64,000 nt of DNA from Propionimicrobium lymphophilum DSM 4903 (lineage in GTDB: Bacteria; Actinomycetota; Actinomycetes; Propionibacteriales; Propionibacteriaceae), in NCBI RefSeq assembly GCF_000423485.1, contig NZ_KE384026.1:233583-297582 (forward strand). Direction: 5' to 3'. A model generated the notes under the pieces. That model saw only the letters and a list, made by a program, of their open reading frames with translations, made no database searches and was not told where the DNA came from. Below, piece by piece: positions 1 to 64,000 of the stretch. The first letter of the stretch is position 1. Every line of letters begins with the position of its first letter. The position numbers were made by a program, and so were the translations under genes.

Positions 1-2
1 GC

Positions 3-377
3 GACGAAATCATCGGATTTATCACCCGCGAACGAGGCGTATCGGTTCACCGAAAGAATTGCACTAATGCAGCCGATCTACTGAATCAGCCCGACAGGAT
101 CGTCGCGGTAGATTGGGCTCCGACTAGCTATACCTCTGGATTCCTGGTTACCATCCAGATTGAGTGCCTCGACCGCTCGGGCCTGTTGAGCGACGTGACT
201 CGACTCGTTTCCGATCAGGGCGGTTCAATCACCGCGGCGAATGTCCACACCTCGAAGAATCGGACGGCGAAGATTCGTCTTACCTTCGAGGGCTCTGACT
301 CCGATCATCTGGCGCATCTTGTGGAAACCCTCCGGAAGGTTTCCGGCGTATACGACGTATACCGAGTTAAACAATAA
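3..377 (+). CDS. relA: RelA/SpoT-family (p)ppGpp synthetase/hydrolase, C-terminal end (partial)
   Basis: This is the 3' end of a bifunctional (p)ppGpp synthetase/hydrolase, the stringent-response enzyme. The frame is open from base 3, well upstream of any internal start, and begins with DEIIGFITRERGVSVHRKNC, the RIS-type zinc-finger/ribosome-contact segment seen in long RSH proteins. It is followed by an ACT domain (about residues 45-124 of the fragment, FLVTIQIECLDRSGLLSDVTR onward) that ends the protein. The catalytic HD and synthetase domains lie outside the window. A perfect hairpin terminator starts at the last base of the stop codon. Identification is firm because the TGS/RIS/ACT tail is distinctive and relA commonly lies next to the following genes in actinobacteria. 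Confidence 0.9.
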   Translation, partial: DEIIGFITRERGVSVHRKNCTNAADLLNQPDRIVAVDWAPTSYTSGFLVTIQIECLDRSGLLSDVTRLVSDQGGSITAANVHTSKNRTAKIRLTFEGSDSDHLAHLVETLRKVSGVYDVYRVKQ

Positions 378-414
378 AAAATTATCGCCTGTCAATCGAC
401 AGGCGATAATTTTT
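377..414. terminator. Bidirectional rho-independent terminator between relA and the DUF349 gene
   Basis: Bases 377-393 and 398-414 form a perfect 17-bp stem around the 4-base loop AATC. The outer stem is A/T-rich on both sides, so a U-tract is produced in either direction. It serves relA on the plus strand and the convergent DUF349 gene on the minus strand. Confidence 0.9.
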
Positions 415-422
415 GTTTGAGT

Positions 423-1661
423 TTAGGCAGAGAACTCGTCAAGCGTCTTCTGGGCTTGTTCTAGCCAGCTTGAGTAAATAGCAATCTGGTCGCGAAGCTT
501 AGCTGCCTTCTTATCGCCCTTTGCTTCCGCTTCTTCGGCCTGCCTTGTCAGCTTTTGAATCTGCTCGGTGAATGTAGCAACAGTGTCTTCAGCGCGCTGT
601 CTCGCTTCGGGATCAGTGCGTTTCCATTCGGCCTCTTCAACCTGCTTGATAGCCTGTTCGATCGCGTTTACCCTGCGGTCGAGCTGACGCATGGCGTCGC
701 GAGGTACTCGGCCAATTTCGTTGTATTTTTCCAGGAACTCGGCGAATGCCGCCTTGGCGGCCTTGATCTCCTTAACAGGAAGAATCTTTGCCTCGTACTC
801 GTCGAGCAGCTTTTCCTTAGCCTTCTGGTTGCCTTCGTATTCCTCGTCTTGGGCAGCAAAAGCAGCCGTCCTTGCATCGAAGAACTTGTCTTGTAGCCCA
901 CGGAATTCGCTCCAAAGCTTTTCTTCGTCTTCTCGGCGAGCGGAACCGGCAGCTTTCCAGCGGCTCATGAGATCACGGAATTCTCCAGCAGTGGGGCCCC
1001 AATCAGTTGAATCTGCGATCTTTTTCGCCTCTTCGATTATTCCTAGCTTGATCACCCGGGCGCGATCGCGGCGCTCATTCTGCTGGGACTGGTAGGCCTT
1101 ACGTCCCTTTGTGTACTTGCTACGGGCAGCGCTGAAGCGCGCCCAAAGCTCGTCGTCGGTCTTGCGGTCAATCCTAGGTAGTTTCTTCCACTTATCGACT
1201 AGAGACTGGAACTTAGACATGCCTCGACGCCAGTCGCCAGAATCGGCAATCTTTTCAGCGTCAGCAATCATTTTTTCTTTGAGTTCTTTAGTCTCTTCGT
1301 TCTGCTGGAGCCGCTGTTGCTTACGCTCTTGTGCATTCTCTTCGATGATCGGCACAAGCGCATCTAGCCTCGCGATCAGGCCGTTCAGGTCGCCTACTGC
1401 ATTGGCGGCCACGACGTTTGCCCTAGCTGCAGAGACAGACTTCTCAGCGTCTCTGGCGAGCGTGCCTGATTTAACTCTTTGCTCCAGTAACTGAACCTCG
1501 GTTTCTAGAGACCTAAAGCGCTTAACAAAGAAAGCCAGCGCCTTTTCGGGATCTGCACCGGGTATTTGACCTACTTCGCGTTCTCCATCCGTGGTCTTAA
1601 CAAATACTTTTCCATCGTTATCCACTCGGCCGAACGCTTCAGACCTAGACGTATCACTCAT
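423..1661 (-). CDS. DUF349 domain protein (412 aa)
   Basis: A charged, largely helical protein with repeated DUF349 units. Each has the pattern W..F..L...WK..G....R..E..LW..F..A...F, for example around GDWRRGMSKFQSLVDKWKK and TDWGPTAGEFRDLMSRWKA, with coiled coil between and after them. No catalytic motif is visible. DUF349 proteins next to relA are widespread in actinobacteria; their biochemical role is not settled to my knowledge. An upstream ATG at 1706 would add 15 residues, but MSDTSRSE at 1661 looks more like the family start. No Shine-Dalgarno is visible; CAAAAT lies 7 bases upstream of the ATG, so a leaderless start is possible. The gene ends against the shared terminator and is divergent from the next gene. 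Confidence 0.82.
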   Translation of the reverse strand: MSDTSRSEAFGRVDNDGKVFVKTTDGEREVGQIPGADPEKALAFFVKRFRSLETEVQLLEQRVKSGTLARDAEKSVSAARANVVAANAVGDLNGLIARLDALVPIIEENAQERKQQRLQQNEETKELKEKMIADAEKIADSGDWRRGMSKFQSLVDKWKKLPRIDRKTDDELWARFSAARSKYTKGRKAYQSQQNERRDRARVIKLGIIEEAKKIADSTDWGPTAGEFRDLMSRWKAAGSARREDEEKLWSEFRGLQDKFFDARTAAFAAQDEEYEGNQKAKEKLLDEYEAKILPVKEIKAAKAAFAEFLEKYNEIGRVPRDAMRQLDRRVNAIEQAIKQVEEAEWKRTDPEARQRAEDTVATFTEQIQKLTRQAEEAEAKGDKKAAKLRDQIAIYSSWLEQAQKTLDEFSA

Positions 1662-1679
1662 GACATCTATTTTGCACGA

Positions 1680-1685
1680 TAGACT
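1680..1685 (+). promoter_or_regulatory. -10 element (TAGACT) for the MBL-fold hydrolase, leaderless start
   Basis: TAGACT ends 7 bases before GTG 1693. There is no ribosome binding site, and this spacing recurs at many genes in the window. It supports GTG 1693 over the upstream ATG 1660. Confidence 0.5.
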
Positions 1686-1692
1686 TGGTTTT

Positions 1693-2367
1693 GTGTTCAT
1701 TGCCACATTTCCTGCCGGTATCTGGCAGACGAATTGCTATTTAATCGCTAAAGACGAGACGAGCCCAGTGGTGGTCATCGACCCCGGTGTGGATGCTGCC
1801 GATGTCGTCAGGAAGACCTTGGCAGAAAGAAATATGAAAATAGGCGCGGTCATCGCCACCCACGGACACATCGACCACATTGCAAGTGCTGCGCTTCTCG
1901 CAAACGAGGCAAAAGTTGCCATGTGGATGCATCCCGGTGACGATTTTATGCTTACTGACCCGGTTGCGGGCCTGGGGGAGAGTTCAAGAGGGTTGCTCAC
2001 TGAGCTAGGCCTACTGAGCTTGGACGAACCAGAATTGCGCGGGGAATTTTCCGATGGTCAGGAGCTGTCTACTTGCGGACTGGATTTCAAAATTCACCAT
2101 TTCCCAGGGCATTCTCCGGGCTGCGTTAATCTAGTTACCGAAACTGAGCAGGCGCCTTTGGTGTTCACCGGCGATGTTTTATTCAACGGATCAATTGGCC
2201 GGACTGATCTGCCAGGTAGCGATCCGAGCCAGATGCGCAATAGTCTTAAGCGGCTGGTTGAAAAACTGCCTAGCGATGCGATGCTCGCACCCGGTCACGG
2301 GCCGACTTCGACCATGCAAGAGGAATTAGCCAACAACGCGTTCTTGACTGGGCGCGCAGGATTCTAA
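1693..2367 (+). CDS. MBL-fold metal-dependent hydrolase, glyoxalase II-like (224 aa)
   Basis: A metallo-beta-lactamase fold hydrolase. The metal-binding motif THGHIDH is at about residues 54-60, with later ligands in HHFPGHSPG and FTGDVLF, and a final histidine in APGHGP. The protein resembles the small glyoxalase II-like hydrolases commonly found beside hisS and relA in actinobacteria; the substrate cannot be read from the sequence. The open frame extends upstream to 1591, but GTG 1693 gives the family N-terminus (VFIATFPAGIWQTNCYL) and has a -10 hexamer 7 bases upstream. The ATG at 1660 would overlap the divergent DUF349 start. hisS follows 21 bp downstream, so the two are probably cotranscribed. 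Confidence 0.85.
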   Translation: MFIATFPAGIWQTNCYLIAKDETSPVVVIDPGVDAADVVRKTLAERNMKIGAVIATHGHIDHIASAALLANEAKVAMWMHPGDDFMLTDPVAGLGESSRGLLTELGLLSLDEPELRGEFSDGQELSTCGLDFKIHHFPGHSPGCVNLVTETEQAPLVFTGDVLFNGSIGRTDLPGSDPSQMRNSLKRLVEKLPSDAMLAPGHGPTSTMQEELANNAFLTGRAGF

Positions 2368-2388
2368 AGAGATAAGAGGAGAAAAGTA

Positions 2389-3717
2389 GTGGCTCGTCCT
2401 AAGCCTCTGTCAGGTTTCCCGGAGTTTTTGCCAGCGCAGCGTCTGGTTGAGCAGCGTGTTATTGACGTGTTGCGTCAGACGTTCGAGCTGCACGGATTTG
2501 CGAACATCGAGACGCGAGCAGTTGAAACGCTGGAATCTCTAAACCGTAAAGGTGAAATTACCAAAGAGGTCTATACGGTTCGTCGCCTTCACGCCGAAGG
2601 CAATCAGCCCGATGAGCTCGGTCTTCACTTTGATCTGACTGTTCCTCTAGCAAGGTACGTGGTTGAACACGCTGGACATTTGCAATTCCCGTTTAGGCGC
2701 TACCAGATCCAGAAAGTTTGGCGTGGCGAGCGTCCCCAAGAGGGACGATATCGTGAGTTTCGCCAGGCGGATATTGACATCGTCGGAAATGGCGCCCTAT
2801 CCGCCCACCACGATGTTGAGGCAATGCTAGTGATGCTAGAGGCGTTCGAGGCTCTGCACGAGAAGATCGGAATTCCGCAGGTGCGGATACACGTTAACAA
2901 CAGGAAGCTTTCTGAAGGTTTTTACCGTGGTTTAGGCATCGAGGAAACCGACCAAGTGCTTCAGCGCGTCGATAAATACGACAAGATCGGCGCAGATGCA
3001 GTTAAAGAACTTCTTGTTGACGAGCTAAGCCTCTCTGAGGAGGTAGCGCAGAAGTGCGTTGAGCTAGCTGGGATAAGCAGCACCGATTCAAGTTTCGTTT
3101 CGCATGTTCGCGCTTTGGGCGTCGAGAACGAGATGTTGGATGAGGGCCTCAAAGAACTTGAAGATGTAGTAGTCGCAGCCAACCGTATCGCTGCGGGACG
3201 CGTGGTCGCCGACCTGAAGATCGCTCGAGGTCTTGACTACTACACAGGCACTGTTTACGAGACCGAACTGGTCGGTCACGAAAAAATGGGTTCTGTCTGC
3301 TCGGGCGGCAGGTACGACGCTCTCGCCAGCGATGGTAAAACCACTTATCCAGGAGTTGGAATCTCCATGGGCGTGACTCGTTTGCTCGGACCTATCCTCT
3401 CGCGTGGAGAACTGATTGGCAGCAGAAGCGTCCCGAGCGCAGTACTGGTTGCGGTAACAAACGAGGAGGAGCGGGCGGAAGCCACAGACGTAGCAACTGC
3501 TCTTCGTCACCGCGGCATCCCATGCGAGGTCGCCCCGAACGCGGCTAAGTTCGGCAAGCAGATTCGGCACGCTGATCGAAGGGGAATTCCTTTTGTCTGG
3601 TTCGGCGGTTTGAACGGCGAAGTTAAGGACATCAGGTCGGGTGACCAGCATCCGGCTAGTGCTTCGGAGTGGATGCCGGAAGAGAGCGACATCTACCCCC
3701 AAGTTGTCTCTAACTAG
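2389..3717 (+). CDS. hisS: Histidyl-tRNA synthetase (442 aa)
   Basis: Class II aminoacyl-tRNA synthetase charging tRNA-His. Motif 2 is clear at residues 98-130 (FPFRRYQIQKVWRGERPQEG...FRQADIDIVG). The histidine-specific signature ARGLDYYTGTVYE lies near residue 277, and the C-terminal anticodon-binding domain occupies roughly the last 100 residues. The length is slightly above the usual 420-430. GTG 2389 is preceded by AGGAG at a good distance, fixing the start. It sits just downstream of the MBL-fold gene and upstream of aspS, the common hisS-aspS pairing. The 204-aa open frame on the opposite strand (3088-3702) is a codon-bias shadow. Confidence 0.96.
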   Translation: MARPKPLSGFPEFLPAQRLVEQRVIDVLRQTFELHGFANIETRAVETLESLNRKGEITKEVYTVRRLHAEGNQPDELGLHFDLTVPLARYVVEHAGHLQFPFRRYQIQKVWRGERPQEGRYREFRQADIDIVGNGALSAHHDVEAMLVMLEAFEALHEKIGIPQVRIHVNNRKLSEGFYRGLGIEETDQVLQRVDKYDKIGADAVKELLVDELSLSEEVAQKCVELAGISSTDSSFVSHVRALGVENEMLDEGLKELEDVVVAANRIAAGRVVADLKIARGLDYYTGTVYETELVGHEKMGSVCSGGRYDALASDGKTTYPGVGISMGVTRLLGPILSRGELIGSRSVPSAVLVAVTNEEERAEATDVATALRHRGIPCEVAPNAAKFGKQIRHADRRGIPFVWFGGLNGEVKDIRSGDQHPASASEWMPEESDIYPQVVSN

Positions 3718-3753
3718 TTTTGAACGACATCTAGATCTAAACTGACCAAGCTA

Positions 3754-3774
3754 GCCCGTACTGTCTATACGGGC
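3754..3774 (+). other. Hairpin in the hisS-aspS intergenic gap
   Basis: GCCCGTA (3754-3760) and TACGGGC (3768-3774) form a perfect 7-bp stem with a 7-base loop, shortly before the aspS ribosome binding site. There is no clean U-tract, so it may be a weak terminator or a leader structure rather than a strong stop. Confidence 0.4.
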
Positions 3775-3793
3775 CTATCTTTGAAAGGGAAAT

Positions 3794-5599
3794 ATGATTC
3801 GCACACATGACGCCGGCACGCTCACCAAGGCAGACATCGGTAAAACCGTGACTTTGGCCGGATGGGTGAACGCCCGCCGAGATCATGGTGGCGTTGTTTT
3901 CATCGATCTTCGCGATGCCACAGGTATTGCCCAGTTGGTGTTTCGCGAAGACCTGGTGGAAAAACTCGGTGCTCACAAGCTGCGCAACGAGTTCTGCATC
4001 GAGGCCACTGGCGAGGTGCAGCTTCGTGACGAGGAAACCATCAACCCGAAGATGCCGACCGGCGAGATCGAAATTGGTGTGGCAACACTAAAGGTGCTGA
4101 GCACGTCTGATCCTCTGCCGTTCCCCATTGACGAGAGGGTTAACGTAGGCGAAGACGCGAGGTTCCGCTATCGTTACCTAGATCTTCGTCGCCCAAAGCC
4201 CGCTGCGGCTATTCGCATGCGTTCTAAAGTTAACCAGGCGGCTCGCCGGGTTCTGGAGCAGCATGATTTCGTCGAAATCGAAACTCCGACTCTTACGCGT
4301 TCCACCCCAGAAGGTGCCCGCGACTTCCTAGTTCCCGCACGTTTGGTTCCAGGATCTTGGTATGCGCTTCCACAGAGCCCGCAGCTGTTCAAGCAGCTGT
4401 TGATGGTCGCTGGCATGGAACGCTATTACCAGATCGCGCGCTGCTACCGAGACGAGGACTTCCGAGCAGATCGCCAGCCTGAGTTCACTCAGCTCGATAT
4501 CGAGATGAGCTTCGTAAACCAGGAAGACGTCATGGCGTTAGCCGAGCAGCTGGTCAGCGAGATTTGGCAGCTGATCGACTACAACATTCCGACCCCGCTG
4601 CCTCGTATCAGCTTCGAGGACGCCATGAATAAGTATGGCTCCGACAAGCCAGATCTTCGTTACGATCTGCCGCTGGTTGATCTGACCGAATTCTTCGCTA
4701 ACACACCGTTCAGGGTCTTCCAGAATCCCTACGTAGGCGCGATCGTCATGCCGGGAGGCGCATCCCAGCCGCGTCGTACGTTCGATGCTTGGCAGGATTG
4801 GGCACGCCAGCGTGGCGCCAAGGGCCTTGCATACGTCACCATCGACGGTGAAGGCAATCTCGGCGGTCCGGTAGCAAAGAACATCTCGGAAGAAGAACGC
4901 GATGGCCTGGCAGAAGCTACCTCGGCTAAGCCAGGAGACTGCATCTTCTTTGCCGCGGGTGAGAAGACAGCTTCTCAGATGCTTCTGGGGGCGGCTCGCC
5001 AGGAGATAGCGAAACGTTGCGATCTAATCGACGACAACCAGTGGAGCTTCTGCTGGGTTGTCGATGCTCCGCTGTTTAAACCGGCATCCGAGGCTAAGGC
5101 CGAGGGAGACGTGGCGGTTGGTGAAGGCGCATGGACTGCTGTCCACCACGCTTTCACTTCGCCCAAGCCGGAGTACCTGGATAACTTCGAGGAAGATCCA
5201 GCTAACGCTCTGTCTGACGCATACGACATCGTTTGCAATGGCAACGAGATCGGTGGTGGATCAATTCGTATCCACCGCAAGGATATCCAGGAACGTGTCT
5301 TCAAGGTCATGGGCATCGGCGAAGAAGAGGCTCAGGCAAAGTTCGGGTTCCTTCTGGACGCTTTCTCCTACGGCGCTCCGCCGCACGGTGGAATCGCTTT
5401 TGGCTGGGACCGCATCGTTTCCCTGCTGACGCACTCCGAGTCTATCCGCGAGGTCATTGCATTCCCGAAGACCGGAAACGGCTTCGACCCGCTTACCGGC
5501 GCACCTGCTCCAATTACAAAGCTGCAGCGTCGTGAGACGGGCGTCGACTTCAAGCCGAAGAAGGACGACAAGAAAGAAAAGGCTGAAGAAGCCAAATAA
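3794..5599 (+). CDS. aspS: Aspartyl-tRNA synthetase (601 aa)
   Basis: Class IIb synthetase for tRNA-Asp. In order: N-terminal OB-fold anticodon domain (residues 1-110, [19 protein letters not shown]), catalytic core with motif 2 near residue 215 ([25 protein letters not shown]), the bacterial GAD insertion (about 300-420), and motif 3 near 532 ([10 protein letters not shown]). A lysine/glutamate-rich tail ends the protein. The length is typical for the bacterial enzyme. ATG 3794 has GAAAGGGAA upstream. Whether it is discriminating or also charges tRNA-Asn cannot be decided here because gatCAB lies outside the window. Confidence 0.96.
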
Positions 5600-5607
5600 T
5601 ATTTGAG

Positions 5608-5640
5608 TTAGGGCCGTCTTTTGGGCGGCCCTAATTTTTT
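5608..5640 (+). terminator. Rho-independent terminator after aspS
   Basis: Bases 5608-5618 pair with 5624-5634 (11 bp, one mismatch) around a short loop and are followed directly by six T residues (5635-5640). Confidence 0.88.
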
Positions 5641-5691
5641 CTCATTCTGGTCTCTTCACCGGCGATTTACTTTTTGTTTCTCTGCGCTTGC

Positions 5692-5697
5692 TAAATT
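5692..5697 (+). promoter_or_regulatory. -10 element (TAAATT) for the phosphatase, leaderless start
   Basis: TAAATT ends 7 bases before ATG 5705, with no Shine-Dalgarno between. The preceding gene is closed by a terminator, so a new promoter is expected here. It supports the internal ATG over the upstream in-frame start at 5621, which lies inside the terminator. Confidence 0.5.
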
Positions 5698-5704
5698 CGC
5701 ATGT

Positions 5705-6475
5705 ATGAAGACGAATTGGATAGATCTTGCTGGCGTTGTGAATATGAGGGACCTAGGTGGTCGCACAACAGAAGATGGGCGAGTTTTCCGGTCCGGTGTG
5801 GTTTTGCGCTCTGACAATCTGGGCGCTTTGAGCGACGATGCTCAAAATACTCTGTTAAGCGATTACAGCTTGAGCGACGTAATCGATTTACGCACTAACC
5901 GTGAATTGCAAATCGACCCCGCCTGGCCTTTTGGCGAGTTGGTTAAGCGCCATCATCTAAGTCTTTATCCCGAGGACGATCCATCAGATCCGCTACCGCC
6001 CTGGGCGGGCGAAATTGGCGGAGAAGCTATAGCTCCGAGCGATCACGCCCATCGAACTGCAAACCGCTATCTTGGTTACTTCAAGTGGCGTCCTGAAAAT
6101 CTGGTTGAGGCGCTTCGAACAGTAATTTCTGCTAACGGTGCAACGATCATTAACTGCGCTGCGGGTAAGGATCGGACCGGCACGACGTGTGCAGTCCTGT
6201 TGAAGGCCGTTGGCATCCCGGACGATCAGGTGATCGAAGACTACGCAGAATCTAATGCCAAAGTTCCTGCGATTCTTGAGCGGTTAGGTCAGGCAGCCGC
6301 AGCAGGTTCTGCTGAGATGGACGCAAGAGTATCGTCCCAGTCCACGCCCGCGAAAGCAATGGAGTTGCTACTCGGCCTGATCGAAGAAAAGATTGGTGGA
6401 CTGAACAATTGGCTTGATCGAAATGGCTGGACGCAGACTGATCAGAACAATTTGGAAGAAAAAGTATTGGGCTAG
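5705..6475 (+). CDS. Tyrosine-protein phosphatase, DSP/PtpB-like family (256 aa)
   Basis: Protein-tyrosine phosphatase of the bacterial family that includes PtpB-type enzymes. The P-loop NCAAGKDRTG places the catalytic cysteine at residue 151 with the arginine six residues later, and the N-terminus carries the family motif NMRDLGG followed by RSG (about residues 13-31). The GKDRT variant of the loop is typical of this family. Substrate is unknown. The gene stands alone after the aspS terminator and about 100 bp before rarA; a longer in-frame reading from 5621 would begin within the terminator hairpin and is rejected. Confidence 0.85.
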   Translation: MKTNWIDLAGVVNMRDLGGRTTEDGRVFRSGVVLRSDNLGALSDDAQNTLLSDYSLSDVIDLRTNRELQIDPAWPFGELVKRHHLSLYPEDDPSDPLPPWAGEIGGEAIAPSDHAHRTANRYLGYFKWRPENLVEALRTVISANGATIINCAAGKDRTGTTCAVLLKAVGIPDDQVIEDYAESNAKVPAILERLGQAAAAGSAEMDARVSSQSTPAKAMELLLGLIEEKIGGLNNWLDRNGWTQTDQNNLEEKVLG

Positions 6476-6567
6476 AACCTTTTGATTCGGATGAAAGCTT
6501 ATTTAATTAAGAAGCAGTGGAATCCGTTTCGATTATTTGTTTGACGCGAAACTTCTTGCTTACAAGC

Positions 6568-6573
6568 TAGCCT
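6568..6573 (+). promoter_or_regulatory. -10 element (TAGCCT) for rarA, leaderless start
   Basis: TAGCCT ends 7 bases before GTG 6581, with no Shine-Dalgarno. A TTGACG at 6541-6546 is 21 bp upstream, too far for an ideal -35. Confidence 0.5.
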
Positions 6574-6580
6574 GGATGTC

Positions 6581-7936
6581 GTGAGCGAAGATCTTTTCGG
6601 AAATATAACGTCTGACCCTATCGAGTCGATGGTGAATTCGCTGTCGGACGGGGATAATGCTCAGGCCCCGCTTGCAGTGCGCATGCGTCCCAGGATCCTC
6701 GATGAAATCGTCGGTCAGAAACACCTATTGGCTCCGGGCTCACCGCTGCGCAGGCTGGTCGAAGGCACAGGAGCTATGTCTGTGTTCCTATGGGGGCCTC
6801 CTGGTGTTGGAAAGACAACGATCGCTTCTGTGGTTGCCAACGCTACTAAGGGCAGGTTTGTGGAGATATCTGCAGTTAGCGCTGGAGTAAAACAGGTCCG
6901 CTCTGAAATAGAGACCGCAAAGCGTGAACTAGCCAGGGGAAATTCGACGGTTCTCTTCGTAGATGAGGTGCATAGATTTAATAAGGCGCAGCAAGACGTC
7001 TTGCTGCCCGCGGTGGAGAATCGGCTAGTCACACTCATTGCTGCCACCACAGAAAATCCAAGTTTCTCGATTATTTCTCCGCTGCTGTCAAGATCTTTGC
7101 TTCTGACACTAGAACCGCTTACAGCTGAGGATATCGGAGTTCTTCTGGACCGAGCACTCGTAGATGATCGAGGCTTAAAAGGCAAGTTCGAACTCGATGC
7201 GCAGGCCCGAGATTCGATTCTGCAGTTGGCAGGTGGCGACGCTAGGCGCTCCCTTACATACCTAGAGGAGGCGGCAAGGGCAGCGGAAGCTAAAGGGCAA
7301 ACCATCATTGACGCTGAGGTTCTAGAACAATCTGTTGACAGGGCCGCGGTGCGCTACGACCGCGATGGCGATCAGCACTACGACGTCATCAGCGCGTTTA
7401 TTAAGTCGGTTAGGGGCTCTGACGTAGATGCTGCTCTGCACTACTTAGCGCGGATGACAGAAGCAGGGGAGGACCCACGATTCATCGCCCGCCGTCTGGT
7501 CATACTTGCCAGCGAGGATATCGGGATGGCGGCCCCTTCGGTTTTGCAGACCTGTGTTGCTGCTGCTCAAGCCGTTCAGCTTATCGGTATGCCGGAAGCC
7601 AGGCTAAATCTGGCTCAGGCAACAATCGCAGCAGCTACTGCGCCGAAATCGAACTCTGTGATAACCGCCATCGATTCTGCCCAGGCTGATGTCAGAGCCG
7701 GAAAGATCGGTCAGGTACCTGCTCATCTACGAGACGCCCATTACGCGACTGCGAAGAACTACGGTCATGGCAAAGGCTATAAATACGCTCACGATTTTCC
7801 CCACAATGTTGCGCGACAGCAGTATCTACCTGATGAACTACGCGATGTTGAATATTACAAACCAAGCGCGAATGGCAATGAGGCTCAAATTTCAGAAAGA
7901 CTAAACACTCTCCGGGGATTACTTGGAAAAAAGTAG
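6581..7936 (+). CDS. rarA: Replication-associated recombination protein RarA/MgsA, AAA+ ATPase (451 aa)
   Basis: AAA+ ATPase of the RarA/MgsA/WRNIP1 family, related to clamp-loader subunits and acting at stalled replication forks. Walker [10 protein letters not shown] is near residue 71, Walker [11 protein letters not shown] near 125, and sensor 1 AATTENPSF near 161. The C-terminal MgsA tetramerisation region ends with the [19 protein letters not shown] segment typical of the family. The length matches homologues. GTG 6581 has no ribosome binding site but has a -10 hexamer 7 bases upstream. In many actinobacteria rarA lies just upstream of alaS, as here with one intervening gene on the opposite strand. 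Confidence 0.94.
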
Positions 7937-7978
7937 GGGTCGTCGACCTTTCGATCGACAACCCCCCCCCAAAAAAAA
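7936..7978. repeat. Imperfect hairpin followed by a C9-A8 homopolymer tract
   Basis: Bases 7936-7946 pair with 7955-7965 (11 bp, one mismatch). They run into nine C (7962-7970) and eight A (7971-7978) lying between the ends of the convergent genes rarA and the yihY-like gene. There is no U-tract on the plus side, so as a terminator the hairpin is atypical. Confidence 0.6.
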
Positions 7979-7981
7979 GGC

Positions 7982-8992
7982 CTAATCGGTTATGCCTGTT
8001 CGAATTTCATGCGCTTCTTTAGCCAATCGATCCGCCTTTTCCTTAGCGGCTCGCAAACCGTCTGATTCTTGAGGCGTCTTGAGTAACTTACGTTCTGCAG
8101 GCATCCCTAGCCGGAGCTGCCTGGTCCTTTCGATTTCTGCGTCCAAAGTCGCTCCGAGGAGCAGCGCAATGTTCGTCACCCAGAAGAGCAGTAGGGCAAT
8201 AATAACTCCGGCAAACGTGCCGTAAGTCTTGTTGTAGTTTCCGAAATTGGCCAGGTAGAAACCGTATCCTGCAACAGAAACCAATGCGACGATTACAGCG
8301 GTTGCGGAACCTGCCGTAAGTGGATGGAATTTTCCGCGTTTCAGGTTTGGCCCGAAGTGATAGAGCACTGAGACCATCGCGATCAGCACTGCAAGCAGAA
8401 TGGGCCACTTGACGATGTTCCAAACTAGAATTGCTGTGTCGCCTAACCCGATGAATCTTCCGACAGCCCCCGCAATATGTCCTGATAGGACTAAAGCAAG
8501 CAGAGCGATAACCAAGCTGAACACGAGGACTATCGTGATTACGAACTGCAAGATTTTCAGTTTGATACTGTTTCGGCCTTCTTCGATTCGATACACCTTG
8601 TTCAGTGCTCTAGAAAAAGCAGCAACGTAACCACTAGCCGACCAAAGAGCCACCAAAATACCGACGATTAACGCGATTGGTGCGCCCGGCGAATCTAGGA
8701 ACCCCTCGACGATGCCTTTTATCATTCCGACCGCCTGCTCATCTTGCATCGAATTCTCGATCATTGAGAATATGGCCGGCATCACCTTGTCGGACTGTCC
8801 GATGAGTTGCAATATCGATACAAGCGCAAGGAGAGCAGGGAAGATCGTCTGCACGGTGAAATAAGTGAGGGTTGCAGCTACGTCAGTGGTCTGATTTTCG
8901 CTAAAGCGAGCTAGCGTAGCTTTAAGAGCGAATTTCCTGTCCTTCGCGTTAAGGCTAGGACGGGGTGAATCTATCTGTTTGGTAGTGGTCAC
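7982..8992 (-). CDS. YihY/BrkB-family integral membrane protein (336 aa)
   Basis: Inner-membrane protein of the YihY/virulence factor BrkB family. About six hydrophobic segments are visible between residues 40 and 285 (for example IALIVGILVALWSASGYVAAFSRALNKVY and VIALLLFWVTNIALLLGATLDAEIER), flanked by charged cytoplasmic tails. The family motif ..FW.Y....LLLGA..DAE.ER is present. Function is not established; older RNase BN assignments for the family were incorrect. GTG 8992 has no ribosome binding site but TAGGCT ends 6 bases upstream. Divergent from alaS. Confidence 0.85.
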   Translation of the reverse strand: MTTTKQIDSPRPSLNAKDRKFALKATLARFSENQTTDVAATLTYFTVQTIFPALLALVSILQLIGQSDKVMPAIFSMIENSMQDEQAVGMIKGIVEGFLDSPGAPIALIVGILVALWSASGYVAAFSRALNKVYRIEEGRNSIKLKILQFVITIVLVFSLVIALLALVLSGHIAGAVGRFIGLGDTAILVWNIVKWPILLAVLIAMVSVLYHFGPNLKRGKFHPLTAGSATAVIVALVSVAGYGFYLANFGNYNKTYGTFAGVIIALLLFWVTNIALLLGATLDAEIERTRQLRLGMPAERKLLKTPQESDGLRAAKEKADRLAKEAHEIRTGITD

Positions 8993-8998
8993 TGTTAC

Positions 8999-9004
8999 AG
9001 CCTA
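8999..9004 (-). promoter_or_regulatory. -10 element (TAGGCT) for the yihY-like gene, leaderless start
   Basis: Read on the minus strand, TAGGCT ends 6 bases before GTG 8992. No ribosome binding site lies between. Confidence 0.45.
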
Positions 9005-9039
9005 CATAAGCGGTTGTGTTTATTTATTGCTTTAAGCGC

Positions 9040-9045
9040 TAGGCT
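9040..9045 (+). promoter_or_regulatory. Possible -10 element (TAGGCT) for alaS
   Basis: TAGGCT lies about 50 bases upstream of ATG 9097, giving a conventional 5' leader that contains the alaS ribosome binding site (GAGGGAAGG). No clear -35 is visible. Confidence 0.3.
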
Positions 9046-9096
9046 TAGCGAGTTAAGAAGTGCTTTTTATGCTCTGAGGACAAAGAGGGAAGGTAA

Positions 9097-11775
9097 ATGA
9101 AAGCAGCAGAAATTGGCCGCAGGTATCTAGATTTTTTTGCGGCCCGAGCACACACCGTAGTGCCAAGCGCATCGTTGCTGTACAACGATCCCACGCTGTT
9201 ATTCGTTAACGCAGGTATGGTCCCGTTCAAGCACTACCTGGTTGGCGAGGAGCCTTCCCCCTGGCCACGAGCCACCAGCATCCAGAAGTGCGTGCGCACT
9301 CTGGACATCGATGATGTGGGTAAGACCACCAGGCATGGCACTTTCTTCCAGATGCTTGGTAACTTCAGCTTCGGCGATTACTTCAAGAAAGAAGCTATAG
9401 AGTGGGCCTGGGAGCTCGTAACCAGCAGCCAAGACGATGGTGGTTTCGGTTTTTCTCCAGATCAGATCTGGGTAACTGTTCTTGGCCCAGGGCTGCATCC
9501 GTCGTACCCTAAGGGCGATATTGAAGCCAAGGAAACCTGGCTGAAAATGGGGGTTCCTGAGGAGCGCATCCAATTCCGCGGGTTGAAAGACAATTATTGG
9601 ACGATGGGCGTTCCCGGTCCTGGTGGCCCATGCTCCGAAATCTACGTAGACCGCGGTCCTGCTTACGGCAAGGACGGCGGCCCCGAGGTCGATGAGGATC
9701 GATTCCTTGAGATCTGGAACTTGGTCTTTGAGACCGAGGTGCTCTCTGAAGTTCGAGCAAAGGACGATTTCGATGTACAGGCCCCTTTGAAGAGTAAAAA
9801 CATCGATACTGGTGCTGGCCTAGAGCGCATCGCGTATTTACTTCAGGGCAAGAACAACATGTACGAGATCGATGAGATCTTCCCTGTAATTGAGCGCGCA
9901 TCGGAACTTACTGGCAAGAAATACGGTGCCGATAATGGCGACGATGTTCAGCTGCGAATCATTGCCGACCACGTGCGAAGCGCTCTGATGCTGATGACCG
10001 ATGGTGTTACTCCCGGTAACGAGTCTCGTGGGTACGTTCTTCGTCGCCTGTTGCGTCGTTCGATCAGGTCGATGAGGCTGCTGGGCAACGATTCGGAGTC
10101 TCTTGTCGAGCTTCTCGACGTTAGCCGCAATCAGATGAATGTCTCCTACCCAGACATCAATGAACAGTGGCCGCGCGTCAAGGAAATCGCTGCGAATGAG
10201 GAATCCACCTTCCACCGCACTTTGGCATCGGGCACGACTCTTTTCGAGAACGCAGTTATCGATACTAAGAAGGCAGGAAGCAAGAAGCTTTCCGGAGACA
10301 AAGCCTTCCAGCTGCACGATACTTTCGGGTTCCCGATCGATTTGACGCTCGAAATGGCTGCCGAGCAAGGCTTGGAAGTCGATCAAGAGCAGTTCACTAA
10401 GCTGATGGCAGATCAGAAAGCTAGGGCTAAAGCTGACGCCAGGGCTAAGAAGGGCGCTGCGGCCTCTATTGACGCATACCAGCAGCTACGCGCTGATGGC
10501 GAGACACCGTTCCGTGGCTACACAGATTTGAGCCTACCGACTACTGTGCGCGGTCTCATCCAGAATGGACAGGTTGTTTCGTCCGCTAAGGGTGGCAACC
10601 TGGTGGAGATCGTTCTAGACGAAACTCCGTTCTATGCCGAGTCTGGCGGCCAGGACTCTGACGCAGGTGTAATTAAGACGGCTGGCGGAGACCTAGAGGT
10701 GCTGGATGTGCAGCGTCCTGTTCCAGGCCTGATCGTCCACAAGGTGCAACTTGACAGCGACCTTGCGCTTGGCGAGGAGATCTTCGCTGAGGTAGATGCG
10801 GCTCACCGCCTCGGTAGCTGTCAGGCGCACAGTGCTACCCACATCGTGCATGCCGCACTACGTGAATTGGTTGGGCCAACTGCTACCCAGGCTGGCTCTT
10901 ACAATAAGCCCGGTTACTTGCGGTTTGACTTCTCAAGCCAGAAGGGACTTTCCGACCAGCTTCGTAAAGAGATCGAAGAACGCTGCAATGTAGCGATTCA
11001 CGATAACCTGCAGGTCAGCGTTCAGAAGATGAAGCTTGCTGACGCTAAGAAGCTAGGCGCGATGAGCCTTTTCGGTGAAAAGTATCCTGATGTGGTCCGA
11101 ATGGTCGAGATGGGCGGGCCTTGGAGCCGCGAGCTTTGCGGCGGAACGCACGTTTCCTCAAGCGCAGAGATTGGTCTTATCGACCTGGTAGGAGAGCAGT
11201 CGATCGGCTCGGGCACCAGAAGGGTGGAAGCCCTTGTTAGCATGGATGCGTTCAGCCACTTGGCTGCAGAACGTGCGCTCGTTAACCAGCTGACTGATGT
11301 TCTTAAGGTTTCGCCTGAGCAAATGCCAGAACGCATCAGCTCGTTAATCGAGGAACTAAAGAACGCCCAAAAGCAGATCGCATCGCTGAAGGCCGCGCAG
11401 CTTTCAGCCAATATCGGTGGCTATCTGGAACAGGCAAATGACATCGACGGCGTCAGTGTCGTAACACAGACAGTCACAGATGTGGACGCAGGAGAGCTGA
11501 GAAATCTCGCTTCCGACGTTCGTGATCGGATCAAAGGCGCTGGAGTTGTAGCCCTGATCGGCCTAGGCGAAAAGGTTTCTGTAGTCGTTGCGACGAACGA
11601 AGAAGCACGCGATCGTGGTCTAAAGGCTGGCGATCTGGTCAAGGTCGCTGCGGGAGAACTTGGCGGCAAAGGTGGCGGTAAGCCCGATATGGCTCAAGGA
11701 GGCGGATCTAATCCTGCTGGCGCTGAAAAAGCCTTGGAGCAAGTAATTGCTGCCACTGGTAGGTCCCTCTCATAA
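9097..11775 (+). CDS. alaS: Alanyl-tRNA synthetase (892 aa)
   Basis: Class II synthetase for tRNA-Ala. Catalytic core in the first 430 residues (NAGMVPFKHYLVGEEPSP, TRHGTFFQMLGNFSFGDYFK). The editing domain carries the zinc-site motif HSATHIVH near residue 580 and the matching C...H in LCGGTHVSSS near 685. The C-terminal DHHA1/C-Ala domain is glycine-rich (GGKGGGKPDMAQGGG). The length is standard. ATG 9097 is preceded by GAGGGAAGG. The stop codon abuts the ruvX start directly, so the two are translationally linked; alaS-ruvX-mltG is a conserved actinobacterial string. Confidence 0.96.
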   Translation: MKAAEIGRRYLDFFAARAHTVVPSASLLYNDPTLLFVNAGMVPFKHYLVGEEPSPWPRATSIQKCVRTLDIDDVGKTTRHGTFFQMLGNFSFGDYFKKEAIEWAWELVTSSQDDGGFGFSPDQIWVTVLGPGLHPSYPKGDIEAKETWLKMGVPEERIQFRGLKDNYWTMGVPGPGGPCSEIYVDRGPAYGKDGGPEVDEDRFLEIWNLVFETEVLSEVRAKDDFDVQAPLKSKNIDTGAGLERIAYLLQGKNNMYEIDEIFPVIERASELTGKKYGADNGDDVQLRIIADHVRSALMLMTDGVTPGNESRGYVLRRLLRRSIRSMRLLGNDSESLVELLDVSRNQMNVSYPDINEQWPRVKEIAANEESTFHRTLASGTTLFENAVIDTKKAGSKKLSGDKAFQLHDTFGFPIDLTLEMAAEQGLEVDQEQFTKLMADQKARAKADARAKKGAAASIDAYQQLRADGETPFRGYTDLSLPTTVRGLIQNGQVVSSAKGGNLVEIVLDETPFYAESGGQDSDAGVIKTAGGDLEVLDVQRPVPGLIVHKVQLDSDLALGEEIFAEVDAAHRLGSCQAHSATHIVHAALRELVGPTATQAGSYNKPGYLRFDFSSQKGLSDQLRKEIEERCNVAIHDNLQVSVQKMKLADAKKLGAMSLFGEKYPDVVRMVEMGGPWSRELCGGTHVSSSAEIGLIDLVGEQSIGSGTRRVEALVSMDAFSHLAAERALVNQLTDVLKVSPEQMPERISSLIEELKNAQKQIASLKAAQLSANIGGYLEQANDIDGVSVVTQTVTDVDAGELRNLASDVRDRIKGAGVVALIGLGEKVSVVVATNEEARDRGLKAGDLVKVAAGELGGKGGGKPDMAQGGGSNPAGAEKALEQVIAATGRSLS

Positions 11776-12258
11776 ATGATCAGAAAAGGCGTGCGACTGG
11801 CAATCGACTGGGGCAAAGCCCGAGTCGGGGTCGCCGCGTGCGATCGGGACTGTCTTCTCTGCTATCCGGTGGAGACAGTCCCGAATAGCGCGAAAGATCC
11901 TGAACTTGCGCTGCGAAGAATCGATGAGTTAGTAAGCGAATACGATCCATTTGAGTTAATTCTTGGCTGGCCTATCGATCTCAGGGGCAAAAACGGTCTA
12001 GCAGTTCAGCACATGACAAAAGTTGCAGCTATGCTGTCACAGAGATTGTCAATCCCAATTCGGGTAGTGGACGAACGGTTGTCTACTGCCACGGTTGCGA
12101 AACAGTTTGAGGAAATTGGCCGTAATACTAAGAAACGCAGAGCAGTAATCGACCAAGCTGCTGCTGTGTCGATTTTGGAGCAGGCCTTAGAGAAGGAAAG
12201 ACAAACTGGTCTTCCGGCTGGCAAACTATTTCGTATTGATGACCCAGACGGGAGTTAG
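11776..12258 (+). CDS. ruvX: Holliday junction resolvase-like / pre-16S rRNA nuclease, YqgF family (160 aa)
   Basis: YqgF/RuvX family RNase H-fold nuclease, implicated in pre-16S rRNA 5' processing. The N-terminal strand carries the conserved acidic residue in LAIDWGKARVGVA (Asp 11). The central GWPIDLRGKNG and VDERLSTATV motifs are present, as is the C-terminal acidic site in RAVIDQAAAVSILEQAL. The length fits. The start codon follows the alaS stop without a gap, indicating coupled translation, and mltG begins 2 bases after its stop. Confidence 0.92.
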   Translation: MIRKGVRLAIDWGKARVGVAACDRDCLLCYPVETVPNSAKDPELALRRIDELVSEYDPFELILGWPIDLRGKNGLAVQHMTKVAAMLSQRLSIPIRVVDERLSTATVAKQFEEIGRNTKKRRAVIDQAAAVSILEQALEKERQTGLPAGKLFRIDDPDGS

Positions 12259-12260
12259 CT

Positions 12261-13427
12261 TTGAAAGACCATGCACCAAAGCGCGGTTACAGCGAAGGCC
12301 CTGGTTTTTTCGAGCATGCGCTGGAAAAAACTGCTGAAATGCCAAAAGAAAAAAGAGAAATCCGAAAGCGCAAAAGCAGGCTGAAAAGCATCATTGCTGT
12401 GTTTGTGTCTTTGGCGATCATCTTCGGTGGTGGATATTTCGTTTACGCAAAAGTAATGAATTATTGGCGTGCAAACACAGCTGTCGACTATCCGGGTCCT
12501 GGCAGCGGTGAGGTCATCATTTCTGTGGAGGAAGGATGGACGGCAACCGACATAGGCGCTGAGCTAGCCGATAAAGACGTGGTCGCTTCTCAAAAGGCTT
12601 TCGTGAAGGCAGCAAAGGCCGAGCCGCTGTCCAGTAGCATTCAGGTCGGAAGCTACAAGATGAAGTTGCAGATGACAGCCGATGATGCTTTGTCCATCCT
12701 GATTGACCCGAATAATCGACTTCGTAACAACATCACTTTCCGAGAGGGACTACGTAATTCTCAAGTAGCGTCTCTGATTTCTGCGAGCACGGGCATATCC
12801 ACTGACGAAGTTTCTTCGGCGATGGAAAGTGGCGAGATCGGATTGCCGTCCTACGCATCGGGGTCAGAAGGATACCTATTCCCAGAAACCTACGAGTTCG
12901 ATCAGAGCCCTTCGGCGAAACAGATTTTGTCCCAAATGACGACTCACTTTAAGAATGTCGCGGGAGAACTCGAGCTGGTGCCCAAAGCTGAAAAGCTCGG
13001 TTACACGCCTCAAGAGATCGTGACGATCGCCAGCATAATTGAAAAAGAAATCAGGCATCCCGAGCAGGCTCCGGACGTCGCTCAGGTGATCTACAACCGC
13101 CTGAAGGCAGGCATGAAGCTACGAATGGACTCGACGGTTCACTATGCCGTTGGGGACAGCGGCGAGACTGTCATGACGACTGACGAGCAGCGTCAAATTG
13201 ATTCCCCCTACAACACGTATAAATACGAAGGTCTTCCGCCTGGGCCAATCTGTAATCCAGGAAAAACTGCCCTGGCTGCTGCGTTAAACCCTAGTAAGGG
13301 GGATTACATGTTTTTCGTCACAGTGAACATCGAGACGGGAGAGACCCGCTTCGCTGCGACCGAGGAAGAACACAGCGAAAACGTAAAGATGTTCCAGCAG
13401 TATTGCAGGGAGCACGATGGCTGCTGA
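12261..13427 (+). CDS. mltG: Endolytic murein transglycosylase MltG, YceG-like (388 aa)
   Basis: Membrane-anchored endolytic transglycosylase that cuts nascent glycan strands. A basic cytoplasmic head (residues 1-43) precedes a single membrane segment (about 44-66, IIAVFVSLAIIFGGGYFVYA), then a LysM-like region and the YceG catalytic domain. The catalytic glutamate lies in TIASIIEKEI (about residue 262), and the conserved YNTYKYEGLPPGPICNPG is near 320. TTG 12261 is used, 2 bases after ruvX, with GGGAG just upstream. The last 11 bases overlap the following regulator gene. Confidence 0.92.
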   Translation: MKDHAPKRGYSEGPGFFEHALEKTAEMPKEKREIRKRKSRLKSIIAVFVSLAIIFGGGYFVYAKVMNYWRANTAVDYPGPGSGEVIISVEEGWTATDIGAELADKDVVASQKAFVKAAKAEPLSSSIQVGSYKMKLQMTADDALSILIDPNNRLRNNITFREGLRNSQVASLISASTGISTDEVSSAMESGEIGLPSYASGSEGYLFPETYEFDQSPSAKQILSQMTTHFKNVAGELELVPKAEKLGYTPQEIVTIASIIEKEIRHPEQAPDVAQVIYNRLKAGMKLRMDSTVHYAVGDSGETVMTTDEQRQIDSPYNTYKYEGLPPGPICNPGKTALAAALNPSKGDYMFFVTVNIETGETRFAATEEEHSENVKMFQQYCREHDGC

Positions 13428-13998
13428 GCCTAGCCACCGGGAAAAAGTTCTCGAGACTTTAATTGATGCAGCTGACAATATCCTTAGGTCCAGCCAGAAG
13501 CTGACCGCAGCTGAGGTTAGCTCTTCTGCTTGTATCGCCAGGAACTCCATCTACAGGTACGTTGATTCGGTTGATGACCTACGCGGATTGGTACTGGCCA
13601 GATACGTTCCGGCTTGGGAGAAGGCTATTGTCGAGGCTTTGAAAGAAATCGATGATCCTATTGATCGGTTGGTGGTTTGGCTCGACACAAACCTCTGCCA
13701 GGCGAAACTAACTGGGCATAACTGGTTGATGAATATTTCTCACATGGCTAAGAACAGCAACGCGACTAAGGACGTTGCTCGCTTCGCTCACAGAGTGCTG
13801 TGGGGCGAACTGGACGGTTGCTGGAAAGCGATTGTAAAAGACGAAGCGGATGCTCGGCGCTGGTCGTTTCTAACTTTAGGGCTTCTTCAGAACGCTTTCG
13901 GACAGGTCGAAAGAGAATATGACTTCGACCGGCTCCGAGAGCTGGTAAGACGATCCGGAAGAGCATTGGCGCAGGCTGCTCAGCGAGATCAAATATAA
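13417..13998 (+). CDS. TetR-like transcriptional regulator (193 aa)
   Basis: N-terminal TetR-type DNA-binding domain: helix 1 [17 protein letters not shown], and helix-turn-helix [35 protein letters not shown] (about residues 29-63), with the diagnostic IYRYV. The rest is a helical ligand or dimer domain without recognisable specificity; a tryptophan-rich helix pair is visible. The gene overlaps the end of mltG by 11 bp, so it is translated from the same message. It occupies the position between mltG and aroC where aroE commonly lies in related genomes. The target is unknown. Confidence 0.75.
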
Positions 13999-14016
13999 AA
14001 AGCTTGCTTTCTCGGC

Positions 14017-14022
14017 CATAAT
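14017..14022 (+). promoter_or_regulatory. -10 element (CATAAT) for aroC, leaderless start
   Basis: CATAAT ends 7 bases before ATG 14030. It supports ATG 14030 over ATG 14021, which lies inside the hexamer. Confidence 0.4.
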
Positions 14023-14029
14023 GGAACCC

Positions 14030-15232
14030 ATGTTCCGTTACATAACCGCTGGTGAGTCTCATGGTAAAGCGCTTGTCGCGACGATAGAGGGGATCCCAGC
14101 CCACGTAAAAGTTACTTCGGAAGACATCTCTGACGCGTTAGCCAGACGACGTCTGGGCGCCGGTCGTGGAGCTCGCATGAAGTTTGAGGCGGACGAGGTA
14201 ACGATTCTCGCCGGTGTGCGTCACGGAAAAACCATCGGTACTCCGATCTCGATCATGATCAGTAACACTGAATGGCCTAAATGGCAGCAGGTTATGGCTC
14301 CGGATCCTGTAGACGAAGAGGCTCTTTCTAAACTTGCTCGAAACGCCCCGCTGACTAAGCCTCGTCCAGGCCACGCCGATTTAGCCGGAATGCAAAAGTA
14401 CGATTTTTCTGAGGCGCGTCCAGTACTGGAACGTGCTAGTGCACGAGAAACTGCGGCGAAGGTAGCAATCGGAAGAGTTGCGCAAAATTTTTTGGCTCAG
14501 GCTTTCGGCATCACCGTGCTCAGCCACGTCGTAGGGTTGGGCGGCGTAGAAGCTAACTACGACAGGTTTCCGAGAATGGCTGACCTGCCCCAAATCGATG
14601 CCGATCCGGTAAGGTCCTTCGACCCGCACGCCAGCAAGAAGATGCAGGAAAAAATCGAAGAGTGCCATAAGGCGGGAGACACCTTAGGCGGGGTGATAGA
14701 GGTACTGGCATGGGGTCTTCCACCGGGTCTTGGCAGCTATTCGCAAGCAGACAGAAAATTGGATGCTAAACTCGCCGGCGCTCTAATGGGAATTCAAGCG
14801 ATCAAGGCGGTGGAGATCGGGGACGGTTTTGATCTGGCCCGGGTGCCTGGTAGCCAAGCGCATGACGAGATCCTGCGAGATGCTAACGGAGCAATAATTC
14901 GCCGCACCCAGCATTCTGGTGGAACTGAAGGTGGCATGAGTAACGGTGAGGTGCTGCGGGTTCGTGCAGCTATGAAGCCAATCGCCACTGTCCCGCGCGC
15001 ATTAACCACGATCGATGTCGCCACGGGTGAGGAGGCCAAGGCCCATCACCAGCGTTCGGACGTCTGTGCAGTTCCAGCAGCTGGTGTAGTCTCTGAAGCC
15101 GCAGTCGCCCTAGTCATCGCTGAGTTGGCGATAGAAAAGTTCGGTGGAGATAGTCTCGTGGAGACCAAGCGCAATTTCCACTCCTACCTTCGCCAAATAG
15201 CAGATCGTAAACTTTCGATCCATGAGTTCTAG
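14030..15232 (+). CDS. aroC: Chorismate synthase (400 aa)
   Basis: Last step of the shikimate pathway: EPSP to chorismate, using reduced FMN. The N-terminus [20 protein letters not shown] is the family signature. Further conserved blocks are [44 protein letters not shown] and the C-terminal [16 protein letters not shown]. The length is typical. ATG 14030 gives the standard N-terminus; ATG 14021 would add three residues and has no better signal. The gene overlaps aroK by 11 bp, so aroC-aroK-aroB form a coupled operon. Confidence 0.96.
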
Positions 15233-15731
15233 GTTCCCGATTATTCTCGTTGGTCTTCCTGGAGCTGGGAAGACCACGGTAGGGCGTCTGCTAGCGAAGC
15301 GGTTGAACGTTGATTTTCTTGATATCGATGAGAAAATCGAGCAAGACACGGGCAAGACGATCTCGAAGATTTTTGCTGAAAACGGCGAGAAGCATTTCAG
15401 AGATCTGGAGGTCGATACGATCTGTGCACTTTTGAATAGCAAGTCCGTCCTTTCACCTGGAGGTGGAGCAGTAACCAATCCCGCTATTCGAAAAATATTT
15501 AAGAACTACCCGGTTGTTTGGTTGAAAGTCTCCTCAACCTGTGCGGCAGGCCGTGTCGGTATTGCAGATTCAAGGCCCCTGCTTACAGGAGATCCGTTGG
15601 CTAAATTGGAAAAGCTTTATGCAGAAAGGCGCCCTTTTTACGAAGAGGTGTCGAGGTGGCAGGTCTCTACCGATGGTTTGGCCGCCGAAGAAGTCGTAGA
15701 CGAAATCATTCGAAATTTCGAGGAAGCGTGA
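15222..15731 (+). CDS. aroK: Shikimate kinase (169 aa)
   Basis: Phosphorylates shikimate at O3 with ATP. Walker [10 protein letters not shown] (residues 10-18), the shikimate-binding DIDEKIEQ (about 32) and GEKHFRDLE (about 57), and the GGGAV loop (about 80) are all present. The lid region SRPLL lies near 118. Start ATG 15222 overlaps the aroC end by 11 bp; aroB follows after a single base. Confidence 0.95.
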
Positions 15732-15732
15732 A

Positions 15733-16803
15733 ATGATCCAGGTCGCTGCCGATAATCCGTATCAAGTGCATGTCAGTCATGGTGCCCGCCGCCAAGTAGC
15801 GAATTACCTGGGTGATGCGAATCGTGTTGCCATATTTCATACTGCTTCTGTAGAGAATTATGCCCTGGAGGTCGCCAAGAGCCTAGACGTCGATACCTAC
15901 TCGATCGAAGTCAATGACGGCGAACATGCCAAGAATGTGAAGACTCTGGATCAATGTTGGCAAACGCTGGCTTCGCATGGGCTCACCAGGAACGATGTCG
16001 TCATCGGCGTCGGAGGTGGAGCCCTTACCGACCTGGCAGGGTTCGTGGCCGCAACGTATCTCAGGGGAGTCGGTTACATCAGCGTCCCAACCACAGTACT
16101 TAGTATGGTTGACGCCGCAATTGGAGGAAAAACTGGCATTGATTTACCTCAGGGGAAGAACCTCGTAGGTGCTTTCTATGAGCCGAGGACGGTCGTTGCC
16201 GATTTAGATTTCCTCGCTTCTCTTCCTGGCCGAGAGGTAACTTCGGGGCTCGCCGAAGTGGTTAAAGCCGGGTTCGTGAGGGATTCGAAAATACTCGATC
16301 TGATCGAAGAAGATCCGCAGGACGCCAAAAAAGTCGGGTCTGATCGACTGAAAGAACTAATCACACGAGGAATCTCCTTCAAAGCAGAGGTGGTGAGCGC
16401 TGATTTGCGCGAGAGAACCTCGTCGAAGGGCAATATTGGCAGAGAACTGCTCAACTATGGTCACACGATGGGCCATGCGATTGAGCGTTTCGAGAATTTC
16501 AAGATGCGCCACGGCGAAGCAGTGGCACTCGGCATGGTGTTCGCAGCTGAACTTTCTCATAGAATTGCCGGATTGTCAGCTGAAGACCTGAAAATTCACC
16601 GAGAGTTGATTGGTGCATTGGGGCTAAAGACTGCGTATTCGGCTGCGCCTTACGACGAATTAAGGCTGCTGATGAGTCTGGACAAGAAGTCTAGGGGTAA
16701 GACCTTGCGCTTCATTGGTTTGGAGTCGCTAGGAACTCCGACTCTGATAGAAAATCCTGATGAGGAAATCCTCAGGCAATGCTACGAGTCTTTGCGAGGC
16801 TAA
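15733..16803 (+). CDS. aroB: 3-dehydroquinate synthase (356 aa)
   Basis: NAD- and metal-dependent cyclisation of DAHP to 3-dehydroquinate. The nucleotide-binding GVGGGALTDLAGFVAATYLRG is at about residues 93-113. The catalytic region contains AAIGGKTGIDLPQGKNLVGAFYEP, and the metal-site histidines lie in LLNYGHTMGHAIE and MRHGEAVALGM. The length matches the family. It begins 1 base after aroK and ends 1 base before the PaiB-like gene, so it belongs to the same transcript. The usual downstream partner aroQ is absent. Confidence 0.95.
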   Translation: MIQVAADNPYQVHVSHGARRQVANYLGDANRVAIFHTASVENYALEVAKSLDVDTYSIEVNDGEHAKNVKTLDQCWQTLASHGLTRNDVVIGVGGGALTDLAGFVAATYLRGVGYISVPTTVLSMVDAAIGGKTGIDLPQGKNLVGAFYEPRTVVADLDFLASLPGREVTSGLAEVVKAGFVRDSKILDLIEEDPQDAKKVGSDRLKELITRGISFKAEVVSADLRERTSSKGNIGRELLNYGHTMGHAIERFENFKMRHGEAVALGMVFAAELSHRIAGLSAEDLKIHRELIGALGLKTAYSAAPYDELRLLMSLDKKSRGKTLRFIGLESLGTPTLIENPDEEILRQCYESLRG

Positions 16804-16804
16804 A

Positions 16805-17476
16805 ATGTACGTCCCAGCTCATTTTAAGATGTCAGCCGACAAGGCTCGTGAGTTCGTCAACTCCCGATTAGCCGGAGACCTCGTGACGGCTGGCCCAGAC
16901 GGTCTCGAAGCAACCTTTTTACCCTTCAGCGTTACGTGGCACGAAGAGTCATGCACGCTCAAAGCCCATTTATCTAAGGTGAACAAGCAGTGGAGCCATG
17001 AAGGGCAGGCGCTGGTTATTTTCAACGGTCCTGATCTATACATACCGCCCAGGTGGACTCCTCAATCTGGCTCTGAGCAGGATCTTCTCCGACGACCGCA
17101 GGTAGTGCCGACCTGGAATTACATCACCGTTCATATGCGTGGGGAACTGCTTGCGCACGAAGACCCAGAATGGATCAAACAGTCGCTTTTCGAGCTCTCC
17201 CAACAGCATGACCCTTCATGGGATTTCTCATCCATTAGCTCGCATAAACTGGCCAAAATGACTCGAGCGCTAGTTGGTGTTGAAATACGCGTTTCAGAGG
17301 TAATTGGAAAAGCCAAGATGAGCCAAAACAGATCTGCCTCCGACATCTTGAACCTTGCCGACGCTATTGCCCAAGCCGGGCACGGTGAAGAAACCCAGAG
17401 ATATTTACGAGAGGTCAGCTTGCCACACGCAAAGGCAAGAGAGCAGGCCGTTTTGGACGCGAAGGATAAACGCTGA
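16805..17476 (+). CDS. PaiB-family FMN-binding protein (223 aa)
   Basis: Flavin-reductase-like split-barrel protein of the PaiB family, annotated in Bacillus as an FMN-binding negative regulator of sporulation and protease genes. The N-terminal signature MYVPAHFKM and the block AHLSKVNKQW.....ALVIFNGPDLYIPPRW are characteristic, and the conserved VPTWNYITVHMRG follows. The gene starts directly after aroB (ATG 16805), so it is probably cotranscribed with the shikimate genes, which suggests co-expression rather than a known pathway role. An in-frame start at 16760 inside aroB is less likely. Confidence 0.83.
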   Translation: MYVPAHFKMSADKAREFVNSRLAGDLVTAGPDGLEATFLPFSVTWHEESCTLKAHLSKVNKQWSHEGQALVIFNGPDLYIPPRWTPQSGSEQDLLRRPQVVPTWNYITVHMRGELLAHEDPEWIKQSLFELSQQHDPSWDFSSISSHKLAKMTRALVGVEIRVSEVIGKAKMSQNRSASDILNLADAIAQAGHGEETQRYLREVSLPHAKAREQAVLDAKDKR

Positions 17477-17589
17477 GTGCGATACCTGCGTTCATCTGAC
17501 GAGCAAAGCGCGGTTGGCTACCTAGATTGGTAAATTAAAGGAGCTAGTCAACTAGAATTCTCAGCAGCTGTATATAACGCTTAAAATCA

Positions 17590-17624
17590 AGCGATTGGTT
17601 GTAGCTAACGCCAATCGCTAGAAT
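17590..17624 (+). promoter_or_regulatory. efp promoter with inverted repeat across the -35/-10 region
   Basis: TTGGTT (17595-17600), an 18-bp spacer and TAGAAT (17619-17624) form a good promoter about 55 bp upstream of efp. A perfect 9-bp inverted repeat (17590-17598 with 17611-17619) overlaps the -35 and abuts the -10, with arm centres about 21 bp apart, so it may be an operator as well. Confidence 0.55.
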
Positions 17625-17680
17625 ACAGGGTTGGGTTCAAGCGCCCGGGTAAATAAATAATTGATCTGAAAGGCATCCAA

Positions 17681-18241
17681 GTGGCCACGACTAATGACAT
17701 CAAAAACGGCACTATCCTCGACCTCGATGGCGAGCTTTGGCAGGTGCTTTGGTTCCAGCACCACAAGCCCGGCAAGGGTAACACGGTTGTACGTACCAAG
17801 ATCCGTAACGTTGTTAATGGCAAGGTGGTAGATCGAACCTTCCCCGCAGATACCAAGATTGATATGGCTTACGTGGACCGTCAGGACATGCAGTACCTGT
17901 ACGAGGATGCCACCGGATTCGTGTTTATGGATACCGATACTTACGAACAGTTGATCGTTCCCGAGGCCCTGGTCGGAGACGCCAAGGACTTTTTGCTTGA
18001 CGGAATGATGGTCAACGTCGCTACCAACGAGGGCAACCCACTGTACATTGAACTTCCCGCCAACGTCGAAATGGAAGTTACCTACACTGAGCCTGGCCTG
18101 CAGGGTGATCGTTCTACCGGTGGCACTAAGCCTGCTACTTTGCAGACCGGCCGTGAAATTCAGGTTCCGCTGTTCATCACAACTGGTGAGCGCATCAAGG
18201 TGAACACCTCCACCGGCGAGTACCAGGGCCGCGTTAACTAA
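17681..18241 (+). CDS. efp: Elongation factor P (186 aa)
   Basis: Ribosome-binding factor that relieves stalling at polyproline motifs. The three OB-like domains are intact. The tip loop [11 protein letters not shown] carries Lys at position 32, the residue modified in some bacteria; no modification gene is visible here. GTG 17681 has GAAAGG about 8 bases upstream. The stop codon overlaps the nusB start by one base (TAATG), giving tight coupling, as in many actinobacteria. A dedicated promoter lies in the 204-bp gap upstream. Confidence 0.96.
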
Positions 18242-18705
18242 TGTCTGAAATCCCGCCCGTGCCTGGTGCGGTCAAAATCTCTTCGGAGGACATGGCTGAG
18301 CGCCATCACAGTGCCCGCACCAAGGCTCGTAAAGCCGCGTTAGACATTTTTTATCAGTCTGAGCTTCGCCAGACTGATCCTCTAGAGGTGCTAGTCGACG
18401 AGTCATGCCGCGTGCCTGAGCGCATGAGACCGTTCACGAAAGAGATCGTGCACGGCGTCATGGATAATCTCGATGCTATTCACGATCGAATCGACGAATG
18501 CGTTTCTGGCGATTGGACGCTGGAACGGATGCCGGCTATCGATCGTTGCCTAGCGAGAATCGCCATTTGGGAAATAGACCACACAGAGACGCCCGACAAG
18601 ATAGTTATCAGCGAAGCCGTAGAGCTCGCCGATGAATTTTCCACAGATAATTCAGTCAAATTCCTAAACGGACTATTGGCGAAGGCCGTTAGAACCAAGC
18701 GTTAA
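18241..18705 (+). CDS. nusB: Transcription antitermination protein NusB (154 aa)
   Basis: Helical RNA-binding antitermination factor for rRNA operons. The N-terminal [19 protein letters not shown] arginine-rich region and the C-terminal [28 protein letters not shown] are the family hallmarks. The length is standard. It overlaps efp by one base and is followed after 23 bp by carA. Confidence 0.94.
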
Positions 18706-18728
18706 GGCTTGAGGGAAAGGACCCAGCG

Positions 18729-19853
18729 ATGAATTTTAATCGTCAACCAGCAATTTTGGTTTTAGAAGACGGGCGGGTCTTTCACGGCCGACGTTTTGGT
18801 GCGACAGGCGAAACCTACGGCGAGGGAGTTTTTTCGACTGGGATGTCTGGCTACCAAGAGACACTGACCGACCCGAGCTATTTCCGTCAAATTGTCGTGG
18901 CTACCGCGCCGCACATTGGTAATACCGGATGGAATGATCAGGATGACGAATCCAACCGTATCTGGGTTGCCGGTTATGTGGTCAGGGACCCAGCTCGAGT
19001 GGTTAGCAACTGGCGTGCCAATAGAAGCCTGGAAGATGAGCTCATTAACCAGGGAATTGTCGGCATCTGCGATCTGGACACTCGCGCACTCACGATCCAC
19101 CTGCGTGAATCTGGAGCAATGAGAATGGCTATTAGCTCGGAGGACACCGACGAGAAAAAGCTACTTGAAAAAGTCCGACACCAGCCACGAATGGCTGGGG
19201 CCAACCTGGTTCAGGAAGTAACAGCAAGCCTGCCATACGTAGTTCCGGCGATGGGTGAAAAGAAGTTTGTTGTCGCTGCTTTAGACCTAGGAATTAAGGC
19301 AAACACTCCGCGCGAGATGGCCAAGAGGGGGATCGAAACGCATATTTTCCCTGCTGGAACGGAGTGGGAAGAGATCTTCAAAGTTAACCCGGATGGGTTC
19401 TTTATCTCGAATGGGCCAGGGGATCCTGCTACGGCCGACCAAGAAGTAGAGCTCACCAAGAGGGTACTAGAAGAGGGCTTGCCGCTATTCGGCATTTGCT
19501 TCGGAAACCAGATTCTTGGCCGAGCGCTTGGATTCGATACCTACAAACTTAAATATGGACACCGCGGAATCAACCAGCCGGTTCTCGAGCGTGAGACCGG
19601 TCGAATTGATATCACCGCACACAACCATGGCTTCGCGTTGGATGTCCCTCTCGATAAAACAACCAAGACAGAGTTTGGCGAGGTCAAAGTCAGCCACATC
19701 TGCTTGAACGATGACGTGGTCGAGGGATTGGAGCTACACAAGGATGGAAAGCTTCGAGCTTTCTCCGTTCAATATCATCCAGAAGCAGCGGCTGGTCCGC
19801 ACGACGCAGAGCACCTGTTCGATCGATTTGTGAGGTTAATGCAGAATGCCTAA
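18729..19853 (+). CDS. carA: Carbamoyl-phosphate synthase small subunit (374 aa)
   Basis: Glutaminase subunit of carbamoyl-phosphate synthase, supplying ammonia to CarB for pyrimidine and arginine synthesis. The catalytic nucleophile is Cys 257 in GICFGNQ, and the His-Glu pair is in [10 protein letters not shown] near residue 350. The N-terminal [11 protein letters not shown] segment matches. The start ATG 18729 has AAGGA upstream. It overlaps carB by 8 bp. pyrR, pyrB and pyrC, which often precede carA in actinobacteria, are not here. Confidence 0.96.
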
Positions 19854-22800
19854 ACGCACAGACATTAAATCAATTCTTGTTATCGGTTCGGGCCCGATCG
19901 TGATCGGACAGGCAGCTGAATTCGATTACTCAGGCACTCAAGCCTGCCGCGTGCTCAGGGAAGAGGGATACCGGGTAATCCTCGTTAACTCCAACCCTGC
20001 AACGATTATGACCGACCCGGAGCTAGCGGACGCGACTTATGTCGAGCCGATCACACCGGAAGCGGTTACCAAAGTAATCGAGAAGGAACGTCCCGATGCG
20101 CTGTTGGCTACGCTTGGGGGCCAGACAGCGCTTAACACGGCAGTCGAGCTAGATAAACGCGGTGTCTTGGCTGAATACGATGTAGAGCTAATCGGCGCAA
20201 ACGTTGAGGCAATCACTCGGGGCGAGAACCGTGAAGCATTCAGGGAGGTTGTGGAGAACCTACCCGAGTTCGAGTTCGGTAAAGCTGAATCGGCTCGAAG
20301 TGTTGTCTGCCACACAATGGATGAAATCCGCGACGCGGCAGAGCAGCTAGGTTTCCCCGTCGTTCTGAGGCCTTCTTACACCATGGGTGGCGTAGGTTCA
20401 GGTTTCGCGCACAATGCTGAAGAGCTAGAACAGATGGCGAAGATCGGTCTCGATGCGAGCCCCGTCACTGAGGTGTTGGTTGAGGAATCGATTCAGGGTT
20501 GGAAAGAATTCGAGCTTGAATTGATGCGCGATAGCGCCGATAACGTGGTTATTATCTGCTCGATTGAGAATTTTGATCCAATGGGCGTGCACACTGGCGA
20601 CTCGATCACTGTTGCACCCGCTATGACCTTGACGGATCGCGAGTACCAGTTGATGCGCGACGCGGGCATCGCGATCATTCGCGCGGTCGGTGTAGACACC
20701 GGTGGCTGCAACATCCAGTTCGCGATTGACCCCAAGACCGGTCGAATGATCGTCATCGAGATGAACCCTCGAGTGTCCAGGTCATCGGCTTTGGCATCTA
20801 AGGCGACCGGGTTCCCGATCGCTAAGATCGCGGCGAAGGTTGCGGTTGGCTATACGCTGAACGAGATCACTAACGATATAACCCAGCAAACCCCAGCAAG
20901 CTTCGAGCCGACTCTCGACTATGTGGTTGTAAAGGTTCCTCGTTTCGCCTTCGAGAAATTCCCGAGCGCAGACGATACCTTGACGACACATATGAAGTCG
21001 GTCGGTGAGGCCATGGCTATTGGCCGAAACTTCACGGAGGCATTGGGTAAGGCATTGAGGTCGCTAGAGGATAGCGACGCACCCTTCGACTTCAGCGCGG
21101 ATCCCGGAAATAAGTCCGAACTGCTTAAGAAGGTATCTCGTCCTTACGATGGCAGGTGCGCCGACCTAGTGCGGGCGCTCCGAGCAGGAGCCAGCGTCGA
21201 AGAACTACACGAAGCAACCAAGATCGATTCCTGGTTCTTGGATCAGCTCCTTCTTATCGTTGAGGTCGCAGGCCAGGTCAGGCAGGCAAAGGAACTCACC
21301 CCCGAACTGCTTCGTGAGGCTAAGCGTCACGGGCTATCTGACGTGCAAATAGCAGAACTAAGAAACATCTCCGAACAAGCTGTTCAGCAGATTCGATGGG
21401 GACTTGGCATCCATCCGGTCTACAAGACTGTCGATACATGCGCCGCAGAATTCTCCGCGCGAACCCCGTACCATTACTCAACATTCGACGAGGTCAGCGA
21501 GGTTCAGAAGCGAGACCGTCCTGCAGTCATCATCCTCGGCTCTGGGCCTAACCGAATTGGGCAGGGCATCGAGTTCGATTACTCATGTGTGCACGCAGCT
21601 ATGGCGATCTCTGCCGCTGGCTATGAATCGATCATGGTCAACTGCAACCCCGAGACCGTATCCACCGACTACGACACCTCCGATCGTCTCTACTTCGAGC
21701 CTCTGACGCTTGAAGACGTCCTGGAGATCTACTATGCCGAGCAGCAGGCAGGACCGATTGCCGGCGTCATCGTCCAGCTCGGTGGACAGACACCACTCAA
21801 GCTGGCTAAGGATCTTGCCGAAGCAGGCTTGCCGATCATCGGTACCAGCCCTGAGGCTATCGATCTTGCAGAAGAGCGCGGAGCTTTCGGTGAAGTCCTC
21901 GCGAACGCGGGTTTGCACAGCCCTAAGCATGGCATGGCTCACAGCTTCGAGGACGCCAAGGAGATCGCAAACGAGATTGGCTATCCGGTTCTTGTTCGTC
22001 CTAGCTATGTATTGGGCGGGCGCGGCATGGAGATCGTCTACAACGATGAAGCGCTGAAGTACTACATCGAAAATTCTGCTCAGATCAGCCCCGACCTGCC
22101 AGTTCTAGTGGACAGGTTCCTGGATGACGCGATCGAAATCGATGTCGACGCACTTTATGACGGCAAAGAACTTTATCTCGGTGGCGTGATGGAACACATC
22201 GAGGAGGCAGGTGTCCACTCCGGCGATTCCTCTTGTACTTTGCCCGCCGCTACGCTTGGGCGTTCGGTGATCGAAGAGATTCGTCACGCTACTGAAGAGA
22301 TCGCCAAGGGCGTAGGCGTTAGGGGACTGGTCAACATTCAGTACGCCTTGGTATCCGACATGCTTTATGTGATTGAAGCTAACCCTCGTGCCTCACGTAC
22401 TGTCCCATTTGTTTCTAAGGCGACTAATACTCAGCTGGCTAAAGCCGCAACGTTGATTATGCTCGGTAAGTCCATCGCCGATCTTCGCAAGGAAGGCTGG
22501 CTGAGGCCAGAACACGACGGCGCGTTTACCTGGCGTGGAATGCCGATTTCGGTTAAAGAAGCAGTTCTGCCCTTTAGCCGTTTCCAGACGCCTGAGGGGA
22601 GAACTGTAGATAGTATCCTCGGCCCTGAGATGCGTTCCACCGGCGAGGTCATGGGCCTCGATACCTCCTATGGAGTCGCCTACGCCAAATCACAGTCGGC
22701 CATTTACGGCTCCATGCCAACAAGCGGTAAGGTCTTCGTCTCGGTAGCTAACCGAGATAAGAGGAACATCATTTTCCCGGTCAAAATACTCGCTGACATG

Positions 22801-23175
22801 GGCTTCGAGGTGCTGGCAACAGAAGGCACCGCATCGATGCTCGACTTGCACGGAATATCTGTCACTCAGGTGCGCAAACACTCTCAGGGCATCGGACCTA
22901 ACGGCGAACCAACCATCACCGATCTCATCAAAGACGGCGAAATCGCTCTCATCTTCAATACGCCAACCGGCGAAACTAGCGGCGGCTCTCCACGAGCTGA
23001 TGGTTATTTGATTCGTACTGCCGCAATCTTGGCTCAGGTTCCGATTATCACCACTGTCCAGGGATTGGAAGCAGCAGTTCAAGGAATTGTCGCCGAAAAG
23101 GCGGGCAACATCTCAGTCTGCTCTTTGCAAGATTGGGCTAAGAAATCCGGCTCGGCCTGGAAGATCAATAGCTAG
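19846..23175 (+). CDS. carB: Carbamoyl-phosphate synthase large subunit (1109 aa)
   Basis: Two homologous ATP-grasp halves (about residues 1-400 and 555-940) make carboxyphosphate and then carbamoyl phosphate. Each begins with the SGP.(I/R)IGQ..EFDYS motif (residues about 12 and 565) and carries the [13 protein letters not shown] / [13 protein letters not shown] loops. An oligomerisation domain lies between them and a C-terminal MGS-like allosteric domain after them. The length is slightly above the E. coli protein. The start overlaps carA by 8 bp. Confidence 0.97.
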
Positions 23176-23183
23176 GAGTTTCA

Positions 23184-24263
23184 ATGTTTGATGAGCTACG
23201 TGCCAGGTTCCTGCTGAACGGATACAAGCACGTTTTGCGCGGAATTCTCTTCAACTCCTACAAAGGAAACCCAGAGGTAATCCACGAGCAGATGATTAGG
23301 GCCCTTGGCGATCTGCCAGAAGGGGTTTTAGATCTTTGCGCGCAGGTCATCGGGCCTAGGCGTAATCCCGTCATAGTAGCGGGCGTTGAGTTTCCAGGCA
23401 GGGTAGGCGTTGCTGCTGGCTTGGACAAGGATGCTCGCGCGGTTAGTGCTTGGGCGAAACTAGGTTTCGGTTTCGCCGAGTTGGGAACGGTAACGCCTCG
23501 CCCGCAGCCTGGAAATAATAAACCAAGGTTGTTCCGGTTGATTCCATCCGAGGGAATTATCAATCGGATGGGTTTCAATAACCGAGGCGCCGAGGCAATG
23601 GCACGTAGGCTTTCTGCTGCGGGAATCAGACGAGGTAACCAAAAAGTCGGTCTGCCTCTAGGCATCTCTATCGGAAAAAACAAGGTAACTCCGCTAGAAG
23701 AAGCTACCGACGACTACCTAACCGCTCTGTCCATTCTTGCAGATTACGCCGACTACGTAGCTATTAACGTATCCAGCCCGAACACTCCTGGACTGCGAAA
23801 TCTTCAAGACGACAAATCTCTTGGCAAGCTGATTTCCGCCCTGGTTGAACAGGCCGAGAGTCTAAATCAAGACGACCCGCTTCCGATCTTCGTGAAGTTG
23901 GCTCCTGATCTGAGCGATAATCAACTGGCTTCGATAATCAGCATTTGTGAAGAGGCCGGAGCCTCAGGAATCATCGCCACCAATACGACGATTACTCGCG
24001 GTGATCTGAACCAGCACGATGTCCATTTAGCCAACCAAGCCGGGGGTCTTTCTGGAGCTCCGCTGACTAAGATTTCGTTGCAAATGGTCGAAAAGATCAC
24101 TAGCAGAACCGAGCTTCCTGTCATGGGTGTTGGCGGCATCATGACTCCGAAAGATGCGCAATCAATGTTTAACGTGGGCGCTCAACTTGTTCAGATCTAC
24201 ACAGGCTTCATTTTCAACGGGCCTGCCCTAGTATCCGGAATTAATACGCTAACCCAGCCGTAG
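23184..24263 (+). CDS. pyrD: Dihydroorotate dehydrogenase, class 2 (359 aa)
   Basis: Quinone-linked oxidation of dihydroorotate to orotate. An N-terminal amphipathic helical extension (residues 1-45), typical of membrane-associated class 2 enzymes, precedes the FMN barrel. Visible motifs: VGVAAGLDKDARAV, MGFNNRGAEAMARRL, INVSSPNTPGLRNLQ (catalytic serine in this block) and GVGGIMTPKDA. ATG 23184 follows AGGAG, 8 bases after carB, so the pyr genes form one operon ending with pyrF. Confidence 0.95.
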   Translation: MFDELRARFLLNGYKHVLRGILFNSYKGNPEVIHEQMIRALGDLPEGVLDLCAQVIGPRRNPVIVAGVEFPGRVGVAAGLDKDARAVSAWAKLGFGFAELGTVTPRPQPGNNKPRLFRLIPSEGIINRMGFNNRGAEAMARRLSAAGIRRGNQKVGLPLGISIGKNKVTPLEEATDDYLTALSILADYADYVAINVSSPNTPGLRNLQDDKSLGKLISALVEQAESLNQDDPLPIFVKLAPDLSDNQLASIISICEEAGASGIIATNTTITRGDLNQHDVHLANQAGGLSGAPLTKISLQMVEKITSRTELPVMGVGGIMTPKDAQSMFNVGAQLVQIYTGFIFNGPALVSGINTLTQP

Positions 24264-24271
24264 GAGTTATC

Positions 24272-25069
24272 TTGGCACCTTATATCGACCGACTAGAGAA
24301 AATTTGTCGAGAGCGTGCACATCTTTGCGTCGGACTCGACCCGCATAAAAATCTCGTTGAAAAGTGGGGCCTTGATTACGACGTTAAGGGTGCCGAAAAG
24401 ATGGCCCGCGACACCGTAGCTGCTCTTTCCGAGACTGTCGGTGTTTTCAAGCCGCAGTCAGCGTTTTTCGAATGCTTTGGCCCTGAGGGGACTATGGCAC
24501 TCAAACGGGTGCTAGAGGACATTAGGCAAGCTGGTGCGTTGAGCATTCTCGATGTGAAACGAGGAGACATCGGGTCAACCATGGCTGCCTATGCAAACGC
24601 CTATCTTTCAGCAGATGCTCCGCTTGCCGCAGACGCGATTACTCTTAGCCCATACTGTGGCTTCGAGGCACTACGTCCGGCTCTGGACTTAGCAAAAGAA
24701 AATGATCGCGGAGTCTACGTTCTATGTCGCACTTCTAACCCCGAGGGCGAGAGATTGCAGCGCGCGCAGGTGGAGGCAGGAGCTACCGTTTCTGACGATA
24801 TCGCTGCCGCAGCTCACGCTGAAAACATTGCAGCGGGCACTAACTACGTCGGCCTAGTAATTGGGGCAACGAAGGATAGCAACGTTTCTCTGGGCGATTT
24901 CGCTGGCTCCATTCTTGCCCCGGGCATCGGAGCACAGGGTGGAAAGATCTCTGAACTAGACCGGCTGTTTGGGAAAGCAGTAAATAAGGTTTTGCCTAGT
25001 TCTTCGCGCGGGATTCTCTCCGCCGGCCCCGATGCGGACAAGCTCCGAGCTGCAGTATTAGAAGCCTGA
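24272..25069 (+). CDS. pyrF: Orotidine-5'-phosphate decarboxylase, type 2 (265 aa)
   Basis: Final step of UMP synthesis. The long type-2 subfamily is indicated by the active-site LDVKRGDIGSTM (catalytic Lys 96) and by the length of 265 residues. VGLDPHKNLVEKW near the N-terminus and LAPGIGAQGG near residue 212 bind the phosphate. TTG 24272 is preceded by AGGAG, 8 bases after pyrD. Confidence 0.95.
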   Translation: MAPYIDRLEKICRERAHLCVGLDPHKNLVEKWGLDYDVKGAEKMARDTVAALSETVGVFKPQSAFFECFGPEGTMALKRVLEDIRQAGALSILDVKRGDIGSTMAAYANAYLSADAPLAADAITLSPYCGFEALRPALDLAKENDRGVYVLCRTSNPEGERLQRAQVEAGATVSDDIAAAAHAENIAAGTNYVGLVIGATKDSNVSLGDFAGSILAPGIGAQGGKISELDRLFGKAVNKVLPSSSRGILSAGPDADKLRAAVLEA

Positions 25070-25102
25070 AACAACAATTAATAAACCAGGAAGATTTCAA
25101 AC

Positions 25103-26305
25103 ATGTCAATGTTCACTAGCGTGGAACAAGCACCGGTAGACGCCATTCTGGGCTTAAACGAAGCATTCAGGAATGACGACAATCCGAACAAGGTTAACCT
25201 TGGTGTGGGCGTGTACCACGACGAAGAAGGACGACTTCCGCTCTTAGATTGCGTACGCCAAGTCGAACGACAGATGGTTAAGGAGGCTAACCCGCGAAAC
25301 TATCTGCCGATCACCGGTATCCCCGAATACAACGAAAGCGTTAAGCGTTTAGTGTTCGGTGAGGACTCGTCCCTGATCAGCGACGGTCGTGTTGTTACCG
25401 TACAGGGGCTTGGCGGAACTGGAGCCATCAAGATCGGAGCAGATTTTTTGCACCGTCTTACCCCAAGGGTAAAGGTTCTTATCTCTTCGCCGACTTGGCC
25501 GAACCACAGGGGAATATTCTCGCGTGCCGGCTTCCAGGTCGAAACCTATAGGTACTACGACGAAATTAACCGGCAGGTTGATTTCGCGGGCATGTGCGCC
25601 GATCTGAAGGCCGCAGCAAGCGGAACCATCGTTGTCTTGCACGCGTGCTGCCACAATCCGACTGGATACGATTTAACGCACGCTCAGTGGGACAAGATTG
25701 CTTCGATTATCTCAGAACGTCATTTAGTCCCATTCGTAGATATGGCATACCAGGGATTCGCCGATGGCACGGAAGAGGATGCTTATGTGCCTCGCACATT
25801 CGCAGCCAAGCTGCCCAATGTCTTCATCGCTAACTCGTTCAGCAAGTCCTTTTCTCTATACGGAGAACGAGTTGGCGCCTTGTCGATAATCTGCGACGAC
25901 TCTGAGCAGGCCAAGAAGGTTGAATCTCAGGTAAAGATCGTGATCAGGACGAACTTTTCAAATCCTCCGACGCACGGCGCCATGATGGTCAGCAGAGTAC
26001 TGGGCGATCATGATCTTTACGATAGCTGGCAGATTGAGCTAGGTCAGATGCGTGACAGGATCAAACAGATGAGGACTGCCTTACTTAGAGGACTTGAAAA
26101 CGCAGGTGTGGAACAAAACATGGACCACATAGTAAGACAGGCCGGTATGTTTAGCTTCCTAGGTCTGACTAGGGAACAGATGCAATTGCTAAGAAAGAAA
26201 TTCGGTATTTACGGCACAGATACAAGCAGAATTTGTGTTGCGAGCCTAAACACATCGAATATCGACTATGTTTCAAAATCAATTGCTTCGATACTCAAAA
26301 AATAG
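25103..26305 (+). CDS. Aspartate/aromatic amino acid aminotransferase, AspC/TyrB type (400 aa)
   Basis: Class I PLP-dependent aminotransferase of the Ia type. The N-terminal APVDAILGLNEAFRNDDNPNKVNLGVGVYHDEEG closely follows the enterobacterial AspC/TyrB pattern. The PLP lysine is in NSFSKSFSLYGERVG near residue 249. The substrate-carboxylate arginine region near the C-terminus is present (DTSRICVASLN). It could supply aspartate/glutamate or the last transamination of tyrosine and phenylalanine, which would suit the aro genes and tyrA in this window; the sequence alone does not decide. This subclass is less usual in actinobacteria than the Ig type. A second ATG lies at 25109. Confidence 0.85.
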   Translation: MSMFTSVEQAPVDAILGLNEAFRNDDNPNKVNLGVGVYHDEEGRLPLLDCVRQVERQMVKEANPRNYLPITGIPEYNESVKRLVFGEDSSLISDGRVVTVQGLGGTGAIKIGADFLHRLTPRVKVLISSPTWPNHRGIFSRAGFQVETYRYYDEINRQVDFAGMCADLKAAASGTIVVLHACCHNPTGYDLTHAQWDKIASIISERHLVPFVDMAYQGFADGTEEDAYVPRTFAAKLPNVFIANSFSKSFSLYGERVGALSIICDDSEQAKKVESQVKIVIRTNFSNPPTHGAMMVSRVLGDHDLYDSWQIELGQMRDRIKQMRTALLRGLENAGVEQNMDHIVRQAGMFSFLGLTREQMQLLRKKFGIYGTDTSRICVASLNTSNIDYVSKSIASILKK

Positions 26306-26411
26306 GAGTTCCGACCGAATTGAGATTACAGTTAGTGCCTAGGGGATAGTTGATAATCTCGTCAATTGTCCAAGAGGTTTGGCTTTAATCTTGTTCAATG
26401 GAGAGGATAAA

Positions 26412-26723
26412 GTGGCCGTTCCGAACTTAACTGATGAGCAGTTGCAAGCTGCACGCGCTGCTGCGACGAGAGCGCGTAGGGCTAGAGCGGAGCTCAAGAG
26501 GAAGCTCCGCGATGGTGAAATTAACCTGAGCGAGGCTCTCGGAGTATGCAAAAATGATGACAGCCTAGCGCACATTAGAGTAATCGATTTGCTTAAATCT
26601 TTACCGCGCGTTGGCCCAGTTACTGCCGCTAAAGCAATGGATCGACATGCAATTGCGGAAAATCGAAGGGTCAGAGGTTTAGGCCCTAACCAGATTGCGA
26701 ATTTGTCAAAAGAATTCGGATAA
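26412..26723 (+). CDS. mihF: Actinobacterial integration host factor mIHF (103 aa)
   Basis: Small basic nucleoid protein unique to actinobacteria, unrelated in fold to enterobacterial IHF. The N-terminal helix LTDEQLQAARAAATRARRARAELKRKLRDG and the helix-two-turn-helix region ending LLKSLPRVGPVTAAKAMD are diagnostic. The open frame extends upstream to TTG 26379, but GTG 26412 is preceded by GGAGAGG at ideal spacing and gives the family N-terminus. It lies in its conserved place upstream of gmk and rpoZ. Confidence 0.93.
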   Translation: MAVPNLTDEQLQAARAAATRARRARAELKRKLRDGEINLSEALGVCKNDDSLAHIRVIDLLKSLPRVGPVTAAKAMDRHAIAENRRVRGLGPNQIANLSKEFG

Positions 26724-26774
26724 AGTGCCTAGTCAGTTCGTGTTTAATTATTTTGACGTGGCGTATTTATAAAC

Positions 26775-27341
26775 ATGTCTAAAGTTTTTGTTATTTGCGG
26801 TCCTGCTGGTGTCGGTAAAGGAACCGTTGTATCAAATTTAATGGCTAGGTATCCCGATCTCTTTTTATCAATTTCAATGACTACACGGCCTCCTCGTACC
26901 GGGGAGACCAACGGGATTCATTACCACTTCGTGGATGATAAAAAATTCGATGAGCTAGTAAATAACGATGGGCTACTTGAGTGGGCTCTCGTCCATAAGA
27001 AGTATCGTTATGGAACTCCACGTGGACCTATCGAAAAAGCGGTGGCTGACGGAAACATCGCCCTGTTAGAGATTGATCTGCAGGGTGCTCGCCAAGTTCG
27101 TAAGACAATGCCTGACGCGTTCCAAATTTTTTTGGCTCCGCCTAGCTGGGACGAACTTGTGAGCAGACTAGCCGGTAGGGGCACTGAATCTGCAGAGGAA
27201 CAAGCGAGACGACTCCAGAGCGCGAAGACCGAATTGGCCGCGGCAGATGAATTTGACGCTGTTGTTGTCAATGATGAAATCGACCGTACAGTTGATCAAC
27301 TGGTAGAGTTAATGGGGCTGCCTACAGCAGCTGATTACTAA
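26775..27341 (+). CDS. gmk: Guanylate kinase (188 aa)
   Basis: Converts GMP to GDP with ATP. Walker A GPAGVGKGT is at residues 8-16. The GMP-binding block SISMTTRPPRTGETNGIHYHFV is near 36-57 and IDLQGARQVRK near 98. The length is typical. The start ATG 26775 lacks a good ribosome binding site. rpoZ follows after 24 bp. Confidence 0.95.
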   Translation: MSKVFVICGPAGVGKGTVVSNLMARYPDLFLSISMTTRPPRTGETNGIHYHFVDDKKFDELVNNDGLLEWALVHKKYRYGTPRGPIEKAVADGNIALLEIDLQGARQVRKTMPDAFQIFLAPPSWDELVSRLAGRGTESAEEQARRLQSAKTELAAADEFDAVVVNDEIDRTVDQLVELMGLPTAADY

Positions 27342-27365
27342 ACCCTAGATTTCTAAAAGAGGCTT

Positions 27366-27707
27366 GTGTTGAGCACTGACATTCCTGAAGGCATCACTAA
27401 TCCGCCGGTTGACGATCTGCTTGAGCGTGTCGACTCTAAGTATCGTCTGGTTCTTTTTGCGGCTAAACGTGCTCGCCAGATCAACGCTTACTACTCTCAG
27501 CTAGGCGAAGGTCTTCTCGAAAACGTTGGCCCGCTTGTCGAGACTTATCCGCAGGAAAAACCCCTGTCGATCGGTTTGCGCGAGATTCAAGCTGGTCAGC
27601 TCGATTATAAAGAAATTGATCCTCTCGCCGCAGCAGCATCTCAGGACGATTCTGTAAATCCGGAATTCAATTTCGAGGATCCTTTCGGCGATATCGATCC
27701 CGCTTAA
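27366..27707 (+). CDS. rpoZ: RNA polymerase omega subunit (113 aa)
   Basis: Small subunit assisting assembly of the beta' subunit. The core motif [37 protein letters not shown] is the omega signature, followed by the actinobacterial [13 protein letters not shown] segment. GTG 27366 follows AAGAGG closely. It lies between gmk and coaBC as in most actinobacteria. Confidence 0.94.
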
Positions 27708-27725
27708 GCGTTAGAGGTACCCAAA

Positions 27726-28943
27726 ATGCGTGTGGTGCTTGGCGTCACCGGATGTATCGCTGCTTACAAATCAACCGAGATCGTTAGACGGCTCCGTGAG
27801 AGGGGCGCTGACGTCACGGTTGTCGCCACAGAGGCGGCTCTAAAATTTGTCGGCGAGACTACCTGGGAAGCTCTATCTGGAAAAGCCGTCTACTCCGGCG
27901 TCTTTAAAGACGTACCCGGTGTGGCTCATGTCCGACTCGGCACTAGTGCGGATCTAGTCATCGTTGCACCTGCTACAGCAGATTTCTTGTCGAGGGCTGC
28001 AAGCGGTAGGGCGGATGACATGTTGACCTCGATTCTCCTCACTACTCAAGCACCCGTTTTGCTGTGCCCAGCGATGCATACTCAAATGTGGGAGCACCCG
28101 GCAACAGTAGAGAACGTAAAAACTCTGCGTTCTAGGGGAGTAGTGGTTAAGGAACCAGCCAGTGGTCGTTTGACCGGTAGGGACTCAGGCGCTGGGCGTT
28201 TCCCAGATCCTAATGAGATCGTCGAGGCGGCCGCTTTTTTTCTTGAGCATCCGGACGCAGCTCGAAGTGCTGCTGAACAAGATCTCGTGGGGAAGAGGAT
28301 TTTGGTCAGCGCTGGAGGAACCCAAGAACCGATTGATCCAGTTCGCTACATAGGAAACCGAAGCAGCGGAAAAATGGGCTACGCGATCGCGAAGGCAGCT
28401 AGGCTTCGGGGCGCAGAAACAACTCTGGTTTCGGCAAATACGAGTTTGCCTGATCCGGCCGCAACTACTGTGGAGAATGTAGTCACCACCGGCGATATGA
28501 ACGCAAAAATGCAGTCGCTTATGCCTTCGAATGATATTGCGATCATGGCGGCCGCCCCTGCAGATTTTTCTGTGGTCGAAGCCAGCTCAAAAAAGATTAA
28601 AAAAGATGGCGATCAGGGGATCAGCCTCAGCCTCCAGCAGACCGAAGATATCCTTGCTGGATTGGTGGAAGCTAAAGAACCTGAGCAATTGGTCGTTGGT
28701 TTTGCTGCTGAGACAGCTTCTAATCATGATGAATTACTAGAGCTGGGTAAGGTGAAACTTCAGCGAAAAGGCGCTGATCTCTTGGTCTTGAACAACGTTT
28801 CTGATGGGAATGTGTTCGGCAAGGACTCAAACGAGGTAATAATTATTAATTCTGAAGGTGTGCTCGCAGAAAGTCAGGGCGAAAAAATGTCAGTGGCTTG
28901 GGCGATTATAGAAGCTATAAAGAAACACACCGAAAATAGCTAG
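27726..28943 (+). CDS. coaBC: Bifunctional phosphopantothenoylcysteine decarboxylase/synthetase (405 aa)
   Basis: Coenzyme A synthesis. The N-terminal CoaC flavodoxin-like domain (residues 1-185) shows GVTGCIAAYKSTEIVRRL, the FMN-site NxTAD equivalent APATADFLSR and the substrate-loop CPAMHTQMW. The C-terminal CoaB domain begins near 195 with LVSAGGTQEPIDPVRYIGNRSSGKMGYA. The lysine-rich KKIKK and the AAETAS segments follow. ATG 27726 has GAGGT upstream. metK follows after 9 bp. Confidence 0.95.
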   Translation: MRVVLGVTGCIAAYKSTEIVRRLRERGADVTVVATEAALKFVGETTWEALSGKAVYSGVFKDVPGVAHVRLGTSADLVIVAPATADFLSRAASGRADDMLTSILLTTQAPVLLCPAMHTQMWEHPATVENVKTLRSRGVVVKEPASGRLTGRDSGAGRFPDPNEIVEAAAFFLEHPDAARSAAEQDLVGKRILVSAGGTQEPIDPVRYIGNRSSGKMGYAIAKAARLRGAETTLVSANTSLPDPAATTVENVVTTGDMNAKMQSLMPSNDIAIMAAAPADFSVVEASSKKIKKDGDQGISLSLQQTEDILAGLVEAKEPEQLVVGFAAETASNHDELLELGKVKLQRKGADLLVLNNVSDGNVFGKDSNEVIIINSEGVLAESQGEKMSVAWAIIEAIKKHTENS

Positions 28944-28952
28944 GAGAACCGG

Positions 28953-30140
28953 ATGCGAACCTTCACTTCGGAATCTGTTACCGAAGGCCATCCTGACAAG
29001 GTAGCTGATTCAATTGCTGATGCCGTGTTGGACGGCATGCTCTTAGAAGATGCGAACACTAGGGCAGCTATTGAAGTGATGGTTGCTAATGGAGTGGTTG
29101 TTGTCGCTGGGGAAGCCAGCACCGAAGCCTACGTTGACATCGCTCAGCTAGTCAGGGAGCGGTTACTGAAGATTGGCTATGACTCTGCTCTGAAGGGTAT
29201 AGATGGCGCATCTTGTGGCGTCATGGTTTCGTTGAATAAGCAGTCTCCGGACATCGCCCAGGGCGTTGACGACTCTTGGGAGATCAGAAACGGCCTCGCG
29301 GTTGATGATCTCGATCGCCAAGGTGCTGGCGACCAGGGGATGATGTTCGGTTACGCATGCGACGAGACTCCTGAGCTAATGCCGCTGCCAATTATGCTTG
29401 CCCATAGACTGGCGTACCGGCTGACTGAAGTTCGTAAGAATGGCGAGCTCGACTATCTTCGTCCCGATGGTAAAACGCAGGTAAGCATGGATTACGTGGA
29501 CGGCTTCCCCACGAACGTGAACACGGTAGTGGTTTCGACACAGCACTCTCCGGATGTAGATCTTGAAAAAGTTCTAGCTCCAGAGATTGAGCGTTACGTC
29601 ATTCGCCCAGTTTTGGAAGAAAATGGTTTTGGTGGCAAGGCCCCTCTTCTACTGATTAACCCGACTGGACGTTTCGTTACAGGTGGCCCGGCGGGTGACG
29701 CGGGACTTACGGGCAGGAAGATCATCGTCGACACGTACGGCGGAATGGCTCGTCATGGCGGTGGCGCTTTCAGCGGTAAGGACCCCTCTAAGGTAGATCG
29801 CTCTGCAGCTTATGCTGCTCGTTGGGTGGCTAAGAATGTTGTTAGTTCCGGTCTTGCTTCAAAGTGCGAAGTCCAGTTGAGCTACGCCATCGGTAAGGCT
29901 CGTCCGACCAGCGTCTATGTAGATACTTTTGGCACGAGTTCTGTCCCTGAAGAGCAGATTGCCTCAGCGGTTAACGAGCTTTTTGATCTGCGTCCTGCTG
30001 CGATCGTTGAGAATCTCGCAATGAGGTCGCCGATCTACTCTAATTTCACTTGCTACGGTCACTTCGGTGTGAAGCGCCCAGGTATGGCTTGGGAGGAGAC
30101 CGGCCTAGCTGACAAGCTTGCCAATATGGTTAGAGGCTAA
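28953..30140 (+). CDS. metK: S-adenosylmethionine synthetase (395 aa)
   Basis: Makes SAM from methionine and ATP. The N-terminal [24 protein letters not shown], the signature [12 protein letters not shown] near residue 130 and [22 protein letters not shown] near 268 are all intact. ATG 28953 is preceded by AGGAG. Its stop codon directly abuts the priA start, the conserved metK-priA pair of actinobacteria. No SAM riboswitch is possible in the 9-bp gap before it. Confidence 0.97.
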
Positions 30141-32102
30141 ATGAGCATTGCCAGGGTTTTAGTTGACGTTTCGCTGCCTCATTTGGATCGGCTTTTCGAC
30201 TATTCGGTTCCAAATAAATACGAGGAGTCAGTCAAACCTGGCGTTCGTGTCAGGGTCAGATTTTCGGGCCGCCTTGTCGATGGCTATGTCATTGAGCTCG
30301 CCGAGAAGGCGGCGCCTGGAATAAAACCAACTCCGCTAAGCACAATTGTTTCCTCGGAGCAGATCTTAAGCCCCGAACAATATGAGCTAGCTAGGGCAGT
30401 AGCAGTTCATTACGGAGGTGTGCTAGCAGACGTAATTCGTCTTGCAGTTGTGCCAAGGCACGCAACGACTGAAAAGGCTGCACAAAGGCAATGGCCGGCA
30501 CCGAAAACGAACGGGATCCCTTCCGGTGGGCTGTTAGAGATGCCGGCAGGCGCAGAATTTTTGCAGAGACTTCGGGAAGGCAACCGTCTTCGAGCTCACT
30601 GGCTGGCCTCGCCGGTTTTTAGGCCAGAAAATGACTGGATCACTGGTTTTATCCAGGCGATTGCCGCGACTCTAGAAACGGGCCGTGGAGTCATAGTTGT
30701 CGTTCCCGATGCTAAAGATGTTGAACGGCTCAGGCAGCGTCTGGCCAAAATTGTCGGTACAGGCGCAATCGCGCAGCTTCATTCGAACCTTGGTAAATCT
30801 GCTAGGTACCGAAATTATCTTGCTGTTTCTAGGGGACAGGCGAAGATAGTCATAGGCACTCGAGCGTGCGTCTATGCGCCGATGCACGATCTAGGGTTGA
30901 TATGTCTTTGGGACGATGGCGATGATTTGCTTAGAGAACAAAGAGCGCCGTACCCTCACGCCAGAGATGTCGCTGCGCTTCGAGCTAACTTGGAAAATTG
31001 TGCACTGCTTTTTGCCTCGCATGCTCGTACAGCTGAGATGCAGGCGTGGCTGAATCGTGGCTGGCTCATAGGGATAGAACGAGACCCAGGTGCCACTAGA
31101 AAAATTTCACCGGCTGTGCGAGCCGCAGTCGATTCTGACATTGCCTTAGAGCGGGACCCTGCTGCTCGAATGGCGAGGATCCCACTGAGAGCGGTGGAGA
31201 CTATAAGGATCGGTTTGACTAGTGGGCCAGTGCTAGTACAAGTTGCGAGAGCTGGTTACCTGCCTACGCTCATTTGCGATAACTGTCGTCAAATGGTCCG
31301 CTGCTTCAAGTGCAATGGTCCGCTTGGTATGAAAGTTTCGCCTAACGCCGGTAGGCAGCTTGTTTGTAGTTGGTGTGCCACGGTGATTCTCGGCTGGAAG
31401 TGCCCTAATTGTCATTCCACTAGGCTGAGGGCTCCTGCCGTTGGGTCAGCGCGTACCGCTGAGGAGTTGGGCAGAGCTTTTCCCGGACATCGAATTATTT
31501 CTAGCTCTGGCAATCGAATCATCGAAAGCGTGGATGAAAATCCGTCGATAGTTGTTGCTACGCCAGGGGCAGAACCGGTAGCGGAATTTGGTTATTCAGC
31601 CGCCGTCCTTCTGGACGGCGACCGAATGCTTTCTAGACCAGATCTACGAGCCGGAGAGGAAACTTTAAGAAGATGGCTCAACGCGGTATCACTAGTCAGG
31701 CAGGCAGCAGACGGTGGCACTGTCTGCGTCGTAGGGGAAAACAGCGATAGGACGGTGCAGTCGCTCGTTCAGTTGGACCCCGCGAAGTTTGCAGTTCGCG
31801 AATTCCGAGATCGAGTCGAGGCTGGTTTCCCGCCGGCTAAAAAGATGGTTCGTATACAAGGTTCTAACGAAGCGGTCTCTGATTTCGCTAAGCATCTGCC
31901 CGTTAGCGGAGAAACCGTAATGCTGGGGCCTGTACCGCTGCAGCAAGAAAAGCTATCTGATGAGCAACTATCTAGTTTGCTAATTAGCGCGCCGCTCACA
32001 GCGGCTGGAGAGTTAGTCAAAAATGTCAAAGCCACCGCTGCGGCAAGATCAGCGAAGAAGCAGCCTGCGGTGCGAGTAGAAGTTGATCCTGAAGACCTTT
32101 AG
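30141..32102 (+). CDS. priA: Primosomal protein PriA-like, helicase motifs lost (653 aa)
   Basis: The N-terminal DNA-binding domain (ARVLVDVSLPHLDRLFDYSVP) and the PriA zinc-binding segment are recognisable; the latter has cysteines in CDNC, CFKC, CSWC and CPNC (about residues 375-430). The canonical Walker A (GVTGSGKTE) is replaced by an unrelated stretch around residues 170-185. The DEEH box is changed to WDDGDD near residue 257. Actinobacterial PriA proteins are known to lack helicase motifs, so the protein probably acts as a structural replication-restart factor. The start abuts metK. Confidence 0.88.
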   Translation: MSIARVLVDVSLPHLDRLFDYSVPNKYEESVKPGVRVRVRFSGRLVDGYVIELAEKAAPGIKPTPLSTIVSSEQILSPEQYELARAVAVHYGGVLADVIRLAVVPRHATTEKAAQRQWPAPKTNGIPSGGLLEMPAGAEFLQRLREGNRLRAHWLASPVFRPENDWITGFIQAIAATLETGRGVIVVVPDAKDVERLRQRLAKIVGTGAIAQLHSNLGKSARYRNYLAVSRGQAKIVIGTRACVYAPMHDLGLICLWDDGDDLLREQRAPYPHARDVAALRANLENCALLFASHARTAEMQAWLNRGWLIGIERDPGATRKISPAVRAAVDSDIALERDPAARMARIPLRAVETIRIGLTSGPVLVQVARAGYLPTLICDNCRQMVRCFKCNGPLGMKVSPNAGRQLVCSWCATVILGWKCPNCHSTRLRAPAVGSARTAEELGRAFPGHRIISSSGNRIIESVDENPSIVVATPGAEPVAEFGYSAAVLLDGDRMLSRPDLRAGEETLRRWLNAVSLVRQAADGGTVCVVGENSDRTVQSLVQLDPAKFAVREFRDRVEAGFPPAKKMVRIQGSNEAVSDFAKHLPVSGETVMLGPVPLQQEKLSDEQLSSLLISAPLTAAGELVKNVKATAAARSAKKQPAVRVEVDPEDL

Positions 32103-32171
32103 CGCTGATGCTTGTCGGGGCTATATTGGCTGAAAAGTATTCACTCGAATGTAACCTTTTATTAATATTTG

Positions 32172-32177
32172 TATAAC
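32172..32177 (+). promoter_or_regulatory. -10 element (TATAAC) for the phosphate transporter, near-leaderless start
   Basis: TATAAC ends 8 bases before GTG 32186, in an A/T-rich stretch with no ribosome binding site. Confidence 0.45.
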
Positions 32178-32185
32178 ATGAAATT

Positions 32186-33454
32186 GTGCTCACCGATCAC
32201 GTGCTTCTGCTGCTGGTAATTGTTACCGCTCTAGGCTTCGATTTCACTAATGGCTTCCACGACACAGCCAACGCGATGGCCACCTCGATCGCCACTAAAG
32301 CGTTACGGCCAAAGCAGGCAATCACACTTTGCGCGGTTTTAAACTTGATCGGAGCGTTCCTTTCAGTGGAGGTGGCATTGACGGTCACTAACGCTGTAAT
32401 TAACATTCAAAATCCTGACGGAACACCGCGTGCTGATCTAACCGGAGACAATGGGACCGCGTTGCTGCTGATCCTTTTAGCCGGTTTGGTGGGGGGCGTC
32501 GTATGGAATATTTTCACTTGGCTACGAGGCCTACCATCTAGCTCTTCTCACGCTCTGTTCGGCGGTCTAGTTGGAGCCGCTGTAGCAGGTTTAGGATTCG
32601 GAGGAGTCAAGTGGCTTGGTGAGAACGGAACCATCGATGGCGTCATTGGCAAGGTCGTTGTCCCGGGTCTTATTTCTCCATTAGTAGCAATTATCATCAC
32701 CTCAATCAGCGTGAGGTTGGTCTTCAAGGTTGTAGAGGGCGCGGCTAAGCGATACGTGGATGCGGGGTTCAGGTGGGCTCAGATCGGCAGCGCGGCGCTT
32801 GTTTCTCTTTCGCACGGCACAAACGACGCCCAAAAGACGATGGGCGTCATCACGCTTGCATTGATCGGTTCGGGAGCCTGGCATCAGACGGACGCCATAC
32901 CGATTTGGGTAAAGATCCTTTGTGCTCTTGCTATAGCAAGCGGCACCTACGTAGGCGGCTGGCGAATTATTCGCACTCTTGGTAAGGGTTTGGTTGAGAT
33001 TACCCCTGCTCAAGGATTCTCTGCTGAATGCGCATCTGCTGCCGTAATTTTGGCTTCGAGTCACTGGGGCTTCGCGCTTTCCACGACTCACGTAGCAACT
33101 GGTTCAATTTTGGGCTCTGGAGTTGGAAGGCCAGGTGCAAAAGTTAGATGGTCGCTCGCCGCGCGAATGTTTGTCGCATGGGCAACCACCCTTCCGTGCG
33201 CCGCACTTATCGGTGCTTTCGCTTGGTACATAGGTTACTTCGTTGGTGCTGTTACGGGCGGCATTCTGATATTTCTGATCATGGTTGGCCTAGCTTTTGG
33301 AATGTACAAACTTTCGCACTCAACAAGGGTCGACCCGAGCAACGTAAATGACGAGTGGTCTGATAATCGCAACATTGAGACAAACGATGAAATCGATTTT
33401 GCAGATGAAAACGATGTTTTCGCTAAGCGAACCTCGGCAGGTGAACAGAAATGA
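32186..33454 (+). CDS. pit: Low-affinity inorganic phosphate transporter, Pit family (422 aa)
   Basis: Polytopic membrane symporter. The two inverted repeats each carry the family motif: GFDFTNGFHDTANAMATSIATKAL (residues about 14-38) and VSLSHGTNDAQKTMGVI (about 207-223). Ten or so hydrophobic segments are visible, and a hydrophilic acidic tail ends the protein. It may move phosphate with protons or as a metal-phosphate complex. The stop overlaps the start of the next small membrane gene by 4 bases (ATGA), implying coupled translation. Confidence 0.92.
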   Translation: MLTDHVLLLLVIVTALGFDFTNGFHDTANAMATSIATKALRPKQAITLCAVLNLIGAFLSVEVALTVTNAVINIQNPDGTPRADLTGDNGTALLLILLAGLVGGVVWNIFTWLRGLPSSSSHALFGGLVGAAVAGLGFGGVKWLGENGTIDGVIGKVVVPGLISPLVAIIITSISVRLVFKVVEGAAKRYVDAGFRWAQIGSAALVSLSHGTNDAQKTMGVITLALIGSGAWHQTDAIPIWVKILCALAIASGTYVGGWRIIRTLGKGLVEITPAQGFSAECASAAVILASSHWGFALSTTHVATGSILGSGVGRPGAKVRWSLAARMFVAWATTLPCAALIGAFAWYIGYFVGAVTGGILIFLIMVGLAFGMYKLSHSTRVDPSNVNDEWSDNRNIETNDEIDFADENDVFAKRTSAGEQK

Positions 33455-33732
33455 TTGTTGAGTTTCTGATAAACATCGTTCGAGAATTCGCCCTTGTCCT
33501 GATAGTTGGCCTGGTCCTTGGTGCCGGCCTACCAGTTCTATATTCGGTTGGTATCCGACTGCTTGCCTGGGGAGCCGGGGCAGAGCGTGGCGACACCCCT
33601 GAGCATCCTGGGCCTAAACACAAAGCAGGACGGGTTCTCGCCTACATTATTTTTACTGTGGTAGGTCTGACCGTACTGCTAGGAATTAGCGTCATCGTCC
33701 TATCTGGATTTGGCCTCAAACTAGGTTTTTGA
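33451..33732 (+). CDS. Small two-helix membrane protein coupled to the phosphate transporter (93 aa)
   Basis: I do not recognise a named family. Residues about 8-32 (FALVLIVGLVLGAGLPVLYSVGIRL) and 63-88 (VLAYIIFTVVGLTVLLGISVIVLSG) are membrane segments, separated by a hydrophilic loop rich in Gly, Pro and Lys. The 4-base ATGA overlap with the Pit gene suggests it is made with the transporter and may be an accessory subunit. That role is inference from position only. Confidence 0.7.
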   Translation: MIVEFLINIVREFALVLIVGLVLGAGLPVLYSVGIRLLAWGAGAERGDTPEHPGPKHKAGRVLAYIIFTVVGLTVLLGISVIVLSGFGLKLGF

Positions 33733-33790
33733 CCGCTTAGGTAGGGGATCCAATTCACTATTTGCCTCGGCTAGGACTATCGTTGAATTG

Positions 33791-34717
33791 GTGAGGATAG
33801 TTTTTGCTGGCACCCCGTCGGTGGCCGTCCCAAGTTTAGCTGCGCTGGCTAAGGCCGGCCACGAAATAGCGGCAGTTGTCACTCGTCCAGATGCCCCAAC
33901 AGGCCGTGGGAAGAAGCTCACCGCCTCTCCCGTTGCCGAGATGGCGGAAGAAATGGGCGTAGACGTCATTAAGATCGACCGTTCAAGTCCAGAGTTTGTT
34001 AAAAAATTGCGTGCACTCAAACCGGATGTTTGCCCGGTTGTTGCTTTTGGCGCGTTACTACCTCAAGAGGTTTTAGACATCCCCAAATACGGGTGGATCA
34101 ATCTGCACTTTTCTAAGCTCCCAGCTTGGAGGGGGGCGGCTCCTGTACAGAGAGCTTTGATGGCAGGAGAAACAGAAATTGGGGCAACAACATTCAGGCT
34201 AGTTAAGCAGCTAGACGCAGGCCCGGTTTATCGTCAAATATCGCATCACGTTGGTCCGCTGGATGTCGCCGGCGACGTGCTTAAGGCACTTTCTATCAGT
34301 GGAGCAAGCCTTATGGTCCGGACTATCGATGAAATCGCCGCAGGAAAGGAACCAAAGCCTCAGCCGCCGGGGGAAACGTCCTACGCAAAGAAGATCAGCT
34401 CTTCTGAAGTGAGAATCGATTGGAAGCGGCCTGCAGCTGAAATCTGCAATATAGTCCGCGGAGCTAGCCCTGCCCCCGGAGCTTGGTGCGAGCTGAATGG
34501 CGCTCGCTTTAAGATTCTACTGGCTAGCCCCGATGAGGCACCTGTCCAGCTTGAGCCAGGACAGATGTTTGCTGACCGAAAGCATCTTTGGGTGGGCGCT
34601 AAGGATGGCGAGTTGGAGTTGTTGAATGTGCAGGCTGCCGGCAAGAAGCCGATGAGCGGCGCTGACTGGGCTCGTGGTATACCCAAGGATGAACTGGAAA
34701 ATGTCAGGCTCGTATAG
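33791..34717 (+). CDS. fmt: Methionyl-tRNA formyltransferase (308 aa)
   Basis: Formylates initiator Met-tRNA using 10-formyl-THF. The N-terminal MRIVFAGTPSVAVPSLAAL and the catalytic block GWINLHFSKLPAWRGAAPVQRAL (near residue 98-120) identify it; the usual HxSLLP is HFSKLP here. The C-terminal OB-like domain follows. An in-frame TTG at 33788 is possible and has GACTAT 7 bases upstream; GTG 33791 gives the standard N-terminus. The end overlaps the rsmB start by 17 bp. def, often next to fmt, is not present. Confidence 0.94.
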   Translation: MRIVFAGTPSVAVPSLAALAKAGHEIAAVVTRPDAPTGRGKKLTASPVAEMAEEMGVDVIKIDRSSPEFVKKLRALKPDVCPVVAFGALLPQEVLDIPKYGWINLHFSKLPAWRGAAPVQRALMAGETEIGATTFRLVKQLDAGPVYRQISHHVGPLDVAGDVLKALSISGASLMVRTIDEIAAGKEPKPQPPGETSYAKKISSSEVRIDWKRPAAEICNIVRGASPAPGAWCELNGARFKILLASPDEAPVQLEPGQMFADRKHLWVGAKDGELELLNVQAAGKKPMSGADWARGIPKDELENVRLV

Positions 34718-36062
34718 ATCTCGACACCGTCGGATAGATTTGCCTCGGCGTGTCGCCTACGAGGTTCTCGAGGAGATTAACGCAGACGGTGCTTACGCAA
34801 ACCTGGCCTTAAACAAAAGGCTTTCGAGCAGTGGGCTAAGCGGCAAGGATGCGGCGTTCGTCACCGAGTTGGTGGCTGGCACTTGTCGTATGCAAGGCAC
34901 GTACGACGAGATAATCGAGTTCGTAAGCGGTAGAGATCTTTACGATCTGCAGCCCGAAGTGGTCGATATCCTTCGCCTAGCTTGTCACCAGGCGTTCAAG
35001 ATGCGCACGCCATCGCACGCTACAGTCGCAACTTCCGTCGACCTAGCAGGCATCGTTGTTGGTGAGCGAGTTACTGGCTTAGTCAACGCAATTGTTCGTA
35101 AGCTTTGTCGAGTCTCTTTTGCTGAGGTCGTAGCAGAAATATCCCAGGACTTTGATGATCTTGATTCGCTAGGTTTCAAACACGCTCATCCAAGATGGAT
35201 TGTAGATTCGCTACTTTCGGCATTGGGCGAAGAGCCAGACCTTGAGGAGCTAGAGAATTGGCTTGAGGCCGATAACGAGCCAACTATTCCCATGCTTGTA
35301 GCTAGGCCCGGTTTGTGCGAAAGAGAAGATCTTTCTGGCGCTAGCCCCGCTAGGTATTCTCCTTGGGCGGCAAGCAGACCGGGTAACCCTAGCGAGCTTT
35401 CTCTCGTAAGAAGCGGCAAGGCTGCGGTGCAAGACGAAGGTAGTCAATTAGTTGTTCTTGCCGCCTCCCGAGCAGCTAACGCTTCGGGAGTCTGGCTAGA
35501 TATGTGCTCAGGACCAGGTGGTAAATCCGCCTTGCTTAGGGGCTTGGCGCCTAAAACGCTGGTTTCAGCAGAATTACACGAGCATCGCGCTGGCCTAGTT
35601 CGCTCTGCGTTGCGGGCGTACAAAGACCGTTGGCAAGTAATCGTCGCAGACGGCCGTTATCCGGCATGGAAACCTGCCGCCTTCTCTTTGGTCTTAGCCG
35701 ATGTTCCTTGCACGGGCCTTGGCGCATTACGCAGAAGACCCGAGGCACGCTGGAGACGCACAAGGGAAGATCTGGTGGAGCTGGCCCCTCTTCAGAAACA
35801 ATTACTCGAAACCGCTCTTAGCTCAGTATCTCCGGGCGGGGTAGTGGCGTACGTAACCTGCTCTCCACATCCGCAGGAGACCGTAGAAATAGTAAGCAAC
35901 CTTCCCGAAGGCTACGAGCTTCTCGATGCTCCAGATTTATTACCAGAGGTTCCCGAAGCTAAAAGCAGGCTGAATTCCAAATGCATCCAGCTCTTCCCGC
36001 ACATTCACGGAACAGATGCTATGTTCGCTGCACTGATCCGTAGGCTAGACGAAGAGTCGTAA
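34701..36062 (+). CDS. rsmB: 16S rRNA m5C967 methyltransferase RsmB/Sun (453 aa)
   Basis: N-terminal NusB-like RNA-binding domain (residues 1-140), then a Rossmann methyltransferase. SAM motif I is LDMCSGPGGKSALL, near residue 273. Motif IV is DVPCTGLGALRRRPEARW, near 335. The catalytic cysteine is in VTCSPHPQE, near 389. The start at ATG 34701 overlaps fmt by 17 bp; a frame extension to 34674 is possible but unneeded. fmt-rsmB-rpe is a conserved order, here interrupted by one gene. Confidence 0.92.
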   Translation: MSGSYRSRHRRIDLPRRVAYEVLEEINADGAYANLALNKRLSSSGLSGKDAAFVTELVAGTCRMQGTYDEIIEFVSGRDLYDLQPEVVDILRLACHQAFKMRTPSHATVATSVDLAGIVVGERVTGLVNAIVRKLCRVSFAEVVAEISQDFDDLDSLGFKHAHPRWIVDSLLSALGEEPDLEELENWLEADNEPTIPMLVARPGLCEREDLSGASPARYSPWAASRPGNPSELSLVRSGKAAVQDEGSQLVVLAASRAANASGVWLDMCSGPGGKSALLRGLAPKTLVSAELHEHRAGLVRSALRAYKDRWQVIVADGRYPAWKPAAFSLVLADVPCTGLGALRRRPEARWRRTREDLVELAPLQKQLLETALSSVSPGGVVAYVTCSPHPQETVEIVSNLPEGYELLDAPDLLPEVPEAKSRLNSKCIQLFPHIHGTDAMFAALIRRLDEES

Positions 36063-36081
36063 CCAGCTTGGTGTGTTTGCA

Positions 36082-36087
36082 TAGAAT
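36082..36087 (+). promoter_or_regulatory. -10 element (TAGAAT) for the PAC2 gene, leaderless start
   Basis: TAGAAT ends 8 bases before ATG 36096, with no ribosome binding site between. Confidence 0.45.
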
Positions 36088-36095
36088 TGAAAATC

Positions 36096-36965
36096 ATGGC
36101 GTTGAAATTTGGTTTTGACGATCTCGACTCGTTGGGGTTGCGCTCTCCTGCGCTCATCGCTGCATTTAGTGGCTGGAACGATGCAGCGGAGGCAGCTAGC
36201 GACGTTCTCAATCATTTATCTGAGACCTACAAGGATACTTCCACGATTTGTCAGATTGATGGCGAGGATTTCTACGATTACCAAGTTAACCGCCCTAAGG
36301 TCGTGCGTGGTCCGGAAGGTGCCGCAACGATTTGGCCCGAAACAACTTTTCAGCTTGTTCGTACCCCGTTCAGGGATTTAATTCTTCTCGGTGGGCCGGA
36401 GCCAAACTTCAAATGGAAAACGTTCCTGAAGCAAGTGATGGAGAAAGTCGAGAGCTTGCATCCAAGCCAGGCAGTCATACTGGGAGCCATGCTCACGGAT
36501 TCGCCGCATTCAAGGCCGTTGCCTGTTCGCGTCTACAGTGATGACGCGGCTCTGCGAGATCGTCTTCGCTGTGAGGAGCCTACCTATGAGGGCCCAACGG
36601 GTATCCCAGGCATTTTACGTAGTAGCTTGCAGGCGGCTGGTATCCCTACCGTTTCGATGTGGGTATCTGTTCCGCATTATGTCGCTACGTCACCGAACCC
36701 CAAAGCGACTTTGGCTTTGATTCGCAAGATTTCTGACGCGCTAGACATTTGTCTAGGCGAAGCTGAGTTGCCTAAAAAAGCAGTCCAGTGGGAAAGAAAC
36801 GTTGAGATTGCCGCCGGCAGCGACCCAGACATTAGGGAATACGTGGATCGCTTGGAAGATCTTAAAGATACTGAAGACCTCAAAGAAAACACCGGCGACG
36901 AAATCGCCGATGAACTAGAACGGTTTTTGCGCCACCGCGACCAAAACGGCCACGGTGGCGACTAA
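36096..36965 (+). CDS. PAC2-family protein (289 aa)
   Basis: Member of the PAC2 (proteasome assembly chaperone 2-like) family common in actinobacteria. Visible blocks are PALIAAFSGWNDAAEAASDVLNHL near the N-terminus, DFYDYQVNRPKV near residue 60, LLGGPEPNFKWKTF near 97 and YEGPTGIPGILRSSLQAAGIPTVSMWVSVPHYVATSPNPKAT near 163-204. The C-terminus is an acidic coiled region. The biochemical function is not known. It converges on rpe with a gap of only 5 bp. Confidence 0.85.
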   Translation: MALKFGFDDLDSLGLRSPALIAAFSGWNDAAEAASDVLNHLSETYKDTSTICQIDGEDFYDYQVNRPKVVRGPEGAATIWPETTFQLVRTPFRDLILLGGPEPNFKWKTFLKQVMEKVESLHPSQAVILGAMLTDSPHSRPLPVRVYSDDAALRDRLRCEEPTYEGPTGIPGILRSSLQAAGIPTVSMWVSVPHYVATSPNPKATLALIRKISDALDICLGEAELPKKAVQWERNVEIAAGSDPDIREYVDRLEDLKDTEDLKENTGDEIADELERFLRHRDQNGHGGD

Positions 36966-36970
36966 AAGAA

Positions 36971-37627
36971 TTACTTAACTGCTTCTTCTGCCTTCTGGCG
37001 CAGGTCGTTTACCATCTTGTCTGGGTCGTCTGCCTTGTAGATGGCGGATCCAGCTACGAAGGTATCTGCGCCCGCTTCAGCGCAACGCTCGATCGTTTCG
37101 AGCGAAACTCCGCCGTCGACCTGGATCCAGATTTCTTTACCTGCTGCCTCTACCAACTTTCGAGTTCGGCGAATCTTGGGGAGAACCAGATCTAAGAACT
37201 TTTGGCCTCCGAATCCTGGTTCAACTGTCATGAGCAGGATCATGTCTAGTTCGTTGATCATGTCAGCATACGGTTCGATGGGAGTGGCGGGCTTCAACGC
37301 CATCGAAACTCGGGCTCCCTCTTTTCTGATTTCCCGAGCCAACCTAATCGGGGCGTTTGAAGCCTCAACGTGAAAAGTGACTGATTCACAGCCCGCCTCA
37401 GCGAAAGCCGGAGCCCAGGTGTCCGGATTATCAATCATTAGGTGAATATCCATGGGCAGGTCGGTGTGATCCCTCAGCGCCTCAACCACTGGCAGCCCCA
37501 GGGTCATGTTAGGAACGAAGTGGTTATCCATCACGTCAACGTGAACGCCATCAGCGCTAGGAATGCGGGCAACCTCGCCGGCAATGTTAGCTAGATCTGC
37601 ATTTAGAATGCTGGGTGTAATACGCAT
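36971..37627 (-). CDS. rpe: Ribulose-phosphate 3-epimerase (218 aa)
   Basis: Pentose phosphate pathway TIM-barrel enzyme. [16 protein letters not shown], the metal-site [41 protein letters not shown] and [11 protein letters not shown] are all present and in order. The length is typical. The start lacks a ribosome binding site; TAGAGT ends 6 bases upstream on the minus strand. Divergent from metH. Confidence 0.95.
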
Positions 37628-37633
37628 GTGTTA

Positions 37634-37639
37634 ACTCTA
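37634..37639 (-). promoter_or_regulatory. -10 element (TAGAGT) for rpe, leaderless start
   Basis: Read on the minus strand, TAGAGT ends 6 bases before ATG 37627, in the 62-bp gap shared with metH. Confidence 0.45.
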
Positions 37640-37670
37640 ATGCCAAACGCATTAGTAAGCCCCTTGGGCG

Positions 37671-37689
37671 GCCAACTAGTCTAGTTGGC
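37671..37689. promoter_or_regulatory. Perfect inverted repeat over the metH -10 and start
   Basis: GCCAACTA (37671-37678), GTC, TAGTTGGC (37682-37689): 8-bp perfect arms ending one base before GTG 37690. The putative metH -10 (TAGTCT, 37677-37682; 7 bases before the start) lies across the dyad centre, so a protein bound here would block metH. It could equally be an operator for the divergent rpe-metH pair. Confidence 0.5.
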
Positions 37690-40600
37690 GTGCATTTATC
37701 TGATGTTTTATTCAGCAAAGTTCTGCTAGCCGATGGAGCGATGGGGACGATGCTGCAAGCTGCAGACATCAAATCTGAGGATTTTGAAGGACTTGAGGGC
37801 TGCAATGAGGTGCTTAACCGCACCCGACCCGATGTAGTTAAGGACATTCATCGTGCCTATTTCGAGGCAGGAAGCGATCTGGTTGAGACCAACTCCTTCG
37901 GCACGAACTTGGCTGCACTCGCCGAATATGGAATCGAAGACCAGATAGACGATCTGGCATTTCGTGCGGCGAAACTAGCCAGAGAAACAGCTGACGAATT
38001 CTCGACGGAGCAGTGGCCGAGATTCGTTTTGGGTAGTGTCGGGCCTGGCACTAAGTTGCCTACGCTTGGACAAATCGATTTCGCTGATATGCGTGACGCT
38101 TATTACACGCAGATATCTGCGATGATTCGCGGTGGTATCGACGCGGTCCAGATCGAGACCGCGCAGGATCTTCTTCAGGCTAAGGCAGCTGTCATCGCAG
38201 CTAAACGCGCTAGGTCGGACGCAAACATTGACCTCCCAATTTTTGTTTCCGTAACAGTCGAGACCACTGGAACTATGCTTCTTGGATCTGAGATTGGTGC
38301 CGCACTATGCGCTCTCGAGCCGCTTGGCGTCGACATTCTCGGATTGAACTGTGCTACTGGGCCCACAGAGATGAGGGAATATCTTCGCTACCTATCTAGA
38401 AACTCGAAGATGGGTGTTTCTGCAATGCCTAACGCGGGTCTTCCACAGTTGACATCACAAGGAGCGGTATACGATCTTACTCCCGATCAGCTGGCGAAAG
38501 CCCTTAGCGAATTTATTGCCGAAGACGGTTTGTGCCTGGTCGGTGGATGCTGCGGCACCACACCCGAGCACATTCGAATGGTTCGTGAGGCCATTGGTGA
38601 TAACCACCCGTTAAAAGACCGAGTAGTAAAGAAAATGAACTCGGTTTCATCTCTTTACTCTGACGTTCCGCTTAAGCAGGATACTAGCTACCTCACAATT
38701 GGCGAGCGTACGAATGCCAACGGTTCGAAGGCGTTTAGAGAGGCGATGCTGGAGGGCAATTGGGACGAGTGCCTCGACATCGCCAGGGGACAGCTGCGTC
38801 AGGGGGCGCACGTTCTTGACCTGTGCGTCGACTACGTGGGTCGCGATGGATCGCAAGATATGTCTTACGCTGCAGCCAGATTCGCCACGTCCGTCACACT
38901 GCCGTTGATGCTGGACTCCACCGAGCCCGCAGTAATTGAAGCGGGGCTGAATAAACTTGCTGGACGATGCATCGTAAACTCTGTTAACTACGAAGACGGC
39001 GATGGCCCGGATTCTCGTTTTAACAAAATAATGAAGCTGGTCAGCGAACACGGTTCAGCCGTGGTTGCGCTGACCATTGATGAAAACGGTCAGGCGAGAA
39101 CCGCAGACCATAAGGTCGAGGTTGCAGAGCGACTGATTAAAGATCTGACGGAAAACTGGGGGATGGATGAGGGAGATATCCTTGTCGACTGCCTTACATT
39201 CCCGATTGCGACAGGTGCCGACGAAACCCGTCGCGATGGCATCGAAACCATCGAGGCCATTCGGCGGCTAAAAGAATCTCATCCGCGAGTAGGCACTACT
39301 CTTGGCCTTTCAAACATCAGCTTCGGTCTGAACCCCGCTGCCCGAGTCGTGCTGAATAGTGTGTTTTTAGATGAATGCGTCAAAGCAGGGCTGGATTCTG
39401 CGATCGTTTCCGTCGCAAAAATTATGCCGTTAGATCAGATCGAGCCGCGTCAGGTCGAAGTGGCATTAGACCTCATATATGACCGACGCAAAGATGGTTA
39501 CGATCCTCTAAGCGAGATGCTGACGCTATTCGAGAACGTCTCTAAGGCAGACGTTAAAGCTGGGCGTGAAGCAAAGCTGAGCTCCATGCCGCTGAACGAA
39601 CGGCTTGGGCAGAGAATCATCGATGGTAACGATAAGGGTCTCGAAGATGACCTCGACCTTGCCATGAAAGAAAAAGAACCCATTGAAATCATCAATGAGG
39701 ACCTTCTTTCGGGCATGAAAACCGTTGGTGAATTATTCGGCGCAGGAAAGATGCAGCTTCCATTCGTGCTAGCGGCAGCTGAAACCATGAAGAGAGCTGT
39801 AGCGTATCTTGAACCGCACATGACATCGGACGAGCAGGCGACCTCGAAGGGAACGCTTGTCCTAGCAACGGTTAAAGGCGATGTACACGACATTGGTAAA
39901 AACCTTGTTGACATCATCGTAAGCAATAACGGATACACCGTAGTCAATTTAGGCATTAAGCAACCTATTTCCTCAATCGTCGAGGCCGCTGAAAAGCACC
40001 ACGCAGATGCAATCGGCATGAGTGGATTGCTCGTTAAGTCGACAATGGTGATGCGAGACAATCTAGAAGAGTTGAATGTTAGAGGCCTTTCTAAGTATCC
40101 GGTGATTCTTGGAGGAGCAGCGCTGACTCGAACGTTCGTTGACGAAGATCTGACCGCTTTGTACAAGGGCACTGTTAAGTACGCCAAGGACGCGTTTGAG
40201 GGTCTGACTCTGATGAACACCATCATGGACATCAAGGCTGGAAAACCTGGTGCGGAGCTGCCCGAGCCTAGGAAACGGCGAGTGAAAAAGGTAGCTAAGA
40301 AGAATACCGAGCATTCAACCGAACGCTCAGAGGTAGCCCGCGGTGTCCCTGTCCCTGAACCTCCGTTCTATGGAAATCGTGTTCTAAAAGGGATGACGCT
40401 TTCAGACGTTGTCGAATGGCTTGACGAGAAGGCAACGCTCATGGGCCGCTGGGGCCTGCGAGGAACCAGAGACGGGATGACCTATGAACAGCTAGCTCAG
40501 AGTGAGGGGCGGCCTCGGCTCAGGGGACTTTTGGAAACTCTGCAGTCAGAAAAGCTTCTCGACTTCGGCGTCGTATACGGCTATTACCCGTGTTTTTCAG

Positions 40601-41157
40601 AGGGCGAAGATCTGATCGTTTGCGATCCAGATACCAAGAATGAACTTTTCACTTGGACATTTCCTCGCCAGAACGGTAATCGCAGATTGTGCATTCCAGA
40701 TTTCTTTCGCGATAGGCAGGAAGCTGAAAAGCAAGGTCTAGACGTAATCGGTCTTCAGATAGTTACCATCGGAAGCAAGGCCAGCGAAAAGACGGCCGAG
40801 ATGTACGCAAAAAATGAGTACCGCGCATATCTGGAGATGCATGGACTTTCCTGTCAGCTTGCAGAAGCACTTGCCGAATGGGCTCACCATCGGATCCGTC
40901 AGGAACTAGGCATTGCTGGTGAGGACGGGGAAATCGAAGCCCAGGTAGCTAAGCAGGCTTATCAGGGAAGCCGATATAGCTTCGGCTATGGCGCATGCCC
41001 AGATTTGCATATGCGAAGGCAAATCGTCGATGCGCTAGACGCCGAGCGAATTGGTGTTCACCTATCTGAGGAGTACCAGCTGGATCCTGAACAATCCACA
41101 GATGCATTTGTTGTGCACCACAAAGAGGCTAAGTATTTCTCCACTATGAAGGACTGA
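37690..41157 (+). CDS. metH: Cobalamin-dependent methionine synthase (1155 aa)
   Basis: Methylates homocysteine from methyl-THF through B12. Domains in order: homocysteine-binding barrel (1-300; zinc ligands at GLNC and GGCCGTTPEH), pterin-binding barrel (about 330-600; IGERTNANGSKAFREAML), B12 cap and Rossmann domain (about 640-860; DVHDIGKNLVDII supplies the cobalt-ligating histidine), then the activation domain (about 930-1155; GSRYSFGYGACPDLHMRRQIV). All modules are present, so the enzyme should be complete. A short basic linker (KRRVKKVAKK) precedes the activation domain. GTG 37690 has no ribosome binding site; the gap to rpe is too short for a B12 riboswitch. Confidence 0.96.
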   Translation: MHLSDVLFSKVLLADGAMGTMLQAADIKSEDFEGLEGCNEVLNRTRPDVVKDIHRAYFEAGSDLVETNSFGTNLAALAEYGIEDQIDDLAFRAAKLARETADEFSTEQWPRFVLGSVGPGTKLPTLGQIDFADMRDAYYTQISAMIRGGIDAVQIETAQDLLQAKAAVIAAKRARSDANIDLPIFVSVTVETTGTMLLGSEIGAALCALEPLGVDILGLNCATGPTEMREYLRYLSRNSKMGVSAMPNAGLPQLTSQGAVYDLTPDQLAKALSEFIAEDGLCLVGGCCGTTPEHIRMVREAIGDNHPLKDRVVKKMNSVSSLYSDVPLKQDTSYLTIGERTNANGSKAFREAMLEGNWDECLDIARGQLRQGAHVLDLCVDYVGRDGSQDMSYAAARFATSVTLPLMLDSTEPAVIEAGLNKLAGRCIVNSVNYEDGDGPDSRFNKIMKLVSEHGSAVVALTIDENGQARTADHKVEVAERLIKDLTENWGMDEGDILVDCLTFPIATGADETRRDGIETIEAIRRLKESHPRVGTTLGLSNISFGLNPAARVVLNSVFLDECVKAGLDSAIVSVAKIMPLDQIEPRQVEVALDLIYDRRKDGYDPLSEMLTLFENVSKADVKAGREAKLSSMPLNERLGQRIIDGNDKGLEDDLDLAMKEKEPIEIINEDLLSGMKTVGELFGAGKMQLPFVLAAAETMKRAVAYLEPHMTSDEQATSKGTLVLATVKGDVHDIGKNLVDIIVSNNGYTVVNLGIKQPISSIVEAAEKHHADAIGMSGLLVKSTMVMRDNLEELNVRGLSKYPVILGGAALTRTFVDEDLTALYKGTVKYAKDAFEGLTLMNTIMDIKAGKPGAELPEPRKRRVKKVAKKNTEHSTERSEVARGVPVPEPPFYGNRVLKGMTLSDVVEWLDEKATLMGRWGLRGTRDGMTYEQLAQSEGRPRLRGLLETLQSEKLLDFGVVYGYYPCFSEGEDLIVCDPDTKNELFTWTFPRQNGNRRLCIPDFFRDRQEAEKQGLDVIGLQIVTIGSKASEKTAEMYAKNEYRAYLEMHGLSCQLAEALAEWAHHRIRQELGIAGEDGEIEAQVAKQAYQGSRYSFGYGACPDLHMRRQIVDALDAERIGVHLSEEYQLDPEQSTDAFVVHHKEAKYFSTMKD

Positions 41158-41158
41158 T

Positions 41159-41216
41159 CGGAGGTTCTGACAGCCGTTTGTCCCACTTGCCCGGACGTGA
41201 AAACCTCCGTCAGGGC
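41159..41216 (+). other. Two overlapping hairpins between metH and tyrA
   Basis: CGGAGGTT (41159-41166) can pair with AACCTCCG (41202-41209). Alternatively 41189-41197 pairs with 41208-41216 (9 bp, one mismatch). The two structures share bases 41208-41209 and compete. No U-tract follows, so the role is open: terminator for metH or a leader switch for tyrA. Confidence 0.35.
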
Positions 41217-41238
41217 TTGCGACTAAGCTTTGATCACG

Positions 41239-42336
41239 ATGGATACGAAAGAATTATCTGAACCGAGCTTCGCGGAAATTTCGCCGACCGTAATTGTCGG
41301 CGCCGGTTTAATCGGAGCTTCGATAGGTTGCGCTTTGATGTCGAGGGGTGTGAAGGTTCACCTCCGTGATTCCTCAACGGCTAATGCGCAGATCGCTGCA
41401 GCTCGCGGTGCAGGAGTTTTGGAGAGACCGGTTCAAGATGAAGTTCGACTGGTCGTGGTGGCTACACCTCCACAGGATGTTTCAGAGGTTGTTCGTATCT
41501 CTCTTAAAGAATTCCCAAATGCCGTAGTGACGGATGTAGCGTCCATCAAAAAGCAAATTGAAAAAGAGCTTGATGGCAGCACAGACCAAGAGCGTTACAT
41601 CGGCTCGCATCCAATGGCAGGATCCGCTCATACTGGGCCGCTGACCGCAACGTCCGATCTTTTTGAAGATCGTACGTGGGTAGTCACGGCTTCCTATGAC
41701 AACCCCGATTGGGTAGTGAGACGCGCTTTCATGCTTGGCACCGCTGCAGGCGCACGCACGGTTACTCGCAGCGCGACGGAACACGATCGTGCGGTTGCCG
41801 AAATCAGTCATGTTCCTCAAATAATGAGTTCTTTGACAGCGGCTCGCCTCACCGACGTTCCCTCAGAAGATTTGCAATTGGCAGGCCAGGGAGTCAGAGA
41901 TGTTACGCGGATCGCTGGCTCGGACCCAGAACTTTGGTCACAAATTATCGCTGCCAATACAGAAGAGATTCGAAATCAGTTGATTAAGGTGCAAAAAGAC
42001 CTGTCGAGGCTCATCGAGAATCTGGACGATCCTCGGATCGTCACAGACTTGCTTTCACGTGGTCGTCAGGGCAGGAAGGCTCTTCCTGCTAGGGCTGGCA
42101 AGTCTCCTGATCAGTTGGTCACTGTCACGGCAGAGATTCCTGATAAGCCTGGTGCAATGGCTAACATGTTTAGAGTTGCTGAAGAGGTCGGAGTGAACAT
42201 CGAAGACATTTCGATGGAGCACGATGTACACAGGAACTTTGGTTTCTTAAGGATCCAGGTAGCAATCGAGCAAGCCGATATCTTGCGCTCTGCTCTGCGC
42301 CAGCATTGGGAAGAAGGCAGACTTTCTTATGAATAA
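41239..42336 (+). CDS. tyrA: Prephenate dehydrogenase with C-terminal ACT domain (365 aa)
   Basis: Tyrosine synthesis: prephenate to 4-hydroxyphenylpyruvate. The NAD-binding VGAGLIGASIGCALMSRG is near residue 19, catalytic-region GSHPMAGSAHTGP near 125, and AEISHVPQIMSSLTAARL near 190 carries the conserved histidine. The helical dimerisation region ends near 285, and an ACT domain (VTVTAEIPDKPGAMANMFRVAEEVGVNIEDISME, about 292-325) follows, suggesting feedback control by an amino acid. ATG 41239 is chosen; TTG 41230 is also in frame. It overlaps cmk by 8 bp. Confidence 0.92.
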   Translation: MDTKELSEPSFAEISPTVIVGAGLIGASIGCALMSRGVKVHLRDSSTANAQIAAARGAGVLERPVQDEVRLVVVATPPQDVSEVVRISLKEFPNAVVTDVASIKKQIEKELDGSTDQERYIGSHPMAGSAHTGPLTATSDLFEDRTWVVTASYDNPDWVVRRAFMLGTAAGARTVTRSATEHDRAVAEISHVPQIMSSLTAARLTDVPSEDLQLAGQGVRDVTRIAGSDPELWSQIIAANTEEIRNQLIKVQKDLSRLIENLDDPRIVTDLLSRGRQGRKALPARAGKSPDQLVTVTAEIPDKPGAMANMFRVAEEVGVNIEDISMEHDVHRNFGFLRIQVAIEQADILRSALRQHWEEGRLSYE

Positions 42337-42991
42337 TTTGGTTATTGCCATGGATGGGCCAAGCGGCTCGGGAAAATCTTCAACTTCTAAGGGCGTAGCC
42401 GAAAAACTAGGGCTTGATTACTTGGACACCGGTTCGATGTACCGTGCGTTCACTCTGTACGGTCTCGAAAATAACGTCGAAGCTGATGATGAAAAGCAGG
42501 TTCAGGAGGCGATTGAGAAAATCGTTCTCGAGCTCATCACTGATCCGAAAGATTTCAGAGTTCGGCTAAACGGTAAAGACGTGACGGCTAAGCTCCATTC
42601 ACCCGATATTTCGGGGTCAGTTTCAAAATATGCCCGCATCCAGCCCATTCGTGACTTTTTGACTGCCCAGATGCGTGAGATCATCAAGAACTCCGGCAGG
42701 ATTGTAGTGGAGGGTAGGGACATTACGACTGTCGTGGCTCCCGATGCTCAGTTGCGTGTTCTTCTTGTCGCGGATCCGCAGAAACGGGTGGCTAGGCGTG
42801 CGGCCCAGGTTGCTGAGGCAGCTGATCTAGAGACCGTCACTGAGCAGGTGATCGGGCGCGACGAAGCTGACTCGAAGGTGAATGAGTTTATAAAACCGGC
42901 ACCTGGCGTTGAGCTTCTAGACAATTCTGACCTCAGCCTCCAAGAAGTAATCGAAAAGGTTATTTCTCTGGTTCCCGGAGATTTGCTCTAA
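42329..42991 (+). CDS. cmk: Cytidylate kinase (220 aa)
   Basis: Phosphorylates CMP/dCMP. Walker A GPSGSGKSS is at residues 9-17, with the CMP-site LDTGSMYRAFTLYGL near 32 and GRDITTVVAPDAQLRVLLVADPQKRVARR near 129. The length is standard. The start overlaps the tyrA end by 8 bp. der follows after 42 bp, the conserved cmk-der pair. Confidence 0.95.
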   Translation: MNNLVIAMDGPSGSGKSSTSKGVAEKLGLDYLDTGSMYRAFTLYGLENNVEADDEKQVQEAIEKIVLELITDPKDFRVRLNGKDVTAKLHSPDISGSVSKYARIQPIRDFLTAQMREIIKNSGRIVVEGRDITTVVAPDAQLRVLLVADPQKRVARRAAQVAEAADLETVTEQVIGRDEADSKVNEFIKPAPGVELLDNSDLSLQEVIEKVISLVPGDLL

Positions 42992-42997
42992 ATTTCT

Positions 42998-43027
42998 TTG
43001 TTCAGCTTTGGACATGTCGGCTAGCCT
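42998..43027 (+). promoter_or_regulatory. Promoter for der (TTGTTC, 18 bp, TAGCCT), leaderless start
   Basis: TTGTTC at 42998-43003 and TAGCCT at 43022-43027 are 18 bp apart. The -10 ends 6 bases before GTG 43034, so transcription would begin at or next to the start codon. Confidence 0.55.
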
Positions 43028-43033
43028 GAATAG

Positions 43034-44359
43034 GTGAGTGAAAATGTTCCTAGCCGTCCGGTAGTTGCTGTCGTTGGTCGCCCTAACGTCGGCAAATCGA
43101 CTCTTGTCAACCGAATTCTTGGCAGGCGCGAAGCTGTGGTCCAAGATACCCCGGGTGTGACTCGTGACAGGGTCAGCTACGACGCTAACTGGAACGGCCG
43201 TGATTTCATATTGGTTGATACCGGTGGCTGGGCCCAGGACGCAACAGGAATGGCTGCCCGCATCTCTGAGCAAGCGGAAATCGCTATTTCGCTTGCCGAT
43301 GCAGTTCTTTTTGTCGTGGATGCCACGGTCGGCATCACCGATGACGACGAAGCAGTCGTAAAAATTCTTCGCAGGTCGAAAAAGCCAGTTGTATTGGCAG
43401 CGAACAAGGTTGATGACTCCAGGGGAGAGGCGGATGCGCTTTCACTATGGAATCTTGGTTTGGGGCAGCCATGGCCAGTGAGCGCTTTCCACGGCAGGGG
43501 TAGCGGCGACTTACTTGATGCACTTGTCGAGATACTTCCAGAACAGAGCGAGCATGAAGAAGAAATTGGCGGGCCTCGCAGGGTAGCCATCGTAGGTAAA
43601 CCAAATGTCGGTAAGAGTTCGCTGTTGAACAAACTTGCTGGGCAGCATCGCTCTGTCGTGAGTGACGTATCCGGAACGACCGTAGACCCCGTTGACGAAC
43701 TAGTAGATATCGACGGCACCCCATACCGTTTAATCGATACGGCTGGTATTCGCAAACGCGTTAAAGAGGCTTCCGGGAGCGAGTATTACGCCTTTCTTAG
43801 GACGCAAGCAGCCATCGAACGTGCGGAATGCTGCATTGTGGTTATTGACGGCAGCCAGCCCGTGACTGAGCAAGATCTTAAGATTTTGTCCAGCGTCGAG
43901 GAATCTGGCCGTTCTCTAGTTCTTGCCTTCAACAAATGGGACATTACTGATGGGGAGCGACGCTTCTATTTAGATCGGGAAATCGAGCGCGACCTGAATG
44001 CGTGGTCATGGGCTCCCCAGGTCAACATCTCTGCTCTAACAGGTAGGGGTGTGCAGCGACTCAGCAAGGCAATCGAAAAGTCTCTTGAGGGCTGGGACAC
44101 TCGCGTATCGACTGGTCAACTCAATTCTTTCCTAGGTCGAGTGGTTGCCGCTCATCCTCACCCTGTTCGTGGTGGAAAGCAACCGAGAATCCTTTTCGCG
44201 ACACAGCCAATGAGCCGACCGCCTTCGTTTGTTTTGTTTACCACCGGAGACATGGACGCGAGCTATGTTCGCTTCGTGGAGCGCAGGCTAAGAGAAGAGT
44301 TTGGCTTTGAGGGGAGCCCTGTACCCATCAGCGTGCGGCCTAGGGCTAAGCGTAAGTAG
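43034..44359 (+). CDS. der: GTPase Der/EngA (441 aa)
   Basis: Tandem-domain GTPase essential for 50S ribosome assembly. G1 motifs [10 protein letters not shown] (residue about 16) and [11 protein letters not shown] (about 189), with DTGG / DTAGI G3 motifs and NKVD / NKWD G4 motifs in both domains. A KH-like C-terminal domain ends in the basic RPRAKRK. The length is typical of the short bacterial form. GTG 43034 follows a promoter rather than a ribosome binding site. Confidence 0.96.
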
Positions 44360-44365
44360 TTCGCT

Positions 44366-44395
44366 TTGTAAAAAGCGTATTGGATACGCTATTCT
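44366..44395 (+). promoter_or_regulatory. Promoter for tRNA-Pro, overlapping an inverted repeat
   Basis: TTGTAA (44366-44371), 18 bp, TATTCT (44390-44395), about 27 bp before the tRNA. Inside it AGCGTAT (44374-44380) and ATACGCT (44384-44390) form a perfect 7-bp inverted repeat with a 3-base centre, which could also be a weak der terminator because a pyrimidine-rich run follows. Confidence 0.45.
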
Positions 44396-44403
44396 TCTTT
44401 CTT

Positions 44404-44419
44404 GGGTCACAAATGACCC
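44404..44419 (+). other. Short hairpin in the tRNA-Pro 5' leader
   Basis: GGGTCA (44404-44409) and TGACCC (44414-44419) pair perfectly around CAAA, ending 2 bases before the mature tRNA. This is a possible leader structure for precursor processing. Confidence 0.35.
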
Positions 44420-44421
44420 GG

Positions 44422-44495
<74 letters not shown>

Positions 44496-44564
44496 CAAGG
44501 CATAATGCCTAGTCAGAAGCGGTTTTGAAACCTCTAATTCATCTTTTGAAACGTTAACAAAACG

Positions 44565-44593
44565 TTAGAGAAACTAGATTCTCTAAATTTTTT
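44565..44593 (+). terminator. Rho-independent terminator after tRNA-Pro
   Basis: TTAGAGAA (44565-44572) and TTCTCTAA (44579-44586) form a perfect 8-bp stem with a 6-base loop, followed by ATTTTTT. Confidence 0.8.
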
Positions 44594-44718
44594 GTGCTTG
44601 CGATTTTTTGCAGCTATATAGTTCGCCGGCTTTAGAAGGCACTCGGAAATAGGAAACGAGCACGTTAAACTTATTGCTTAACCTGGAACTTCAGATTTAT
44701 TTGTTGGTGATTTAGGCA

Positions 44719-45513
44719 ATGACAAAAATCGTTGATTTCGGGCGTCTTTGGAAAGAAGACCTTGCGGCAGACAAAAATCGTAGAGTCGCCGAGCCCGATG
44801 ATCTTCGTTTCTGGGCAAAAAACTCGTCAGGCTACAATCAGCGCGCAGGCAATCCTGCTGAGCATGTAAACACTCTTGCGTATCTTCGAACCGTCATCAA
44901 ACCGGGAACTAGCGTCTTAGACATCGGCACAGGTACGGGGAGGATAGCTCTCGACCTTGCAGAACACGGTTGTAAAGTTACGGCGCTTGATGCATCTATT
45001 GACATGCTTGAAGCAGCTGAGGCCGAAGCTAAACTACAAGGGCTGAAAATAGAATTCGTACATTCTTCTTGGCCGATAAGGCTAGAAAAGAGTTTTGAAT
45101 ACACCGTAGCTTCGTGGTCGCTATATAGGCAGAGGGATCTTTTAGGGGCTTTAAGAGCGATGGTCGAGCAGACCAGAAGCATCGCTTTCGCTATTGACAC
45201 CACGGGCGCACCGAACGTTTTGGACGAAGCTATCGCTATCTCTCAAGGCAAAGAGCCCGAACCTACTCAGGCTAGAACTCTGCTGTTAGCCGGCGGATTT
45301 GCCCAATTAGGAATTCCAGTGGGAATCGAACTAATTACCGAAAAGCGAAAGGTTACAGCCAATCAGCTAGCAACGCTTTTGAAAGATTCCCAGAAACTTC
45401 TATCTGATCGAGCAAAAGAATACCTGGATAGAAATGCGCAGATTACACAAGAAGGCTGGCTATACCCAAGGACCAGGGGAGTGGTATACGCAAAAATACC
45501 AAGACGAAACTAG
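44719..45513 (+). CDS. Class I SAM-dependent methyltransferase (264 aa)
   Basis: Motif I VLDIGTGTGRIALDLAEHG (about residues 65-83) and the acidic residue of motif II in VTALDASIDMLEAAEAEAK identify a Rossmann methyltransferase. ASWSLYRQ replaces the usual motif IV block. The C-terminal third is unlike families I can name, and the substrate is unknown. It stands alone between the tRNA terminator and the convergent mntH. There is no clear ribosome binding site or well-placed -10 near ATG 44719, so the start is less certain than for neighbours. Confidence 0.78.
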   Translation: MTKIVDFGRLWKEDLAADKNRRVAEPDDLRFWAKNSSGYNQRAGNPAEHVNTLAYLRTVIKPGTSVLDIGTGTGRIALDLAEHGCKVTALDASIDMLEAAEAEAKLQGLKIEFVHSSWPIRLEKSFEYTVASWSLYRQRDLLGALRAMVEQTRSIAFAIDTTGAPNVLDEAIAISQGKEPEPTQARTLLLAGGFAQLGIPVGIELITEKRKVTANQLATLLKDSQKLLSDRAKEYLDRNAQITQEGWLYPRTRGVVYAKIPRRN

Positions 45514-45538
45514 GCACTTTGAACTAATTCTTCCGGCC

Positions 45539-46783
45539 TCAAGCGTCCACGCCTAGAAAAGTCAGCAAAATAAGTGCGGCGTTCAAAGCTACGATCAAAA
45601 ACACAATCACATTCATCGCCCACTTGGTTCCGTTGCTATCTGCGGTCGTGCCCATAAGTTCTTTGTTCCGCGTGTAAGCAGCAAGAGGAATGATAGCTAG
45701 CGGGATGCCGAAGGAGAGCGCGACTTGGGAAATAACCAATGCCCAGGTCGGGTTTGGATATAGCCAAAGAATAAGTAACGCAGGTATCAGAGTGACAATG
45801 CGTCGAAGAAAAATCGGAACCCTGACGTGAAGAAGCCCGTCCATGATCTCGGAACCCGCGTAGGAGCCAACTGATGTGGAGGCGAGTCCGGAAGCAAGAA
45901 GACCGATCGCGAAAATCACTCCAATAACAGGGCCGAGGGTTGATTCAATTGCGTGATGCGCACCCTCAATCGAGTCAGTTCCAGTCTGGCCATAAAGCGC
46001 CGATGCCGCTAATAGCAGCAATGCAATGTTAACCGCCCCAGCTATTATCAGCGCATAAACAACGTCATGACGACTAGCTCGGAGAAGATGAGGCAAGTCT
46101 TGCTTTGCACGTCTCGAAAAACGATGGTTAACCAGAGATGAGTGTAGATAAATCGCGTGCGGCATCACGGTGGCTCCCAGCATGGACGCCGCAATCAAAA
46201 CCGTTTCAGTGCCCTGGAATCTAGGCACGAGACCGCCGAGCATGCCCAACGGATCCGGAGGCTTAATAAAAAGTCCAGCAACAAAACCAAGTGTGATTAT
46301 CGCCAATAAAGCGATAACTATCGCCTCGAATTGGCGCTGGCGTTTTTCGTTTTGAAAGATAAGGAGCGTAAGAGATACTCCGCCTACGATGGCACCGCCC
46401 ACGAGAAGTGGAAGATCAAATAGTAGCTGGAGGGCTATCGCTCCTCCGATGACTTCAGCCAGATCGGTGGCGGCAGCAATTATTTCTGCCTGAATCCAAA
46501 ACGAGATCCTGCTTTTCTTAGACAGTCTCTGCCCCAACAGCTGGGGGAGCGACATGCCAGTAACCAACCCAAGCTTCGCGCTTTGATATTGAATCAAAAC
46601 AGCCATAGCGTTTGCCAATACCAAAACCCACACCAATAGGTATGCGTATCTGGCTCCAGCAGTAATATTTGCTGCAACATTTCCCGGATCGACGTATGCG
46701 ACCGCTGCCACAAAGGCAGGGCCCAACATTGGGCCCACGCTCTTCTTGACAGCGGTCTTTGCGTCCGGGGAGACATCTTCCAT
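45539..46783 (-). CDS. mntH: Nramp-family divalent metal transporter, MntH-like (414 aa)
   Basis: Proton-coupled Mn(II)/Fe(II) importer. The TM1 metal-binding motif AYVDPGNVAANITAG is near residue 31 and the TM6 motif MPHAIYLHSSLV near 210; 11 or so membrane helices are visible. The conserved methionine and histidine of TM6 favour Mn/Fe over other metals. The frame extends to 46867, but ATG 46783 has TGAGG 6 bases upstream and gives a normal length; ATG 46795 is the alternative. An MntR-like regulator lies about 3.4 kb away on the same strand and may control it. Confidence 0.9.
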   Translation of the reverse strand: MEDVSPDAKTAVKKSVGPMLGPAFVAAVAYVDPGNVAANITAGARYAYLLVWVLVLANAMAVLIQYQSAKLGLVTGMSLPQLLGQRLSKKSRISFWIQAEIIAAATDLAEVIGGAIALQLLFDLPLLVGGAIVGGVSLTLLIFQNEKRQRQFEAIVIALLAIITLGFVAGLFIKPPDPLGMLGGLVPRFQGTETVLIAASMLGATVMPHAIYLHSSLVNHRFSRRAKQDLPHLLRASRHDVVYALIIAGAVNIALLLLAASALYGQTGTDSIEGAHHAIESTLGPVIGVIFAIGLLASGLASTSVGSYAGSEIMDGLLHVRVPIFLRRIVTLIPALLILWLYPNPTWALVISQVALSFGIPLAIIPLAAYTRNKELMGTTADSNGTKWAMNVIVFLIVALNAALILLTFLGVDA

Positions 46784-47178
46784 TAGTAGCCTCATAGATT
46801 TAGTTAGATGATTCAAAAAATAAAGTTCGGCAAATCGAAAGTATAAGACCATAGTCTTTTTATTCAAGAATCACTATTTAAAATCGAAGCTATTTGGCTC
46901 CAGATCTCCTTACTAGTTTGGCGAGCTCCTCACTCCAAAAGACAGTCGATGCCATAGCTATCGACGCCCAGAGCCCGCTTGTTCGAGAAGAATCCAACCA
47001 GTCGCACTGATCCAACGCGCCTCTGCTTCTTCGCTGGATAATCTTTACTCAAGATTGATATTGAACTCGGCGGCAAGATCACCCATACTGAAAAGTGTCG
47101 GTTGAGTCATATCAACCCTAAGGGATCAAAAAGTAGGAACGCCGAAAAGACCTTCCCAATCAGGATCGTTGGAAAACT
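46784..47178. other. Intergenic region upstream of mntH; no confident gene
   Basis: This 395-bp gap holds the mntH leader and no recognisable gene. A near-palindrome AAGACCATAGTCTT lies at 46845-46858. On the minus strand a 50-codon open frame (46930-47082, from GTG) reads ILSKDYPAKKQRRVGSVRL and onward with no family I know. Adjacent frames also contain short protein-like runs broken by stops, so this may be a decayed gene. GGTTGA/TCAACC (47100-47117) forms a small hairpin downstream of the permease gene. Confidence 0.4.
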
Positions 47179-48552
47179 TTAGTTTTTCAGCTTTCGTCTT
47201 GTCTTTATCTCATAAGAGACCAGAAGTATCAGGAGCCATACTGGTCCGACGATCACCGCCATCCGATAACCCTCCGACATCGCCATCAGAACAACGATCA
47301 AGCCGAGAAATGCCAGTACGCCAAACGTAGTAAACAGTCCACCCGGCAGCTTGAACGTCAGCTTGCTGGCCGCCTCTGGGCCAATCCGCTTGCGAAACTT
47401 AGCCTGGGTAATCATGATCATCGACCAGTTAATGATGCCTGCGATCACCGCCACTGACATCATGTACTTGAACGCGAACTCTGGCCACTGGAATACCACG
47501 ACCACCGCGATAACGGTGATCAGCGAGGACGTCAGCACGCCGGCCCAGGGAACACCATTGCGCGATAGCTTCGTCAGATACTTAGGCGCGTTGCCCTGCG
47601 AAGCCAGCGAGTAAAGCATCCTGCCATTGGAGTAGAGGCCGGAGTTGTAGACGCTGAGCACCGCAGTGATGACCACGAAGTTGAGGATGTGCGCGGCCCC
47701 GCCGATACCGACGTTGTCGAAGATCTGCACGAACGGGCTCATCTTGCCGTCGATGGTTCGCCAGGGGATGACCGCCATGATGATCGTGATGGCACCGATG
47801 TAGAAAATCAGGATTCTCCAGATCACGCCGTTGATGGCCTTTGGTAGCGAACGCTTAGGGTCAACCGCCTCGCCGGCGGTGATGCCGATCAGCTCCAAAC
47901 CGCCAAACGAGAACATGACCGGGGGCAGCGCAGCGATGAGTCCGACAAGGCCAAACGGGGCAAACCCGCAGTCTGCAATCAGGTTGCTGAACGATGGGGG
48001 AGAAAGCTCCGGGTTGTTAGTGATGCCAAAAATAATCACGATCAAGCCGAGCACGATCATGCCGACAACGGCGATCACTTTGATGATCGCGAACCAGAAC
48101 TCGAACTCACCGTAGGCACGAACGCCGATCAAGTTCGCGGTGGTAATCGCGACGATAAAGAACGCAGCCGAGGCCCAGTGCGGCACCTGGGGAAGCCAAT
48201 AGTTGATGTACAGGCCGACCACACTGAGCTCGGCCATCGCGACCGCGATGTAATTGAACCAGTAGTTCCAGCCCGATACGAAACCGGCTCGCTGGCTCCA
48301 GTTTTGATAGGCGTAGTGGCTGAATGCACCCGAGTTCGGATCATCAACCGACATCTCGCCCATCGCACGGACTACCAGGTAGATCGCAGCGCCGCACAGC
48401 AGATAGGCGATCAGAACTACAGGGCCAGCTAGTTGAATCGAGTCAGCAGAGCCGTAGAAAAGTCCTGTTCCGATCGCACCGCCTAGGGCGATCATTTGAA
48501 TATGTCGATTTTTTAGTCCTCGCTTTAGCGCAGACGGACTTTCTTTTTGCAC
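47179..48552 (-). CDS. APC-superfamily amino acid permease, AAT type (457 aa)
   Basis: Twelve-helix amino acid/proton symporter of the AAT family. The N-terminal SALKRGLKNRHIQMIALGGAIGTGLFYGSADSIQLAGPV is the family signature, followed by MGEMSVDDPNSGAFSHYAYQNWSQRAGFVSGWNYWFNY. The substrate is not certain; its position next to aspartase suggests an aspartate- or asparagine-type substrate, as inference. GTG 48552 has GGAG 5 bases upstream; the frame reaches 48597. The body (47179 to about 48420) has no CTAG, and some 60-base blocks reach 62 percent G+C, unlike neighbours. Confidence 0.88.
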   Translation of the reverse strand: MQKESPSALKRGLKNRHIQMIALGGAIGTGLFYGSADSIQLAGPVVLIAYLLCGAAIYLVVRAMGEMSVDDPNSGAFSHYAYQNWSQRAGFVSGWNYWFNYIAVAMAELSVVGLYINYWLPQVPHWASAAFFIVAITTANLIGVRAYGEFEFWFAIIKVIAVVGMIVLGLIVIIFGITNNPELSPPSFSNLIADCGFAPFGLVGLIAALPPVMFSFGGLELIGITAGEAVDPKRSLPKAINGVIWRILIFYIGAITIIMAVIPWRTIDGKMSPFVQIFDNVGIGGAAHILNFVVITAVLSVYNSGLYSNGRMLYSLASQGNAPKYLTKLSRNGVPWAGVLTSSLITVIAVVVVFQWPEFAFKYMMSVAVIAGIINWSMIMITQAKFRKRIGPEAASKLTFKLPGGLFTTFGVLAFLGLIVVLMAMSEGYRMAVIVGPVWLLILLVSYEIKTRRKLKN

Positions 48553-48643
48553 AAGATCTCCAAAGTTAGACGTAATAGGTGGATTAGAAAATTTCACCTA
48601 CGCCATCGAAACGGGTAAAAGCTCGTCAAAACCGATGCATTAA

Positions 48644-50089
48644 TCAGCATTCGGGTAATCCTTTTTCATCGTCTTCGTAAGTCTTGCCAAAGTAGTGGTC
48701 CTTCTTGAGTGCATCCTCGCTCAGGAAAATATCGGCTTGCTCTTCTGTGATCAGGCCAAGTTCTATGGCAATCTCACGAACTGTTTTACCATTTTGAGCA
48801 GCAGTCTTACCGATCAAGTCTCCGTTTGCGTGCCCAATAACCTCGTTTAGATAGGTGACGATGCCAATTGAGCTCATCACTTGGTCGTAAGCATGCTTTT
48901 TGTTGGCAGTAATGCCCTCAATGCATTTTTTGCCGAGTGCTTCTACGGCTCGGGTCAGGAGACTGAGAGACTCGAACAGCGATTGTGCTATCACCGGCTC
49001 CATGACGTTGAGTTGAAGCTGGCCCGCCTCAGCGGCAATGGTGACAGTCACATCGTTGCCAATTACTTTGAAACAAACCTGATTGACCACTTCGGGAATG
49101 ACAGGGTTAACTTTAGCGGGCATAATCGAAGAACCTGCTGCTCGCTCGGGCAAGTTTATCTCGTTTATGCCAGCCCGTGGACCGCTCGATAGCAACCTCA
49201 AATCGGAGCAGATCTTAGAAAGCTTCGTAGCGAAACGTTTGATGGCTGAGTGCATCAATACGTAGGAACCTGTGTCGGAGGTTGCTTCGATTAGATCGGG
49301 AGCGCTGGTAACTGGAAGACCGGTTACCTCTGCTAGTTTCTCAGCGGCTTTTTCCGCGAAACCTACAGGGGCATTAAGCCCTGTACCAATGGCGGTACCT
49401 CCGAGGTTCACGCTGAGCATGTTGTTTGCGCAGCGACGAACGATGTCGCTTTCCTCTCGAAGGTTGCTTGCGAACCCGTGGAATTCCTGGCCTATGGTCA
49501 TGGGCACTGCGTCCTGAAGCTGGGTACGTCCCATCTTCAAAACATCTTTGAACTCTTCTGCCTTCTCGAGAATCAAAACATTTAACTTATCGATTTCTTC
49601 CGCAAGTTGTTGGGCTAGAGCATAGGCAGCAAGTTTAAGTCCAGTCGGGTATGCATCATTTGTGGACTGCGACTTATTGACATGGTCGTTGGGGTTAATG
49701 ACGTCGTAACGGCCCTTCTCGAAACCAGCCTTCTCAAGGGCGAGGTTAGCGATGACCTCGTTGGTGTTCATATTGGTGGAGGTCCCGGCACCACCCTGGA
49801 ACAAGTCGCTAGGGAACTGATCCATGGCCTTTCCGGTTTCGAGAATTTCGTCGCAGGCGCTAATTATCGCTTGAGCGATGTCGTGGGGGAGGACCTTTAG
49901 TTCCTCGTTGGCCATAGCGCAAGCTTTTTTAACCTGTACCATGCCTCTGATGAACTCGGGAACATCGGAAATGGTTCTCCCAGAAATCTGATAGTTCTCG
50001 ATTGCTCGGACCGTGTGTACTCCGTAGTAAGCATCCGCAGGTACCTCAATTGTGCCCAGCAGATCAGTTTCGCTACGAGTATCAGCCAT
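48644..50089 (-). CDS. aspA: Aspartate ammonia-lyase (481 aa)
   Basis: Converts aspartate to fumarate and ammonia. The superfamily signature [20 protein letters not shown] is near residue 320. The N-terminal [33 protein letters not shown] and the [17 protein letters not shown] block favour aspartase over class II fumarase. ATG 50089 is preceded by AGGGAG; the frame extension to 50119 is rejected. With the neighbouring permease it could form an aspartate uptake and deamination pair feeding fumarate. Confidence 0.9.
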
Positions 50090-50174
50090 TTTCGACTCCC
50101 TAATCAGAAAAAGCTTCATCCATCATGGTAACCAGCCGCGAAACAAGATAATAACTATCTCAATGGGCAAGTAA

Positions 50175-50846
50175 TTAATTAATTTTGCTTACCCACAAAT
50201 AGTTAGCAGCTTTTTCACTCAACTCGACTTTCCTGCCGTCCTTGAATAGCAGATCGAATGAACCGCTGTAAGGGTTAGTCTCTAAAAGCTCGAAGCTTGA
50301 TAGAACATCTATCCCGTTTGAATCCAGGTATCTGAGCAGTCCGGGATCGAAGTCGCTGATTCTCTCGACCCGGTACGAACCTGTCTTGGCTTCACAAAGG
50401 GGTAATGCGTCAGGCTTATTTATCTTTCCAGTCGAAGACGGAATCGGATCACCATGGGGATCGCGCGTCGGGTGACCAAGCTTTTCGTCCATTTTCTCTA
50501 TTAAGAAGTCACTAACCGCGTGTTCCAGTTTCTCGGCTTCGGCATCTACCTGATCCCACTGATATCCGAGCTCTTCAACTAGGTACAGCTCTAATATTCT
50601 GTGTCTGCGAACCATAGCAAGGGCGTTCTTGGTTCCCTCATTAGTAAGCTCAATCGCCCCGTACGGATTGTGCGCTACGAGCCCAGCCTCCGCCAGTTTT
50701 TTGATCGCATCTGAAGCTGTAGATTTCGCTACCGCGACTCTTCTAGACAGCGCAGTCAGCGTTACTGGCTTGTCAGCCCACTCTTGAAGCGACCAAATAG
50801 CTTTTAGATAATCTTGAGTCGCTACAGTTAACTCCGAAACTGACAT
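50175..50846 (-). CDS. DtxR/MntR-family metal-dependent regulator (223 aa)
   Basis: N-terminal winged helix (residues 1-65, ATQDYLKAIWSLQEWADKPVTLTALSRRVAVAKSTASDAIKKLAEAGLV). The metal-binding and dimerisation domain follows (VRRHRILELYLVEELGY...EAEKLEHAVSDFLIEKMDEKLGHPTRDPHGDPIP), then a C-terminal SH3-like/FeoA domain (about 150-220). The three-domain plan matches IdeR/MntR of actinobacteria. Proximity to mntH favours manganese, though iron is not excluded. TAGGCT ends 6 bases before the start. Confidence 0.88.
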   Translation of the reverse strand: MSVSELTVATQDYLKAIWSLQEWADKPVTLTALSRRVAVAKSTASDAIKKLAEAGLVAHNPYGAIELTNEGTKNALAMVRRHRILELYLVEELGYQWDQVDAEAEKLEHAVSDFLIEKMDEKLGHPTRDPHGDPIPSSTGKINKPDALPLCEAKTGSYRVERISDFDPGLLRYLDSNGIDVLSSFELLETNPYSGSFDLLFKDGRKVELSEKAANYLWVSKIN

Positions 50847-50852
50847 GGCAAT

Positions 50853-50858
50853 AGCCTA
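50853..50858 (-). promoter_or_regulatory. -10 element (TAGGCT) for the mntR-like gene, leaderless start
   Basis: Read on the minus strand, TAGGCT ends 6 bases before ATG 50846, with no ribosome binding site. Confidence 0.5.
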
Positions 50859-50924
50859 CCGAGCGTTTTAGAGTGCCTATTTCCTTTAGCAGGAGAAGAT
50901 TTTCTTCAATCGAGCCACGGTTTT

Positions 50925-51419
50925 CTAAACCAGTTTTTCAAGAAGTGCAAACGTCTTTTCATCGAAGGCGACGAAGAGTATTTCTTCAACATTAGTTTCG
51001 GTGTCGTGGCAGGAGTCTACGGCACATCTTGCCGCATCTTCTTTAGGCCAACCGTAGACACCTGCGCTAATTAGCGGGAAGGCTATCGTGGCAACTGCTA
51101 GTTCGTCCGCAATGTTCAATGAACGCTTGTAGCAAGATTCTAGGAGCTCTCGATCGGTCTGACCTGCTCGATAATTTGGGCCAACCGTGTGAATGACCCA
51201 CTGGCAAGGCAGCTTACCTGCGACCGTATATCCTGCGTCTCCGGTTGCAAGTCCGTTGGGGAATCGAGCTATGCAGTCTTTGAGAATTTCCGGACCGCCA
51301 GCGCGATGAATTGCTCCATCGACGCCGCCTCCGCCGCGCATCGAATTGTTTGCGGCGTTCACGATTGCATCGACATGCTGTTTTGTTATATCCCCTAGGA
51401 CAACTTTCAGCTTGGCCAT
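50925..51419 (-). CDS. Macrodomain protein, O-acetyl-ADP-ribose deacetylase-like (164 aa)
   Basis: Macrodomain that binds or hydrolyses ADP-ribose derivatives. LKVVLGDITKQHVDAIVNAANNSMRGGGGVDGAIHRAGG is the MacroD-type signature with the catalytic-loop glycines, and FPLISAGVYGWPKEDAARCAV follows near residue 112. The frame reaches 51464, but ATG 51419 (MAKLKVVLGDITK) matches the family N-terminus and has TACCGT 7 bases upstream. Its partner in this region is unknown; no ADP-ribosyltransferase is visible. Confidence 0.9.
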   Translation of the reverse strand: MAKLKVVLGDITKQHVDAIVNAANNSMRGGGGVDGAIHRAGGPEILKDCIARFPNGLATGDAGYTVAGKLPCQWVIHTVGPNYRAGQTDRELLESCYKRSLNIADELAVATIAFPLISAGVYGWPKEDAARCAVDSCHDTETNVEEILFVAFDEKTFALLEKLV

Positions 51420-51426
51420 AGCCAAA

Positions 51427-51432
51427 ACGGTA
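51427..51432 (-). promoter_or_regulatory. -10 element (TACCGT) for the macrodomain gene, leaderless start
   Basis: Read on the minus strand, TACCGT ends 7 bases before ATG 51419. It independently supports the short start chosen from homology. Confidence 0.4.
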
Positions 51433-51484
51433 GTAGCTTTCGGCGATTCAAGAGTGTTAGACATCTATTTTTTTGTATTGCCGT

Positions 51485-51490
51485 TACGCT
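51485..51490 (+). promoter_or_regulatory. -10 element (TACGCT) for the MFS exporter, leaderless start
   Basis: TACGCT ends 7 bases before ATG 51498. No ribosome binding site is present. Confidence 0.5.
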
Positions 51491-51497
51491 CGAAAAC

Positions 51498-53042
51498 ATG
51501 ACTAGTCCTGCGTCTCCCATAGAAGAGCAAGATAACAAGCATTTTGCTCGACGCTGGCTCGCCTTAGGCGTGCTCAGCTTGGCTCTTTTTATGGCGAGCC
51601 TGGACAACACGATCCTCAATGTTGCTTTGCCAACGCTAGCTAAAGAGCTTCAGGCAAGCACAGGGCAGCTTCAATGGACGGTTGATTCTTACCAAGTCAC
51701 TTTTGCCGGACTTTTGCTCGTGGCAGGAGCATTCGTAGATCGCTGGGGCAGGACTAAGACATTCTTAACGGGTGCCGGTGTTTTCGGTTTATTTTCATTG
51801 CTTGCAGGCTTAGCCCCCAACGTTGAGCTGCTAATCGTATTCAGGGCACTAATGGGCATAGGAGCAGCGCTTCTTACTCCTTCCACCCTGGCGTTGGTAT
51901 CTGCGATATTCCACGAGCCGAAAGAGCGTACTCTCGCATTCGCTATTTGGTCTGGCGCAAACGCTGCCGGGGGAGCCGCTGGTCCACTGCTATCCGGCAT
52001 TCTTTTAGAACATTTCTCTTGGGGCTCCATTTTCTTTATCAACGTTCCTGTGGCCTTGATAATCGTGATCGCCGGGCCATTCGTGCTGCAGCATTTCAAA
52101 CCTGATAGCAGCTTGAAGGGGATAGACATCGTTGGCGCCTTACTGTCGACTATCGCTCTTGCGCTTGTTTGCTGGACTGTTATTTCCGCGCCAGGATTTG
52201 GGCTGTTTTCGGCTCCGATCATTATTTCTGCAATTTTCGGATTAGCTTTGATGATCGGCTTCGTTTCTTGGGAAGCTAACTTCTCGGAACCGATTCTGGA
52301 TCTATCGTTGTTCAAAAATCGAAGGTTTTCCGTCGCGGTTTCGGTCGCTGGCCTTGTCACAGGTGGGGGATCAGCGGCGCTTTTCATCCTGACTCAATAC
52401 CTGCAATTCAACTTGGCATACGATCCTCTTGAATCGGGAATCAGGATCTTGCCCGTAGCAGTGGCTCTAGGAATAGGAGTGTTCTCAGCGCCGAAACTAA
52501 TTTCATCGCTGAAGCTGAAAAACACTGTTTTAATTGGTCTGGTATTTGTAGCGTCCGGTTTCTTCTGGATGAGCTTCGTCACTGTTGAATCCACTTATTC
52601 ACACATGCTGATCGGTGCGCTAGCGTTCGGTATCGGTGCTGGATTGCTCAACCCTGCAGCAACCCAGGCCGTTATGGACGCTCTACCGCAATGGGCATCG
52701 GGCGTTGGTTCTGCGACCAACAGTTCGCTGATGCAGGTTGGTAGCGCGATGGGCGTCGCTTTCGGTGGCGCACTGCTTTCAACCAGGTATCAAAACACCG
52801 TGGCGAACAGTTCTATCTTTGAGCAACTTGGCGAATGGAAACAAGCCGTGCTGGACTCATACGCCGGTGCCGTCAACGCAGCAGATCATTTCACTGGTCC
52901 GCTTGGGGAGAAAATAATTTACCTCGCCAAAGCAGGATTCGTTGAAGGTATGAGCTGGGCGCTAATCGGTTGTGGAGCTGCGGTGACGGTTTCTGCCATA
53001 GCAGTAGCTGTCTTGTACCCTTCAGATAAGAAATCAAAATAA
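51498..53042 (+). CDS. MFS transporter, DHA2 (EmrB/QacA) family (514 aa)
   Basis: Drug/proton antiporter type major facilitator with 14 predicted helices. Motif A-like GAFVDRWGRTKTFLTGAGVFGLFS follows TM2 (about residues 78-100), and LDNTILNVALPTLAKELQAS in TM1 is the DHA2 signature. GANAAGGAAGPLLSGILLEHFSWGSIFFINVPVA near 155-185 is motif C plus the following loop. Substrate unknown. Divergent from the macrodomain gene. The metX -10 overlaps its stop codon. Confidence 0.9.
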   Translation: MTSPASPIEEQDNKHFARRWLALGVLSLALFMASLDNTILNVALPTLAKELQASTGQLQWTVDSYQVTFAGLLLVAGAFVDRWGRTKTFLTGAGVFGLFSLLAGLAPNVELLIVFRALMGIGAALLTPSTLALVSAIFHEPKERTLAFAIWSGANAAGGAAGPLLSGILLEHFSWGSIFFINVPVALIIVIAGPFVLQHFKPDSSLKGIDIVGALLSTIALALVCWTVISAPGFGLFSAPIIISAIFGLALMIGFVSWEANFSEPILDLSLFKNRRFSVAVSVAGLVTGGGSAALFILTQYLQFNLAYDPLESGIRILPVAVALGIGVFSAPKLISSLKLKNTVLIGLVFVASGFFWMSFVTVESTYSHMLIGALAFGIGAGLLNPAATQAVMDALPQWASGVGSATNSSLMQVGSAMGVAFGGALLSTRYQNTVANSSIFEQLGEWKQAVLDSYAGAVNAADHFTGPLGEKIIYLAKAGFVEGMSWALIGCGAAVTVSAIAVAVLYPSDKKSK

Positions 53043-53045
53043 ATT
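53040..53045 (+). promoter_or_regulatory. -10 element (TAAATT) for metX, overlapping the MFS stop codon
   Basis: TAAATT begins with the TAA stop of the exporter gene and ends 7 bases before ATG 53053. It favours that ATG over GTG 53047 and gives metX its own leaderless start despite the 10-bp gap. Confidence 0.45.
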
Positions 53046-53052
53046 AGTGACG

Positions 53053-54246
53053 ATGCTGAGTGAAGAAAAACAAAAACTAAATGAGCGGCTTCGGATATCT
53101 GGTGTCCAGAAGGTAAAGCTGTTCGATGCCGATAACCCACTAATTTTGGAAGGTGGGGAACGGCTGAATGAAGTTGAGATCGCTTACGAAACCTATGGCG
53201 AACTGAACGAAAACCGAGACAACGCCGTATATATTTGCCACGCATTGACGGGTGAAGCTCACGCTGCGGGTTGGCAAGATGGCGACAAGCATGCGGGCTG
53301 GTGGAATACCCTGATAGGCCCTGGTAAAGCGATCGACACAGATCGCTGGTTTGTCATCTGTTCCAATCTTTTAGGCGGATGCCAGGGCAGCACTGGCCCA
53401 AGTTCTATCAACCCAGATACCGGAAATCCCTGGGGGCTCGATTTCCCGCTACTAGACATGCGGGACTTCGTTAAGGCCCACAGGGCATTGCTGAAACATC
53501 TGGGCATCGAACGTCTCCACGCGGCGGTAGGCGGGTCTCTCGGCGGAATGCAGGTATTGGCTTGGGCGCTGGATTATCCCGAAGAAATGAGCAACGCCGT
53601 GCTCGCTGCCACGTCCAGCAGACTCACAGCTCAAAACATCGCTTTTTCTGCCGTAGGCCGCGAAGCGATTATGCGCGACGAAAATTTCGACGACGGGGAG
53701 TTTGTTTCGCACGGTAAGAATCCAGATGTCGGTCTGGCCATCGCTAGGATGATGGCGCACATCACCTACACTTCGGAAGTAGGATTCCAAGAAAAGTTCG
53801 GCAGGCGTCCTCAGTTCGAAGACCGCGAGCCAGGGTTCGGAATCGACTTTGCCGTCGAAAGCTACCTGGATTACCAGGGCACTTCGTTTCTGACTCGTTT
53901 TGATGCGCTCAGCTATCTATATCTGACTCGCGTAATGGATTATTTCGATCCCTTCAGCGATTCGAAGGCGACCAAAAAATTGCACGCTAGCCCAGTAAAT
54001 TTCTTGGTTCTAAGCTTCAGCACAGACTGGCGTTTCAGCACGCAGCAGAGCCTGTGGATAGTTCAAAAATTGCTAGGCGCGCAGGTCCCCGTAAACTTCC
54101 GAGAAATCGCTTCGCCCTGGGGCCACGATTCATTCTTGCTTGATATCAAGCCTTATTTGAGCACCGTCAAGGCTTTCGTAGAGGCTGATCACGGCTCCAC
54201 ATCACAGTGGGAAGATAGGAATCGAGGTGCAAAATGTCGCGCGTGA
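53053..54246 (+). CDS. metX: Homoserine O-acetyltransferase (397 aa)
   Basis: Alpha/beta-hydrolase fold enzyme that activates homoserine for methionine synthesis. NAVYICHALTGEAHAAG near residue 58, the nucleophile elbow VGGSLGGMQVLAWALDYPE near 160 (Ser in GGSLGGMQ) and the catalytic histidine in WGHDSFLLD near 357 are all present. The length fits the bacterial family. The end overlaps metW by 13 bp. Confidence 0.94.
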   Translation: MLSEEKQKLNERLRISGVQKVKLFDADNPLILEGGERLNEVEIAYETYGELNENRDNAVYICHALTGEAHAAGWQDGDKHAGWWNTLIGPGKAIDTDRWFVICSNLLGGCQGSTGPSSINPDTGNPWGLDFPLLDMRDFVKAHRALLKHLGIERLHAAVGGSLGGMQVLAWALDYPEEMSNAVLAATSSRLTAQNIAFSAVGREAIMRDENFDDGEFVSHGKNPDVGLAIARMMAHITYTSEVGFQEKFGRRPQFEDREPGFGIDFAVESYLDYQGTSFLTRFDALSYLYLTRVMDYFDPFSDSKATKKLHASPVNFLVLSFSTDWRFSTQQSLWIVQKLLGAQVPVNFREIASPWGHDSFLLDIKPYLSTVKAFVEADHGSTSQWEDRNRGAKCRA

Positions 54247-54839
54247 GGAACGATCTCTACCAGGTCGCTAACCGGATTCCGCTCGGGTCCCACGTCCTCG
54301 ACTTGGGCTGCGGGGAAGGGGAATTACTGCGTTGGCTATTCACGAATAGGGCCTGCAGCGGTACTGGCGTCGAGCACGAGCCCGGCTCCGTACTTAAGGC
54401 GATGGAATCTGGGGTTCCGGTGCTGGACCTCGATATTGATACGCAGCTGGATCTGTTTGCCCCGGATTCATACGACTATGTGGTCTTAAGCCGAACTCTG
54501 CAGGCGATACGTAGACCTGATATCGCACTGAAGCAGATGCGAAAGATCGCTCCTCGTTTGATCGTCACCATGCCTAATTTCGGTTTTTGGCGTAACCGCA
54601 CAAGGCTGCTGAGTGGTCACATGCCTCAGTCTAAGGATCTTCCGTTCAATTGGTACGAAACCCCTAACCTTCACCACTCAACTTTGGTGGACATGCCCCC
54701 TCTATTCGAAGTGGCCCACTTGAGAGTAGCAGGGCGAGTACCACTTGCAGAAAGCGGAAAGATTCTTCCCTTAGGTAGCGTTTTCCCGAATCTGCGTGCT
54801 GGTTCTGCGATATACGTTCTCGAGCGAATCGGCTCTTGA
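54234..54839 (+). CDS. metW: MetW-like methyltransferase-fold protein (201 aa)
   Basis: MetW family, commonly encoded with metX and needed for full homoserine acetyltransferase activity in some bacteria. SAM-fold motif HVLDLGCGEGELLRWL is at residues 20-35. The conserved PDSYDYVVLSRTLQAIRRPD is near 81, and PNFGFWRNRTRLLSGHMPQSKDLPFNWYETPNLHHSTLVDM near 119-159 is characteristic. ATG 54234 follows GAGGT and overlaps metX by 13 bp, so MetX and MetW are coupled. Confidence 0.9.
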   Translation: MSRVRNDLYQVANRIPLGSHVLDLGCGEGELLRWLFTNRACSGTGVEHEPGSVLKAMESGVPVLDLDIDTQLDLFAPDSYDYVVLSRTLQAIRRPDIALKQMRKIAPRLIVTMPNFGFWRNRTRLLSGHMPQSKDLPFNWYETPNLHHSTLVDMPPLFEVAHLRVAGRVPLAESGKILPLGSVFPNLRAGSAIYVLERIGS

Positions 54840-56380
54840 TCGTGAGAACCTTGAGAGTGCTCGTAACTGCCTTATTTGGGTTTTGTTTCGGGCTAATCGC
54901 AAGTCTTGGTTTCGTCCCATTCGGCATCTGGCCGATGACGATAGCCGGGCTCGCTGCTTTCATGGTTTTTACTATTCGTTGTTCTGGCCGCATGAGCGCT
55001 CTAGCAGGCTATTCCTTCGGGATAGGCCTATTCGGTGTGACGGTTTCTTACGTATCTGTCATGGGTATATGGATAGGCGTGGCGCTCGTGGCGGTGCTAA
55101 GCCTCTACACAGCGATTTACGGCATAGTCCAAAACAAGATTCAACGCTTTAAGATATGGCCACTGCTGGTGCCGGCAGCTTGGGTCGCGATGGAATTCTG
55201 CTGGTCGCGCTTCCCGCTCGGTGGATTCGGCTGGGTTCGATTAGCTTTCACCTCGCCTGATCAACCCATTGGCGGTCTTCTCTGGCTGCTAGCTGCCTCA
55301 GGGATCGGCTATCTGATCGCTTTTTGCGCCTCTTGTCTGGCTGCGATGGTTTCTAAGCTAGCCCTGGGAAAGCACCGGTCTGTCCTTTGGCTTATTCCGG
55401 TATCAGCTATCTTCGTTGCTGGTGTGATAGGCCAAACGTTCATTCCCTCTAAGGACGGGGAACAGCAGGTATCTGTAGGGATGGTCCAGGGCGACGTAGC
55501 TGGTTCTGCTGGCCCAAGGGCTCTTGGATACGCAAGATCCGTAACCAACAATCATTTTTCCGAGACCGTTTTGTTGCTGGCGAAAGCACGTTCCGAGAAC
55601 ATCCCAATAGACTTTATTTTGTGGCCTGAGAACTCTTCTGACCACGATCCAACAGTCGACGTTAAAACCGAACAGATGGTTCAAAAGACCATCGAGCTGG
55701 GTCAGAGTCCTCTTTTCATGGGTGCCGTGATGGAGGGCCCCGGAGAAGACGAGAGGCAAACCACGAGCCTCTGGTATGACGCTGACGGGGCCATAATCGG
55801 CAGGCACGACAAGAGAAACGCTGTTCCATTCGGCGAGTACACGCCGTTTAAAGACTTGGTGTTCAAGTTGGTTCCGATGGCCAAAATGGTTGGTAGACAA
55901 ACTGTCGAAGGCTCCCAGCCAGGAGTCCTAGACGTTTTTATAAACGAAAAACCGCTAAAAGTCGGAACGATCATTTGTTTCGAGCTCGCATTCGATGACA
56001 CCATCTACGATCTAGCAAAAAACGACGCACAGCTGATTGTCGTTCAATCGAACAATTCGACATACACAGGCACTTTTCAACCAAAGCAGCAGTTTCAAAT
56101 AACCAGGGTTAGGGCAATGGAACTGGCACAGCCAATCGTCGTGTCTACTACCAGTTCGTTCTCTGGACATATAGACGAGCATGGCCGGGTCATCGATCGA
56201 ACCGAAGAGGCAACATCAGCTTCAAGAATTTATAAGGTTCCGATTGGAACGGTGAAGACTCCTGCGGTTTACGTAGGAAAAGTAGTCGATTACCTATGCC
56301 TAACTGTGACTTTGCTGTCTATTGGGGCAACAGTGGTAAAAAGGCGTCCTCGTCATACTAAAATCAATTTTCATGACTGA
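54836..56380 (+). CDS. lnt: Apolipoprotein N-acyltransferase (514 aa)
   Basis: Adds the third acyl chain to lipoproteins. Six or so N-terminal membrane helices (residues 1-200) precede a nitrilase-like periplasmic domain. The catalytic triad is visible: Glu in ILWPENSSDHD (near 265), Lys in GRHDKRNAVPFGEYTPF (near 325) and Cys in GTIICFELAFDD (near 384). A final membrane helix follows. The TTG start overlaps the metW stop (TTGA); GTG 54842 is the alternative. It overlaps ppm by 8 bp, matching the Lnt-Ppm1 fusion of mycobacteria in split form. Confidence 0.9.
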   Translation: MIVRTLRVLVTALFGFCFGLIASLGFVPFGIWPMTIAGLAAFMVFTIRCSGRMSALAGYSFGIGLFGVTVSYVSVMGIWIGVALVAVLSLYTAIYGIVQNKIQRFKIWPLLVPAAWVAMEFCWSRFPLGGFGWVRLAFTSPDQPIGGLLWLLAASGIGYLIAFCASCLAAMVSKLALGKHRSVLWLIPVSAIFVAGVIGQTFIPSKDGEQQVSVGMVQGDVAGSAGPRALGYARSVTNNHFSETVLLLAKARSENIPIDFILWPENSSDHDPTVDVKTEQMVQKTIELGQSPLFMGAVMEGPGEDERQTTSLWYDADGAIIGRHDKRNAVPFGEYTPFKDLVFKLVPMAKMVGRQTVEGSQPGVLDVFINEKPLKVGTIICFELAFDDTIYDLAKNDAQLIVVQSNNSTYTGTFQPKQQFQITRVRAMELAQPIVVSTTSSFSGHIDEHGRVIDRTEEATSASRIYKVPIGTVKTPAVYVGKVVDYLCLTVTLLSIGATVVKRRPRHTKINFHD

Positions 56381-57125
56381 CTGTGCCGATGAATTAAAAA
56401 GCGTATTGGTTATTATCCCTACCTACAATGAGGCCGAAAATATCGAGGCCATCATAGCTAGGCTGCGTTCAGCTGTGCCGAGTGCGCATGCCCTCATCGC
56501 TGATGACAATTCTCCCGATGGCACAGGCCAGATCGCTGATCGGCTAGCCTCCGAGGACGAGAATGTCCACGTAATGCACAGGAAATCCAAAGACGGATTA
56601 AGTGCTGCCTACATCGCTGGTTTTAAGTGGGCTCTGGGTCACGACTACGACGTGATCGTCGAAATGGATGCCGACGGCTCACACCAGCCCGAGCTGCTTT
56701 CGAACATTCTGGAGGCGCTCAAAGACGCAGACATGGTCAAAGGTTCGCGGTGGGTTAAGGGCGGCTCTACTTTCCAGACAAAGTCCAGGGAATTACTTAG
56801 TCGGGCTGCAAATATTTGGGTCCAGATGGCCATGGATCTGCCAGTCAGAGACTCTACAGGTGGATACAACGCCTTCAGGTCAAGCATCCTGCGCAAAATC
56901 GATTTGGACTCGATTGAGTCCAAGGGCTATACCTTCCAGGTCGACATGACTCGTCGCGTTATAGCTGCTGGGGGCAAGGTGTCAGAGGTGCCTATCTATT
57001 TCCCCGATCGCGAATTTGGAGACTCCAAGATGAGCGGAAACATCATCCTAGAGGCACTAATAAAAACCGCTGGTTGGGGCGCTAAACGCCGCTGGAATCA
57101 GCTAACTCATCTATTTAACAAATAA
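56373..57125 (+). CDS. Polyprenol monophosphomannose synthase, GT2 family (250 aa)
   Basis: GT2 glycosyltransferase that transfers mannose from GDP-mannose to polyprenyl phosphate, the donor for lipoglycan and protein mannosylation in actinobacteria. VIIPTYNEAENIEAIIARL (residues 13-31), ADDNSPDGTG (42-51) and the metal-site VEMDADGSHQP (near 96) are the DPM-type signatures; GSRWVKGG lies near 124. No C-terminal membrane anchor, so it probably docks on Lnt, with which it overlaps by 8 bp. Confidence 0.92.
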   Translation: MTDCADELKSVLVIIPTYNEAENIEAIIARLRSAVPSAHALIADDNSPDGTGQIADRLASEDENVHVMHRKSKDGLSAAYIAGFKWALGHDYDVIVEMDADGSHQPELLSNILEALKDADMVKGSRWVKGGSTFQTKSRELLSRAANIWVQMAMDLPVRDSTGGYNAFRSSILRKIDLDSIESKGYTFQVDMTRRVIAAGGKVSEVPIYFPDREFGDSKMSGNIILEALIKTAGWGAKRRWNQLTHLFNK

Positions 57126-57134
57126 AATGAGTAC

Positions 57135-57177
57135 AAATATTGGCCACAGTTCAGGTTTGAACCTGTGGCCAATATTT
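57135..57177. terminator. Bidirectional rho-independent terminator between ppm and rbpA
   Basis: Bases 57135-57149 and 57163-57177 form a perfect 15-bp stem with a 13-base loop and A/T-rich outer ends on both sides. It ends at the base before the rbpA stop codon. Confidence 0.88.
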
Positions 57178-57516
57178 TTAATAGTGGAATTCGTTTCGGA
57201 CCGCTTCAAGACGTTCTTGGAGCAGTTCTTCTAGCTCAGGGATGCTTCTGCGTTCCCGTAGCATGTCCCAGTGAGTACGAACAGGTTTCGTCTTCTTCTC
57301 TTCGGGTTTAGTGCCATCCGTGCGTAAGGCAATTTCGCCGCAGCGGGGGCATTCCCATTCTGCGGGGAGGTCGGCCTCTACTGAAAAAGTAATCTCAAAT
57401 TCGTGGTCGTTCTTGCATATAAAACCAAGCACCTGTCGGCTGGCGAACTCAACGCCCTCTTCGTCTTCGAAACTCTTAGCGCCCAAACCCATTCCGCGTA
57501 ATGCGCGATCTGACAT
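57178..57516 (-). CDS. rbpA: RNA polymerase-binding protein RbpA (112 aa)
   Basis: Actinobacteria-specific transcription activator that binds the principal sigma factor and RNA polymerase. N-terminal SDRALRGMGLGAKSFEDEEGVEFASRQVLGFIC, zinc-type pair in C-x(n)-H and CPRC (WECPRCGEIA), and the C-terminal sigma-interaction helix THWDMLRERRSIPELEELLQERLE are all present. A strong AGGAGG precedes ATG 57516, unusual among the leaderless neighbours. Confidence 0.95.
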   Translation of the reverse strand: MSDRALRGMGLGAKSFEDEEGVEFASRQVLGFICKNDHEFEITFSVEADLPAEWECPRCGEIALRTDGTKPEEKKTKPVRTHWDMLRERRSIPELEELLQERLEAVRNEFHY

Positions 57517-57590
57517 CCGTCCTGCCTCCTAATAAAAACATCCGTCAAGTCATTTAACGCCGTAGAACGGCTTTTTCTTCCATATCTTGC

Positions 57591-58355
57591 CTAGGCGCGC
57601 CAAACGCCCTTTTCAATTGCGATTTGTTTCAACAAATCTGGCCTATCGGAAATAATTCCATTAACGCCTAAATCAATCAGCTTCCTAATCATATCTGCAT
57701 CGTTGATCGTCCAGACGTGGACCATCTTGTTAGCCCTCTTGGCTGTTTCTACGAGCCTCTTGCTTGTGACCGTTATGTCCATTCCGGCCACGTACTGGCT
57801 TACCGGAACCTGGAAAGCCTCACCCTTAAAGCTTAGGAGCTTAGGCAAAATAGGCACGAAGCCGTTCCAGACAACAGCCAGCGTGCTAAACGAAGTCGCC
57901 ACGTCAGGCATCAGCCTCTTGAACCTGTTGAGTCTTCGCTGGCTGAACGAAGCAACGCATACTCGGTTTCGGGCATTGTGCTTCTTAAGGGTCTCCGCTA
58001 GCGGCCAAATTGCTTGGGGAGCCTTTATGTCAATGTTGAACCTTGTCTTTGGGAAAGCCTCTAGAACTTCATCTAGGGTCGGAATCTGGTCGATTCCCGC
58101 TATCTTTGCCTTTCTCACTTCTCTGAATGGAAGCTTTGCGACAAACCCATGACGGTCAGTGACGCGATCAAGACGATCATCGTGAAAAGCGATAAGTTTC
58201 CCGTCTCTGGTGGCATGAACATCGGTTTCCAGATATTTAAAACCTAGTTCTACTGCGGCGTTGAAGGCGAACAGAGAATTCTCTCTATCTTTATCAGCGG
58301 GATCCACATATCCACCCCGATGCGCCATAGCTACAAAGGATTCAAAGAATGCCAT
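57591..58355 (-). CDS. Glycerophosphodiester phosphodiesterase (254 aa)
   Basis: GDPD-family TIM-barrel enzyme releasing glycerol-3-phosphate from deacylated phospholipids. AHRGGYVDPADKDRENSLFAF carries the catalytic HR and Glu near the N-terminus. LETDVHATRDGKLIAFHDDRLDRVTD supplies the metal and catalytic residues (E-x-D and H-D). The C-terminal VHVWTINDADMIRKLIDLGVNGIISDRPDLL is typical. No signal peptide, so probably cytoplasmic. The frame reaches 58397; ATG 58355 (MAFFESFVAMAHRGG) fits the family and has TAAAGT 7 bases upstream. Confidence 0.9.
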   Translation of the reverse strand: MAFFESFVAMAHRGGYVDPADKDRENSLFAFNAAVELGFKYLETDVHATRDGKLIAFHDDRLDRVTDRHGFVAKLPFREVRKAKIAGIDQIPTLDEVLEAFPKTRFNIDIKAPQAIWPLAETLKKHNARNRVCVASFSQRRLNRFKRLMPDVATSFSTLAVVWNGFVPILPKLLSFKGEAFQVPVSQYVAGMDITVTSKRLVETAKRANKMVHVWTINDADMIRKLIDLGVNGIISDRPDLLKQIAIEKGVWRA

Positions 58356-58362
58356 GTAAACA

Positions 58363-58368
58363 ACTTTA
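58363..58368 (-). promoter_or_regulatory. -10 element (TAAAGT) for the glycerophosphodiesterase, leaderless start
   Basis: Read on the minus strand, TAAAGT ends 7 bases before ATG 58355, supporting the shorter start. Confidence 0.45.
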
Positions 58369-58408
58369 GCCGCAGCTACCGTATGTTCCCTCGTCATCTA
58401 CAGGCAGC

Positions 58409-58414
58409 TAAAAT
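58409..58414 (+). promoter_or_regulatory. -10 element (TAAAAT) for pdxY, leaderless start
   Basis: TAAAAT ends 6 bases before ATG 58421 with no ribosome binding site. Confidence 0.5.
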
Positions 58415-58420
58415 TTAGTC

Positions 58421-59242
58421 ATGATCCTCTCCGTCCAATCGCTTGTTTCATACGGACACGCAGGCAATTCATCCGCAGTCTTCCCGTTACAGCGGCTCGG
58501 ATTTGAGGTGATTCAGATCCCAACAGTGGTTTTTTCTAATGACACCTCTTACCCAAGCGTCCATGGCATGGTTCTAGATGCCGCCCAAATCACTGACATA
58601 GTTTCGGGACTCGACGAGATAGGTGTTTTAGCATCGGTGAACGCAGTATTGTCTGGTTACCTTGGAACAGCGGAGATGGGTAATGCCGTATTAGAAACGA
58701 TAGAAAAAGTACACAGGTATAACCCGAAAGCATTTCTTTGCGTTGACCCTGTGATGGGGGATCTAGACACAGGTTTCTATTGCAAGTCCGAGGTCAAAGA
58801 CTTTTTCTGCCGGAATGTAGAAAAGTTCAATGTCCTGACTCCAAATTTATTTGAGCTTGGCACCATGACGAACACCAAACCGCAGTCTGTATCCGAAGTG
58901 GTTAATGCAGCTAGATCTCTTCTGGCGCTCGGGCCAGAGGCGGTCGTAGTAACTTCTGCTGGCGGAACTAAAGACGCAAGAATGATCGCGGTAGATGCGA
59001 GCGGCCAGTGGATGGTTAGCACTCCCAAGCTAAACAGAAAGTTTTCTGGTTGCGGGGACGTAACTACTGCGATTCTTTTAGCACGATTGCAAAACGGCGA
59101 CGATCTATCTGCAGCGCTTTCCCATACCGCTTCAGCTGTATATGGGATACTCCGGAACACTTCGGGCCGACAGTTGGCTTTGGTTCAGGCTCAGAACGAA
59201 ATAGTGGCCCCGAGCATACGCTTCGAGGCCACTGCGATTTAG
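58421..59242 (+). CDS. pdxY: Pyridoxal kinase (273 aa)
   Basis: PfkB/ribokinase-fold kinase making pyridoxal 5'-phosphate, the cofactor of the aminotransferase in this window. ILSVQSLVSYGHAGNSSAVFPLQRLGFEV near the N-terminus, SGYLGTAEMGNAVLETI near residue 72, FLCVDPVMGDL near 106 and the anion-hole RKFSGCGDVTTAILLARL near 206 (GCGD in place of the common GTGD) identify it. The end is 3 bp from the convergent XRE-MurA gene. Confidence 0.9.
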   Translation: MILSVQSLVSYGHAGNSSAVFPLQRLGFEVIQIPTVVFSNDTSYPSVHGMVLDAAQITDIVSGLDEIGVLASVNAVLSGYLGTAEMGNAVLETIEKVHRYNPKAFLCVDPVMGDLDTGFYCKSEVKDFFCRNVEKFNVLTPNLFELGTMTNTKPQSVSEVVNAARSLLALGPEAVVVTSAGGTKDARMIAVDASGQWMVSTPKLNRKFSGCGDVTTAILLARLQNGDDLSAALSHTASAVYGILRNTSGRQLALVQAQNEIVAPSIRFEATAI

Positions 59243-59245
59243 TGA

Positions 59246-60787
59246 TTACTCATGGAAGATCTCGACTTCAGCGCCCAGGGCGTTCAGCCTGTGCGGCAGG
59301 TCTTCGTAGCCGCGGTTGATCACGTAAACATCTCTTAGTGTCGACGTGCCGCTAGCCGCGAGCATGGCAATCATGATGCAGACTGCTGGACGCAAGGCTG
59401 GCGGGCAGAACATGTCTCGCGAACGCCAACGCGTGGGCCCTGTAACGTTCAACCTGTGTGTGTCTAGAAGGTGAACGTTTGCGCCAAGCTTCGCCAACTC
59501 GAGCAAATGAATTGATCGAGTCTCGTATACCCAGTCGTGAATCAACGTGCTGCCGTTTGCCATCGCCGCAATCACGGTGAAGAACGGCAGGTTATCGATA
59601 TTCAGCCCTGGGAATGGCATCGGATGAATCTTATCGACCGCGGCAGTTAGCTCGCTAGGGTGTACCGTAATGTCGACGAGCCGCGTGTAGCCATTTCCTG
59701 AGAAATACTCGGGACTAATCGTGTACTTCTGGTTCATCGCTTCTAGAACAGCGAGCTCGATCTCCAGAAATTCGATCGGCGCCCTGGTGACGGTGATCTC
59801 AGATTTAGTAACTATGCCGGCCGTGATGAGGCTCATCGCTTCAATCGGATCTTCGGAAATGACGTATTCGACGTTTTTGTTTATCTCGTCAACGCCGGTT
59901 ACGTGAAGAGTCGTAGACCCGATACCTTCGATTTTTACGCCGACCATCTGCAGAAATACGCACAAGTCCTGAACCATATAGTTAGGAGAAGCGTTGCGGA
60001 TTGTGGTCACGCCCGGAGTCATAGCGGCAGCCATGAGCGCATTTTCTGTTACGGTGTCTCCGCGCTCAGTCAGAACGATGCTGCGAGACTTGTTATTAAC
60101 CGGTTTAACGCTTGCCCTGTAGGCGCCCTCAGTCGCAACAATATCCAGCCCTAATGCCCTCAGCGCTTGCATGTGAGGCTGGACCGTTCTGTTGCCCAGG
60201 TTGCAACCACCCGCATAGGGGAGCTTGAATTCCTTAGCGAAATGCATCAGCGGGCCCATGAACATGATGATGCTGCGGGTCCTTCGAGCAGCTTCTTCAT
60301 TCATGTTGTCAAGATCTAAGACATCCGGACGCTTGATGGTCAGATCCTTACGATCTTCGGACCACTGTGCATCGACGCCAATGCTGTCTAGCACCTCAAG
60401 GAGACGATTGACTTCCTCGATGTGTGCTATGCCGCGCAGAACGGTTGTTCCTTTATTCAGCAAGCTTGCGCACAGCAAGGAGACCGCAGCGTTCTTGGAG
60501 GAACGAACCATGATCTCGCCAGAGAGATTTCTCTGACCGGTAATCCTGAAGTTCATAGTGCCGCGATCACCGGAAACAATTATTTGGGATTCCAATGCAT
60601 TCGCGATCCGATTTATCAAGTCTAGAGACAGGTTCTGGTGACCAGACTCGATGCGATGAATTGCAGACTGGCTGGTACCTAGAACCTTGGAAAGTTGAGA
60701 CTGGGTAAGGCCGCGCTGTTTACGAGCGTCCCGAATCAGACGTCCGACGTTGGCCGGAGATGCTTCACCCGAAAAGTCGTTAGTCAT
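59246..60787 (-). CDS. XRE-family HTH domain fused to a MurA-like enolpyruvyl transferase (513 aa)
   Basis: Residues about 14-70 are an XRE/Cro helix-turn-helix (VGRLIRDARKQRGLTQSQLSKVLGTSQSAIHRIESGHQNLSLDLINRIANAL). Residues about 78-513 form a full MurA-type domain that would add enolpyruvate from PEP to UDP-GlcNAc. Catalytic features appear retained: Lys in VRSSKNAAVSLL, Cys in AGGCNLGNR (Cys 115 loop of E. coli MurA), Asp in GLNIDNLP, and Arg in LRPAV and NRGYED. It may be a second MurA or an enzyme turned regulator. TAAACT ends 6 bases before the ATG. Confidence 0.85.
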   Translation of the reverse strand: MTNDFSGEASPANVGRLIRDARKQRGLTQSQLSKVLGTSQSAIHRIESGHQNLSLDLINRIANALESQIIVSGDRGTMNFRITGQRNLSGEIMVRSSKNAAVSLLCASLLNKGTTVLRGIAHIEEVNRLLEVLDSIGVDAQWSEDRKDLTIKRPDVLDLDNMNEEAARRTRSIIMFMGPLMHFAKEFKLPYAGGCNLGNRTVQPHMQALRALGLDIVATEGAYRASVKPVNNKSRSIVLTERGDTVTENALMAAAMTPGVTTIRNASPNYMVQDLCVFLQMVGVKIEGIGSTTLHVTGVDEINKNVEYVISEDPIEAMSLITAGIVTKSEITVTRAPIEFLEIELAVLEAMNQKYTISPEYFSGNGYTRLVDITVHPSELTAAVDKIHPMPFPGLNIDNLPFFTVIAAMANGSTLIHDWVYETRSIHLLELAKLGANVHLLDTHRLNVTGPTRWRSRDMFCPPALRPAVCIMIAMLAASGTSTLRDVYVINRGYEDLPHRLNALGAEVEIFHE

Positions 60788-60793
60788 TGTGCC

Positions 60794-60799
60794 AGTTTA
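60794..60799 (-). promoter_or_regulatory. -10 element (TAAACT) for the XRE-MurA gene, leaderless start
   Basis: Read on the minus strand, TAAACT ends 6 bases before ATG 60787. An ATAT-3-ATAT dyad (60804-60814) just upstream could be an autoregulatory site for the XRE domain, as inference. Confidence 0.4.
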
Positions 60800-60827
60800 A
60801 CTCATATAAGATATTTAACAACTCCCT

Positions 60828-60856
60828 CTGTCATCAGCGGTCATTTGTTCTAGAGT
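60828..60856 (+). promoter_or_regulatory. Promoter for lpd (CTGTCA, 17 bp, TAGAGT), leaderless start
   Basis: CTGTCA (60828-60833) and TAGAGT (60851-60856) are 17 bp apart. The -10 ends 7 bases before ATG 60864 and no ribosome binding site is present. Confidence 0.55.
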
Positions 60857-60863
60857 TGATTCC

Positions 60864-62264
60864 ATGAGCTCTCACTACGATGTAGTTGTGCTAGGCGCCG
60901 GCCCAGGTGGCTATGTAGCAGCAATCCGCGCCGCGCAGCTAGGCAAGAAGACCGCAATTATCGAAAAGCAGTGGTGGGGCGGTGTCTGCCTCAACGTCGG
61001 GTGCATTCCCACAAAATCACTGCTCCGTAACGCAGAAATCTATAACATTCTGCGCACTAAGAAGGACGTTTTCGGAATCAACGGCGACGTAACTATGGAT
61101 TACGGCGTTGCTTTCGATCGCAGTCGGTCTGTTTCTGAACGGATGACCAACGGCATTCACTTCTTGATGAAGAAGAACAAGATCACTGAAATCCACGGAA
61201 CTGGTGTTTTCTCCGACGCGAAAACGATCAATGTTACGGCCGAAGACGGATCGACGCAGACCGTTACTGCAGACAACGTGATCATTGCAGCAGGCGCAAC
61301 CGCGAAGATACTTCCCGGCACCAGCAAATCCCAGAACGTCTTTACCTTCGAAGAGTTGATCCTCGCTAGGGAACTTCCCGGCTCGATCATCATCGGTGGT
61401 TCTGGTGCAATTGGCACCGAGTTCGCCTATGTTCTGGCCAACTACGGAGTGGACGTGACTATCGTCGAGTTTCTCGATCGCATGGTTCCGACCGAAGATA
61501 AAGAAGTATCCGCGGAGCTGCTTAAGGCTTACAAGAAGCTAGGTATTAAGGTTCTGACCAGCACCGCGGTAAAGACTGTAGAGGACATGGGTTCTGGTGT
61601 CCGAGTAACTGTAGAACCCGCTGGAGGTGGCGAGCCGCAGGTGCTTGAGGCAGATAAGATGCTGCAGGCTATGGGCTTCGCTCCTCGCACTCAGGGCTAC
61701 GGACTTGAGAACACTGGTGTAAAGCTAACCGAACGTGGCGCAATCGATATCGACGACTACTGCCGCACGAACGTCGACGGGGTCTACGCGATCGGTGACG
61801 TGACTGCAAAGATCATGCTCGCGCACACTGCGGAAGCGCAGGGCGTCGTCGCTGCCGAAACTATCGCCGGTCACGACACCATGCCGGTTAATTACGCCAT
61901 GATTCCGAGGGCAACCTACTGTCAGCCGCAGATCGGCACGTTCGGTTACTCAGAGGAGCAGGCTAAAGAACTCGGCTACGACGTCAAGGTGTCTAAATTC
62001 CCGTTCAGTGCCAACGGCAAGGCATGGGGCCTGGGGGAGGCTACTGGTTTCGTCAAGGTGATCGCAGATGGCACCTACAACGAAATTCTGGGTCTGACGA
62101 TGATCGGACCCGACGTCACCGAACTTCTTCCAGAATTCCAGCTAGCTCAGCAGTGGGATCTGACTACCGCAGAGATTGCGCGCGTGATCCACGCTCACCC
62201 GACTCTTTCCGAAGCCATGAAGGAAGCCGCGGAGGGCATCGAAGGACACATGATCAACCTCTAA
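60864..62264 (+). CDS. lpd: Dihydrolipoyl dehydrogenase (466 aa)
   Basis: E3 flavoprotein of 2-oxoacid dehydrogenase complexes. FAD-binding [23 protein letters not shown] (residues 5-27), redox disulfide [16 protein letters not shown] near 42, NAD-binding [21 protein letters not shown] near 175 and the active-site His-Glu [13 protein letters not shown] near 443 are all intact. It stands alone, as often in actinobacteria where E3 is shared between complexes. A strong terminator follows. Confidence 0.96.
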
Positions 62265-62276
62265 GCTGGTCAAATT

Positions 62277-62310
62277 AAAGTCTGGCTCGAGAATTCTCGA
62301 GCCAGACTTT
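62277..62310. terminator. Bidirectional terminator: perfect 34-bp palindrome
   Basis: Bases 62277-62293 and 62294-62310 are exact inverted copies (17-bp arms, no spacer), with A/T-rich outer ends. It serves lpd (plus) and the convergent YigZ gene (minus), whose stop codon begins at the last base of the palindrome. Confidence 0.9.
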
Positions 62311-62966
62311 TATTTTTCGTATTCCACCCATTCGAAACCCTGTTTTTCGAGCATGGCTTTACCCGCTGAGAGCTCCGCAATCTTGGTTTGAAGTTTTTCG
62401 TAAGTTCCAGAGGGATAGCAGATGGTCAGGATCGCACCGGAGGCACCATATTGGGTTTGCCGCAAAGTGAAGTTGTTTCTCAGATCTGTTTCGAGTCTTC
62501 CTGCATCCTCGTAAGGAACGGTCAAACTGACGATGCCTAGTTTCGCCCGCTTCACCAATTTCGCAGAATCAAGCGCTCTTGCGGTGGAATCCGAATAAGC
62601 CTGGACGAGCCCACCCGCGCCCAATTTGATTCCACCAAAATATCTCACGACCGCCACTGCCACATCGGATAGCTCCGTCTTCCCCTCACTAGTTTGACGA
62701 TGAGTTATCGCTTCTAAGATGGGCGTTCCTGCGGTTCCGGATGGTTCTCCGTCATCGCTGAATCGCTGGGTTCGCCTATCTGCTCCGATCACGAAAGCAT
62801 GGCAAACGTGCCTGGCCTGTGGATGCTCGTTGCGGATATTAGAGAGGAATTGCCTGGCGTCTTCTTCGTCTTCTACTCGAGCCACAAAACCAATGAATCG
62901 AGAACGTTTTATCTCAACCTCGACTGGCCGATGTTTCATCTTTGCCGGAACTACGTAGGTGTCCAT
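62310..62966 (-). CDS. YigZ/IMPACT family protein (218 aa)
   Basis: UPF0029/IMPACT fold. VEIKRSRFIGFVARVEDEEDARQFL near the N-terminus, ARHVCHAFVIGADRRTQRFSDDGEPSGTAGTPILEAI near 50-87, and VAVVRYFGGIKLGAGGLVQAYS near 106-127 are the family signature. A C-terminal DUF1949-like domain follows. Eukaryotic IMPACT regulates GCN2; the bacterial role is uncertain. TAGATT (62973-62978 on the minus strand) ends 6 bases before the ATG. Confidence 0.92.
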   Translation of the reverse strand: MDTYVVPAKMKHRPVEVEIKRSRFIGFVARVEDEEDARQFLSNIRNEHPQARHVCHAFVIGADRRTQRFSDDGEPSGTAGTPILEAITHRQTSEGKTELSDVAVAVVRYFGGIKLGAGGLVQAYSDSTARALDSAKLVKRAKLGIVSLTVPYEDAGRLETDLRNNFTLRQTQYGASGAILTICYPSGTYEKLQTKIAELSAGKAMLEKQGFEWVEYEK

Positions 62967-62972
62967 TAAAAA

Positions 62973-62978
62973 AATCTA
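62973..62978 (-). promoter_or_regulatory. -10 element (TAGATT) for the YigZ gene, leaderless start
   Basis: Read on the minus strand, TAGATT ends 6 bases before ATG 62966, immediately downstream of the metQ terminator. Confidence 0.45.
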
Positions 62979-62980
62979 AC

Positions 62981-63020
62981 AAAAAATAATGGTGGTTAGC
63001 CCCAGCTGGGGCTAACCACC
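62981..63020 (-). terminator. Rho-independent terminator of metQ
   Basis: Bases 62991-63005 and 63006-63020 are exact inverted copies (15-bp arms). Read on the minus strand the stem is followed by ATTATTTTTTG, a good U-tract. Confidence 0.9.
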
Positions 63021-63040
63021 AAAATATTAGCTATCACAAA

Positions 63041-63877
63041 TTAGCAAGCAGGTACCACGGTGCCTTGGTACTTGTCCTTGGTCCAATTTTGGGTGTCAGT
63101 GCTGCAGAGCAGATCCTTGAGCTTGAGGAGTTTCTCGTTGTCCTTGTCCTTGGTGCGAACGACGAGAATGTTTGCATAAGGGTTGCCCTCGACCTTTTCG
63201 GTCGCGATGGTACCATTTACGGGATCTAGGCCATTGATCAGCGCGAAGTTAGAGTTGATAATGGCTGCGTCAAGATCGCCAAGCGAACGGGCAACCTGCG
63301 GAGCCTCGAGCTCTACGATTTCGATGTTCTTGGGGTTGGAAGTGATGTCGATCGGAGTTGCGTTCAGGTCCTCCGGATCCTTCAACTCGATTACGCCCTC
63401 GTTAACCAGAAGCTTTAGTGCGCGCGCCTCGTTTGTGGGATCGTTCGGTACGCCAACCTTAGCGCCTTCCGGTAGATCTTTAAGGCTCTTGACCTTCTGC
63501 GAGTAGGCGCCCAGCGGCTCTAAGTGCACGGCTGCCAGCGAGGTCAGATCGTAGCCCTTCTTTTTTGAGTCCTCATCTAGGTAGGGCTTGTGCTGGAAGT
63601 AGTTAGCATCGATAGAACCGTCGGACAAAGCAGCATTAGGCTGAACGTAGTCGTTGAACTCCTTGATTTGGATGTCCAGCCCCGCGTCCTTTGCCTGGGT
63701 GTCGATGATGTGCTGGAGAATTTCTCCGTGCGGGGTAGGAGTGGCGCCGACAACCAGAGTGGTTAGGCCTTCGGCGTTAGTGGGGAATTCTTTTTCTTCT
63801 GCGTCGCCAGAAGAGGAGCATCCCGCTAATGCAAGAACGATTACCGAACCTGCTGCAATTAGTTTGTTGATTTTCAT
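63041..63877 (-). CDS. metQ: Methionine-binding lipoprotein of the MetNIQ ABC importer (278 aa)
   Basis: NlpA/MetQ-type solute-binding protein. A lipoprotein signal (residues 1-19) ends in LALAG with the lipidated Cys 20, followed by a serine-rich linker. The core reads LVVGATPTPHGEILQHI, DGSIDANYFQHKPYL and VGVPNDPTNEARALKLL, typical of D/L-methionine binders. Two further cysteines (LLCSTD and the terminal residue) may form a disulfide. AAGGAA precedes the ATG. Upstream lies the end of a permease gene, consistent with metN-metI-metQ order. Confidence 0.92.
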   Translation of the reverse strand: MKINKLIAAGSVIVLALAGCSSSGDAEEKEFPTNAEGLTTLVVGATPTPHGEILQHIIDTQAKDAGLDIQIKEFNDYVQPNAALSDGSIDANYFQHKPYLDEDSKKKGYDLTSLAAVHLEPLGAYSQKVKSLKDLPEGAKVGVPNDPTNEARALKLLVNEGVIELKDPEDLNATPIDITSNPKNIEIVELEAPQVARSLGDLDAAIINSNFALINGLDPVNGTIATEKVEGNPYANILVVRTKDKDNEKLLKLKDLLCSTDTQNWTKDKYQGTVVPAC

Positions 63878-63966
63878 TTCGAGTTCCTTTCAAAAATAAG
63901 TCTAAGAAGATATAAAACTTCATGGCCAGCCCATAGAAGAGGGTTGGTAAGGGCCGGGGATCAGCG

Positions 63967-64000
63967 TCAGCGGTGGGCTAGTGCGCGGGCGCATCGATCG
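63967..64000 (-). CDS. metI: Probable end of the methionine ABC permease gene metI (partial)
   Basis: The last codons on the minus strand read DRCARALAHR followed by TGA, which resembles the GDR-xx-R basic end of MetI permeases. It is 89 bp upstream of metQ on the same strand, where metI is expected. Only ten residues are visible, so the call rests mainly on position. Confidence 0.45.
   Translation of the reverse strand, partial: DRCARALAHR

Follow-up and report, generated by a model that had tools for sequence, protein, structure and literature searches.

Does the perfect palindrome that covers the promoter of a methionine synthase gene, and runs right up to its start codon, mark the binding site of a regulator, or can it be understood as part of an ordinary promoter? 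The palindrome lies at positions 37671-37689 of the window, by which we mean the whole 64,000-nucleotide stretch analysed here, and reads GCCAACTAGTCTAGTTGGC. An earlier sequence-only reading had described it as an 8-3-8 repeat and proposed that it could serve as an operator able to shut off methionine synthase. The palindrome is real and perfect, but its arms are slightly longer than that reading had them: because the outer loop bases, G and C, pair as well, it is a perfect 9-1-9 inverted repeat, GCCAACTAG-T-CTAGTTGGC, centred on position 37680 and belonging to neither strand. It occupies the final 19 bases of the 62-bp gap (37628-37689) between the divergent genes rpe and metH and abuts the metH GTG at 37690, so the coordinates agree with the placement beside the start codon that had been reported.

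The metH gene (37690-41157, plus strand) encodes a cobalamin-dependent methionine synthase, as judged from TIGR02082 (1368 bits, cut-off 1011) and its Pfam domains, and has a GTG start with an expected +1 at 37690. Beneath the palindrome lies the predicted -10 element of a leaderless promoter, TAGTCT (37677-37682, plus strand), followed by a gap of 7 nt and then the GTG. This layout, which had also been proposed from the sequence alone, holds up well in comparison: when 60 metH orthologues were sampled from the 177 family genomes that gave a match, 58 proved to have a TANNNT preceding an in-frame start by 6-8 nt, with a spacing of 7 nt in 29 of them, 6 nt in 20 and 8 nt in nine. When the 40 upstream bases were shuffled, the mean was 1.5 and the maximum 7 of 60. 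Both features by which a leaderless layout is recognised, TANNNT at 6-8 nt and a position conserved among orthologues, are therefore found at metH. Since the layout is conserved, the metH mRNA is expected to be leaderless and probably starts at the GTG, which would place the dyad in the DNA at -19 to -1, outside the message; a transcription start far upstream would run counter to what the conserved promoter predicts. Leaderless promoters of this kind are known from Actinobacteria, with TANNNT some 12 bp upstream of the start codon (PMC3160421), and among mapped leaderless mRNAs of Propionibacterium acnes a GUG start was found in 29% (PMC3848588). The metH promoter resembles these in the position of TANNNT and in the acceptance of GTG, and differs in that its -10 is embedded in a perfect 19-bp dyad. 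A window-wide test for leaderless starts was weakly positive (22 of 54 crude frames, against a shuffled mean of 12.4 and maximum of 20). A simple scan detected neither an intrinsic terminator nor a sigma-70 consensus promoter at the dyad, and the titles and abstract openings of the literature searched contained nothing on it.

The palindrome itself behaves very differently from the -10 element that it surrounds. At no more than one mismatch it is absent from all 197 other family genomes, among which no genome of the same genus was found, and it is thus not conserved upstream of metH orthologues at the family level, as an operator had been expected to be. At up to two mismatches 22 of 198 family genomes match, all of them with exactly two mismatches except for the full copy in the window, and over the listed family genomes, without summing, the reversed control matches more often than the dyad does. 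None of the family match loci that were fetched contained metH or rpe (three sites had no locus attached). In the 58 relatives a mean of 3.2 of the nine pairs form at the homologous centre, with a best of six, and in none of the 58 does the best dyad near the start exceed its own shuffles at the 5% level. One relative, G012, is informative in another way: it reads GCCAACTATTCT, then 7 nt, then ATG, sharing the left arm and the -10 (11 of 12 bases) but lacking the right arm. Among the 61 promoters compared, no other shows such sharing, and GCCAACTA-N-TCT directly at the -10 is common only to the window and G012. By rpe (83%) and rsmB (65%) G012 is the closest of the compared stretches, but not by MetH, where it has 68% against 70% for G102. 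A plasmid search returned 20 records with partial matches at 60-80% identity, some of the five listed being annotated as metH, and a scan of genome contigs returned four distant metH loci (Serinibacter, Agromyces, a Micrococcales MAG and a MAG labelled Acidobacteria).

We favour, with moderate confidence, an ordinary leaderless metH promoter whose -10 has become symmetric in this lineage. A sigma-A-type RNA polymerase, presumably with the housekeeping sigma factor, would recognise TAGTCT and begin transcription at the G of the metH GTG, producing an mRNA without a leader while the dyad stays wholly in the DNA. The start site and the sigma factor are what we infer; the sequence, and the conservation of the promoter layout in relatives, are what we observe. 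The perfect symmetry around the -10 would then be a lineage-specific addition needing no dedicated regulator, since any TANNNT already pairs its A2 with its T6 about the centre and since G012 carries the left arm and the -10 without the right arm. This symmetry may be fortuitous, or it may allow the polymerase to start on the other strand as well, towards rpe. The palindrome is probably an ordinary feature, and nothing at the metH promoter calls for a new kind of system: its conserved part is already known and its unconserved part is unproven. The locus illustrates how a leaderless -10 can be deeply conserved even though the striking palindrome around it is not.

The other side of the gap has a promoter and a dyad of its own. 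The rpe gene (36971-37627, minus strand) encodes ribulose-phosphate 3-epimerase (TIGR01163, 260 bits, cut-off 213), and TAGAGT (37634-37639, minus strand), 6 nt before its ATG, is the -10 of a probable leaderless promoter; TANNNT stands 6-7 nt before an in-frame rpe start in all eight relatives that were read by eye. A second perfect dyad, CTAATGC-N5-GCATTAG (7-5-7; 37637-37655, neither strand), overlaps the first three bases of this -10. It lies in the same 62-bp gap as the metH dyad and was missing from the sequence-only reading. When one mismatch is allowed, the genome still has a single copy; when two are allowed, it has two sites against seven for the reversed control. Of the 198 family genomes, no other has an exact copy, and three others contain it with one mismatch.

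How surprising these dyads are depends on what is counted. A perfect dyad with arms of at least 9 and a loop of at most 8 appeared in 0.24% of 20,000 dinucleotide shuffles of the gap, and both dyads together in none of the 20,000. Over the roughly 50 gaps of the window, an estimate resting on its 54 crude open frames, about 0.1 dyads of the first kind would be expected by chance, which is suggestive rather than decisive. The window as a whole holds seven such dyads where a Markov model predicts 1.75 (20 runs, largest 5), and three of the seven are long (arms 16-17) and lie in sequence without open-frame cover. The probability of perfect pairing centred exactly on the -10 is about 1.5e-5 per promoter, a figure computed with A2-T6 as free, since that pair comes with any TANNNT.

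The gene order also appears to be peculiar to this lineage. The window runs rsmB, a PAC2-family gene forward (36096-36965, plus strand; PF09754, 156 bits), rpe reverse and then metH. In the stretch upstream of metH, 45 of the 60 relatives carry a PAC2-family gene on the opposite strand (within 260 nt in 43), and none carries rpe on that strand. The order rpe forward, PAC2 reverse, metH forward occurs in eight of 11 longer stretches; two others lack PAC2, with rpe and then metH on the same strand, and the remaining one showed only PAC2. Because the relatives have rpe forward and PAC2 reverse where the window has PAC2 forward and rpe reverse, synteny suggests that rpe and the PAC2-family gene were inverted together (36063-37689, between rsmB and metH), with one breakpoint in or near the 62-bp gap. 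At the breakpoints, the PAC2 and rpe promoter regions share a short, imperfect inverted similarity (score 22, reached by 0.85% of 2,000 shuffles), a likeness due in part to both being promoters that end in ATG.

Could the palindrome nevertheless be an operator used by this lineage alone? A dimeric repressor would bind the 19-bp dyad across the -10 up to -1 and block polymerase at metH, with the second dyad serving the same or another regulator at rpe. Repressors of the TetR or GntR type are examples with such a geometry. We regard this as possible but rather unlikely. The symmetry is perfect exactly over the -10, and the pair of perfect 19-bp dyads in one short gap is the best remaining evidence for regulation; however, the two dyads are unlike in sequence, the second was noticed only after the first, and the genes identified around them (fmt, rsmB, PAC2, rpe and metH) include no regulator. 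The genome-wide search is likewise divided. At up to three mismatches there are 19 sites against nine for the reversed control, but only one exact copy exists in the 2.04-Mb genome, from which it follows that the dyad is not at metK, metX or metQ, as had been stated before. The near matches consist of one site with two mismatches and 17 with three, and 17 of these 18 fall within stop-to-stop frames that are 80 aa or longer. The core, AACTANNNTAGTT, has one exact copy and, with that copy included, 11 sites when one mismatch is allowed, where its reversed control has 70, although two of the ten inexact sites (L147 and L150) precede what appear to be gene starts. The sole near match outside open frames, GCCAACTAGGCTAGAAGCC (L128:1001-1019, genome contig C7), overlies the miaA stop codon and stops 2 bp short of the hflX ATG, which TAGGCT precedes by 9 nt. 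There GCCAACTAGGCTAG, 7 bp before the ATG and over the miaA stop, repeats the left 14 bases of the metH site with 13 of 14 identical, in what looks like a promoter position. Its right end (AGAAGCC) is not complementary, so that only the left arm and the -10 recur, and the 14-base half pattern does not outnumber its reversed control when up to one mismatch is allowed (3 and 5 sites versus 6 and 8). Neither another gene nor a regulator gene in this genome thus carries the full dyad. An operator conserved in the family is rejected by the single genome copy, the lack of a family match at up to one mismatch, a core below its control and the absence of excess dyads in the 58 relatives, and the proposal that the palindrome can shut off methionine synthase is not supported, given also that G012 has no right arm. 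Operators can turn over fast, and one private to the genus, unsupported as it is, would be compatible with these searches, since the family and relatives searched include no genome of the same genus. Quite improbable, in our estimation, is a fuller version in which the inversion made rpe and metH divergent neighbours and the gap so created gained a private pair of dyad operators; by way of these, a regulator having few further targets, or none, would couple B12-dependent methionine synthesis with an enzyme of the pentose-phosphate pathway. As for known methionine regulators, the McbR consensus is TAGAC-N6-GTCTA. It has 20 matches in the window at up to two mismatches, where 18 are expected; none lies over 37671-37689, the nearest being at 37604-37619 inside rpe, and an McbR operator was rejected. 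In published accounts of McbR and CysR, regulator sites occur at promoters of methionine and cysteine genes, and the metH dyad too lies at such a promoter; CysR uses an inverted repeat. McbR sites often lie between -35 and -10, whereas the metH dyad has neither the McbR motif nor a regulon in the genome.

The symmetry could instead reflect transcription in both directions: TAGTCTA would act as a -10 for either strand, transcription would diverge from about 37689/37690 and 37671/37670, and the minus-strand RNA would run into rpe. On the same bases the opposite strand reads TAGACT (37678-37683, minus strand), a -10-like hexamer of putative activity, and in the TAGTCT/TAGACT overlap -11A and -7T coincide reciprocally, the geometry described for bidirectional promoters with starts 18 bp apart (PMC10268837). 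The likeness to such promoters (PMC10268837, PMC12825309) extends to predicted starts 18-20 bp apart, divergent starts at a distance of 7-25 bp being a mark of the class; the metH case differs from them in being predicted from sequence, in having symmetry that exceeds the -10 and in facing a gene with its own promoter. We consider this reading unlikely. With its own TAGAGT-N6-ATG, a layout kept in all eight relatives read by eye, rpe does not need a second-strand start, and any start from the metH side would possibly be a second, dispensable rpe promoter. Bidirectional initiation does not require the outer arms GCCAAC/GTTGGC either, and TANNNT followed by A occurs in only two of the 58 relatives. 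Should the symmetric -10 fire both ways, bidirectional initiation could be tested cleanly here, at a leaderless promoter from the Actinobacteria. Very improbable, finally, is an RNA hairpin that masks the start codon of metH within a longer message begun upstream. Folded as RNA, the region does reach z = -2.2 (four of 200 shuffles were as good), and the dyad would form an 8-bp stem beside the GTG, but the conserved layout is leaderless, with transcription expected to begin at the GTG itself and the dyad left outside the mRNA, and no Rfam family scored over its cut-off there. A riboswitch at metH was rejected: at the curated cut-offs, a tRNA is the window's single Rfam match.

Several further features deserve mention. 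The genome has six matches to the cobalamin riboswitch (L156-L161), five of them over the cut-off, on contigs C1 and C3, and none at the B12-dependent metH (C2). The PAC2-family gene has TAGAAT 8 nt before its ATG (36082-36098) and may for that reason be leaderless too. Elsewhere in the window, a perfect 17-0 inverted repeat at 62277-62310, perhaps a terminator, and a perfect 16-0 repeat at 62990-63021 lie in sequence without open-frame cover, and a 17-4 inverted repeat at 377-414, set between runs of A and T, is terminator-like.
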